Shown here: one piece after another, positions 1 to 42,003 of the stretch | Layout: each line of letters starts with the position of its first letter | Numbering within the stretch: position 1 is the first letter of the stretch | The notes under the pieces: model-generated | Seen by the model: only the letters and a program-made list of their open reading frames with translations | What the model was told of the DNA's origin: nothing | The model's database searches: none | Assembly: GCA_012521615.1 (NCBI GenBank) | Contig: JAAYMA010000047.1 | Span: 1 to 42,003, forward strand | Direction: 5' to 3' | Length of the DNA stretch: 42,003 nt | From: Clostridiaceae bacterium | GTDB lineage: Bacteria > Bacillota > Clostridia > DSM-8532 | Translations under genes and position numbers: made by a program

Positions 1-70
1 AGGCACCACCTTAATAACATCATAACCTTTTGAATAACTAAATTCCAGCACAAACTTTTATCTGATTTGC

Positions 71-117
71 AAAAGTAATTTCCACACCAACCTTCTGAGG
101 GGTGGAATTTACTTTTT
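71..117. terminator. Hairpin, probable bidirectional terminator
   Basis: Arms at 71-85 and 101-115 are complementary over 15 positions with one mismatch, around a loop of about 15 bases. The 5' arm starts with an A-run and the 3' arm ends with a T-run, so the structure could terminate transcription in either direction. It separates whatever lies upstream of the window from the tRNA pair. No coding sequence is seen in 1-160. Confidence 0.5.
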
Positions 118-162
118 CGAATGAGGAGAATAAAATTGCTGATAAAAACTTTAAATAAAAGC

Positions 163-191
163 TTGACAAGAAGGTATAAAGCCGTTAAAAT
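163..191 (+). promoter_or_regulatory. Sigma-A type promoter of the tRNA pair
   Basis: A perfect -35 TTGACA at 163-168 is followed after 17 bases by TAAAAT at 186-191, one mismatch from the consensus -10. The predicted transcript start is near 198, about 24 bases before the first tRNA. This strength and spacing are typical of stable-RNA promoters. Confidence 0.75.
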
Positions 192-221
192 AATCATTGT
201 TCGGCTTTGGCCCACAGACTT

Positions 222-296
222 GGCCCCTTGGTCAAGCGGTTAAGACACCGCCCTCTCACGGCGGTAACAGGGGTTCGAGTCCCCTAGGGGTCACCA
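222..296 (+). tRNA. tRNA-Glu (anticodon CTC)
   Basis: Complete cloverleaf. The 7-bp acceptor stem pairs 222-228 with 286-292, with one G-U. The anticodon arm is CCGCC-CTCTCAC-GGCGG, giving anticodon CTC, and the T arm contains GGTTCGAGTCC. The CCA end is genome-encoded at 294-296. The sequence closely resembles Bacillus tRNA-Glu apart from the anticodon base. It reads GAG codons and is co-transcribed with the tRNA-Thr 13 bases downstream. Confidence 0.95.
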
Positions 297-309
297 AAAG
301 AGTTAACAA

Positions 310-385
310 GCTGGAGTAGCTCAGTTGGTAGAGCAGCTGACTTGTAATCAGCAGGTCGGGGGTTCAAGTCCGTCCTCCAGCTCCA
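310..385 (+). tRNA. tRNA-Thr (anticodon TGT)
   Basis: Complete cloverleaf with acceptor stem GCTGGAG/CTCCAGC (310-316 with 375-381), anticodon loop CTTGTAA giving anticodon TGT (reads ACA), and T loop GGTTCAAGTCC. The terminal CCA is encoded at 383-385. It follows tRNA-Glu in the same transcript and is followed at once by an intrinsic terminator. Confidence 0.95.
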
Positions 386-391
386 TATATG

Positions 392-424
392 ACCTTGAAG
401 GCTAAATGCTTTCAAGGTTTTTTT
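392..424 (+). terminator. Rho-independent terminator of the tRNA operon
   Basis: An 11-bp stem (392-402 with 408-418, one G-U) closes a 5-base loop and runs into a tract of seven T at 418-424. It ends the tRNA-Glu/tRNA-Thr transcript. Confidence 0.9.
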
Positions 425-657
425 GATTTTCATAAATAACATTATATTATTAATTCTTCTTTGTATTGTCTTAAATATGAATCTGAACACTAAAATCACA
501 CATTGTAAGTATGCAGTTTTTATGGTGATTTTATACTTGACATTAAGGTAATTCTGGCAAATTAGGTGTTGGAACAAATCTACCAGTTAATCAGCCTATA
601 GTGGAATTTTAAAATTTTTATCGAACAATTTAAATGAAAGTAAAGGGAAGGTTCGCT
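425..657. other. AT-rich stretch with no clear intact gene
   Basis: This region between the tRNA terminator and the first small ORF shows no convincing intact gene, RNA or promoter. The only recognisable element is a 21-codon stretch at 547-612 that resembles the end of an RCC1-type repeat (separate entry). It looks like decayed sequence downstream of a tRNA operon, a common integration site, but no integrase or att-type duplication is visible. Confidence 0.4.
547..612 (+). pseudogene. Possible RCC1-repeat gene remnant (3' end only)
   Basis: One frame reads 21 codons to a TAA at 610-612, giving GNSGKLGVGTNLPVNQPIVE followed by F. This matches the RCC1 repeat pattern (G-x-N-x-x-G-Q-L-G-x-G-T, then P-x-x-V). 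The frame is closed by a TAA at 544-546 immediately upstream and has no start codon or ribosome site. If real, it is the last blade fragment of a larger beta-propeller protein whose body has been lost. The match is short, so chance is possible. Confidence 0.3.
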
Positions 658-816
658 ATGAGTAATAACAAAGATTTGAAGAGAATTTCATGTTTAATTT
701 TCGATATTGCTAATAGAAGTATATTTTATAAAAAATTCAAAGTTCACTGTCAATCGATTTGGGAATTGATGCACCCTTCAAGTTTTGAAATTTTTAGTAA
801 TAAATGGTGCAATTAA
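658..816 (+). CDS. Small hypothetical ORF (52 aa), doubtful
   Basis: A short frame starts at ATG 658, preceded by a purine-rich GGGAAGG about 6 bases upstream. A longer version could start at ATG 634. The product is basic in its first half, has two Phe/Tyr/Lys-rich segments and two Cys residues, and resembles no family I recognise. It ends 27 bases before the next gene and could be co-transcribed with it. It may equally be a chance ORF in decayed sequence. Confidence 0.25.
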   Translation: MSNNKDLKRISCLIFDIANRSIFYKKFKVHCQSIWELMHPSSFEIFSNKWCN

Positions 817-843
817 GCCTTTTATGTTAGGGAGATGAAAAAT

Positions 844-1251
844 ATGAAAAGAAAAACTTCATCAGTACTAAAGCAGGGTGTTTTATTATTTTGTGTGATA
901 TTCTCAGTGACAACCCTTTTAAGCAGCTCATTGCAGCTATTCTCAGGACAACTAACTGATACGAATTTACATATTTTAAATAGGGGAGCTCTGGTATTAA
1001 TAGATGTTATTACATTCATGTTATTTGATGGAATAAAGCCAAAAAGAAAGGTTTTATCATTTTTAGTACCATATGCTATATCCATGGGATTAGTATTTTT
1101 ATATGTTTGGATAATAGGTTTTTTTGAAACTTTACATCCAAATGCATACCGAGATGTATTTTTAAATTTCACAGCTGTAGCGGTTATTTTATGGATAATT
1201 GCAACATTAAAAGATAATTTAAAAACAAAAAAGCAAGACACCAAAATTTAA
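844..1251 (+). CDS. Four-TM membrane protein of unknown function
   Basis: The 135-residue protein is predicted to be an integral membrane protein. Four hydrophobic segments are visible near residues 8-33, 44-61, 70-95 and 105-123, separated by short loops, with positively charged ends (MKRK at the start, KTKKQDTK at the end). ATG 844 is chosen over the in-frame ATG 835 because AGGGAG at 829-834 lies 9 bases from 844 but abuts 835. No enzymatic motif is visible. The overlapping minus-strand ORF is a shadow. No close functional partner is evident nearby. Confidence 0.7.
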   Translation: MKRKTSSVLKQGVLLFCVIFSVTTLLSSSLQLFSGQLTDTNLHILNRGALVLIDVITFMLFDGIKPKRKVLSFLVPYAISMGLVFLYVWIIGFFETLHPNAYRDVFLNFTAVAVILWIIATLKDNLKTKKQDTKI

Positions 1252-1440
1252 GAAATAGTTTTGGAAAGAACTTGAATGAATACTGCTATATTATTGATAT
1301 ATAGTACAATGTTTTTATTTGAGGATTAAAATTATAGAAATTTCACTTCCATCAATTATAAGCATTTTTACATCAAAATCGTGAAATATTAAATGTACTG
1401 TTAATCTTAACTATAGAAGCAGAAAGGTTTTGATGTAGAA

Positions 1441-1971
1441 ATGGACAAAAAGAAAATGCAGCATTATAAATATCTTTTAGACCATCATAAAGAAAGGCAT
1501 GCTGATATTCTTGATGACATGGAAAATTTGAATTTGGGGGAAAATGACAGTAATGATATTACAGAGCTTTCCAATTATGATAACCATCCTGCTGAAATAG
1601 CTTCGGAGTTGTTTGATATAGGGCAGCAAATGGCGTTGAAAAAACTTCAGGAAAAAGAAATAGAAGAAATTGAAAGGGCTAAGAAGAAGATTGAAGAGGG
1701 GACCTATGGAATTTGCGAAGGATGTGGAAGCTCCATAGATCCTAAAAGGCTTGAACTTTTGCCTCATGCAAAGCTCTGTATTGATTGCGCAAAAAAGCAG
1801 GATGAACACATACTTATGCTAAAGAATGACAAAAGAAAGCGACGTCCTTCAGAGGAACAGGTTATCAATGCAGCCAATATGAATGATACTCTTAAAGGCG
1901 AACAATTATTTGATGTCATGGAGTACGGTTCTGCTGATACTCACCAGGACAGGGGTGGGGAGATAGATTGA
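1441..1971 (+). CDS. TraR/DksA-type zinc-finger protein, YteA-like
   Basis: The 176-residue protein has an N-terminal charged, probably coiled-coil half (1-85). It contains the signature ELSNYDNHPAEIASELF (residues 42-58) known from YteA-type sporulation/general-stress proteins. A C4 zinc finger follows (Cys92, Cys95, Cys113, Cys116; CEGC and CIDC). DksA relatives bind RNA polymerase through its secondary channel, but the role of YteA-type members is less clear. The start is ATG 1441 with AGAAAGG upstream. The tail after residue 125 is poorly conserved and charged. The family call is firm; the function is inferred. Confidence 0.85.
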   Translation: MDKKKMQHYKYLLDHHKERHADILDDMENLNLGENDSNDITELSNYDNHPAEIASELFDIGQQMALKKLQEKEIEEIERAKKKIEEGTYGICEGCGSSIDPKRLELLPHAKLCIDCAKKQDEHILMLKNDKRKRRPSEEQVINAANMNDTLKGEQLFDVMEYGSADTHQDRGGEID

Positions 1972-2000
1972 TGAATTATAGTGATTGAAGGTTAATTCTT

Positions 2001-2009
2001 TGGTATACT
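2001..2009 (+). promoter_or_regulatory. Candidate extended -10 promoter for the glyoxalase-fold gene
   Basis: TGG followed directly by TATACT (2004-2009) forms an extended -10 element, with no good -35 at the usual spacing. The predicted start near 2016 would leave a leader of about 50 bases before the ribosome site GGGAG at 2053-2057. Confidence 0.4.
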
Positions 2010-2066
2010 AAATACTAAATTTGCATTACTATGTCTTGAAAAGATAAATTACGGGAGTTGGTTGGT

Positions 2067-2438
2067 ATGAATTTTAAAATGGTCCATAACAACATCAATG
2101 TTACTGATCTCGAAAAATCTATTGCTTTTTATCAAAAAGCTCTTGGAATGAGGGAAGTTTCGAGAAAAGATGCATCTGACGGAAGCTTTACCCTGGTCTT
2201 TTTAGAGGACGGACATACAGGTCATAAATTGGAGCTGACCTGGCTCAGGGATAAAGAAGGTCCTTATGATTTAGGAGACAATGAGTCCCACATGGCTTTT
2301 GTGGTTGATGATTATGAGGCTGCGTATGCACTTCATAAGGAGATGGGTTGCATTTGTTATGAAAACAAGGAGATGGGTCTTTATTTTATTGAGGATCCGG
2401 ATGGCTATTGGATAGAAATTATCCCTGAGAAAAAATAA
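2067..2438 (+). CDS. VOC-family protein, glyoxalase I-like
   Basis: The 123-residue protein has the glyoxalase/bleomycin-resistance fold. Two beta-alpha-beta-beta-beta modules are recognisable (residues 4-59 and 73-120), and the four expected metal ligands of lactoylglutathione lyase are present: His7, Glu56, His75 and Glu117. The pattern FIEDPDGYWIEII is typical of GloA. It probably detoxifies methylglyoxal-type thiohemiacetals, but clostridia often lack glutathione, so the thiol cofactor is uncertain. ATG 2067 is preferred over TTG 2058 because GGGAG at 2053-2057 is 9 bases away. It stands alone between unrelated genes. Confidence 0.85.
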   Translation: MNFKMVHNNINVTDLEKSIAFYQKALGMREVSRKDASDGSFTLVFLEDGHTGHKLELTWLRDKEGPYDLGDNESHMAFVVDDYEAAYALHKEMGCICYENKEMGLYFIEDPDGYWIEIIPEKK

Positions 2439-2491
2439 CTGCCTGAATATAATGGGCTGATAAAACTAAAAGATTAAGAGACAAAAAACTT

Positions 2492-3172
2492 ATGCATAAA
2501 ATAGCAATTGATCAGTTAATTCGTTCTAAAAGAAAAACTATTTCCCTTACCATAACAAAAGATGCTGAGTTGGTGGTAAGGGTTCCTTTAAGAATGCCTT
2601 TAAAGGATATAAACAGGATTATAGAAGAAAAGACGGATTGGATAATATCCAAGAGGGAACAGGTGTTAAAAAGAAAAAGAGAATTTGACGCTTTAAAATT
2701 TATTGAAGGGGGAAAGTTCTTTTTTCAGGGAAAAACCTATACACTTGTTCCCAAAAATGAAATTTCACAAATTTATTTCAGTAATGAAAAACTATATTAT
2801 CCGTCCTGTCATGATGAAAAATTACCTGACATTTTAAAAAAATGGTGCAAAGCTGAAGCCAAAAAAATTCTTCCGGAAAGACTAAAGCAATTATCTCAAA
2901 TGTTAAATATTCCGATAACCGGATGCAGTATCACAAGTGCAAGGACAAGGTGGGGTTCTTGCAGTGCCAAAAACAGGATTAGTCTTACATGGCGGCTCAT
3001 TATGGCCAATCCCGATGCAATAGATTATGTAATTATCCATGAACTGTGCCATGTAATACACAAAAATCATAGCAAAGAGTTTTGGAAAAAAGTAAAGCAG
3101 ATTATGCCGAATTATTTGATTCATAAGAAATGGCTTAAAGACCATGGATATATACTGGATCTTTTTGAATAG
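2492..3172 (+). CDS. YgjP-like zinc metallopeptidase
   Basis: The 226-residue protein belongs to the YgjP/DUF45 (COG1451) group related to SprT/WLM proteases. Residues 10-110 form the N-terminal beta-rich part. The conserved RTRWGSCS is at 151-158, and the zinc-binding HELCH at 183-187 is followed by His193, the likely third ligand, in KNHSKEFW. There is no signal peptide, so it is cytoplasmic. Substrates of this family are not established. The ribosome site before ATG 2492 is weak (AAGAG). It is followed by a hairpin that likely ends the transcript. Confidence 0.85.
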   Translation: MHKIAIDQLIRSKRKTISLTITKDAELVVRVPLRMPLKDINRIIEEKTDWIISKREQVLKRKREFDALKFIEGGKFFFQGKTYTLVPKNEISQIYFSNEKLYYPSCHDEKLPDILKKWCKAEAKKILPERLKQLSQMLNIPITGCSITSARTRWGSCSAKNRISLTWRLIMANPDAIDYVIIHELCHVIHKNHSKEFWKKVKQIMPNYLIHKKWLKDHGYILDLFE

Positions 3173-3197
3173 GAGTTCATACCATAAAGGTTTCAGG

Positions 3198-3240
3198 GCA
3201 AAATAATAAAAAAGTCTTGTTACCTTTATTATTTTGCTTT
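3198..3240 (+). terminator. Inverted repeat, probable terminator
   Basis: A perfect 13-bp inverted repeat (3198-3210 with 3225-3237) with a 14-base loop is followed by a short T-run. It lies between the YgjP-like gene and the acyl-CoA ligase. The stem is AT-rich, so it may be a weak terminator. Confidence 0.55.
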
Positions 3241-3307
3241 ATAATTATAACCAGGTATTAATAACAAATGATATTACCAGATAATGTTTGTTGGGAGAGT
3301 AGATGGT

Positions 3308-5122
3308 ATGAATAAAGGCTATGAGATATATGTAAAAAATGGAAGGCGTATTGTAAAGGGATTAGGGCATTATGAAACTCAACCTGTCTATGACTGCCGT
3401 GAGTTAGTAAAAAAAAGTGCTGAAAAGTACAAAGATAAAACGGCTTTTAAATTCAAACGTGATGGAAAAATAATTGAAAAAACCTATACAGAGGTGGATC
3501 AGGAAATTGATGCCCTTGGTACCGCACTGTATTCACTGGGTCTGAAAGGTTGTAAAATTGCAGTTATCGGTGAAAACAGATATGAATGGGCTTTGGCCTA
3601 TTTCTCCATAATCAATGGAACAGGTATTGGTGTTCCATTGGATAAATATCTGCCTTTTAATGAAGTTGAAAATCTTATTAACAGGTCAAAAGCCTCGGCT
3701 ATTGTTTACAGTAAAACTTACCAGAGTATGATGGAAGAGCTATCAAAAAAGGAAACTACTATAAAATATTTTATATGCATGGATGAATTTGCAACCATAG
3801 TGGACGATGAAAGATTCTTATCCATGAACAATCTGATAATAAAAGGAAATGAGTTGTTGGATAAAGGCGACAGAAGTTTTATTGATGCACATATCAATCG
3901 GGAGACCATGTCGATTTTATTGTTTACATCTGGCACAACAAAAGCCTCAAAAGGTGTGATGCTTTCCCATAGCAATATTGCCAGCAATGTTACTTCGTTA
4001 ACTGCTTTATTGAAAGTTTACCCTAATGACGTACATTTATCTTTATTACCTCTTCATCATACTTTCGAAAATACAATAGGGCTAATGTTTATGCTTTATA
4101 TGGGAGTTACAATTGCTTATGCAGAAGGTATAAGGCAGCTGGCCAATAATATTAAGGAGTTTAAAGTAACAATTTTAGTAGCTGTTCCGGCGATTTTCGA
4201 GGCTTTGTATTCAAAATTAATGGAAGGTATTGAAAAGGCCGGCAAAAAAGAACTTGTTGAAAAGATGAAAAAAGTTTCAAAATTTCTTTTAAAGATAGGA
4301 ATTGATGCCAGAAGAAAGATTTTTAGTTCTATACTCAAAAAGTTAGGTCCTGATTTAAGACTTTTTGTATCAGGGGCTGCACCTATCAGCCCTGAAATAT
4401 TGAATGGAATAGAAAGTTTTGGAATAACTTTCCTTCAGGGGTATGGGCTTACTGAAACTTCTCCTGTTTTAAGTGCGACTACATTTTTTGTAAAAGCGCC
4501 GGGGACAGTCGGTATACCAATTAAAGATGTGGAGCTGACCATTGACAATCCTGATGAAAATGGAATGGGTGAAATACTGGCGCGGGGTGACAATGTAATG
4601 CTGGGTTATTATGAGAACCCTGATGAAACCCGTGAAGTTATGGAAAAAGACCGATGGTTCAGAACTGGTGATTTGGGAATTATTGACGAGAATGGATTGT
4701 TAACAATTACAGGCCGTGCAAAATCAATGATTGTATTGAATAACGGCAAGAAAGCATTCCCGGAAGAATTTGAAACATTACTGAACACTCTGCCCGGCGT
4801 AAAGGATTCTTTTGTATGGGGCTATATCGCACGTGACGGTGATGTTGAAATTTGCGCAAAAATAGTTCTGGATAAAGATTATATAGAAGAAAACAAATAT
4901 ACCATTGAGAAAATCGGTGATGAATTGGAACAGCGGATCAGAGAATTAAACCGCAATATACCCAGATACAAAATTATCAGATATTTTGTAATGACTTTTG
5001 AGGGCCTTGTCAAGACAACTACGTTAAAAATTAAAAGACCTATAGAAGAAGAGAAAATGAGAAAATATATAGAAAAATCAGGCGTGGAAATGAGACAGCT
5101 TCACAAAAATTTCATAGATTGA
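3308..5122 (+). CDS. Long-chain acyl-CoA synthetase (AMP-forming)
   Basis: The 604-residue enzyme is of the ANL superfamily, which activates a carboxylic acid with ATP to an acyl-adenylate and transfers it to CoA. Visible motifs are the phosphate-binding TSGTTKASKG from Thr207, GYGLTETSP around residue 380, RTGDLG near 453, and the C-terminal subdomain with TTLKIKRP carrying the catalytic Lys near 580. Length and order fit bacterial FadD-like ligases. ATG 3308 is preferred over ATG 3284 because GGGAGAG (3293-3299) sits between them, 8-10 bases before 3308. The exact acid substrate cannot be read from sequence. It is monocistronic by context. Confidence 0.88.
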   Translation: MNKGYEIYVKNGRRIVKGLGHYETQPVYDCRELVKKSAEKYKDKTAFKFKRDGKIIEKTYTEVDQEIDALGTALYSLGLKGCKIAVIGENRYEWALAYFSIINGTGIGVPLDKYLPFNEVENLINRSKASAIVYSKTYQSMMEELSKKETTIKYFICMDEFATIVDDERFLSMNNLIIKGNELLDKGDRSFIDAHINRETMSILLFTSGTTKASKGVMLSHSNIASNVTSLTALLKVYPNDVHLSLLPLHHTFENTIGLMFMLYMGVTIAYAEGIRQLANNIKEFKVTILVAVPAIFEALYSKLMEGIEKAGKKELVEKMKKVSKFLLKIGIDARRKIFSSILKKLGPDLRLFVSGAAPISPEILNGIESFGITFLQGYGLTETSPVLSATTFFVKAPGTVGIPIKDVELTIDNPDENGMGEILARGDNVMLGYYENPDETREVMEKDRWFRTGDLGIIDENGLLTITGRAKSMIVLNNGKKAFPEEFETLLNTLPGVKDSFVWGYIARDGDVEICAKIVLDKDYIEENKYTIEKIGDELEQRIRELNRNIPRYKIIRYFVMTFEGLVKTTTLKIKRPIEEEKMRKYIEKSGVEMRQLHKNFID

Positions 5123-5178
5123 AAGGTGAATGTACTATAATATGCTGTAATGATAATATATTAAATAAAAAAATTAAC

Positions 5179-5207
5179 TTGTTAAATTAAGGGAACTATG
5201 CTAAAAT
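5179..5207 (+). promoter_or_regulatory. Candidate comM-dprA promoter
   Basis: TTGTTA (5179-5184), a 17-base spacer and TAAAAT (5202-5207) make a plausible sigma-A promoter. Transcription would start near 5214, which lies inside the hairpin and the LexA-like box described separately and leaves a leader of only about 30 bases. Confidence 0.5.
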
Positions 5208-5209
5208 AT

Positions 5210-5243
5210 CCTCCAAACAAATGTTCGTTTTGGAGGTTTTTTT
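5210..5243 (+). promoter_or_regulatory. Terminator-like hairpin holding the comM ribosome site
   Basis: CCTCCAAA (5210-5217) pairs with TTTGGAGG (5229-5236), and seven T follow (5237-5243) directly before the ATG of comM. The 3' arm contains the GGAGG ribosome-binding site. Read-through RNA from upstream would terminate here or have its ribosome site hidden. RNA from the local promoter would start near 5214 and lack most of the 5' arm, leaving the site free. The structure is seen; the regulatory effect is inferred. Confidence 0.55.
5214..5227 (+). promoter_or_regulatory. Candidate LexA (SOS) box before comM
   Basis: CAAACAAATGTTCG differs at one position from the Firmicute LexA pattern CGAAC-N4-GTTCG (on the other strand it reads GAAC-N4-GTTT). 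It sits just downstream of the candidate -10 and over the predicted transcription start, an effective position for repression. Confidence 0.45.
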
Positions 5244-6773
5244 ATGTTCAGTAGGGTTTCAACATGTGGTCTTTCAGGTCTTGAAGGCTATCACATTCAG
5301 GTTGAAACTGATATATCCAATGGAATCCCCGCTTTCGACATTGTAGGTCTTGGTGATACTTCTGTCAAAGAAGCCCGGGAGAGGGTCAGAGCTGCCATAA
5401 AAAATTCAGGATTTGAGTTTCCGATAAAGAGGATAACAGTTAATATGGCTCCTGCTGATATCAGAAAAGAAGGATCAGGTTTTGATCTTCCTCTGGCTTT
5501 AAGCATTCTGGCAGCTGCTAAAGTTATTTCGGAGCATAGTCTTAAAGGTTATATGTTTGCGGGCGAACTGGCATTGGACGGAAGTGTAAGACCTGTTACA
5601 GGAATGCTCTGTAAAGCCATAGCAGCAAAGGAGCTTGGAATAAAGAAGTTCATGGTGCCTGCACAAAATGCCAGGGAAGTTACAGCTGTTGAGGGTTTAA
5701 AAATATATCCAATAGCAAGTTTAAAAGAAGCTGTCGACCATTTTACTGGTCAGGTGCCCATATCTCCTGTTGCATATAATCCAGAATTTGATAGTACGGA
5801 ATTTATAACAAGTGAAGATTTCTCGGAAGTAAAGGGGCAACGAAATGCCAAAAGAGCCCTGGAAGTGGCGGCCAGCGGCGGGCATAATGTGCTGATGATT
5901 GGAAGCCCGGGCTCAGGAAAAACAATGCTGGCAAGAAGATTACCTACAATTTTGCCGGACTTGACTTTTGAAGAGGCTTTAGAAATTACTAAAATTTACA
6001 GTGTGGCAGGTAAACTGTCACAAAACTCGCCCCTCATTAAAGTGCGTCCCTTCAGATCACCACATCATACGGTCAGCGCAGTGAGTTTAGTGGGTGGTGG
6101 AAGGCATCCCAAGCCTGGCGAAGTAAGCCTTGCACATAATGGAGTGCTATTCCTTGATGAAATACCGGAATTTTCCCGTGCAACCCTGGATGTATTAAGG
6201 CAGCCAATAGAAGATGGAGTTGTACATATTTCAAGAATTAATGGTACTGTGTCATATCCTTGCAAATTTATGCTTGTGGCCTCGGCAAATCCTTGTAAAT
6301 GCGGATATTATGGAGATCCTTTACGAAATTGTATATGTTCATTCAGGGAAGCTGAAAATTATCTTACACGTCTGTCAGGACCATTATTGGACAGGATTGA
6401 TCTGCACGTACAGGTGCCTACCTTAAGGTATTCTGAACTTGAAAATAACCGTTCTGAAGAAAGTTCGGCTGAAATAAAAAAGAGGGTGAATGCTGCAAGA
6501 AAAATACAGCAGGAAAGATATAAGAGCTATGGTATATATTGCAATGCTCATCTGAAAGGTTCTCTGTTGCGGGAGTTCTGTAAAGTCGATAATGAAGGGA
6601 AAAGATTATTGAGATCCGTTTTCGATAAACTTAATCTTAGTGCAAGATCCTATGACCGTATCTTAAAAGTAGCAAGGACCATAGCGGATCTGGAAGGAGA
6701 AGACATTATTAACTCTAAACATATTTCTGAAGCCATTCAGTACAGAGTTTTGGATCGAGCTATAAGGTTATGA
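5244..6773 (+). CDS. comM: ComM/YifB AAA+ ATPase
   Basis: The 509-residue protein has the full ComM layout. An N-terminal ChlI-type Lon-S5-like domain (about 1-170) is followed by an Mg-chelatase-type AAA+ domain with Walker A GSPGSGKT (220-227) and Walker B LFLDEIPEF near 302-310. A Cys cluster CKCGYYGDPLRNCIC lies near 353, and a C-terminal Mg_chelatase_C domain completes it. In transformable bacteria ComM is a hexameric helicase that drives branch migration of incoming single strands. It lies 12 bases ahead of dprA, which protects incoming ssDNA, so the two form a recombination pair. Its GGAGG ribosome site is part of a hairpin. Confidence 0.95.
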   Translation: MFSRVSTCGLSGLEGYHIQVETDISNGIPAFDIVGLGDTSVKEARERVRAAIKNSGFEFPIKRITVNMAPADIRKEGSGFDLPLALSILAAAKVISEHSLKGYMFAGELALDGSVRPVTGMLCKAIAAKELGIKKFMVPAQNAREVTAVEGLKIYPIASLKEAVDHFTGQVPISPVAYNPEFDSTEFITSEDFSEVKGQRNAKRALEVAASGGHNVLMIGSPGSGKTMLARRLPTILPDLTFEEALEITKIYSVAGKLSQNSPLIKVRPFRSPHHTVSAVSLVGGGRHPKPGEVSLAHNGVLFLDEIPEFSRATLDVLRQPIEDGVVHISRINGTVSYPCKFMLVASANPCKCGYYGDPLRNCICSFREAENYLTRLSGPLLDRIDLHVQVPTLRYSELENNRSEESSAEIKKRVNAARKIQQERYKSYGIYCNAHLKGSLLREFCKVDNEGKRLLRSVFDKLNLSARSYDRILKVARTIADLEGEDIINSKHISEAIQYRVLDRAIRL

Positions 6774-6785
6774 GAGGTGATTGTA

Positions 6786-7880
6786 ATGAAAAATCAATTG
6801 TTTTATTGGCTCATGCTAAATTCTATAAAAAATTTAAGTATTCGGACAAAACTGAAAGCCTTAGCTGTTTTTGGCTGTCCATCCAAGGTCTATGAAGCCG
6901 ATATGGAAGAGCTTATAGATATAGGTTTTACACCTGCCAATTATGAGAGTTTTCACAATGAGGCTGTAAAGGATAAATGTAAACGGATAATTGACAGGTG
7001 TCACAAAAATCAGATAAAAATATTGACACTCGATGATGATGAATATCCCGAAATGTTAAAATATATATATGATCCCCCTCTTGTTTTATATGTCCGAGGA
7101 AGCATTCCCAAACTAAATACAATTGCAGTTGTAGGCTCACGAAAAGCCTCGGGATATGGAATAGAAACAGCTGTTAAATTATCTTCTGACCTTGTTCTGT
7201 CAGGTTTTGTGGTAGTCAGTGGTATGGCAAGAGGCATTGATACAGCCGCCCACTGTGGTGCTCTTAAGGAAAATGGTTTTACTATGGCTATATTGGGATG
7301 TGGTGTGGATATACCTTATCCGCCGGAAAATCATTCTTTAATGGAAAGAATTGTTGAGTCAGGAGCTGTGATTTCAGAATATCCGCCAGGTACTTCGCCG
7401 GCACCTTATCATTTTCCAAGCCGGAACAGGATAATCAGCGGAATGTCTTTGGGAACTCTGGTTGTTGAAGCCGGAATGAAAAGTGGATCTCTTATAACCG
7501 CAAAATATGCCTTGGAACAAGGACGTGAAGTCTTTGCCGTACCGGGAAATATAAATTATTACAATAGTGAAGGAACAAACCGGCTTATTAAAGACGGAGC
7601 AAAAATGGTTCTGAATGTGAACGATGTATTGGAAGAACTTAGTTTTGGAATATCACCTATTAATAGATCGGTTGGGAATAAGAGTAAACCGGCGGCCCCT
7701 AAATTAGGGAAAGAAGCCAATATGATTATTGCTGCATTACGAATCGAGGATTTGTATGATGAGCAAATATCGCAGAAAACTGCAATTCCATTAAAAGATC
7801 TTTATGAAATTCTATTGGATTTGGAGCTGAAGGGAATCATTAAAAAGAATCTTGCAGGCAAGTACATGTTGCTTACATAA
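6786..7880 (+). CDS. dprA: DNA-processing protein DprA
   Basis: The 364-residue protein loads RecA onto incoming single-stranded DNA during natural transformation. The Rossmann-like core is clear: VVGSRKASGYG, SGMARGIDTAAH, GCGVDIPYPPENH, FPSRNRIISG, VVEAGMKSGSLITA and FAVPGN, in the family order. A SAM-like N-terminal part (about 1-70) precedes it, and a C-terminal winged-helix segment (about 300-364) follows. ATG 6786 is used because the in-frame GTG 6777 lies inside the GAGGTGA ribosome site. It is translated with comM. In many Firmicutes dprA is next to topA; here topA is about 31 kb away. Confidence 0.95.
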   Translation: MKNQLFYWLMLNSIKNLSIRTKLKALAVFGCPSKVYEADMEELIDIGFTPANYESFHNEAVKDKCKRIIDRCHKNQIKILTLDDDEYPEMLKYIYDPPLVLYVRGSIPKLNTIAVVGSRKASGYGIETAVKLSSDLVLSGFVVVSGMARGIDTAAHCGALKENGFTMAILGCGVDIPYPPENHSLMERIVESGAVISEYPPGTSPAPYHFPSRNRIISGMSLGTLVVEAGMKSGSLITAKYALEQGREVFAVPGNINYYNSEGTNRLIKDGAKMVLNVNDVLEELSFGISPINRSVGNKSKPAAPKLGKEANMIIAALRIEDLYDEQISQKTAIPLKDLYEILLDLELKGIIKKNLAGKYMLLT

Positions 7881-7942
7881 GCATAAGCGGGAAATATTAA
7901 CCATAGAATTTTTACAGAAGCTGTACTTTGGTGGTATTATCT

Positions 7943-8713
7943 ATGAAGGTAGTCTTTTTGGACCAAAAATATCTTATTCCTGCTCTTTTGATCATAATCA
8001 TAATTATTCTGATATCAATTAACGGGCAGCTTGCAAGACGGTATGTAATAGAGGCATCGGGTCAGTACAATGATAACATTCCCATATATTCTGTTGACTG
8101 TCAGGATAAAAAGTGTGCAGTAACTATTAACTGTGCTTGGGGAGCAGATGATATACCGGATATTCTGGACACTCTGGACAAATACAATGCAAAGGCAACA
8201 TTTTTTATAGTCGGATTATGGGCTGAAAAATATCCCGATATGGTAAAACTTATTGACGAACGTGGGCATACTATAGCCAATCATGGTTATTCCCATGCCC
8301 ATATGGCGCAAATACCTGAAGCTAAAGTAATAGAAGAAATAGAAAGATGTACAGAAGTATTGGAGAAAATAACGGGTAAAAGAACCGATCTTTTCAGGGC
8401 ACCTTATGGGGAATATAATGCTGAGACTGTAAAAACCGCAAAAAAACTCGGGTATTATACAATACAATGGGATGTGGATTCTCTTGACTGGAAGAAAAGC
8501 ATGTCAAAGGACGATATTTTTAAACGTGTTACGCAAAGAGTTAATTATGGATCCATTATCCTTTTCCATAACGATACAACCCATACCGCAGAAATTTTGC
8601 CTTCGATATTGGAATACCTAACGAATAATGGTTATGAATGTGTTTCAGTATCAGACCTGATTTTTAAGGAAGATTACAAGATAAGATATGACGGAAGACA
8701 AATAAAAAAATGA
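7943..8713 (+). CDS. Membrane-anchored polysaccharide deacetylase-like protein
   Basis: The 256-residue protein has one N-terminal membrane segment (residues 10-27) and an extracytoplasmic NodB domain (57-240). Motif 2 is NHGYSHAH (His114 and His118, metal ligands), motif 3 is RAPYG (152-156), and the catalytic His209 sits in ILFHN. Motif 1, normally T-F-D-D, reads TINCAWGADD: the catalytic-base Asp is Asn63, and the candidate metal Asp is 69 or 70. Sporulation deacetylases of the PdaB kind have a related spaced motif 1 but keep the first Asp. It may remove N-acetyl groups from peptidoglycan, or may have lost activity. The start is ATG 7943, with GGTGG upstream. Confidence 0.82.
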   Translation: MKVVFLDQKYLIPALLIIIIIILISINGQLARRYVIEASGQYNDNIPIYSVDCQDKKCAVTINCAWGADDIPDILDTLDKYNAKATFFIVGLWAEKYPDMVKLIDERGHTIANHGYSHAHMAQIPEAKVIEEIERCTEVLEKITGKRTDLFRAPYGEYNAETVKTAKKLGYYTIQWDVDSLDWKKSMSKDDIFKRVTQRVNYGSIILFHNDTTHTAEILPSILEYLTNNGYECVSVSDLIFKEDYKIRYDGRQIKK

Positions 8714-8931
8714 TATTTCTAAATAAATGTTTAAGCTGCCTTTTTTCTGGTGAAATATATAATAAGGTTATGCTAAAGATGATTTATATAGTAAAATAGT
8801 ACTAAATATAATCTTCTTAAAGCCGAAGGATATTGAGAGGTTAACTTCTAAACGAACAAGTTGCTGAATAGTTATTAATAAGCATAATGTTCGGTATGTA
8901 CCAAAGACTTTGAGAGGAGTTGGATTGTCAT

Positions 8932-9603
8932 ATGGCAGGAAATACAGCTTTGGACAACAATGTTGTCACCATCGCCGGGAAAGTAATATCAAACCCCACA
9001 TTCAGTCATGAAGTATATGGGGAAGGGTTTTACATAGTTACTGTTGAGGTACCAAGATTAAGCGATACTAATGATTATATACCCGTAATGTTCTCAGAGC
9101 GATTGGTTTCGCCGGAGAAGATCAAAGAAAATTTATATTTAATAATTGAAGGACAATTTCGCTCCTATAACAATTATGACAGCACAAAAGGGCATAAATT
9201 GATGCTAACAGTTTTTGCCCGTGAGCTTGAAATATATGAAAATGAAGAGGAGGTGAAGGTAAAAAACCCGAATCAGATAACTCTTAACGGTTTTGTATGT
9301 AGAAAACCGGTCTACAGAACTACTCCTTTTGGCAGAGAAATCGCAGATATTCTGCTTGCGGTAAACAGAGCCTATAATAAATCTGACTACATTCCTTGTA
9401 TTGCATGGGGCAGAAATGCAAGATTTGCCGGGACTTTTGAAGTCGGAGACAATATCAGGATATGGGGGCGCATTCAAAGCCGTACTTACCAGAAAAAACT
9501 GTCAGATGGGCAAGTGGAAGAAAGAGTAGCTTACGAGGTCTCTGTTTCCAAAATGGAGGTTATTAGGGAAAACAACAACAAGAAGGATGAGAAAGGGGAT
9601 TGA
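8932..9603 (+). CDS. Two-OB-fold single-strand DNA-binding-like protein
   Basis: The 223-residue protein contains two copies of an SSB-type OB fold. Copy 1 covers about 7-100 (NNVVTIAGKVISNPTF and on), copy 2 about 113-212 (NQITLNGFVCRKPVYRT and on). Both have the G-x-V-x(2)-P start and a DYIP strand. It lacks the acidic D-D-D-I-P-F tail with which canonical SSB recruits partners, ending instead in charged Asn/Lys/Asp/Glu. It is probably an accessory SSB rather than the replicative one. The ATG follows GAGAGGAG by 12 bases. Its last codons overlap the ribosome site of the P-loop gene, so the two are co-expressed. Confidence 0.75.
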   Translation: MAGNTALDNNVVTIAGKVISNPTFSHEVYGEGFYIVTVEVPRLSDTNDYIPVMFSERLVSPEKIKENLYLIIEGQFRSYNNYDSTKGHKLMLTVFARELEIYENEEEVKVKNPNQITLNGFVCRKPVYRTTPFGREIADILLAVNRAYNKSDYIPCIAWGRNARFAGTFEVGDNIRIWGRIQSRTYQKKLSDGQVEERVAYEVSVSKMEVIRENNNKKDEKGD

Positions 9604-9608
9604 TACCC

Positions 9609-10019
9609 ATGATAAAGGTTGTGTATGGACACAAGGGCGTTGGAAAGACAAAATACCTTATTACTAAAGCTAACCATTTACTTGAAGAGTGTGAAGGGGA
9701 TATAGTTTTTATTAATCATGATGATTCATTGGTAACAAATCTTAAACATAAAATAAGATACGTAGACATTTCTGAGTTTCCAATCAGGTCTATAAAACAG
9801 CTTCCGGATTTTATTAGCGGTTTGATTGCACAAAATTATGATATTAATACCATATTTGTAGATGGATTGGCTAAGTATGAATATAAACAGGAACAGTTCC
9901 CGGAATTCTTTGATAAGATAAAAAATATATCTGAGAAATTTAAAATAAATTTTGTATTTTCAATCAGTGGGGATATAAGTGGTATTCCTGAATATGTTAC
10001 TAAGGAATATTCATGTTAA
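9609..10019 (+). CDS. Small P-loop NTPase-like protein
   Basis: The 136-residue protein opens with a Walker A motif GHKGVGKT (residues 7-14) directly after the first beta strand, and has a Walker-B-like strand TIFVDGL near 83-89. This is about the size of one RecA/AAA core without accessory domains. The product is otherwise unrecognised. ATG 9609 is chosen because AAAGGGGA ends 9 bases upstream; it begins 5 bases after the SSB-like stop. The pairing suggests an ATPase acting with the two-OB protein on ssDNA, which is inference only. Confidence 0.65.
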   Translation: MIKVVYGHKGVGKTKYLITKANHLLEECEGDIVFINHDDSLVTNLKHKIRYVDISEFPIRSIKQLPDFISGLIAQNYDINTIFVDGLAKYEYKQEQFPEFFDKIKNISEKFKINFVFSISGDISGIPEYVTKEYSC

Positions 10020-10038
10020 AATATAGATTATAAATAAT

Positions 10039-10116
10039 AAGACAGGGGACGGTTCTGTGTCTCATTCCGTAATGATGCGGACAGTGAAGTTGGGACACAG
10101 TACCGTCCCCTGTCTT
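10039..10116. repeat. REP-like palindromic element
   Basis: Arms of 23 bases (10039-10061 and 10094-10116) are complementary with a single mismatch, around a 32-base centre that itself can pair (CCG/CGG). The arm core GACAGGGGACGG is a palindrome type familiar from many clostridial and other Firmicute genomes, where copies lie between genes and are linked to Y1 (RAYT-type) transposases. No transposase is present in the window and this is the only copy seen. It may also terminate the upstream transcript. Confidence 0.75.
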
Positions 10117-10121
10117 GGTCT

Positions 10122-10150
10122 TTGACTAAATATTTCGTTACATGTATTAT
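10122..10150 (+). promoter_or_regulatory. Promoter of the priA-def-fmt operon
   Basis: TTGACT (10122-10127), a 17-base spacer and TATTAT (10145-10150), each hexamer one base off consensus. The predicted start is near 10157, 38 bases before priA. It begins 6 bases after the REP-like palindrome. Confidence 0.65.
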
Positions 10151-10194
10151 ATGAAAGGATTGTTTTTATTGGCTATATTACTGGAGGAATTTTA

Positions 10195-12657
10195 ATGCAC
10201 TTTGCCGCTGTGGCTCTACAGGAAGCTACAAGAAGTTATGATAAATTATATGATTATATAGTTCCCGAAAGATACAGAGAATGTGTCCAGCCTGGCATGC
10301 GCGTAATTATTCCTTTCGGTCCTTCAAACAGGTTAAGAACTGCTTATATAATAAACCTGCACAGTGACAATAATGAAAATGAAAACATAAAGTACAAGGA
10401 AATACACGAGATTGTAGATCATGAACCTCTTTTAACAGAAGAAATGATTAAGCTTGTACTGTGGATGAAAAAGAGGTATTTTTGTACATATGGCGATGCC
10501 ATACGCGCCATGCTTCCATCAGGAATTAACCTAAAAAAACAGGTATATATACGTATAACCAGTTCCTTCGATGATTATATCAGACAAAACAATACCATAC
10601 TGAATTCTGAGCAGAAAAAGCTTCTGAATAAAATCGCAAGAAAAAGTCAAGGTGTTTTGAAAGAAAATATTGTTTCAGATGAGGAAAGTTCTGATTTTAT
10701 CAAAGGTTTATTTGATAAAGGAATCCTTGAAGAATTTGAACAGTTTGGTCAGATAGTAACTGAAAAAACAGTCAAGGCTGTAAGGCCGGTCATTTCTAAA
10801 GAAGAATTTGACTTTCTTGTTGAAAGAGGCAGAATAAGAAGCATTTATCCTGTCAGGATAATGGATGTGCTCTACAATGAAGAATATTGTACTCTCCAGG
10901 ATCTGACTCTCATTTCAGGTGTATCTTACTCAACTGTGAGAAATATGGTCAATAAGGGATGGATTGAGTATTTCGATTTTGAATTAGAGCGGGATCCCTT
11001 TACAGATTTAATTATAGAAAGAATAGAAAAACCTGTCCTTACGGAGGAACAGCTGACTGCAGTCAATAATATTTTACCTCTGCTGGAAGAGAGAAAGCTG
11101 CACGAAGTATTGATACACGGTATAACCGGAAGTGGGAAAACTGAAATATATTTAAATCTTATAGAAGCAGCTGTAGAAAAGGGGAGAACTTCAATAGTCC
11201 TTGTCCCGGAAATATCACTTACACCCCAGATGGTAAGCAGGTTCAAAGGACGTTTTGGAGACAGGATTGCTGTACAGCACAGCCGTCTGTCCCATGGTGA
11301 AAGATATGATCAGTGGCGAAAAATAAGGGCAGGAGAGGTCGACGTGGTAATAGGGGCGCGTTCTGCAGTTTTTGCCCCCCTTACAAATATAGGGTTCATA
11401 ATAATAGATGAGGAACATGAGCTTACATATAAGTCTGAAAATACCCCCAGGTATGATGCAAGGCATATAGCAAGAGCCCGCTGCAATATTAACGGTGCAG
11501 TTCTGGTTTTGGGTTCGGCTACACCTTCTCTTGAGACATATTACAGGGCGCAAAAAGGCAAGATAAGCCTTTATACTCTTAAAAACAGGCCTAATTATCT
11601 TCCGCTACCTGAGGTTGAGATTGTTGATTTGAGGGAGGAGCTGAAAGCCGGCAACAGAAAAATCATCAGCCGCAGACTTGAGGAAGAGCTTGTAAAAAAC
11701 AAGGAAAAAAGTGAGCAGAGTATTATTTTTATTAACAGAAGAGGCTATGCTTCCTTTTTGTTATGCCAGGAATGCGGATATGTATTAAAATGTCCGAACT
11801 GCAGTATAACCCTTACAGTGCATTCTTATGACAAATTGGCCGTATGCCACTATTGCGGCTACTCCAGACCCATACCGGTGATTTGTCCTGAATGTGAAAG
11901 TCAAAATATAAAACCTTTTGGAACGGGAACGCAAAAAGTTCAGGAAGAGTTGGAAAATCATCCTGCCGGGTTTAAAATCCTTCGTATGGATCTGGACACA
12001 ACCCAGGGCAAACATGGGCACCGGAAGATATTAGAAGCTTTCAAAAATAAAGAGGCAGACATTTTATTAGGTACCCAGATGGTAGCAAAAGGCCATGACT
12101 TTCCTGAAGTATCCCTGGTCGGAATTTTATCTGCTGATTCTTTTCTTTTCAGCAGCGATTACAGAGCGAGTGAAAGGACTTTTCAGCTTATTACCCAGGC
12201 CTCTGGCCGTGCCGGAAGAGGATCGGTGTCAGGGCGTGTTATTTTACAGGCTTATAATGTGGATGATTATGCTATAAAAGCAGGTATTGCACAGGATTAT
12301 GAGATGTTTTATAATGCTGAAATACTCATGAGACAGAAATTTATATCTCCTCCGTTCTGTCATATAGGAGTCATTATTGTTTCAGGCGAAAATGAAGGTG
12401 ATGTAAAAACAAGTATTAACAGATTAAAAGGAAAAATATTGGCCAGATACAAGGCAAACCGAGGGTTCATATGTTCAGAGCCTTTGCCGTGTCCGGTAAG
12501 TATGATTCGCAACAGATTCAGATGGCGGATTATAATTAAAATGGCATCTCTCAATAAAATGATAGAGCTTATGAATTACACAGTGGATATATATGATAAA
12601 CTGGCTGTAAAAGGTACAAGCCTTACTGTAGATATAGATCCTGCCAGCATGGTATAA
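10195..12657 (+). CDS. priA: Primosomal helicase PriA
   Basis: This 820-residue 3'-5' helicase reloads the replicative helicase at stalled forks. An N-terminal DNA-binding domain (about 1-110) and a winged-helix region precede the DEAD-like ATPase: GITGSGKT at 309-316, DEEHELTYK near 405, GSATPS near 440. A zinc-binding insert follows, with paired Cys motifs (CQECGY, CPNC, CHYCGY, CPEC; residues about 523-568). The second RecA lobe carries GTQMVAKGHDFP. GGAGG lies 7 bases before ATG 10195. It is first in an operon with def and fmt, the usual Firmicute order, and is driven by a promoter next to the palindrome. Confidence 0.96.
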   Translation: MHFAAVALQEATRSYDKLYDYIVPERYRECVQPGMRVIIPFGPSNRLRTAYIINLHSDNNENENIKYKEIHEIVDHEPLLTEEMIKLVLWMKKRYFCTYGDAIRAMLPSGINLKKQVYIRITSSFDDYIRQNNTILNSEQKKLLNKIARKSQGVLKENIVSDEESSDFIKGLFDKGILEEFEQFGQIVTEKTVKAVRPVISKEEFDFLVERGRIRSIYPVRIMDVLYNEEYCTLQDLTLISGVSYSTVRNMVNKGWIEYFDFELERDPFTDLIIERIEKPVLTEEQLTAVNNILPLLEERKLHEVLIHGITGSGKTEIYLNLIEAAVEKGRTSIVLVPEISLTPQMVSRFKGRFGDRIAVQHSRLSHGERYDQWRKIRAGEVDVVIGARSAVFAPLTNIGFIIIDEEHELTYKSENTPRYDARHIARARCNINGAVLVLGSATPSLETYYRAQKGKISLYTLKNRPNYLPLPEVEIVDLREELKAGNRKIISRRLEEELVKNKEKSEQSIIFINRRGYASFLLCQECGYVLKCPNCSITLTVHSYDKLAVCHYCGYSRPIPVICPECESQNIKPFGTGTQKVQEELENHPAGFKILRMDLDTTQGKHGHRKILEAFKNKEADILLGTQMVAKGHDFPEVSLVGILSADSFLFSSDYRASERTFQLITQASGRAGRGSVSGRVILQAYNVDDYAIKAGIAQDYEMFYNAEILMRQKFISPPFCHIGVIIVSGENEGDVKTSINRLKGKILARYKANRGFICSEPLPCPVSMIRNRFRWRIIIKMASLNKMIELMNYTVDIYDKLAVKGTSLTVDIDPASMV

Positions 12658-12746
12658 TAAAAAAACAACATAGCTCATATTTGTTGCAATGTTTTATGAA
12701 TATTAAATATAATAGAGTTTATCAATAAATTATAAGGAGATTTTCT

Positions 12747-13217
12747 ATGGCAATAAGAAATATAGTGACCAAAGGCGATGAAGTACTTAAAAAACGTTGT
12801 AAAGAGGTAAAAGAGATAAATGAGAGAATTTTGGATTTATTGGATGATATGAAGGACACCCTTTATGGAACAGGTAACGGGGTTGGACTTGCCGCCCCTC
12901 AGGTAGGTGTTCTCAGAAGAATTGTTGTTATTGATGTAGGGGACGGGCTTTTGGAGCTTATAAATCCCGTAATAGTTGAACAGGAAGGCGAGCAGGATTC
13001 GTTAGAAGGCTGCTTGAGTATTCCGGGGGTTTATGGCAGAGTTAAACGACCGGCCAGAGTTGTTGTTGAATACACTGACAGAAACGGTAAAAGACTTAGA
13101 AAAGAGGGGACCGATCTTCTGGCTGTGTGTATTTGTCATGAACTTGACCATCTGGATGGTATACTGTTTGATGAAAAAGCTTATGAATTTGTGTATGTGG
13201 AGAATGATCAGGAATGA
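12747..13217 (+). CDS. def: Peptide deformylase
   Basis: This 156-residue metalloenzyme removes the formyl group from the N-terminal Met of new proteins. All three motifs are present: GNGVGLAAPQVG, EGCLS with the metal-binding Cys, and CHELDHLDG with the HExxH ligands and catalytic Glu. A Cys precedes the HExxH where Gln or another residue is commoner. AAGGAGA stands upstream of ATG 12747. The stop overlaps the start of fmt by 4 bases, so the formylation and deformylation enzymes are translationally coupled. Confidence 0.95.
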   Translation: MAIRNIVTKGDEVLKKRCKEVKEINERILDLLDDMKDTLYGTGNGVGLAAPQVGVLRRIVVIDVGDGLLELINPVIVEQEGEQDSLEGCLSIPGVYGRVKRPARVVVEYTDRNGKRLRKEGTDLLAVCICHELDHLDGILFDEKAYEFVYVENDQE

Positions 13218-14176
13218 GAATAATATTCATGGGTACACCTGATTTTGCCGTACCGTCGTTAAAAGCACTTGTAGAGAATAAATATGATGTGGTTGCAGTT
13301 GTGACTCAGGTTGACAAGCCAAAGGGAAGAGGTCATAAACTTATGCCGCCGCCTGTGAAAGAGTATGCTCTTTCACAGAATATTCCTGTAATACAACCTG
13401 TAAAATTGAGCAAAGAACCTGAAATTGTTGAGAAACTCATGAAACTTAATCCTGACGTAATAGTTACCTGTGCTTTCGGTCAGATACTCCCACAAAGTGT
13501 GCTTGATATTCCGAAGTTTGGGACTATAAATGTTCATGGTTCATTGCTTCCCAAATACAGGGGTGCTGCCCCAATTCATTGGGCAATAATAAACGGCGAG
13601 AAAAAGACCGGAATAACTACTATGTTTACCGACATTGGTCTTGATACAGGGGATATGCTCTTGAAAGACGAGATACAAATACATGACGATATGACGGTAG
13701 GAGAACTGCACGATATTATGTCTTTACAAGGCGCCAATACCCTTATAAGAACACTCGTTGAGCTGGAGAAGGGTACACTGGAAAGAATTAAGCAGGATGA
13801 AAAAGAAGCTACTTATGCGCCAAAGGTTGATAAAGAAACCGGACATATTAGTTGGGAGAATACCTCAAAAAAAATACATGATCTTATCCGGGGAACTACT
13901 CCCTGGCCTGGAGCCTGGACAGAATTTTCAGGTACGAAGGTCCGGCTTTGGGGTTCAAAGCCGTTAGAAGATGCTGAAATGAAAGTAATGGGACATATAA
14001 ACGCTGAAAAAGTTAAACCGGGCACAATTTTGGCCATTGACAGCAATGGTGTGATTGTAAAAACGGCAGATGGTGCCATATTGATAAAAGAAATCCAGGT
14101 AGGATCGAAAAAAAGAATGACACCCTATGATTATTCACTTGGTCATGATTTCAGACCCGGGATGATATTTGAATAA
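13214..14176 (+). CDS. fmt: Methionyl-tRNA formyltransferase
   Basis: This 320-residue enzyme transfers a formyl group from 10-formyl-tetrahydrofolate to initiator Met-tRNA. The N-terminal domain (1-205) holds TPDFAVPSL and the catalytic region INVHGSLLPKYRGAAPIHW with the Asn/His pair, then TDIGLDTGDML with the catalytic Asp. The C-terminal OB domain (about 206-315) binds the tRNA acceptor. It starts inside the def stop (ATGA overlap). Length is normal for the family. Confidence 0.96.
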   Translation: MRIIFMGTPDFAVPSLKALVENKYDVVAVVTQVDKPKGRGHKLMPPPVKEYALSQNIPVIQPVKLSKEPEIVEKLMKLNPDVIVTCAFGQILPQSVLDIPKFGTINVHGSLLPKYRGAAPIHWAIINGEKKTGITTMFTDIGLDTGDMLLKDEIQIHDDMTVGELHDIMSLQGANTLIRTLVELEKGTLERIKQDEKEATYAPKVDKETGHISWENTSKKIHDLIRGTTPWPGAWTEFSGTKVRLWGSKPLEDAEMKVMGHINAEKVKPGTILAIDSNGVIVKTADGAILIKEIQVGSKKRMTPYDYSLGHDFRPGMIFE

Positions 14177-14217
14177 GGGCTGGTGTCTATATATTGGAGA
14201 GGAGACAAAGTATTATC

Positions 14218-15570
14218 TTGAACAGACAACCGGGACTTGCAAAATTAATTCTTGTAATATTGGCAACATCATTGTTGTTATCTTCATGTTTATATAGCAA
14301 ACCAGATAACATTAATCCTTCAGATAAAACAGATGATATCCCATCATCTTCTCCTGAGCCTTCAAAAGATGTATCTGAGCCGTCTGAAACCGGAAATAAT
14401 CCCGGTTCCAGATTAATATCTGAAACTGGGGAAATTGTTGGTGATATTGATGACCTTCTCACTTCCATGACATTGGAAGAAAAAATAGGTCAGATGTTCT
14501 TTATTGGACGAAGAACTGATGAAAACGGTCAACCACAGCTTTCTCTTGATTCTTCACTTAAAACAGTGATTGATAAATATAAACCCGGCGGCTTTATTTT
14601 CTTTGCGGAAAACCTTGATAATATAGATCAGACTGTTTCTTTTATAAATAGCCTGCAGGAAACCTCAAGAATTCCAATGTTCATTGGTATAGACGAAGAG
14701 GGAGGAATAGTCACCCGTTTAAACAGGGCTGAGGCCCTTCATTCCACATTTATGCCAGAGCCCTTTGTAATTGGAAGAACGAATAACAGTGAGTATGCCT
14801 ACAGAGCATCAAAGGCAATAGCAAAAGAAGTTAAAAGTTTAGGCTTCAATCTGAATTTTGCACCAGTGGCAGATGTTTTCAGCAATCCTTCCAATAAAGT
14901 TATAGGAAGAAGGGCATATTCAGATGATGCCAATATAGCAGCCGAAATGGTATCTGAGGCCGTTAAGGGTGCAGTTGATGCGCAAATCATTCCTGTTATC
15001 AAACATTTTCCGGGACATGGAGACACACTCCAGGACAGCCATACAGGCATTGCTATAGTTGAAAATAATATTGACAGACTGAGAAAAGTTGAATTTCTTC
15101 CTTTTAAGGCGGGCATAAATGCGGGGGCCGGGATGGTTATGACAGCCCATGTACTTACTCCGCATATTACTGATGATAATCTTCCTGCTACTTTGTCAAA
15201 AACAATGCTTCAGGATTATTTAAGGAACGAATTGGGGTTTGACGGGGTGATCATAACTGACGGGCTGGAAATGAGCGCCATTTCAGCTTATTATTCTGAG
15301 GAAGAAGCTGTTGTAATGGCTGTAGAGGCAGGTGTAGACATGCTTCTGTTGCCGAGGGATTTTGAAAAGGCCTTTAATTCAATTTTAGAGGCTGTAAGAG
15401 CAAATCTGATTTCAGAAGAGAGAATAGATGAATCTGTCAGAAGAATTCTGACCCTTAAAAAAGAAAGTAAAATAAGCTTTGAAAAATCTGATCTGGATCC
15501 AAACGAAGTTCTGGGATCACCGGAACATAGAGCTTTGGCAGAGAGCATTAGAAAGGACAGCCAACCATGA
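14218..15570 (+). CDS. Lipoprotein glycoside hydrolase family 3 (NagZ-like)
   Basis: The approximately 450-residue exported protein has a lipoprotein signal with lipobox LLSSC (Cys24 from this start), a Ser/Pro/Asp-rich spacer to about 75, and a GH3 catalytic domain. Visible motifs are GIDEEGGIVTRL, KHFPGHGDTLQDSH (substrate binding plus the Asp-His dyad of NagZ-type enzymes) and GVIITDGLEM with the nucleophile Asp. It probably cleaves terminal N-acetylglucosamine from cell-wall muropeptides outside the membrane. The start is uncertain: TTG 14218 is 13 bases from GAGGAG, TTG 14194 overlaps that site, and an ATT at 14212 has the best spacing. The stop overlaps queH by 4 bases. Confidence 0.88.
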   Translation: MNRQPGLAKLILVILATSLLLSSCLYSKPDNINPSDKTDDIPSSSPEPSKDVSEPSETGNNPGSRLISETGEIVGDIDDLLTSMTLEEKIGQMFFIGRRTDENGQPQLSLDSSLKTVIDKYKPGGFIFFAENLDNIDQTVSFINSLQETSRIPMFIGIDEEGGIVTRLNRAEALHSTFMPEPFVIGRTNNSEYAYRASKAIAKEVKSLGFNLNFAPVADVFSNPSNKVIGRRAYSDDANIAAEMVSEAVKGAVDAQIIPVIKHFPGHGDTLQDSHTGIAIVENNIDRLRKVEFLPFKAGINAGAGMVMTAHVLTPHITDDNLPATLSKTMLQDYLRNELGFDGVIITDGLEMSAISAYYSEEEAVVMAVEAGVDMLLLPRDFEKAFNSILEAVRANLISEERIDESVRRILTLKKESKISFEKSDLDPNEVLGSPEHRALAESIRKDSQP

Positions 15571-16118
15571 AACTACTTCTACATATATGCTGTGCGCCTT
15601 GTTCGGTGGCGATAGTCGATAAATTTAAACAAATACCTGAAGTTGAACTGGGCGGGTATTATTATAATCCCAATATTCATCCATATGAAGAATTTATAAA
15701 GCGCCGTGAGGCTGTTGAAAAGATGGCTGACCAGTACCAGTTGTCAGTTGAATATGAAGATGATTGTAATTTGGAATACTGGAAAGAAAAATTAAACAGT
15801 GAAAAAGATATTCGATGCAGAGTCTGTTATTCCATGCGGCTGGACCAAGCCGCGAAATATGCAGCCGAAAATAATTTTGATGCTTTTACTTCCAGTCTTC
15901 TTATAAGTCCGTATCAGGATCATGAACTCATCAGGAGTCTGGGAGAAAAACTTGCCAGTAAGTATGGAATTAAATTTTATTATGAGGATTTCAGAAGCCT
16001 CTTTTATAAAGGTAAAAACATTTCCAGAGGAAAAGGGTTTTATATGCAAAAATTCTGTGGATGTATGTATTCATATAGTGAATCCGATCATCCAAAGAAA
16101 CCCTTATACAATTTTTAG
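15567..16118 (+). CDS. queH: Epoxyqueuosine reductase QueH
   Basis: This 183-residue protein of the DUF208/QueH family performs the last step of queuosine tRNA modification, reducing epoxyqueuosine to queuosine. The metal/cluster-binding and redox Cys sets are visible: HICCAPCS at 6-13, CRVCYSMRL near 88-96, and FCGCMYS near 165-171. The motif SLLISPYQDH is also typical. It is non-homologous to the cobalamin-dependent QueG. It begins within the stop of the GH3 gene (ATGA) and ends the priA-def-fmt transcript, before a terminator. Confidence 0.9.
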   Translation: MKLLLHICCAPCSVAIVDKFKQIPEVELGGYYYNPNIHPYEEFIKRREAVEKMADQYQLSVEYEDDCNLEYWKEKLNSEKDIRCRVCYSMRLDQAAKYAAENNFDAFTSSLLISPYQDHELIRSLGEKLASKYGIKFYYEDFRSLFYKGKNISRGKGFYMQKFCGCMYSYSESDHPKKPLYNF

Positions 16119-16235
16119 AGATTCAATATTTTTCAAGTCGTTTTGTATACAAATTATCTCAGATTGCTATAAAGCAGTTCTTCAGTCTGATAAAGTTTAT
16201 TTAAAATATTCCTTAATGGATTTGATGACAGGTTT

Positions 16236-16270
16236 AAGGGCAGTGCTTTAAAACTGCATTGCCTTTTGTT
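16236..16270 (+). terminator. Terminator after queH
   Basis: An 11-bp stem (16236-16246 with 16256-16266, two G-U pairs) with a 9-base loop is followed by TTTTG and a further T-rich stretch. It likely ends the priA-def-fmt-GH3-queH operon. The rest of 16119-16376 is AT-rich leader sequence with no gene seen. Confidence 0.7.
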
Positions 16271-16376
16271 AATTTGTTTTAGAAATGAATTTGTAATACT
16301 ATTGTTTTATTTTTTATGACAATATAGTGGTAAAATATACATGATACAAAAGAAAAAACTTCAAGAGGTGTGAAGA

Positions 16377-18299
16377 ATGAAGAAAATAATGTCTATAGGA
16401 CTTGTTTTTTGTCTTGTTCTCTCCGTTATTCTTTCAACATGTGCAATGTCATTTGCTACAAATGATGTTGCTCTTTCTGTAGGTGGAGAGATTTCTAAAA
16501 TTCAGTATTCGCAGATTGATAATAACGAAGTGGTCTATTTTTATTCCGGTTCAACAAAGGTATCCAATCAGTATATCCTTCCGCCGGAAGGAGCTGTCAG
16601 TCACTACAGATTGGTTTTTGAAATCTCAGGCATCTCTGTTCCCAGGACAATCAGATTTGATGTCAACAAAGGATCTGTGGGACAAATTCGTCTTGCTAAC
16701 TTAAGTGATCCAAAACGCACAAATGTAGTGGTTGAAATCAATAAAAAGCCGGATTACACCCTTTCACCTTCACAGGATGGTAAAGCTCTTGTTCTGACTA
16801 TTAAAGGTGATTCAAAGAGTAGTACAACCCCTGCGCCTACCCCATCACCAAAACCTACACCCACACCCACGCCAAAGCCATCACCTACACCAACCCCTAA
16901 GCCTTCTGTTACACCTATACCTTCACCATCTCCATCAGGCAATTCTGGGCAAGGTAGTATTATAACCAAAAATGGCCCTGCTTCCTGGACGATGTCAGGG
17001 GATACTTGTGTTGTCACTTTGGAAGGAGTTGTTCTTTCCCAGTCTTCGAGCACTAACCAGCCTAAGCTGGAACACAGGGAAAAGTCAAAAATGCTTCAGA
17101 TTACTATTCCCGGCAAGGATACCCGTTTCACTAACGGATTTTTGTCCGGTAATGATGTTATAAGAGGCGTATTGATAAATTATAATGATAAAAATAATCA
17201 AACCATAATCAGAATTTCTTATCCTAATTATATTACTTATACTCTTTCTGTATCGAACGGTAACTCTGTAATCAAAATTAAAGAGGGAAGCAAGCCTGCT
17301 CCTCAGCCTTCGGCTACTCCTACGCCTTCGGCAAAACCTTCACCGTCGCCATCACCTTCAGCATCACCTTCACCTTCACCTGCTCCACCATCAAGGGGAG
17401 TTCCGGCAACTATGAAAAATATAGAGCTGGGTGATGGTACAGATGTAGCCGTTAAAATCATTGATAAAGGTATTGTGAACCGTTACCGTCAGCTTGCAGG
17501 TTCAATTGTTACAGATAGCAGCGAAAAGGACAATACTTTTACTTTTATGTTCCCGGTAAGTCTGGCCGATCTGGGGTCGGGTATCTTTAATACTAATACA
17601 GGAATATTGAAATCAGTTGTTACATACACTACTTCGAAAAATTCATACTTAATGCTTACTCCAAATGGGCCGGGCAAAAGTTTCAAAATACTTGAAGGAT
17701 CAAACCCCGATGAATTGCTTATTGTCCCGGGGACTGCTAATGATCCGAATCCTCCAAAATCATCAAAACTCGTCGTGCTTGATCCGGGCCATGGCGGAAG
17801 CGACCCTGGCGCAGTTGTAGGACCCTATTTGGAAAAGGTATACAACTTGGATATTTCATTAAAGGTATATAATATTCTTAAGTCAAAAGGAGTTAATGTA
17901 GAGATCACCAGAACTACCGATGTCTTTGTACCGCTTGATGACAGGGCAAAGTTCGCCAATGACAGAAATGCTGATTTTTTTGTAAGTATTCATAACAATA
18001 TAATGCCTTCAAATTATAAAGGTTCAATGGTACTGCATTACCCTACAAGTTATTATGGAAAGGCATATGCAAGACTTATCCAGAATAATCTGGTAAAAGA
18101 TCTTGGAACAGGTGATATCGGAATTAAAGGTGATAAAGATATCGTTGTCTTAAGAAAAACCAAAATGCCGGCTGTCCTGATTGAAGTAGCATGTATGTCT
18201 TACCCTGGTGACCTGGCATTGCTCAACACTGAAAGCTTCAGACAAAAGGCTGCCGAATCAATTGCCAACAGTATAATTCAAATATTAAACTCCATGTAA
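16377..18299 (+). CDS. Secreted N-acetylmuramoyl-L-alanine amidase with three AMIN-like domains
   Basis: The 640-residue exported peptidoglycan amidase has a signal peptide (about 1-27, ending MSFA). AMIN-type domains are near 30-145, 200-310 and 348-450, separated by Pro/Thr/Ser linkers at about 148-197 and 312-345. The C-terminal Amidase_3 domain (464-638) has zinc ligands His472 (DPGHGG), Glu486 and His539 (SIHNN), and catalytic Glu603 (IEVACMS). AMIN domains target such enzymes to peptidoglycan or, in pilus systems, to the secretin. AGAGGTG precedes ATG 16377. It stands alone between two terminators. PTP linkers of this style are common in exported proteins of cellulolytic clostridia. Confidence 0.93.
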   Translation: MKKIMSIGLVFCLVLSVILSTCAMSFATNDVALSVGGEISKIQYSQIDNNEVVYFYSGSTKVSNQYILPPEGAVSHYRLVFEISGISVPRTIRFDVNKGSVGQIRLANLSDPKRTNVVVEINKKPDYTLSPSQDGKALVLTIKGDSKSSTTPAPTPSPKPTPTPTPKPSPTPTPKPSVTPIPSPSPSGNSGQGSIITKNGPASWTMSGDTCVVTLEGVVLSQSSSTNQPKLEHREKSKMLQITIPGKDTRFTNGFLSGNDVIRGVLINYNDKNNQTIIRISYPNYITYTLSVSNGNSVIKIKEGSKPAPQPSATPTPSAKPSPSPSPSASPSPSPAPPSRGVPATMKNIELGDGTDVAVKIIDKGIVNRYRQLAGSIVTDSSEKDNTFTFMFPVSLADLGSGIFNTNTGILKSVVTYTTSKNSYLMLTPNGPGKSFKILEGSNPDELLIVPGTANDPNPPKSSKLVVLDPGHGGSDPGAVVGPYLEKVYNLDISLKVYNILKSKGVNVEITRTTDVFVPLDDRAKFANDRNADFFVSIHNNIMPSNYKGSMVLHYPTSYYGKAYARLIQNNLVKDLGTGDIGIKGDKDIVVLRKTKMPAVLIEVACMSYPGDLALLNTESFRQKAAESIANSIIQILNSM

Positions 18300-18319
18300 A
18301 CTAAAGTAAATAATAATAT

Positions 18320-18354
18320 AAAAAAGAAACGGGAAAATTTCCGTTTCTTTTTTA
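18320..18354 (+). terminator. Terminator after the amidase gene
   Basis: A 13-bp stem (18320-18332 with 18341-18353) around an 8-base loop has an A-run 5' and a T-run 3', so it may work in both directions. It closes the monocistronic amidase transcript. Confidence 0.85.
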
Positions 18355-18487
18355 TATGGATAACATTCAATTCATGTGATAACATATTTCAGTGGGAGTT
18401 TTTGAACCCATTTAAATATTTATTTCAAAACCTGTCATTTTATTAGGCAGAAAGGTTTAAATTTATCGAAAAATGGAGAGGTATATG

Positions 18488-19219
18488 ATGGAAAAATTAA
18501 GAGTGGATGGCAGAAGACATGACGAACTTAGAAAAGTCAGGTTAACACGGGATTACACAAAGTATGCAGAAGGATCTGTTTTGGTTGAGTTTGGAGATAC
18601 TAAACTTATATGCACCGCCAGTGTTGAAGATAGAGTCCCTTCATTTAAAAAAGGCTCTGGTGAAGGCTGGGTTACAGCTGAATATGATATGCTGCCCAGG
18701 GCGACTCAAGTACGAAATATAAGAGACAGAAATATATTAAAAATAAATGCGAGATCCAATGAGATACAACGCCTCATTGGAAGAGCATTACGGTCAGTTG
18801 TTGATTTTAAAGCATTGGGTGAACGTACTATAACCATTGACTGTGACGTGATCCAGGCTGATGGTGGCACCCGTTCTGCAGCAATAACCGGTGGTTTTAT
18901 TGCTTTAATGGATGCCTGCAGTTACCTGGTCAATAATAAAATAATCGAAGAAATACCCATTAAAGATTTTGTAGCTGCTATCAGTGTTGGCTTTGTAGAA
19001 GATATGGAACTTTTGGATTTGTGTTATGCAGAAGATTCCAATGCTACGGTTGATATGAATGTGGTTATGACTTCTACAGGTCAATTGATTGAAGTTCAGG
19101 CGACTGGTGAAGGAAGTCCTTTTGACAGAGAAGTTTTTGACAATCTGCTTAATCTGGCTCAAAAGGGAATAGAGGAGCTTGTTGAAATACAAAAAAACGT
19201 GCTTTTGGCAAAGGAGTAG
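18488..19219 (+). CDS. rph: Ribonuclease PH
   Basis: This 243-residue phosphorolytic 3'-5' exoribonuclease trims tRNA 3' ends. Family motifs are DGRRHDELR near the start, [44 protein letters not shown] and [18 protein letters not shown], the last being part of the phosphate/active site. ATG 18488 is chosen: GGAGAGG (18475-18481) lies 6 bases upstream, whereas ATG 18473 precedes that site and ATG 18485 is only 3 bases from it. It is followed after one base by rdgB, a common Firmicute pairing. Confidence 0.96.
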
Positions 19220-19220
19220 T

Positions 19221-19814
19221 ATGAAAAGAGTTATTGTTGCAACAACTAATGAAGGTAAGATTAAAGAAATCAAGGATTTATTGAGCGGATGTTCTTTTGA
19301 AGTATTGTCATCCTACGAAGCAGGTATATTTGACAAGATTGATGAAAATGGCAGAACTTTTGCAGAGAACGCTTTAATCAAAGCCCGCTATATTCATAAA
19401 CTTACAGGAGATATTGTCATAGCTGATGACAGTGGGCTGGAAATCGACTTTTTAAATGGGGAGCCCGGCATTTATTCTTCCAGGTTCATGGGGGATCTGC
19501 CTTATTCGGTTCGCAATGAGAGAATTGTGGACCTTTTAGAAAATGCAAAAGATGAGGAGCGTACTGCAAGGTTCAGATGTACAGCAGCTTTAGTGACAAG
19601 TTCTGCCGAAAAAGTTTATGAGGGCATACTGGAAGGCAAAATTGCGTTGAAACCTCAGGGCAATAACGGGTTTGGATACGATCCGATTTTTTACGTTCCT
19701 GAATACTGCAAAACGCTTGCTCAACTTGATAATTTGACAAAAAATAAAATCAGTCACAGAGGAAAAGCTTTCAGACTTCTTGCTGAGGACCTTAAAAAGT
19801 TGGAGTCGGTATGA
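19221..19814 (+). CDS. rdgB: XTP/dITP diphosphatase (RdgB/HAM1)
   Basis: This 197-residue house-cleaning pyrophosphatase hydrolyses non-canonical purine triphosphates (dITP, XTP). Signature segments are ATTNEGKIKEI (triphosphate binding), FAENALIKAR, DDSGLEIDFLNGEPGIYSSR, GNNGFGYDPIFYVPE and ISHRGKAF. ATG 19221 follows AAGGAG, which lies in the last codons of rph; the longer upstream frame runs into rph and is not used. Its end overlaps the yfcE-like start by 4 bases. Confidence 0.96.
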   Translation: MKRVIVATTNEGKIKEIKDLLSGCSFEVLSSYEAGIFDKIDENGRTFAENALIKARYIHKLTGDIVIADDSGLEIDFLNGEPGIYSSRFMGDLPYSVRNERIVDLLENAKDEERTARFRCTAALVTSSAEKVYEGILEGKIALKPQGNNGFGYDPIFYVPEYCKTLAQLDNLTKNKISHRGKAFRLLAEDLKKLESV

Positions 19815-20293
19815 AGAAATATTTAATTTTAAGCGACACTCATGGGGAACTGTTTTCGTTCAGACGAGTAGTTAATAAGCATCCTGATATTAAATCCATA
19901 ATTCATCTTGGCGACTATTGCAAAGATGCTGCTATAATTAATAGTGACTTTCCCGATTTAGATATTATTGCAGTGGCCGGGAACTGTGATTTTGCTATTG
20001 GTGTCCCGGAGAAGTACGTTTTGCAGGTAAACAGAAAAAATATATTTTTAACACATGGCCACTTATACGGTGTCAAAAATGGTACTGACCGTATTGAGAA
20101 AAAGGCCATCAAAGAAAAATATGATGCAGTATTATTTGGGCATACCCATGAGCCATTGCTGAAAAAAGTTTCGTCCTTTATTCTGGTAAACCCGGGGAGT
20201 CTTGGATATCCGCGTGGCGGAAACAAGCCTTCCTATGCAATAATGGAAGTTGGGGATAATATAGTTAATGCAAGCATACTAACACTGGATTAA
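19811..20293 (+). CDS. YfcE-type metallophosphoesterase
   Basis: This 160-residue calcineurin-like phosphodiesterase of the YfcE/MJ0936 group has the dinuclear metal motifs in order: SDTHGE, LGDYC, GNCD, THGH and GHTHEP. The usual family activity is on small phosphodiesters, but the natural substrate is unknown. It is coupled to rdgB (ATGA overlap), so is probably part of the rph-rdgB operon, as in many Firmicutes. Confidence 0.9.
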   Translation: MKKYLILSDTHGELFSFRRVVNKHPDIKSIIHLGDYCKDAAIINSDFPDLDIIAVAGNCDFAIGVPEKYVLQVNRKNIFLTHGHLYGVKNGTDRIEKKAIKEKYDAVLFGHTHEPLLKKVSSFILVNPGSLGYPRGGNKPSYAIMEVGDNIVNASILTLD

Positions 20294-20304
20294 GGAGACA
20301 GAAG

Positions 20305-20325
20305 ATGCACCATGATATATTTTGA
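20305..20325 (+). CDS. Possible 6-codon upstream ORF over the nifS start
   Basis: ATG 20305 lies 7 bases from the strong AAGGAG (20292-20297) and reads MHHDIF then TGA at 20323-20325, in a different frame from the desulfurase ATG at 20312, which is 14 bases from the same site. A ribosome may initiate here first and reinitiate, or this may be a chance ATG. Only sequence position supports it. Confidence 0.25.
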   Translation: MHHDIF

Positions 20326-21454
20326 CAATAGTTCTACAACAAAACCTTATAAAGAAGTGGTTGAACTTGTGGCACGTTTAATGAGTGAAGAATTTGGAAA
20401 TTCTTCATCTCTTCATATTTTGGGAATAAGAGCAGAAAGAATTTTAGAGAGTACCCGAAAAACCCTCGCTGAAACCATAAAGGCCGAGCCTGAAGAAATA
20501 ATATTTACTTCAGGTGGTACTGAATCAATAAACATGGCTCTGAAAGGTTCAGCAGCTGCTATGAAACGTTCGGGAAAACATATTCTGACTTCACCGATAG
20601 AACATGATGCTTCGCTGGAATCCTTAAAAACTCTGAGTGAGATGGGATTTGAGGTAGAATATATTGAGGTCGACCAGTACGGACATATTTTGCTTGATGA
20701 TTTAAGCAGGAAAATCAGACCGGATACTATTCTGGTCAATATAATGGCCGTCAATAATGAATTGGGAACAATTGAACCGGTCGAGGAAGCGGCTGGAATA
20801 ATAAAATCGAAGAATGAAAAGACAGTTTTTCATGTGGATGCAGTTCAGGCATACGGAAAAATACCTGTAAATGTCAGAAGACTGAATGCTGATTTTATTT
20901 CCTTCAGTTCTCATAAAATACATGGCCCTAAAGGTGTAGGGATGTTGTACATGAGAAAAGGCGCACGCATTCATCCTTTAATAACAGGTGGCGGACATGA
21001 ACGAAAACTCCGTTCAGGTACTGTAAATGTACCCGGTATTGCAGGTTTTGGTCTTGCCGCCACCACAAAAATAAGCAGAATGCAAAAAGATTCTGAAATT
21101 TGCAAGAAAGTTAGGAACAGACTGCTGACAGAACTGAGAAATTCCTTGGGGAATTCTGTGAGAGTAAATTCCCCCGAAGATGGAATTAGCAATATACTTA
21201 ATATATCTTTTAAAGGTGTTAAATCAGAAAATATCCTTCATTTTCTTGAATCAAAGGATATATTCGTATCAAGCGGTTCGGCCTGCCATTCGAGAAGAGA
21301 CACCACAAGCCATGTGCTGAAGGCTGTAGGCATTCCGTCCGAATGGGCTGAGGGTGCAATCCGTTTTAGTTTTAGCGGAGATAATACCGAAGACCAGGCT
21401 AAAATCTGCGCAGATGCTATTGTAAATATACTAAAAACTGTACAAAAAATATAA
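20312..21454 (+). CDS. Cysteine desulfurase (NifS/NifZ-like)
   Basis: The 380-residue PLP enzyme takes sulfur from cysteine as a persulfide. It starts with the conserved YFDNSSTT. The PLP Lys is Lys202 in SSHKIHGPKG and the catalytic Cys is Cys325 in SGSACHS. The neighbour thiI, 13 bases downstream, points to the dedicated desulfurase role seen for B. subtilis NifZ, feeding sulfur to ThiI for 4-thiouridine in tRNA, rather than general Fe-S assembly (no IscU/SufU nearby). The ribosome site AAGGAG is 14 bases from the ATG, with another ATG between. Confidence 0.92.
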   Translation: MIYFDNSSTTKPYKEVVELVARLMSEEFGNSSSLHILGIRAERILESTRKTLAETIKAEPEEIIFTSGGTESINMALKGSAAAMKRSGKHILTSPIEHDASLESLKTLSEMGFEVEYIEVDQYGHILLDDLSRKIRPDTILVNIMAVNNELGTIEPVEEAAGIIKSKNEKTVFHVDAVQAYGKIPVNVRRLNADFISFSSHKIHGPKGVGMLYMRKGARIHPLITGGGHERKLRSGTVNVPGIAGFGLAATTKISRMQKDSEICKKVRNRLLTELRNSLGNSVRVNSPEDGISNILNISFKGVKSENILHFLESKDIFVSSGSACHSRRDTTSHVLKAVGIPSEWAEGAIRFSFSGDNTEDQAKICADAIVNILKTVQKI

Positions 21455-21467
21455 AGAGAGGTTTGGT

Positions 21468-22640
21468 ATGGAAAAAATTATACTTGTAAGGTATGAAGAA
21501 ATATTCCTGAAAGGATTGAACAAAAAGAATTTTGAGAACAGGTTAATGACCAATATCAGAAGAAAACTCAAGAAACTTGGAGATGTCAAGGTTACCAGTT
21601 CTCAGAGCAGAATTTATATCGAATCCAAAGATCCGGCATTCGATATGGATGAAGCTATGATTATTCTCAGAAAAATCTTTGGCATAGCTTCCTTCAGTCC
21701 TGTTTACAAAATCCCTTCAGATTATGAAGCTATAAAAGAGAATGCTGTTCTGATTGTAGAGGATATGTTAAAAAGAAATCCATACAAGACATTTAAAGTT
21801 GAAGCAAAGCGGGGCGACAAAAAGTTTCCGCTTAATTCACCACAAATTTGTGCCGACTTGGGTGGTGTTATCCTTAGGAATTTTCCAAACCTGAAGGTTG
21901 ATGTGCATAATCCTGATTTCATTTTTTATGTTGAGGTAAGGGAAAGTACTTATTTATATTCAGAAATAATATACGGGGCAAAGGGCCTTCCGACCGGAAC
22001 AGGCGGTAAAGCTACACTGTTGCTTTCAGGGGGGATAGACAGTCCCGTTGCAGGTTGGATGATTGCTAAACGTGGTGTTGAACTTGATGCCGTATATTTC
22101 CACAGCTATCCTTACACAAGTGAACGGGCCAGAGACAAGGTAGTAAGGCTGGCGGAGATTTTATCTGAATATTGTATGGGCCTTAACCTTCATGTTGTTC
22201 CTTTTACAGACATACAGCTTGAAATCAATCAAAAATGCCCCCAGGAGTATCTCACCATCATTATGCGGCGGTATATGATGAAAATAGCAGAACGTATCGC
22301 CCAAAAAAATGGCTCCTTAGGTCTTATCACTGGGGAAGCAATAGGTCAGGTGGCAAGTCAGACATTGGAAAGCATACTTGTTACTGATGATGCAGTAAAC
22401 CTCCCTGTCTACAGGCCACTGGCAGGTCTGGACAAAAATGAGGTTGTTGAAATTGCCAAAAGGATAAACACCTATGAAACTTCAATACTTCCTTACGAAG
22501 ACTGCTGTACTTTGTTTGTGGCAAAACATCCTGTGACCAGGCCATCGCTTGATAAGACCATAGAATATGAAAAAGTGCTGGATGAAGAAAGACTGATTGA
22601 AGAAGCAGTGGAAAATACAGAGATTGTTAGGATATATTAA
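21468..22640 (+). CDS. thiI: tRNA 4-thiouridine synthase ThiI
   Basis: This 390-residue enzyme inserts sulfur at U8 of tRNA (and in some bacteria supplies thiazole sulfur). An N-terminal ferredoxin-like region and THUMP domain (about 1-165) are followed by the PP-loop ATPase with SGGIDS at 187-192, GEAIGQVASQT near 285-295, and the catalytic-loop Cys pair in YEDCCTLF near 344. It lacks the C-terminal rhodanese domain of E. coli ThiI, as in Bacillus, which fits the adjacent cysteine desulfurase as direct sulfur donor. Confidence 0.95.
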   Translation: MEKIILVRYEEIFLKGLNKKNFENRLMTNIRRKLKKLGDVKVTSSQSRIYIESKDPAFDMDEAMIILRKIFGIASFSPVYKIPSDYEAIKENAVLIVEDMLKRNPYKTFKVEAKRGDKKFPLNSPQICADLGGVILRNFPNLKVDVHNPDFIFYVEVRESTYLYSEIIYGAKGLPTGTGGKATLLLSGGIDSPVAGWMIAKRGVELDAVYFHSYPYTSERARDKVVRLAEILSEYCMGLNLHVVPFTDIQLEINQKCPQEYLTIIMRRYMMKIAERIAQKNGSLGLITGEAIGQVASQTLESILVTDDAVNLPVYRPLAGLDKNEVVEIAKRINTYETSILPYEDCCTLFVAKHPVTRPSLDKTIEYEKVLDEERLIEEAVENTEIVRIY

Positions 22641-22647
22641 ATGAGGC

Positions 22648-22687
22648 TATACCATAAAATTTTTTAATTATCAAATTTTATGGTATA
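22648..22687. terminator. Perfect 15-bp inverted repeat after thiI
   Basis: Arms 22648-22662 and 22673-22687 are perfectly complementary with a 10-base loop. The stem is almost all A/T, so it is a weak candidate terminator. The 3' arm contains TGGTATAAA, an extended -10-like element, so the same bases may also belong to the promoter of the following gene. Confidence 0.5.
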
Positions 22688-22689
22688 AA
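22681..22689 (+). promoter_or_regulatory. Candidate extended -10 promoter for the DUF2225 gene
   Basis: TGG plus TATAAA (22684-22689) forms an extended -10 element without a clear -35. The surrounding 15 bases (22681-22695) are identical to those before the pilA-like gene (38611-38625). The leader to ATG 22753 would be near 57 bases. Confidence 0.35.
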
Positions 22690-22752
22690 GTATATAGGTA
22701 ACTACATCTGGTGTATACAAGCAACATAAAAATTTATGTAAGGAAGAAGAAA

Positions 22753-23475
22753 ATGAAAACTGTAAGTTCTCTGTTTAATTCAAAAATTGAATGTCCTGTT
22801 TGCGAATCAACCATTGAATACACAAAGGTACGTTCAAAATCAATAAGGCTAATCAAACAGGATACCGATTTTTGCCCCTGGTACGAAGGTGAAAATCCTG
22901 TTTTATATGAAGCTGTTATTTGCCCGGAATGTGGCTACGGCTCGCATGTGACAACTTTTGAAAATATAAACAGATACGAAAAAGCAAAATTAAAAGAGAA
23001 GATAACACCAAGATGGAAAAAACGTTCTTTTACAGGGCAGCGTACTATCGAAAAGGCTCTGGAAGCCTTTAAAATTGTATTAATGAACCTTATAGCCATG
23101 GAAGCCAACAAATCCGAAATAGCCAAAATATGCCTCAGAATTGCATGGCTTTATCGATATAAGAATGATAAAGAGCAGGAAAAAAGATTCCTGAATTATG
23201 CCCTGAAAAATTACAAGCTGGCGTTTCACAGCGAGGATCTGTCACAAGGAAAATTTGATGAGTATGTATGTATGTTTATAGTTGGTGAACTGAGCAGGCG
23301 ACTTGGAAAACTCGATGAAAGTTCCCAGTGGTTCAGCAGACTTATTACATGTTATGCCGATCCCAAACAGAAACATCGTATTTCCAGCAGATTAATTGAA
23401 ACTACACGCGATTTAATACAGGAAATCAAAGATGCCAAAGCTAATCAATATAACGAGGAGGCAACATCTGCTTGA
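22753..23475 (+). CDS. DUF2225 family protein
   Basis: The 240-residue cytoplasmic protein has an N-terminal zinc-ribbon-like part (CPVC near residue 12, CPEC near 60) and a helical TPR-like C-terminal part from about 95. DUF2225 proteins are widespread in Firmicutes without a defined function. ATG 22753 follows AGGAAG by 6 bases; the upstream GTG at 22711 lacks a ribosome site. Its stop overlaps the TTG start of the next gene, so they are coupled. It sits upstream of the prepilin peptidase, but a pilus role is only a guess. Confidence 0.8.
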   Translation: MKTVSSLFNSKIECPVCESTIEYTKVRSKSIRLIKQDTDFCPWYEGENPVLYEAVICPECGYGSHVTTFENINRYEKAKLKEKITPRWKKRSFTGQRTIEKALEAFKIVLMNLIAMEANKSEIAKICLRIAWLYRYKNDKEQEKRFLNYALKNYKLAFHSEDLSQGKFDEYVCMFIVGELSRRLGKLDESSQWFSRLITCYADPKQKHRISSRLIETTRDLIQEIKDAKANQYNEEATSA

Positions 23476-24476
23476 AGCTGAATATAGGGAAAGTACCTAA
23501 TGATATATTGGAAAAACTTCTTAAAATGTATGACAGTCCGAAAAGAGCCGAAGTCATAAGCCGTCCAAACATAGGGGAGGATTGTGCTGCTTTGGATCTT
23601 GGAGGGGATTTATGCGTTGTTACCACAGATCCCATAACCGGCTCTGACGATGAAACCGGTTTTTTAGGTGTGAATATTGCCTGTAATGATCTTGCTTCAG
23701 CCGGAGCAGAACCCCTGGGATTAATGGTTACTATATTGGCACCTGTCGGGACTGATACCGGGGAACTTGAAAAAGTTATGAAGCAGCTTAAAGAAGCCTC
23801 GGAAATGGTTAATGCAGATATAATAGGCGGACATACTGAAATTACTGATGCGGTTAACCGTATGATTCTGAGTGTTACAGCCATAGGCAAGGTTAAAAAA
23901 GGCAAACTCGTTACAACAGAGGGTGCAAAACCCGGTGATGATATTATTCTTACAAATTATGCCGCAACTGAGGGAACGGTAATACTCTCATATTTTTTTG
24001 AAGATGAATTAAAAAGGGAATTTGGAAATGATTTTGTAGAAGAAAGCAAAAAGCTGTTAAGCAATATCAGTGTTGTCAAAGAAGGGTTACTGGCTGCTGA
24101 CTATGGAGTTTCGTCCATGCATGATGTAACAGAGGGCGGTGTTCTTGGTGCTCTTTGGGAAGTTGGCAGCGCAAGTGGATATGGTCTTGAAGTACATAAA
24201 GAAAAGATACCCGTTTTGGAGCATACCAGAAAAATATGCAAATTTCTCAGTATTGATCCTCTCAAACTCATATCCAGCGGCTGTATGCTTATTACTGTCC
24301 CGAATGGCAGTGGGCTTTTGAAGCTGTTTCATGAAAATAATATAAAAGCATCAATAATTGGACAAATAACCTCGGGCAAAGAATGTATAATCAAAGATGG
24401 AGACAAACATATAAAGATTGATGTACCTGAACCCGATGAACTTTATAAGGCACGTAGCATGAAGGGATTGGTTTGA
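23472..24476 (+). CDS. AIR synthase-related (PurM/HypE/ThiL-like) protein
   Basis: The 334-residue protein has the two-domain PurM-superfamily fold: N-terminal domain with IGEDCAALDLGGDLCVVTTD (nucleotide/metal Asp), CNDLASAGAEPLG and IIGGHTEIT, and C-terminal domain with GVSSMHDVTEGGVLGALWE. The family includes ATP-dependent enzymes (AIR synthase, HypE, SelD, ThiL). This member looks HypE-like, but no hydrogenase genes are near, so the substrate is unknown. The TTG start at 23472 is 10 bases from GAGGAGG and overlaps the previous stop. Its own stop shares one base with the prepilin peptidase start. Confidence 0.8.
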   Translation: MKLNIGKVPNDILEKLLKMYDSPKRAEVISRPNIGEDCAALDLGGDLCVVTTDPITGSDDETGFLGVNIACNDLASAGAEPLGLMVTILAPVGTDTGELEKVMKQLKEASEMVNADIIGGHTEITDAVNRMILSVTAIGKVKKGKLVTTEGAKPGDDIILTNYAATEGTVILSYFFEDELKREFGNDFVEESKKLLSNISVVKEGLLAADYGVSSMHDVTEGGVLGALWEVGSASGYGLEVHKEKIPVLEHTRKICKFLSIDPLKLISSGCMLITVPNGSGLLKLFHENNIKASIIGQITSGKECIIKDGDKHIKIDVPEPDELYKARSMKGLV

Positions 24477-25285
24477 TGCTTGATGCTCCTTATGTGAGTG
24501 TAAAACTATTGTTTGCAATATTGGCATTCATTACTGGATTATGTGTCGGTTCCTTTCTTAATGTCTGTATATACAGAATTCCCCGGGAAATATCAATTAT
24601 ATTTCCCCCTTCAGAATGTCCAAACTGTAGGAAAAAGATTAAAGTTACAGATTTAATCCCTGTTATCAGCTACATGATTTTAAGAGGGAAATGCAGAAAA
24701 TGCAAAAATCCCATCTCAATTCTATATCCTGTTGTGGAACTTATCACAGGCTTATTATGGCTTCTGGCTTTCCTCAAATTCGGATTTACTTTCGAAACTG
24801 TGGCCGCAATATTTCTTATTACATTACTTATCCCGGTTGCGTTTATAGACCTTGAGTTTATGATAATTCCAAATGGCCTTGTTATTACAGGTCTGATAGG
24901 AGGAACCGGTGTATTTTTGTTTCATGCATTATACAGACCGGTAATTTTTTTCGATCTGCCACTGTGGTATGCTCCCCTTATTGGCATGATTTCAGCTTCA
25001 GGTATCCTCTTTATATTTGCTTTGGTTACATACTTTATATACAAAAATGATGGCGGTATGGGTATGGGAGATGTAAAAATATTTCTTCCCATAGGTCTTA
25101 TTCTGGGTGCGAGACTTGCATTGCTTTCTCTTTTCATTTCATTCATGATTGCAGGTGTTTTGTCTGCTATTCTTCTTATACTAAAAAAACTTAACAGAAA
25201 ATCTGCTATTCCTTTTGGCCCTTTCATTGTTATTGCAACTATTCTGATCATATTTACAGGACCGGATTTAATGTTTATTTACTAA
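24476..25285 (+). CDS. pilD: Prepilin peptidase / N-methyltransferase
   Basis: The 269-residue polytopic membrane protease cleaves prepilin leaders after Gly and usually methylates the new N-terminus. The N-terminal GSFLNVCIYRIPR is followed by a zinc-binding tetra-Cys loop (CPNC and CRKC), then the GxGD aspartyl protease sites: Asp in FIDLEFMIIPN and GMGMGDVK. About eight hydrophobic segments are visible. ATG 24476 is 8 bases from GAAGGGA. It precedes the pilus operon on the same strand and would process the three FTLxE-type prepilins encoded at 34283-38996. Confidence 0.95.
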   Translation: MLDAPYVSVKLLFAILAFITGLCVGSFLNVCIYRIPREISIIFPPSECPNCRKKIKVTDLIPVISYMILRGKCRKCKNPISILYPVVELITGLLWLLAFLKFGFTFETVAAIFLITLLIPVAFIDLEFMIIPNGLVITGLIGGTGVFLFHALYRPVIFFDLPLWYAPLIGMISASGILFIFALVTYFIYKNDGGMGMGDVKIFLPIGLILGARLALLSLFISFMIAGVLSAILLILKKLNRKSAIPFGPFIVIATILIIFTGPDLMFIY

Positions 25286-25379
25286 AAAGTATTCTAATTT
25301 TACTGAATTAAATTTCAACATGTCTGATTAAATCTGTCTGATAGTAAACAGAACCTTTTACATAATTTAACTATGATAC

Positions 25380-25408
25380 TTGATTTTATGTAATAAATAT
25401 ATTATTAT
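25380..25408 (+). promoter_or_regulatory. Candidate promoter of the type IV pilus operon
   Basis: TTGATT (25380-25385), 17 bases and TATTAT (25403-25408) give a plausible sigma-A promoter, with start near 25415 and a leader of about 90 AT-rich bases. A perfect TTGACA at 25431-25436 has no matching -10. No riboswitch-like structure, including the c-di-GMP type, is evident in 25286-25503. Confidence 0.5.
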
Positions 25409-25503
25409 ATTAATTAACTTCATTTAATTATTGACAATTAATATTAAATTTTTCCTCGAATCTTAATTATTTTGATTGAAAAATGAAAGGAAAAGTCTTT
25501 CAT

Positions 25504-25971
25504 ATGGTTAAGCAGGAAAAGTCATCAATTAAACTCTTTTTTGAGGAAAATAGATCTTTGGTTTTTCTCCTTCCTCTTTTAGCAGTACTGGTTGTTATTG
25601 CATTTATAGTTCTGTCAAAATCAAATAAGGCGTTGACAACCTCTGCAGATTTTTCGGAAGATAACCGGCTAAGCAGTGAAAATCAAGTAATAGTTTTGCC
25701 ACAGACAAATCGCGTTATTGATGAAGAATCATCTGCTGTAAAGAAAGACCCGTTTGAATCACCATTTGTGCTCACTGGAATTATTTATTCACAAGAAAGC
25801 CCTCTGGCAATCCTGGAATCAGAAAATATCTCATCCATTGTAGGAGTTGGAAGTACTGTTGGGGACAGTTCATGGAAAGTAGTTAGTATTGATAAGGATA
25901 CTGTGACACTAAGCAATGGAAGCGAAACTATTACACTGGACATTACTTCAAAAGTACATGTGCAAAATTAA
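25504..25971 (+). CDS. PilP/GspC-like pilus assembly protein
   Basis: The 155-residue protein has a short cytoplasmic tail, one membrane segment (about 21-40) and an extracytoplasmic part. The final 75 residues form a GspC-HR/PilP-like beta domain introduced by KKDPFESPFVLTGIIYS and including GVGSTVGDSSWKVVSI. In diderm systems this protein links the PilNO ring to the secretin. Here it is followed 20 bases later by a PilQ-like gene, so the same contact is likely kept. ATG 25504 is preferred over ATG 25483 because AAAGGA lies between them. The fold call rests on motif resemblance and position. Confidence 0.72.
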   Translation: MVKQEKSSIKLFFEENRSLVFLLPLLAVLVVIAFIVLSKSNKALTTSADFSEDNRLSSENQVIVLPQTNRVIDEESSAVKKDPFESPFVLTGIIYSQESPLAILESENISSIVGVGSTVGDSSWKVVSIDKDTVTLSNGSETITLDITSKVHVQN

Positions 25972-25991
25972 ATGGCAGGTGGCGTTAAATT

Positions 25992-27395
25992 ATGAAAGCC
26001 AATAAATTTGTAGCTGGGTTGATACTTGTTCTTTTTATTATGTTACAGTTTAATTCTATTGTATTCGCCAGCGTATCAGGTTCATCAGAAAAAGAGAATA
26101 CGCTTATTACTGTTAATGTTAAAAACGCTGATATCCGTGATATTCTGTCGGCTCTGGCTGTTAAAATGGAATGTAATATTATCTATACCGATGAGCCTGT
26201 CAGAATGGATTTTTCTGTTCAGAATGTTACCTGTAAAGATGCCCTGAATATTTTATTGAAATCAGTAGGGAAGGAATATCTTGAGGATAAAAATACAATA
26301 ATAGCAGGCAGTCGTGAAGTGCTTGAAAATAATTATCTGGATAAAATTGCAATTACCAGCTTCACATTAAAGTACATACGTTCTGATATTCTGTCCTCCT
26401 TGATTGATACCCTCTCCATACCTGTAAGGAAAGTCACTCTGAGTACAAATGATAAGGTAATTTTTGTACAGGGTCTTCCAGGTGATCTTCCCAAGGTTGC
26501 TCAGCTGATTTCTTTGATTGACAGGCCGGAAAATGCTCACGCGAGCGATGATTATAATTTGTATTCTGTAACTTTAAGCCATATTACAGCAGAACAATTA
26601 AATTCAGTTCTCAATGAAATCGGGTTTTATAGTGGACTGGTTATGGAATCCAATCCTATGACCCTTTGGGTTTACGGAATAGAAGAAGATATATCAATGG
26701 TCAATGAAATAAAATCTCAGCTTGATGTGCCCCAAAACGCCATAGCCAACACTTTTATCCTGAAAAGGAAAAAACTTCGCTTTTTGACATCCGATAAAGC
26801 TGAAACAATTCTTACTGAGCTAAATATTGACGTTAATGTTCTTTCACTTAACAGAAGAATGCATACTGTCTGGCTGAATGGTACTGAAGATGCAGTTAAT
26901 TTGGCATTATCAGTTCTGGAACAATTGGATATACAGGATTATATGGAACATGACCATATAACAGTCTATAAACTCAGGAATATTACGGCGAAAGAAGCTA
27001 TGGCAAGGTTAAGGCATATAGAAAATCAGAGTAATATAAAATTTTACACATTTGCATTCCCTCAATTTGTGAAAAACGTAATGGTATTTTGCCCGCAGGA
27101 TTACAGACTGTTTGTTTTAAACCAGCTTGAAGAGATTGATGTTCCCACCGATGAAATCAAGGTACCAGTTGACTATTCTTCTGTTGCTGGAGGCAAGATT
27201 AAGCTTAAAAACAGAAGAAGTCTTATCTGTGAGCTTACAGGTCTACCAGAAGAGAAATTTACTATATCCGATAATGTTTCCCGGGATGACAGCTATCTGT
27301 TTATTATGTATCTGGAAGCATCACCTGACATTGTTCAGTATGTCAAGGATGTAATAAAAATGATAGATGATCCTTTAGCCGACGGATCGTATTAA
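25992..27395 (+). CDS. PilQ-like protein: secretin N-domains without a channel
   Basis: The 467-residue exported protein has a signal peptide (about 1-27) and an STN/N0-type domain (about 38-108, starting ITVNVKNADIRDILSALA). Four repeated secretin_N-like units follow, near 120-180, 188-250, 252-316 and 322-388, each with the T-x-x-Y/F-x-L-K start and a D-x-P or D-R-P-type end. A last beta-alpha unit covers 395-460. The C-terminal secretin beta-barrel that forms the outer-membrane pore is absent. In a cell without an outer membrane it could be a wall-zone collar or guide for the pilus. It lies between pilP-like and pilT. Confidence 0.8.
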   Translation: MKANKFVAGLILVLFIMLQFNSIVFASVSGSSEKENTLITVNVKNADIRDILSALAVKMECNIIYTDEPVRMDFSVQNVTCKDALNILLKSVGKEYLEDKNTIIAGSREVLENNYLDKIAITSFTLKYIRSDILSSLIDTLSIPVRKVTLSTNDKVIFVQGLPGDLPKVAQLISLIDRPENAHASDDYNLYSVTLSHITAEQLNSVLNEIGFYSGLVMESNPMTLWVYGIEEDISMVNEIKSQLDVPQNAIANTFILKRKKLRFLTSDKAETILTELNIDVNVLSLNRRMHTVWLNGTEDAVNLALSVLEQLDIQDYMEHDHITVYKLRNITAKEAMARLRHIENQSNIKFYTFAFPQFVKNVMVFCPQDYRLFVLNQLEEIDVPTDEIKVPVDYSSVAGGKIKLKNRRSLICELTGLPEEKFTISDNVSRDDSYLFIMYLEASPDIVQYVKDVIKMIDDPLADGSY

Positions 27396-27419
27396 AAAAA
27401 GATAGGGATGCAGGTTGAT

Positions 27420-28520
27420 ATGAGATTTCAAAATATTGAACCTTCTTATGTTTACAGCATTGACGATTTACTGAGGATATGCGTAGAAAGGGAAGGGTCG
27501 GATCTTCATCTTGTTGCAGGCACCCCTCCATGTATAAGAGTCAATGGAGAAATTATCCGGTTAGATGCTCCTTCATTGAGTGATACTGACATGGAAGGGC
27601 TGATAATACCTATCCTTAAGGATTACCAAAGACTAAACCTGGAAAAGGATTACGAACTGGATTTTTCATACTCTATCCCCGGCTGTGCCCGGTTCCGCGG
27701 TAACATAATGTTTCAGCGCGGAACGCTTGCAGCAGCTTTCAGGGCAGTACCGTTTACCATACCTGATTTTGAAGAGCTCGGTCTTCCTGAAGACATTAAA
27801 AGGTTATGCACTCTTCCACGCGGTTTAATACTTGTAACAGGACCCACCGGAAGCGGAAAATCAACTACTCTTGCAGCAATGATTGATATTATAAACAGCA
27901 CAAGGGCCTGTAACATAGTCACTATTGAAGATCCTATCGAGTTTTTGCACAAACATAAAAAATCTACTGTCCGGCAAAGGGAGCTTGGAAACGACACCCA
28001 CAGCTTTTCAGCAGCCCTGCGCCATGTACTTCGCCATGATCCGGACGTTATCATGATAGGTGAGATGCGTGATACCGAAAGCATTGCTATAGCTTTGACT
28101 GCAGCAGAAACAGGACATCTGGTATTATCGACCCTGCATACTCAGACAGCACCTTTGACAATTACAAGAATTATAGATTCTTTCAGCAGTGAAAAAAGGA
28201 TGCAGGTAAGGCAGCAATTGGCCAACTCTTTAAGAGCCGTTATATCACAAACGCTTGTACCTGATATAGAAGGTAAAGGCAGAATAGCTGCAGTCGAATA
28301 TATGGTTGACACGCCTGCCATCAGGAGTATGATACGTGATGGAAAAGAACATCAGATTTACTCTGCTATTCAGACAGGACACAGTTATGGTATGCAGACG
28401 CTGGATCAGGCACTAATAAAACTGTATTCTGCAAATAAAATCAGTAAAAAATCTGTCCTTGAACGCTGCATTGATCGTGCAGAAGTTGAGAGATATCTAC
28501 AGAACAGATTCTTTCTATAA
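27420..28520 (+). CDS. pilT: Pilus retraction ATPase PilT
   Basis: The 366-residue hexameric ATPase depolymerises the pilus for twitching and DNA uptake. The N-terminal PAS-like domain contains SDLHL, Walker A GPTGSGKST is at 141-149, and the Asp box (TIEDPIEF), Walker B (VIMIGEMRD) and His box (HLVLSTLHTQ) follow. The C-terminal PAIRSMIRDGK corresponds to the AIRNLIRE motif diagnostic of retraction ATPases. ATG 27420 is preferred; ATG 27408 has its purine run only two bases away. It sits in the operon, 24 bases after the PilQ-like gene. Confidence 0.95.
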   Translation: MRFQNIEPSYVYSIDDLLRICVEREGSDLHLVAGTPPCIRVNGEIIRLDAPSLSDTDMEGLIIPILKDYQRLNLEKDYELDFSYSIPGCARFRGNIMFQRGTLAAAFRAVPFTIPDFEELGLPEDIKRLCTLPRGLILVTGPTGSGKSTTLAAMIDIINSTRACNIVTIEDPIEFLHKHKKSTVRQRELGNDTHSFSAALRHVLRHDPDVIMIGEMRDTESIAIALTAAETGHLVLSTLHTQTAPLTITRIIDSFSSEKRMQVRQQLANSLRAVISQTLVPDIEGKGRIAAVEYMVDTPAIRSMIRDGKEHQIYSAIQTGHSYGMQTLDQALIKLYSANKISKKSVLERCIDRAEVERYLQNRFFL

Positions 28521-28543
28521 ATAGCATGAAGGGTGATAATCCC

Positions 28544-29755
28544 ATGGCATATTATAGCTATGAGTGCCTGGACAAAAATGGTCAATTAATCAATGGTCAA
28601 ATTTCAGCAGAAGGTATCAGCCAGGCAGTGGATAAGCTGAAAAGAATGGGCTTATCAGTCATTGATTTAAAAGAGAATAAACCAAAAAAGAAAAGCAGCT
28701 TTTTCTCGAACGAAAAAAAGCCAACAATTACTGACTTGGCACTTTTCAGCCGCCAGCTGGCTGCAATGCTTGCAGCTGGTATACCTGTTACACGTGCACT
28801 TTTAACACTTTCACAGCAGGCAGAGAATAAAATGCTGAAAGAAGCGTTGGAAACTATTCACAGCAATGTAGAAGGCGGTATGAATCTTACAGAGGCCTTC
28901 AGCCTCTACCCGCATATCTTCAATGATTTGTACATATCAATGATAAATGCGGGCGAGACAGGAGGCATGTTGGAAACTTCACTTTTGAGATTATCGGAGC
29001 AGCTTCAGAAGGAAAAAGTTCTGAGGGACGAGGTAAAGTCGGCCATATCTTATCCAAGAACAATAGCAATATTTGCGCTTGTAATGTTTGTTGCAATGGT
29101 AGTTTTTCTTGTGCCTGTTTTCCAGAAATTTATCCCTGAAACATCCGATATTCCGGCAATAACGCAGCTTATATTCAACCTTTCAGCATCCTGGAGAAAT
29201 TACTATTACATATGGATAGCTGCAATTACCGCAATAGTGTCGGGATTTATTCTTTTTGCAAAAAGTAAAACTGGTCGCGATCTATGGGAGAAAAACAAGT
29301 TCAGGATGCCTGTATTTGGAATGTTACTGCTGAAGACAGTTATAGCACGTTTTACCCGCACTTTGTCAACTTTATTGCGGGGCGGTATTACTGTCGTACA
29401 GGCACTTGAAAGTGCCGGACCTACTTCAGGGAGTGCGCTTGTATCCGAAACAGTCAAAAAAACCGTTCAGGGAATTGAGGAAGGCAGAAGTATAGCATCA
29501 ACTTTCGAGCAAAGCGGCTTATTCCCGCCCATGGTGACTCAGATGGTAGCTGTAGGTGAAGAGTCGGGTACCCTTCCTGAACTGCTGGAGAAAATTGCGG
29601 AGTTTTATGAACAGGAAGTTCAAACTACTACCAAAGGACTTCAGGCTTTAATCCAGCCCATAGCAATAATTGTTATCGGTTTGCTTGTCGGCGGAATGCT
29701 GGTAGCACTTTATTTGCCTATATTTACTACCGTTTCTTCGTCAGGAGGTATATAG
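28544..29755 (+). CDS. pilC: Inner-membrane platform protein PilC
   Basis: The 403-residue GspF/PilC protein has two repeated cytoplasmic helical domains (about 60-165 and 265-370), each followed by membrane segments (near 165-190, 210-240 and 370-395). Typical motifs are FSRQLAAMLAAGIP, INAGETGG and FTRTLSTLLRGGI, MVAVGEESG in the second copy. It is the rotor on which PilB and PilT act. ATG 28544 follows AAGGGTGAT by about 7 bases; ATG 28526 has no site. Its stop lies one base before the sigma-factor start. Confidence 0.95.
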   Translation: MAYYSYECLDKNGQLINGQISAEGISQAVDKLKRMGLSVIDLKENKPKKKSSFFSNEKKPTITDLALFSRQLAAMLAAGIPVTRALLTLSQQAENKMLKEALETIHSNVEGGMNLTEAFSLYPHIFNDLYISMINAGETGGMLETSLLRLSEQLQKEKVLRDEVKSAISYPRTIAIFALVMFVAMVVFLVPVFQKFIPETSDIPAITQLIFNLSASWRNYYYIWIAAITAIVSGFILFAKSKTGRDLWEKNKFRMPVFGMLLLKTVIARFTRTLSTLLRGGITVVQALESAGPTSGSALVSETVKKTVQGIEEGRSIASTFEQSGLFPPMVTQMVAVGEESGTLPELLEKIAEFYEQEVQTTTKGLQALIQPIAIIVIGLLVGGMLVALYLPIFTTVSSSGGI

Positions 29756-29756
29756 C

Positions 29757-30461
29757 GTGTCGACATTTAACGCCAGGATTAATGAGGCATATAGCAAATA
29801 TATTGCTGAACCAACTGAAAGTAATCTGGCTGAGCTTTTTAATGCTTCAACTCCGTTAATTGAATATTTAGCATATACCTTAAGCGGCGGGATGCTTTAT
29901 GAAGATACAGTTCAGGCCGGGTATGAAGGTGTAATGAAGGCCTTAAAGCGTTATGACAAAAACATGAACACTTTTGCTACTTATGCCACTCACTGTATTA
30001 TGGGTGAGATAAGGCATCATATAAGAAGGGAGATGAAATACTACAAGCCCGGATTCATAGACAATCTGCAGAAAAAAGTTGCAGATTATATTGAAGAATA
30101 CTATGAAAATACTTCTGAACTGCCGTCCGAAACAAATATATCTGAAAAGTTAAACATCAGAAAAGAAGGAATATATGAAATATTAAAGGCAGGTCTGGTT
30201 TCTATTGATCAGCTTAATCTGGACAAAGTAGGATGCATCAGATATGAGAGTTTTAAACTTCCCATCGAAGATAAGATAGTTTTGTACGAGGCAATTCAGA
30301 AGTTGAGCGAAATAAAGAAAAAAGTGATTTACAGTTTGTTTTTCAAAAATAAAACTCAGCAGCAAACAGCAGACATACTTGGTATAAATCAGCGAAAGGT
30401 ATCCAGATTGCTGAAAAGCAGCCTGGTAGACTTAAGGAATATCTTATTAGAAAAGGTTTAG
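29757..30461 (+). CDS. Sigma-70 family RNA polymerase sigma factor inside the pilus operon
   Basis: The 234-residue group-3-like sigma factor has region 2 at about 25-95, including GYEGVMKALKRYDKNMNTFA and GEIRHHIRRE as in SigB/SigF/SigG relatives. A region-3-like segment covers about 97-150 (SETNISEKLNIRKEGIYEIL), and region 4 about 172-230 with the helix-turn-helix QQQTADILGINQRKVSRLLK. All parts needed to bind core polymerase and promoters are there. GTG 29757 is 8 bases after AGGAGG and one base after the pilC stop, so it is translated with the pilus genes. No anti-sigma gene is nearby. Target promoters are unknown. Confidence 0.88.
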   Translation: MSTFNARINEAYSKYIAEPTESNLAELFNASTPLIEYLAYTLSGGMLYEDTVQAGYEGVMKALKRYDKNMNTFATYATHCIMGEIRHHIRREMKYYKPGFIDNLQKKVADYIEEYYENTSELPSETNISEKLNIRKEGIYEILKAGLVSIDQLNLDKVGCIRYESFKLPIEDKIVLYEAIQKLSEIKKKVIYSLFFKNKTQQQTADILGINQRKVSRLLKSSLVDLRNILLEKV

Positions 30462-30470
30462 AGGGTAAGT

Positions 30471-31415
30471 ATGGGTTTATTCAAGAAAAGTATAATCGGT
30501 TTGGAAATGGATTCGAAAGAAATACGTACTGTAGAAATTTCAGGCAGTAAAAAAAATCCGGTAATTTCCGCATGGGGCAGGATTGAGCTTGCGGATGGTG
30601 CAGTCAAAGAAGGAAAGGTTGCCGATACGGATATTTTGTCTGAAAATATAGCAAAACTTATGGAGTTGAAAGGCTTCAAGGACAAAAATGTTGTCCTTGG
30701 CGTAAACAACCAGGATATTATAGTAAGATTTGCAACTTTTCCGAAAGTTCCTGACGACAAAATCAGGAACATGGTGATGCTTCAGGCTGAAGATTATATT
30801 CCCGTACCTATGACCGAACTTGAAATAGACTACATAATTACAGGTGAAAGAGAATCTGAAGGAAGACAATTCATTAATGTAATTCTTGTAGGTGCAAGAA
30901 AGAAAATGATTAACGATTATATCAAATGTATAGAAAGTGTTGGTCTGAATGTAGTTGAAATTGATTCCACAATGCTGGCAATAGCTCGTTCTGCATTGAT
31001 TTACAGCGATACCGGCACTTTTGCTGCTGTCGGATATAATCATGATATCGGAAATATTATGATTTTCAGGGATGGAATATTAGAATTTGCCAGAACAATA
31101 TCCATGGACTCTGAAGAAAATCAGCCTGAACCGGAGGCTGACCTCATATCAGATATTCTGTTAAATGAAATCCGATCATCTGTTAATTATTATCTTAGTC
31201 AAAACTTTGCAGAGATTAATAAAATCTTTCTCTGTGGAGTTAACATAAGTCAGAAAACTGTCGCGTCGAAGATACAAAATTTTACCGGCATTCAGGTTGA
31301 AATTCCCGATCCTTACAAGTCCTACAAAATAACCGGAACACATGCCGGATCGGGTTTCAATGCCAGTGATTTCAATGCATGCATAAGTCTTGCTCTCAGA
31401 GGAATGGAGGAATAA
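30471..31415 (+). CDS. pilM: Actin-like pilus assembly protein PilM
   Basis: The 314-residue cytoplasmic protein has the actin/FtsA-like ATPase fold used by PilM: phosphate-1 region IIGLEMDSKEIRTVEIS near 8-24, VDI-like MQAEDYIPVP segment, IDSTMLAIAR near 165 and FLCGVNISQ near 258. PilM binds the cytoplasmic N-terminus of PilN and links the membrane platform to the motor ATPases. It starts 9 bases after the sigma-factor gene and one base before pilN. Confidence 0.92.
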   Translation: MGLFKKSIIGLEMDSKEIRTVEISGSKKNPVISAWGRIELADGAVKEGKVADTDILSENIAKLMELKGFKDKNVVLGVNNQDIIVRFATFPKVPDDKIRNMVMLQAEDYIPVPMTELEIDYIITGERESEGRQFINVILVGARKKMINDYIKCIESVGLNVVEIDSTMLAIARSALIYSDTGTFAAVGYNHDIGNIMIFRDGILEFARTISMDSEENQPEPEADLISDILLNEIRSSVNYYLSQNFAEINKIFLCGVNISQKTVASKIQNFTGIQVEIPDPYKSYKITGTHAGSGFNASDFNACISLALRGMEE

Positions 31416-31416
31416 A

Positions 31417-31992
31417 ATGTACAAAGTAAGCCTACTGCCGAATCATTACATACTTCAAAATCAGGCGCGTAAAAGAAAGGATAAATTACTCAAAATATCA
31501 TTAGTTGTCATGTGTACCTTATTTGCTGTATACGCCGCTTCGGTCATACTTCACACTGCCGTAAAAAATGAATTCAGGACTTTACAGAAAGAAAATAAGA
31601 GGGTTTTGGAGGAAATATCAGAACTGGAATATCTCTCTGCTCTGAACAATGATATCAATGCCATATATAACCGGGCAAAAACGGCTGTCGGAAATAATCC
31701 TGACTGGAATAAGCTCATTGTGGATATTGGTAATAGCACTCCTGAAACCATAGGTATTACCAATATGGAACTAAGCTATGAAGGCGGAAACGGAACAGGC
31801 AAGATAAAGGGGCTGGCTCTTGATCACAGTACAGTTTCAGCCTGGCTTGAAACACTTAATGAATTAATTGAAATAACTGATGTGAGATGCTCTTTTTTGA
31901 CACAAACTCAGGAAAGTGCTGATGATTTAGTCCAATTTGAAATAACCATGAAATTAAGACCAGGTTCAGGATATATGATTACCCGGAGGTAA
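31417..31992 (+). CDS. pilN: PilN platform protein
   Basis: The 191-residue bitopic protein has the short cytoplasmic motif KVSLLPNHYI, a version of the I-N-L-L-P PilM-binding tail. One membrane segment lies near 25-46, a coiled-coil-like stretch about 48-80, and an extracytoplasmic ferredoxin-like domain to the end. It pairs with PilO and PilP. ATG 31417 lies 6 bases after GGAGG; the longer frame from 31390 overlaps pilM and is not used. Confidence 0.9.
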   Translation: MYKVSLLPNHYILQNQARKRKDKLLKISLVVMCTLFAVYAASVILHTAVKNEFRTLQKENKRVLEEISELEYLSALNNDINAIYNRAKTAVGNNPDWNKLIVDIGNSTPETIGITNMELSYEGGNGTGKIKGLALDHSTVSAWLETLNELIEITDVRCSFLTQTQESADDLVQFEITMKLRPGSGYMITRR

Positions 31993-31998
31993 TTGTTA

Positions 31999-32523
31999 AT
32001 GAAAAAAGTCAACCGAACTGATACGGGAGCACTGCTGATTGTTTTGTCGGCAATAATGTGTATCCTTCTTGTTACATTAAGTGTTATGAATTTTGTAAAT
32101 ACAAAAAAACTGAATGAGAATATCCGGCATGAGACCGTTGCTTTGAAGAATAACTATGACAGACTTGATTTCCTTAAGAAGTTGAGAAACCTTCAACCTG
32201 AACTGGAATATACGCTGGAGCTATTAAAAAAACAGATACCATCAAGCCCGGAGGATTACAAAATTATTGAACTCATAAAGGAATATTCATCCGAAAACTC
32301 TTCAGATTTTGTCAGGATTGAGTTTGGTGAATATAGGAATGAATCAGAAATAAATTCAATACCTGTTACACTTACCTTTATGGGAAGATACTCCAATTTA
32401 TTAAAGCTGATTAATGAGATTATGTCAGGTGACAGGCTCTTTAGAATTGACAGAATCAAGATTGACAAAGCAGATGGTTCAAAAATCAGGGCGGATATAG
32501 AAGCTTTTGCTTTCTATAATTGA
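31999..32523 (+). CDS. pilO: PilO platform protein
   Basis: The 174-residue bitopic protein has a membrane segment near 9-32, a coiled coil about 33-80 (ending LLKKQIPSSPEDY, the family's typical L-P-x-x-x-E turn), and a ferredoxin-like domain with VTLTFMGRYSNLLKLINEI. PilO forms heterodimers with PilN under the pilus. ATG 31999 is 9 bases after GGAGG; TTG 31993 is too close. It is six bases downstream of pilN. Confidence 0.9.
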   Translation: MKKVNRTDTGALLIVLSAIMCILLVTLSVMNFVNTKKLNENIRHETVALKNNYDRLDFLKKLRNLQPELEYTLELLKKQIPSSPEDYKIIELIKEYSSENSSDFVRIEFGEYRNESEINSIPVTLTFMGRYSNLLKLINEIMSGDRLFRIDRIKIDKADGSKIRADIEAFAFYN

Positions 32524-32544
32524 CAAAAGTAACAGGGGGAAAGA

Positions 32545-34248
32545 ATGATGGGGTTCATTAAAGGCGCAGGTTTTCTTGGGGAACAACTTGTCAAGATGGG
32601 AATACTGACTGAAGAGCCAATCAAGGAAGCCCTCTCCATACAGAAAGAAAAGAAAAAAAAGGGAGAGAATAAAAAGCTTGGGCAGATTCTGATTGAACTG
32701 GGTTATTGCAATGAAAAACATATAGGAGAAGCTCTTGCCCGAAAAAGTGGTTACAAGTTTTTATCCATGAACAGTACCGAAGTTGATGTTACATATGCTA
32801 ACCTGATAACACCTGAAATAGCACAAAAATATAAGGTAATGCCTACGGGAATGAAAAATGGCAAGCTTCAGGTAGCAATGCTGAACCCCAATGATATCAT
32901 TGCCATAGATGATCTCAAAATCCTCACAGGTTATGAAATAGAACCCATTGTTGTCCCTGATAATGAATTGAAAGCAGTTATAGAACAGTTTACAAACAGC
33001 AGCAGAAATCTGGAAAGCTTTGATGAGGAAGAGCAAGAAACAGAAGAAGCTGAACACGAAGATCTGGTAGCCAGTGCAGATGATAAACCTGCTGTTTTGC
33101 TGGTAAATCAGATTATTAACCATGCTGTTAGCTCTGGTGCAAGTGATATACATGTAGAGCCTCAGGAAAAATATCTCAGAGTCCGGTTCAGAATAGACGG
33201 GGTTCTGCACGAGATTATGCAACAGCCTTTAAGGCTTCATCCAATGGTCGCATCAAGAATAAAAGTTATGGCAGGTATGGATATTGCCGAAAGGCGTGTT
33301 CCTCAAGATGGACGTATAAGCGTAAAATCTGAAGGAAATTTAATTGATATACGTGTGGCATCCCTTCCTTCAGCGTATGGAGAAAAAATTACAATGCGCC
33401 TTCTTAACCGGAGCAGCCGGATTATAACTTTAGAACAGCTGGGTTTTCCTGAATTTCAGCTAAAAAGGTACAGAGAGATAATGAGGCTTCCCTATGGATT
33501 TATTTTGATAACCGGACCTACAGGCAGCGGCAAGAGTACAACGTTATATGCCACACTACAGGTTCTCAACTCTGTTGAGAAAAATATTATCACACTGGAA
33601 GATCCTATTGAAAGAAGGATGGAAGGGATAAACCAGATTCAGATGAATGCAAAAGCTGGTATGACCTTTGCTTCCGGATTGAGATCAATCCTAAGAAGCG
33701 ATCCCGACATTATTATGGTAGGTGAAATAAGGGATCGTGAAACAGCTCAGATTGCTGTAGAATCAGCCTTGACCGGACATCTGGTTCTTTCTACACTGCA
33801 CACCAATGATGCACCCGGGGCGGTAACAAGGCTCGGAGAGATGGGAATTGAACCATTTCTTACAGCCTCATCCCTGGTGGGAGTAGTAGCTCAGCGTCTT
33901 GCCAGGGTGCTTTGTCCCAAGTGCAAGATACCCTATACACTGACCAGGGATGAACTAATGTATTCAGTACAGGGCTTTCCACTGGAGCCTCACGAAGATT
34001 CTATTACTTTATATAAACCGGCAGGGTGCATTGCCTGTAATAAAACAGGCTACAAAGGCAGAACAGGTATTTTTGAATTCCTGAAAGTGACTGAAACTAT
34101 TCAAAAATTGATCTTGAGTGGTGCCTCCACCAATGAGATCAGAGAAGCTGCAATCAAGGAAGGTATGGCAACTTTGAGGCAGGATGGACTTGTGAAAGTC
34201 AAAAACGGAATTACATCCATCGAGGAAATTCTGAGAGTTGTGATGTAA
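32545..34248 (+). CDS. pilB: Pilus extension ATPase PilB
   Basis: The 567-residue GspE/PilB ATPase drives pilus assembly. The N-terminal T2SSE_N/MshEN-like domain covers about 5-150, including LGQILIELGYCNEKHIGEAL. An acidic hinge follows (158-172). The ATPase has SGASDIHVEPQ, Walker A GPTGSGKST (324-332), Asp box TLEDPIE, Walker B DIIMVGEIRDRET and His box HLVLSTLHTNDAP. A zinc-binding tetra-Cys element (CPKC and CIAC) follows. N-domains of this type can bind c-di-GMP in some species; I cannot confirm this here. ATG 32545 and 32548 are both possible starts. Confidence 0.95.
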   Translation: MMGFIKGAGFLGEQLVKMGILTEEPIKEALSIQKEKKKKGENKKLGQILIELGYCNEKHIGEALARKSGYKFLSMNSTEVDVTYANLITPEIAQKYKVMPTGMKNGKLQVAMLNPNDIIAIDDLKILTGYEIEPIVVPDNELKAVIEQFTNSSRNLESFDEEEQETEEAEHEDLVASADDKPAVLLVNQIINHAVSSGASDIHVEPQEKYLRVRFRIDGVLHEIMQQPLRLHPMVASRIKVMAGMDIAERRVPQDGRISVKSEGNLIDIRVASLPSAYGEKITMRLLNRSSRIITLEQLGFPEFQLKRYREIMRLPYGFILITGPTGSGKSTTLYATLQVLNSVEKNIITLEDPIERRMEGINQIQMNAKAGMTFASGLRSILRSDPDIIMVGEIRDRETAQIAVESALTGHLVLSTLHTNDAPGAVTRLGEMGIEPFLTASSLVGVVAQRLARVLCPKCKIPYTLTRDELMYSVQGFPLEPHEDSITLYKPAGCIACNKTGYKGRTGIFEFLKVTETIQKLILSGASTNEIREAAIKEGMATLRQDGLVKVKNGITSIEEILRVVM

Positions 34249-34282
34249 TACCTGAGCATGTATTGGAAACGTGGTGATTAGA

Positions 34283-36439
34283 GTGATCAGGATTAATTCC
34301 AAATCCGATAAAGGTTTTACACTTGTAGAACTCCTGGTAGCCGTAACCATTCTGGTAATAGCTGCTGCCGCATTCTTACCTGTTCTCACTTTGGTTGCAC
34401 GTTCCAATAATCAGAACAAAATCAGAGCCACTGCAGGCGCCATTGCGGCAGGTATATATGAAGAAATAAGCGGAATGGATTTTGATAAAATTGATGAGAT
34501 AGGAAATGACAAGACAGATAATACTCAGGCTGAAAGTCCGCCGGGAGTCACCTACAAAACCTGGAAGGAGACAATTGATGACACAACATACAATGTTGAA
34601 GTCTTAATTACCTGGGGGATTACCGAGGATGCAAGCGGCGAAGAAGTTTCATTGTCGCATAAGAATGTAAGGGTTATTGTAAGTGCAGTCAATACATTTA
34701 CCGGAAAAGAGGAAGTGGTTGATAAAGTATATTCAATTGTGGCTAAAGAAGGCGGTCAAACAATGCCTGATGCAGGAAATATGAGAGTAACTGTAAAACA
34801 GGCATATGGGCTGGGGCATGAATTTCCTGTTTTCAACATTAAATGTAGCGGACCTGAAACTTTTACCATGCGTACCGATGAAGCAGGGCAGGTAATTTTC
34901 GGGGAAATCAAAAAAGGTACGTATAGGGTATCTACATCTATTCCTTCAGGCTGGAGTATACCTCAGGGCTATGAGGTGAACGGCAATACGGTCAGTATAT
35001 CTGATATTCCCATTACAGAATGGAAAGTAAAAGATGTTTATTTCTATATGGACAAACCAGAAAAATTTTGTAACCTTACTGCTGTAGTTGTGGACGAAAA
35101 CGGTGAAGTAATTAACACTCATGGGAAAATGACTCTTACCTGGGAGATTGATGGACAGACCAGGGTTGTTTTTAAAGATAAGGAACTTACAGGAGGAAAT
35201 TTAGATATTAATTTTTTCGGAAAGCTGTGGCCTTTGGGTAAATATAACATAAAGATTGATTTTCCTGCTGATTCCAGGTACAGAAATTATGACATGACTG
35301 AGGATAATGCTTTTATAGAGAACACTTCTGAAATCTGGTCCGGAACTTTTAATAATTTTGGGGAGAGATTAAGTATTCTGATCCCTCTAAAATCAGACTT
35401 TTCAGGTCCAACAACTCTGGACGCATTTTCAAGAATAGAAGCCGAGGATACCAACGATATAAATGGATCTGTCATTACAGAGGACTGTACAGATAGAAAT
35501 GGCGGAAAAAATTTAAGAATTAATGGAAATGGTGGCTATGTAATTTATAAAAATATCAGTTTTGGAAATGATTTACCTTATACATTCCAGGCAAGAGTTG
35601 CGGCGACAGGCAGCCAAAGCAGTAAAATTAGAATTAAACTACGCGATCAAAATGGACCTGTATTAGGAACCTTATACATAACACCAACAGGTTCATTGAA
35701 CAGATACAAAACTGTTACTTGTGTTATTGCCATTCAGAAATCTGTTCAGAATGCCATTGACCGCAATGAAACAGTGGACATCTGTCTGGATTTTGAAGCA
35801 GATCATGAACTTAATCTTAACTGGTTTAAATTCTCCAAGGTTCTTGATGATTTTAATCGCAGCAGTGTTGGAAGTGAATGGAAAAGCAACAGAGGGAATT
35901 GGACAATAGAAAATGGTATATTAAAACAGACATCTACAGGAAGTAATCTTCGACAACTTGTTTTGAACAAGGATGGGTTTGATAATAACTCGTGCTACTC
36001 CATTGTTTGTAAAGTAAAAGTGGACTTCTGGAGGGGTGAATTACTCAATACTCCCCGTGCCGGCATTAGTCTGTTTTCAGATTCGCATAACAGTGGCTAT
36101 GGTCTGACTTATGATGAAGAAATCACTATAGACTGGAGAAACCTGAATCTGATAAAACAAAAGCGCATGGGAATTATTGGAGAAAATTCTGAAATTTACC
36201 TGAAGGATTATGACTGGGATAATAATTGGTACTGGTTCATGCTAAGCAGTTACAAAATCGGCAGCAAGACAGTTTTTGAAGGTAAGATATGGAAATTTGG
36301 CGAAGTGGAGCCTGACTGGATGTTCTTCCATGAAGTCAATAATACAAATTTGACCGGTTATCCCTCACTATTCACCATTAGAAATTGTACAGCCTCTTTT
36401 GATGATATTTCTGTCATTAATAACGACAGTACAGAATAG
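34283..36439 (+). CDS. Giant prepilin with CBM6-like carbohydrate-binding module
   Basis: The 718-residue protein begins with an 11-residue leader and a class III prepilin site, DKG before FTLVELLVAVTIL, with Glu5 intact. A PilV/GspI-like pilin domain runs to about 160. Two prealbumin/CnaB-like beta domains follow (about 167-225 and 262-335). Residues 380-518 match CBM6: AFSRIEAEDTND, GGYVIYKNISFG, FQARVA, GPVLGTLYITPTG and the closing LNLNWFKF, whose Asn is the family's sugar-contact position. Residues 521-712 form another beta-sandwich (DDFNRSSVGSEW, NWTIENGILKQTS), like LamG/CBM66-type modules. The CBM should be displayed on the pilus. GTG 34283 follows GGTGAT; GTG 34271 is the longer alternative. 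Confidence 0.88.
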   Translation: MIRINSKSDKGFTLVELLVAVTILVIAAAAFLPVLTLVARSNNQNKIRATAGAIAAGIYEEISGMDFDKIDEIGNDKTDNTQAESPPGVTYKTWKETIDDTTYNVEVLITWGITEDASGEEVSLSHKNVRVIVSAVNTFTGKEEVVDKVYSIVAKEGGQTMPDAGNMRVTVKQAYGLGHEFPVFNIKCSGPETFTMRTDEAGQVIFGEIKKGTYRVSTSIPSGWSIPQGYEVNGNTVSISDIPITEWKVKDVYFYMDKPEKFCNLTAVVVDENGEVINTHGKMTLTWEIDGQTRVVFKDKELTGGNLDINFFGKLWPLGKYNIKIDFPADSRYRNYDMTEDNAFIENTSEIWSGTFNNFGERLSILIPLKSDFSGPTTLDAFSRIEAEDTNDINGSVITEDCTDRNGGKNLRINGNGGYVIYKNISFGNDLPYTFQARVAATGSQSSKIRIKLRDQNGPVLGTLYITPTGSLNRYKTVTCVIAIQKSVQNAIDRNETVDICLDFEADHELNLNWFKFSKVLDDFNRSSVGSEWKSNRGNWTIENGILKQTSTGSNLRQLVLNKDGFDNNSCYSIVCKVKVDFWRGELLNTPRAGISLFSDSHNSGYGLTYDEEITIDWRNLNLIKQKRMGIIGENSEIYLKDYDWDNNWYWFMLSSYKIGSKTVFEGKIWKFGEVEPDWMFFHEVNNTNLTGYPSLFTIRNCTASFDDISVINNDSTE

Positions 36440-36447
36440 GAGTGCAT

Positions 36448-37047
36448 ATGAAGAATAATAAAGGTTTTACGTTGATTGAACTGGTGGTTGTGCTTTCTCT
36501 CTTAGGAATAGTCCTTGCCGGAGTTTTAACTTTCCTGGGCTATTTTCTTGGTGTTTTTGGTGATACAAAAGCCAGGACAATTGTTCAGGATGATGTTAAC
36601 AATGTGCTCAGAATACTGGCAAACGATATCCGTTCAGCCACAAAACCCGATTTGACATACAAAAGTATTGTTATATATAAAGCAAATGATGAAAGCCATA
36701 AAGGCGACAGAATAGACATATTTGATTACAAAAACAACAAGTATTATCTTATAAGCTATAAATATGAAAATAATGTTCTCTACAGGGGGATCACCGACGC
36801 AGAAACTGCCGACCATATTGTGAAAGCCACAGTGAAATATTCTGTTCTGCTTGAAGGAATAATTCATCCATCAGAAAGTGAACTATTTGAAACAGATAGT
36901 GAAATATTTGAGGATCTTACATCTGATCCGAAAAGCGACAGACGGACCATAAAAATAAATCTGATTGCAAAGGATAAAGAGGGCAAAATCAAAAAGCCTG
37001 TTGTGATATCAGCCACTTACACTTCCAGGTCGAAAGGCGCACCATAA
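36448..37047 (+). CDS. PilW/GspJ-like pseudopilin
   Basis: The 199-residue prepilin has leader MKNNKG before FTLIELVVVLSLLGIVLAG, with Glu5 present. Its aliphatic helix leads to a beta-rich head of about 150 residues (ILANDIRSATKP near 50, YRGITDAE near 112). Size and pattern fit GspJ/PilW minor pilins that prime assembly with GspI- and GspK-like partners, here the genes on either side. ATG 36448 follows TAGGAG by 5 bases. Confidence 0.85.
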   Translation: MKNNKGFTLIELVVVLSLLGIVLAGVLTFLGYFLGVFGDTKARTIVQDDVNNVLRILANDIRSATKPDLTYKSIVIYKANDESHKGDRIDIFDYKNNKYYLISYKYENNVLYRGITDAETADHIVKATVKYSVLLEGIIHPSESELFETDSEIFEDLTSDPKSDRRTIKINLIAKDKEGKIKKPVVISATYTSRSKGAP

Positions 37048-37059
37048 GGAGGTGGAATT

Positions 37060-38577
37060 GTGAAGAAGCTTCTGAAAAATAACAATGGAGCGGCAATAGT
37101 AACAGTAGTATTTATTATTGCTGTTGTTTTCCTGCTCTGCGTTGCTTTAATAAATTTCAATGACAGTCACACAAAAAATGTTTTACTTTCAGGACAGATT
37201 GAGGATGCGCTTCAGATTGCTGAAGCCGGGTATAATCACTTTATGTCTTACCTTTATATGGACTCGGAATTCTATAAGAGCTCCGAGGGTATTTCAAATC
37301 CCGGTCCTGCTGGTGAAGAATTGGGGTTTGTTCCCATAGATACAGATTCTGCAGGTTATCATGTATATAAAATTATTACATATCGTTCAGGGAACAATAT
37401 TATCGGCCATTATCAAGTCAGGGTAAAACCTCCTTCGGTAAATGAGGACCTGACGCTTATTTCTACAGGTTGGACTGACCAAGATCCTGAAATAAAAAAA
37501 TCTGTAAAAGTGAAATTACATAAAAGATCATTTACAGAATATGTGGATTTCACCCAAAGCTCCGGTACGGGAAATAATACTGTATATTGGACAACCGACG
37601 ACGTAGCTTACGGTCCTGTCTTTTGTAACGGTGATATTTTTGTAAAAGGCTTTCCCATCTTCATGGATAATGTATATACGGCAGGAAAAGTAGTTGAAGA
37701 ATCAGGTGAAGCCAAGATATTGGGAAAAAAATATGAAAACGTTGAACCTGCAATGTTTCCTGTAACTAATTCTGAAATAAAGAACTGGGCAGAAAATGGC
37801 GGCATTTATCTTGAAGGAAGAACATGTATTTTTATAGATGGTACAAAACTTTACATCAGAAACAATCATGAAGAATACAAAGATGAGCTTCTTGAACGGG
37901 ATTTGCCTAAAACAGGTGTTGTATATGTTAAAGGTAAAGTTTTTATTTCCGGAATACTTGATGGCAAACTAACAGTATATGCCACTGATGATATTTATAT
38001 AACTGGTAAAAATCCTACAGAAAAAAATGGGTGGAATAATCCAAGGAATGCAACAATGACAGGTTCCATTACGGTTGACGGTTATAATTACAATATTGGC
38101 ATCGGGTATCAAAATACTAATATTCCTCTGGATAGAAACGCAACAGGAAGTAATTATTCAGATGATATGCTGGGACTGATATCCGAGAAAAACATTATAA
38201 TCGCCACAAAAACCTGGCCATATGATAACCTGCAGGGGTACCGCAGCAACCACAATTACAACAATGTAATGGTACCGGAAATGATAATATATGGTGCCGT
38301 TATGTCAACCGGAGGTCAATTCATGGTGGAGGACTTCGATAAGGCACCTGTAAAAGGCAGATTAAGTGTATATGGCTCCAAAATACAAAATTCTTCGAGA
38401 GGAGCAGTAGGAACTTTTGATGAGCGTACTTTCAGAATAATATCAGGGTACAACAAGCAGGACAGATTTGATTATAGGTTTAAAACCATGTCTCCACCTC
38501 ACTTTGTTGAACCTGCCAATTCGGGATGGGAGATAAGGTCATGGGAAGAGATTCCCAATCCAAAGATAATTCAATAA
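37060..38577 (+). CDS. Large PilX/GspK-like tip-type protein (DUF4900-like)
   Basis: The 505-residue protein starts NNNGAAIVTVVFIIAVV, a GspK/PilX-type N-terminal helix that lacks Glu5, as expected for the tip-capping subunit. The head is mostly beta, with a right-handed-helix look between about 175 and 430 (GVVYVKGKVFISGILDGKL, VYATDDIYITG, LGLISEKNIIIAT). The ending SSRGAVGTF, FDYRF, PPHF and SWEEI is known from large minor pilins in thermophile and clostridial loci. Function beyond pilus assembly is unknown. GTG 37060 lies 5-6 bases after GGAGGTG. Confidence 0.8.
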   Translation: MKKLLKNNNGAAIVTVVFIIAVVFLLCVALINFNDSHTKNVLLSGQIEDALQIAEAGYNHFMSYLYMDSEFYKSSEGISNPGPAGEELGFVPIDTDSAGYHVYKIITYRSGNNIIGHYQVRVKPPSVNEDLTLISTGWTDQDPEIKKSVKVKLHKRSFTEYVDFTQSSGTGNNTVYWTTDDVAYGPVFCNGDIFVKGFPIFMDNVYTAGKVVEESGEAKILGKKYENVEPAMFPVTNSEIKNWAENGGIYLEGRTCIFIDGTKLYIRNNHEEYKDELLERDLPKTGVVYVKGKVFISGILDGKLTVYATDDIYITGKNPTEKNGWNNPRNATMTGSITVDGYNYNIGIGYQNTNIPLDRNATGSNYSDDMLGLISEKNIIIATKTWPYDNLQGYRSNHNYNNVMVPEMIIYGAVMSTGGQFMVEDFDKAPVKGRLSVYGSKIQNSSRGAVGTFDERTFRIISGYNKQDRFDYRFKTMSPPHFVEPANSGWEIRSWEEIPNPKIIQ

Positions 38578-38610
38578 ATTTTAAAGAAAGTGTCTAAAAA
38601 TTTAATTTAT

Positions 38611-38619
38611 TGGTATAAA
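38611..38619 (+). promoter_or_regulatory. Candidate extended -10 promoter of the pilA-like gene
   Basis: TGG plus TATAAA (38614-38619), with no good -35, lies in the 77-base gap before pilA, the widest gap after pilP-like. The predicted start near 38626 leaves about 29 bases of leader with a strong AGGAGGG site. A separate promoter would let the major pilin be made in excess of the machinery. Confidence 0.45.
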
Positions 38620-38654
38620 GTATATGAATGAAATTTTTCAAGGAGGGTCAAATT

Positions 38655-38996
38655 ATGTTAAAATTCTTAAAAAGTAAAAAAGGTTTTACACTTGTCGAAC
38701 TTTTAGTTGTTGTGGTAATCATAGGAATACTGGTTGCCATAGCAATACCGGTCTATAACGACATAACTCACAGTACTAAAAAAAGGGCTTGTGAAGCCAA
38801 TATCAGAATGATCAAAAGTGCTATTCAACAATATAAAGTAGCCAATCCAAATGCAAATAGTGTGACCATGGATAATTTAAAAGGTTATTTTGAAGATAAT
38901 AAAATAGAATGTCCTTTTGGAGTAGCATATACAATTGATGAAAATGGTCAAGTAGACGAAGACGCCCATAAGGAAGACGCCCATAAGCACGAATAA
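38655..38996 (+). CDS. pilA: PilA-like major type IV pilin
   Basis: The 113-residue prepilin has leader MLKFLKSKKG before FTLVELLVVVVIIGILVAIA, with Glu5 present, and a small head with two Cys (46 and 86) that may form a disulfide. This matches the short pilins of Firmicutes. The C-terminus is unusual: EDAHK occurs twice in tandem, then HE, giving an exposed His/acid tail. AGGAGGG lies 7 bases before ATG 38655, so the ATG at 38628 is not used. Being last, with its own promoter and the strongest ribosome site, it is the likely major pilin. Confidence 0.9.
   Translation: MLKFLKSKKGFTLVELLVVVVIIGILVAIAIPVYNDITHSTKKRACEANIRMIKSAIQQYKVANPNANSVTMDNLKGYFEDNKIECPFGVAYTIDENGQVDEDAHKEDAHKHE
38958..38987 (+). 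repeat. Perfect 15-bp tandem duplication in pilA
   Basis: The units 38958-38972 and 38973-38987 are identical (GAAGACGCCCATAAG) and in frame, encoding EDAHK twice. It looks like a recent in-frame duplication at the 3' end of the pilin gene, which could vary in copy number. Confidence 0.9.
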
Positions 38997-39022
38997 ATCA
39001 AACAGCATGAAAACCGTAGTTT

Positions 39023-39061
39023 AACTGGCAGGTATATAATGATATCTGCCAGTTGTTTTTT
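39023..39061 (+). terminator. Terminator of the pilus operon
   Basis: A 13-bp stem (39023-39035 with 39042-39054, one G-U), a 6-base loop and G followed by six T. It is a strong intrinsic terminator placed 27 bases after the pilA stop. Confidence 0.92.
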
Positions 39062-39196
39062 CTCTGATTTATTCTGGACTTTACCTGCTGGTTTTCGATA
39101 CTTATGTATGTTTAATCATGTACAAAATTATATATTTCAATTTATAAAAACTTATCCATAAATTCACATAAACTGCATACCGGAATAAAAACGCGG

Positions 39197-39225
39197 TTTA
39201 CAAAATAAAATATCAATGATACGAT
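39197..39225 (+). promoter_or_regulatory. Candidate topA promoter
   Basis: TTTACA (39197-39202), 17 bases and TACGAT (39220-39225), with a start near 39232 and a leader of about 45 bases containing CGGAGGAC. The rest of 39062-39196 is AT-rich with one DnaA-box-like TTATCCATA and no gene. Confidence 0.5.
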
Positions 39226-39277
39226 AACGGAGAAGCTAAAGACAAAATTTTAAAAAACTTTTTTCGGAGGACAGTGA

Positions 39278-41428
39278 ATGTCTAAGTACCTTGTAATTGT
39301 TGAGTCGCCTGCAAAAGCAAAAACAATTAAAAAATATTTGGGCCCGGATTATAAAATAGCTGCATCAATGGGGCATATAAGAGATTTGCCGCAAAGTCAT
39401 ATTGGTGTTGATATCAAAAATGACTTTACCCCAATGTATATAACTCTTACCGGAAAGACTTCACTGATAAGAAGTCTTAAAAATGATGCAAAAACTGCTT
39501 CCAAAGTATTTCTGGCAACTGACCCTGACCGTGAAGGGGAAGCAATTTCATGGCATCTGTCCCATATTCTGAAAATTGATCCTCAAAGTGAATGCAGGAT
39601 TACATTTAATGAAATAACAAAAGATGCAATAATTGAAGCAATAAACCATCCAAGGGCACTGAACATGAATCTTGTAGACGCTCAGCAAGCACGCCGTATT
39701 CTTGACCGGATTGTAGGATATGAGATCAGTCCTGTTTTGTGGAAAAAGGTCAGAAAAGGATTAAGTGCAGGCCGAGTTCAATCGGTTGCATTAAGGATTA
39801 TTTGTGACAGAGAAGCAGAAATAGAAAGTTTTGTTCCCGAAGAATACTGGTCAATTGAGGCGCATTTCCGTAAAGATGACGGACTTACTTTTACTGCAAA
39901 TTTCCGGGGAAAAAATGGTAAAAAAGTTGAAATAAAAAATAAAGATCAGGCCGACGAAATTGTGGCTTTGTTAAAAGATTCAGATTTTATAGTTTCCAAG
40001 GTCAAAAAGAGCCAAAGAAGAAGAAATCCTTCACCACCCTTTATTACAAGTACTCTCCAGCAGGAGGCATCCCGAAAGCTTGGGTACAGCGCACAAAAAA
40101 CTATGATGATTGCGCAGCAGCTATATGAAGGGGTTGAACTGGGTGAGGAAGGTTCAGTGGGACTTATTACATACATGAGAACAGACTCTGTCCGCATTTC
40201 TGATTATGCTATAAATGATGCGAGGGAATATATAAAAGAGTTTTTCGGAGATGAATATTTACCTCAAAAACTCAGACGTTTTAAGACTAAATCAGCTTCC
40301 CAGGATGCACATGAAGCTATAAGGCCGACATATATCAATCGAAATCCTGAAAGCATAAAAAGTATGCTGTCAAATGATCAATACAGATTATACAAACTTA
40401 TTTGGGATAGGTTCATTGCCTGTCAGATGGAAACAGCTGTTTTCGATACATTAACAGTTGACATAGATGGAAAACCCAGAACCTTGGGTGAAGAAACAGT
40501 CCTGAATCTCAGAACTACAGGTTCAAAACTTGTTTTCAAGGGATTTCTGGTCTTATACGAAGAAGGAAAAGACGAAAAAGAAGATGAAGAAAATCAGCTT
40601 CTTCCTTCAATTGAAGAAAATGAACACTTAAACATGTTAAAAATTGATCCCAATCAGCACTTTACAGAGCCGCCTCCGCGGTATACAGAGGCAACTTTGG
40701 TAAAAACACTTGAAGAAAAAGGGATAGGCCGTCCGAGTACCTATGCACCAACTATAAGTACAATAATCAACCGTGGTTATGTGGAACGGAATAACAGGCA
40801 GCTTGTACCTACTGAGCTTGGGAAAATTGTAAATGAATTCATGGTTACCAATTTTCCTGAAATAGTGAACGTTAATTTTACCGCAGAATTGGAAGAAAAG
40901 CTGGATAAGGTTGAAGAAGGCCAGATAGAGTGGAAAACCTTGTTGAGAGAATTTTATGATCCGTTTCAGGAGGTAATTAAAAAAGCCGAGAGTACAAGCA
41001 AAGTAGAGATTCCTGTAGAGGAGTCAGATGTGGTATGTGAGTTATGCGGAAGGAAAATGGTCATAAAAAGTGGCCGTTATGGTAAATTCCTTGCTTGTCC
41101 CGGTTTTCCGGAGTGTAAAAACACAAAACCATTGCAGGAGGATGCAGGTGTAAAATGTCCTAAATGTTCCGGAAAGGTGATAATATTAAAAACCAGGAGG
41201 GGCAGAAAATATTTGGGCTGTGAAAATTATCCCGAATGTGATTTTATGAGCTGGGATATGCCTTCTGACAAAACTTGCCCCAAGTGTTCAAATTTTCTGA
41301 CACAGAAAAGCAGAAAAAATATGATTTACTATAAATGCTCAAATCCTGATTGCGATTACGCTGAAGAAGAACAAAAGGAAGTAAAGAATACTAAAAAAAA
41401 GAGTAAAGAAAAAGAGGCTGAGGCTTAG
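39278..41428 (+). CDS. topA: DNA topoisomerase I
   Basis: The 716-residue type IA topoisomerase relaxes negative supercoils. The Toprim domain starts VIVESPAKAKTIKKYLG, with the acidic DPDREGEAISWHL motif near 86-98. The active-site Tyr299 is in ITYMRTDS. KGIGRPSTYAPTI lies near 485. Three C-terminal zinc fingers follow: CELCGRKM with CPGFPEC, CPKCSGKV with CENYPEC, and CPKCSNF with CSNPDC. The final Lys/Glu tail is charged. GGAGG lies upstream of ATG 39278. In many Firmicutes dprA is next to topA; here the pair is split. Confidence 0.97.
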   Translation: MSKYLVIVESPAKAKTIKKYLGPDYKIAASMGHIRDLPQSHIGVDIKNDFTPMYITLTGKTSLIRSLKNDAKTASKVFLATDPDREGEAISWHLSHILKIDPQSECRITFNEITKDAIIEAINHPRALNMNLVDAQQARRILDRIVGYEISPVLWKKVRKGLSAGRVQSVALRIICDREAEIESFVPEEYWSIEAHFRKDDGLTFTANFRGKNGKKVEIKNKDQADEIVALLKDSDFIVSKVKKSQRRRNPSPPFITSTLQQEASRKLGYSAQKTMMIAQQLYEGVELGEEGSVGLITYMRTDSVRISDYAINDAREYIKEFFGDEYLPQKLRRFKTKSASQDAHEAIRPTYINRNPESIKSMLSNDQYRLYKLIWDRFIACQMETAVFDTLTVDIDGKPRTLGEETVLNLRTTGSKLVFKGFLVLYEEGKDEKEDEENQLLPSIEENEHLNMLKIDPNQHFTEPPPRYTEATLVKTLEEKGIGRPSTYAPTISTIINRGYVERNNRQLVPTELGKIVNEFMVTNFPEIVNVNFTAELEEKLDKVEEGQIEWKTLLREFYDPFQEVIKKAESTSKVEIPVEESDVVCELCGRKMVIKSGRYGKFLACPGFPECKNTKPLQEDAGVKCPKCSGKVIILKTRRGRKYLGCENYPECDFMSWDMPSDKTCPKCSNFLTQKSRKNMIYYKCSNPDCDYAEEEQKEVKNTKKKSKEKEAEA

Positions 41429-41447
41429 ACCCCAGTCTCTTGTTTTT
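41413..41447 (+). terminator. Terminator overlapping the topA stop
   Basis: An 11-position stem (41413-41423 with 41430-41440, one mismatch, one G-U) has the TAG stop codon of topA (41426-41428) in its loop, followed by TGTTTTTC. It separates topA from the convergent capA-like gene. Confidence 0.7.
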
Positions 41448-41472
41448 CAGCAAGCTGTTTACCTTAAACCAG

Positions 41473-42003
41473 TTATTCTCCCTTATAATCTGCTACCGTT
41501 GACATGGTTCGTTTGTAGGATTCATATGCTTCAGCAAGTGCTTCCGGCGGATATTCATTGTTTTTATAGTAATGCAACTCCGGGACGGGAATTACCTTAA
41601 ACTTATATACGCCATTTTCAAAATAGCGCCAGAGCCATGTGGGAATATGCTCAACTTTATTTATAGTTGTTTTATTTGTCTCGGGATCCTTTACAAATTC
41701 TATATTTACAAGCATGCTGTCCTCACACAGCTCTTTGTTTTTCTTAGGATAGCCCGAAGCCCCACGCCTTTGATTGCTTACGAAATTACCCATTGAATAG
41801 ATTACATATTTGCTTTCTCCATTATGTTCTATTATTTCGCTTGGCTGAACAACATGGGGATGGGAGCCAAGAATAACATCTGCGCCCCAGCTGATCATAT
41901 CTTTAGCAAGCTTTCTTTGTTCTTCTGAAGGTTTTTGTTGGTATTCAATGCCCCAATGCATAGCAACCACTGTTATATCAGCCTTTTCTTCCATCTCGGC
42001 AAT
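41473..42003 (-). CDS. CapA-family (PGA_cap) protein, 5' end outside the window
   Basis: The 176 C-terminal residues of a CapA-like protein are on the minus strand, convergent with topA. The frame is open to the window edge, so the ATG at 41994 need not be the start. Conserved CapA motifs are VAMHWGIEY, GADVILGSHPHVVQPSEII and YSMGNFVSNQ, the metal/active-site region of this metallophosphatase-like fold. CapA proteins take part in poly-gamma-glutamate export or other surface polymers; many clostridial copies are unassigned. The N-terminal part and any signal peptide lie outside. Confidence 0.88.
   Translation of the reverse strand: MAEMEEKADITVVAMHWGIEYQQKPSEEQRKLAKDMISWGADVILGSHPHVVQPSEIIEHNGESKYVIYSMGNFVSNQRRGASGYPKKNKELCEDSMLVNIEFVKDPETNKTTINKVEHIPTWLWRYFENGVYKFKVIPVPELHYYKNNEYPPEALAEAYESYKRTMSTVADYKGE

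Follow-up and report, generated by a model that had tools for sequence, protein, structure and literature searches.

A type IV prepilin carrying a CBM6-family module and a predicted concanavalin A-type domain in a clostridial pilus operon

The pilus operon and the modular pilin gene

The window, as the whole analysed stretch of 42,003 nucleotides from a Clostridiaceae bacterium is called here, contains a complete pilus operon on its forward strand. The genes and signals assigned to it are the following:

24473..25285, +, prepilin peptidase PilD (A24_N_bact 123.6 bits, Peptidase_A24 42.7 bits)
27408..28520, +, PilT retraction ATPase (TIGR01420 465 bits, cut-off 319)
28526..29755, +, PilC platform protein (T2SSF 203.6 bits)
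30471..31415, +, PilM (PilM_2 90.7 bits, above cut-off)
31390..31992, +, PilN (PilN 28.8 bits, above cut-off)
31993..32523, +, PilO (PilO 41.7 bits, above cut-off)
32545..34248, +, PilB extension ATPase (T2SSE 464.9 bits, MshEN 51.7 bits)
34283..36439, +, modular minor prepilin in a PilV/GspI-like operon slot, 718 aa from GTG 34283
36442..37047, +, minor pilin in a GspJ/PilW-like slot, with FTLIE (PF07963 38.5 bits)
37060..38577, +, large protein of 505 aa in a PilX/GspK slot, with a pilin-like N-terminus (NNNG/AAIVT, slash at the cleavage position) that lacks Glu5
38628..38996, +, probable major pilin, ComGC/GspG-like (PF07963 36.1 bits; NF040999 53.4 bits, below cut-off)
39022..39055, +, terminator-like hairpin, a 14-pair stem followed by TTTTTT (pattern match only)

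The modular pilin gene is located after pilB and before two pilin-like genes and the probable major pilin gene. This order would read as I-like, J-like, K-like and major pilin, and such an I/J/K-like set suggests that the modular pilin belongs to the tip complex. Minor-pilin tip complexes are capped by a subunit without Glu5 (PMC10191384), and the 505-aa protein is probably the tip-capping subunit. No family scores above cut-off for it, while a relative at the same slot matches PilX_N weakly. The hairpin probably marks the end of the operon.

Two further sets of genes were observed in this region. A weak GspC-like gene (25483-25971) adjoins a gene for a secretin-like protein (25992-27395, +) with STN and Secretin_N, resembling the N-terminal part of GspD/PilQ, in which Pfam finds no secretin pore domain. 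The host looks like a monoderm clostridium, and the secretin-like gene is also present in relatives (L029, L030, L032). Between pilC and pilM, inside the operon, lies a gene for a sigma factor of the SigB/F/G type (29757-30461, +; below the SigBFG cut-off). It is present in G010, the same-genus genome described below, and absent from this position in G003, G027 and G029; among the genomes compared, its occurrence thus coincides with that of the CBM6 pilin.

The open frame of the modular pilin (34271-36439, +) has no internal stop and would encode 722 aa from an upstream GTG at 34271, from which all residue numbers are counted here. The GTG at 34283 is preferred as the start because the ortholog begins at the same residue; it is also the start given in a preliminary description made from the sequence alone. 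Repeats within the gene are limited to short two-copy matches. The protein can be divided into the following parts:

34283..34375, +, class III leader MIRINSKSDKG/FTLVE and onset of the alpha1 helix (PF07963 and TIGR02532 above cut-off)
34316..34756, +, pilin module, residues 16-162 (low-confidence model secondary structure; sub-threshold NCBIfam matches)
34769..35062, +, first CnaB-like stalk domain, residues 167-264 (SdrD_B below cut-off with 19-21 bits; model match)
35063..35404, +, probable second CnaB/Ig-like stalk domain, residues 265-378 (weak tandem model match)
35438..35839, +, CBM6-family module, residues 390-523 (PF03422; in CtCBM6 numbering, Ile for Tyr34 and Leu for Trp92, with Asn120 retained)
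35837..36436, +, C-terminal concanavalin A-type lectin/CBM66-like beta-sandwich, residues 523-722 (AlphaFold2 model and fold matches)

The leader has both Gly-1 and Glu+5. It matches N_methyl (PF07963) with 30.8 bits (cut-off 21.2) and TIGR02532 with 26.7 bits, also above cut-off, which bears out the FTLVE-type prepilin leader of the preliminary description. That account was likewise right about the CBM6 module; it overlooked the stalk (residues 163-378) and the C-terminal 200 residues. The NCBIfam scores of the pilin module all fall below cut-off (ComGE 26.2, PilV 24.0 and GspI 19.7 bits), and at low confidence it is modelled as a long N-terminal helix followed by beta strands.

A full-length ortholog with 55% identity and an identical gene order was found in the same-genus genome G010. 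This genome corresponds to GenBank JAAYLX010000020 (Clostridiaceae bacterium isolate AS20ysBPTH_124) and was the one case in which a search of other genomes returned the same prepilin-CBM order. Of two contig scans, the first gave no match and the second gave this ortholog together with one Teredinibacter CBM6. Since the leader and CBM6 scores, the complete operon and the second genome with the same fusion agree, the fusion is real, and misassembly or a chance fusion is ruled out.

Stalk and head domains

A probable CnaB-like (prealbumin-like) stalk of one or two domains spans residues 163-378, between the pilin module and the CBM6 module. The full-length model, built from an alignment of two sequences, is poor (pLDDT 50), so that its use was restricted to those parts of the stalk with strong matches. 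In this model, the first stalk domain (segment 167-263) superposes on UafA, SdrD and CnaB domains with Z 9.0-11.4. The tandem match of residues 163-378 to SdrD B1-B2, a TIE protein and sortase pilins is weak (Z 8.6-9.9, rmsd 4-22 Å). SdrD_B and SpaA remain below cut-off in the window protein; in a relative, CarboxypepD_reg, SpaA and SdrD_B are all above it.

The CBM6 module is firmly assigned. PF03422 scores 69.8 bits (E 3.5e-19, cut-off 28.9) on the window protein and 58.5 bits on the ortholog. Independently, phmmer matches solved CBM6 structures, namely 2V4V (E 9.8e-14), 1UY1 and 1GMM, with E values ranging from 1e-13 to 3e-12. The limits proposed earlier for the module, 35420-35836, were correct to within a few codons. 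In the full-length model the module has a pLDDT of about 25-50. No relative of it was found in viral collections, and the plasmids searched gave generic CBM6 matches only, at 27-32% identity.

In CtCBM6, cleft A grips the sugar via Tyr34, Trp92 and Asn120 (PMC10284105). At these positions Ile, Leu and Asn are found in the window protein, the last one kept within LNLNWF, and Asn, a gap and Lys (LKVNWF) in the ortholog. Loss of the sugar contacts is thus partial in the former, where both aromatics are gone and Asn120 is kept, and complete in the latter. Among 16 other distinct CBM6 domains, aromatics occupy both places in 14 and the Asn is present in 15. The HhXyn5A CBM6 lost the same three residues, and its cleft is gone in a homology model (PMC10284105). 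On these residues, binding of plant fibre through cleft A was rejected. Loss of the cleft A residues is not proof of non-binding, because BT0996-C, which is CBM6/35-like and has lost the signature residues, binds polygalacturonate via charge (PMC9843283).

The preliminary description had suggested plant xylan, cellulose or beta-glucan as what the module binds, so that the pilus would draw the cell onto plant fibre. Firm CBM6 membership, the Asn120 kept in the window protein, the xylanase modules among the closest solved relatives and the presence of PilT are all in line with this proposal, which is nevertheless improbable given the two lost aromatics, the still more altered ortholog, the vanished cleft of HhXyn5A and the carbohydrate inventory of the genome. 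This inventory covers three families, CBM6, GH5 and GH43. It comprises one GH5 match, no GH43 in an assembly that is 99.94% complete, and no CBM6-bearing enzyme. CBM6 occurs elsewhere in the genome only as two copies in one SLH-type surface protein. For the three families tested, this weakens a role in plant-fibre attachment, and plant fibre as the target was not borne out. What stands of the polysaccharide-binding pilus subunit described earlier is a CBM6-family pilin in a complete pilus operon; xylan, cellulose or beta-glucan binding is not supported by the cleft A residues.

The SLH-type protein (contig 62, L033 6337-8512, minus strand) has SLH-type repeats recognized by eye and is truncated where the contig ends. 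In its intact CBM6 copy, the Tyr, Trp and Asn of cleft A are all present.

The C-terminal domain has no Pfam family. When residues 523-722 were folded alone with the ortholog (AlphaFold2), an all-beta model was obtained with a pLDDT of 73.9 and a pTM of 0.77. The model matches the lectin domain of galactocerebrosidase (3zr5, Z 17.0), the C-terminal domain of GH43 xylosidases (Z 16.9), CBM66 (4azz, Z 16.7, rmsd 2.7 for 156 residues) and numerous legume lectins (Z 15-16), the rmsd being mostly 2.6-3.7 Å across 153-185 residues. Foldseek also ranked lectin-type folds high, and weak profile matches to the C-terminal tails of Pfam 3-keto-disaccharide hydrolase-like (3keto-disac_hyd) enzymes point in the same direction. 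By predicted fold, the domain is a concanavalin A-type jelly-roll. As neither a Pfam match nor a relevant PDB sequence match is available, it is labelled a CBM66-like fold and not a CBM66. PDB sequence matches to AVR-Pik and to a scaffold were taken as chance (E 0.08 or worse). Viral and phage collections held no relative of this domain. Long stretches are identical between the orthologs, NTNLTGxPSLFT and NCTASFDDISVINNDSTE, which suggests constraint.

A putative tip adhesin among known modular pilins

A pilin with a CBM6 module, encoded inside an operon with PilB, PilT, PilC, PilM, PilN, PilO and the peptidase, is most naturally read as a pilus-borne, carbohydrate-related subunit. We propose, with a probability of roughly two in three, that the protein is a modular minor type IV pilin serving as a tip adhesin with lectin-type heads. 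The prepilin peptidase would cleave it between Gly and Phe, and its pilin module, of the I type, would become part of the minor-pilin tip complex alongside the J-like and the Glu5-less K-like neighbours. The CnaB-like stalk would raise the CBM6-type and concanavalin A-type beta-sandwiches off the filament. At the tip, both heads may adhere to a glycan or to some other surface ligand, and retraction by PilT could pull on what is bound. Since the CBM6 module is without the two-aromatic cleft A, contact is more likely to be made by the C-terminal lectin-like domain or by a different face of the CBM6 module.

Pilus-locus adhesion occurs in anaerobic Clostridia, as with the tapirins and the cellulose-binding pilin of Ruminococcus albus. 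The tapirins are not pilins, and their fold is unrelated.

Modular pilins were described in 2021 as a class of more than 1,200 proteins in 264 architectures, and carbohydrate-binding modules are among the domains that some of them carry (PMC8179133). Like the window protein, those with PF13620 or Laminin_G_3 (PF13385) combine a class III leader with a domain that is not pilus-specific, and the relatives of the window stalk score as PF13620. One member of the class, PilB of S. sanguinis, carries a vWA adhesin module (PMC8179133). Closer in anatomy is PilC of S. sanguinis, which combines a pilin with an Ig-like domain and a lectin of the concanavalin A type; it binds glycans and is modelled at the pilus tip (PMC9934059). 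Shared with the window protein are the N-terminal pilin, the Ig-like part, the C-terminal concanavalin A-type lectin, the monoderm pilus and a pil locus with other minor pilins. The likeness is one of anatomy, as PilC has no CBM6 and a different stalk, and its glycan ligands have been measured.

The other similar modules are parts of enzymes. The xylanase CBM6 of Acetivibrio (Clostridium) thermocellum (1GMM/1UXX) is of the same sequence family, but its two binding aromatics are missing here. Bacillus CBM66 (4azz) shares the predicted fold of the C-terminal domain, whose sugar-contact residues are not mappable at 14% identity. HhXyn5A (PMC10284105) and the lysine-rich BT0996-C (PMC9843283) have a CBM6-type fold that has lost the Tyr/Trp/Asn signature.

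The earlier statement that no pilin with this domain order had been described is supported only in part. A pilin-CBM6 fusion in this exact order was not found in the literature searched, which covered the main text of PMC8179133, where 'CBM' has 0 occurrences; Dataset S1 of that paper may list CBM6. Pilins with grafted carbohydrate-binding modules, including a lectin pilin, were already established (PMC8179133, PMC9934059), and the novelty would be the combination of modules within this known class. If the heads bind glycans, anaerobic Clostridia would have a pilus-tip adhesin made up of CBM and lectin parts otherwise associated with enzymes. A CBM family name is no guide to the substrate once the binding residues are gone.

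Variable heads on a shared pilin and stalk

A profile of the pilin and stalk matches five of the 32 genomes of the family, and the relative in G009 is cut off by a contig end. In G029 and G027, which represent two other genera, the same pilin and stalk are located directly after pilB and bear an F5/8 type C head. Samples of about 400 genomes each from the class and the phylum yielded further relatives, ending in more prealbumin-like repeats or unnamed segments, and some of them also sit just after pilB. Across these few genomes the pattern is one of a conserved carrier and a variable head; an exchange of heads may lie behind it.

A broader proposal is put forward tentatively: a Bacillota-wide pilus 'socket', in which a conserved pilin and CnaB-like stalk near pilB would have their heads swapped between genera. 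The heads concerned would be CBM6 with the concanavalin A-type domain, F5/8 type C, repeats and others, with adjacency to pilB in several relatives. Here, CBM6 may have been recast for a ligand outside cleft A and paired with the lectin domain to set the grip of the pilus. If the heads do bind glycans, one pilin-stalk carrier would be reused with interchangeable heads, and pilus specificity might be readable from sequence and open to testing on the heads in isolation.

This variability bears on the kind of ligand. A narrower form of the tip-adhesin reading is that the glycans bound by the heads belong to other cells or to the matrix of the cell itself, in biofilm or aggregation, and are not food polysaccharide. 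It is a possibility of somewhat less than even odds. A head that varies among related genera on a constant pilin and stalk is expected for a surface-recognition part. The CBM6 cleft is remodelled with its fold kept, the glycan-binding pilin PilC recognises host glycans, and BT0996-C binds a charged polysaccharide despite its lost signature. The CBM6 module is, however, not strongly charged, unlike BT0996-C, its calculated pI being 5.8 in the window protein and 7.8 in the ortholog.

The CBM6-like and lectin-like domains could also be structural bulk, a spacer or a protein-protein element capping the pilus tip, with adhesion being incidental. Of the five segments, CBM6 shows the lowest identity between the orthologs (48.5% versus 54-69%) and its canonical site is lost in both, the ortholog having no canonical contact at all, so that it may be a mere spacer. 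The related carrier in G752 has further prealbumin-like repeats as its head and no lectin. The constraint suggested by the identical C-terminal stretches speaks for more than bulk, and bulk alone would hardly account for two adjacent, independent lectin-type modules, which makes this explanation rather unlikely, although less so than attachment to plant fibre.

In other species of the family without the carrier, the slot holds other oversized pilins (G013, G026, G007 and G003) or only small ones. The minor-pilin cluster of G026 (L053 3153-5381, minus strand) encodes a 742-aa prepilin that has BNR-like repeats together with an inserted segment resembling Laminin_G_3 (sub-threshold). That of G013 (L035 4249-6018, minus strand) encodes a 589-aa prepilin, propeller-like by eye, for which Pfam matches nothing beyond N_methyl. 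J-slot pilins of 964 aa with FN3 and an SWM-like repeat (G007, L037 3657-6551, minus strand) and of 799 aa (G003, L034 7736-10135, plus strand) each have a region that resembles concanavalin A by eye, where Pfam has no match. In G004 and G019, a second PilT-like ATPase, also recognized by eye, is encoded on the opposite strand between the minor and major pilin genes:

L049 2508-3608, -, second PilT-like ATPase gene
L050 2524-3594, -, second PilT-like ATPase gene
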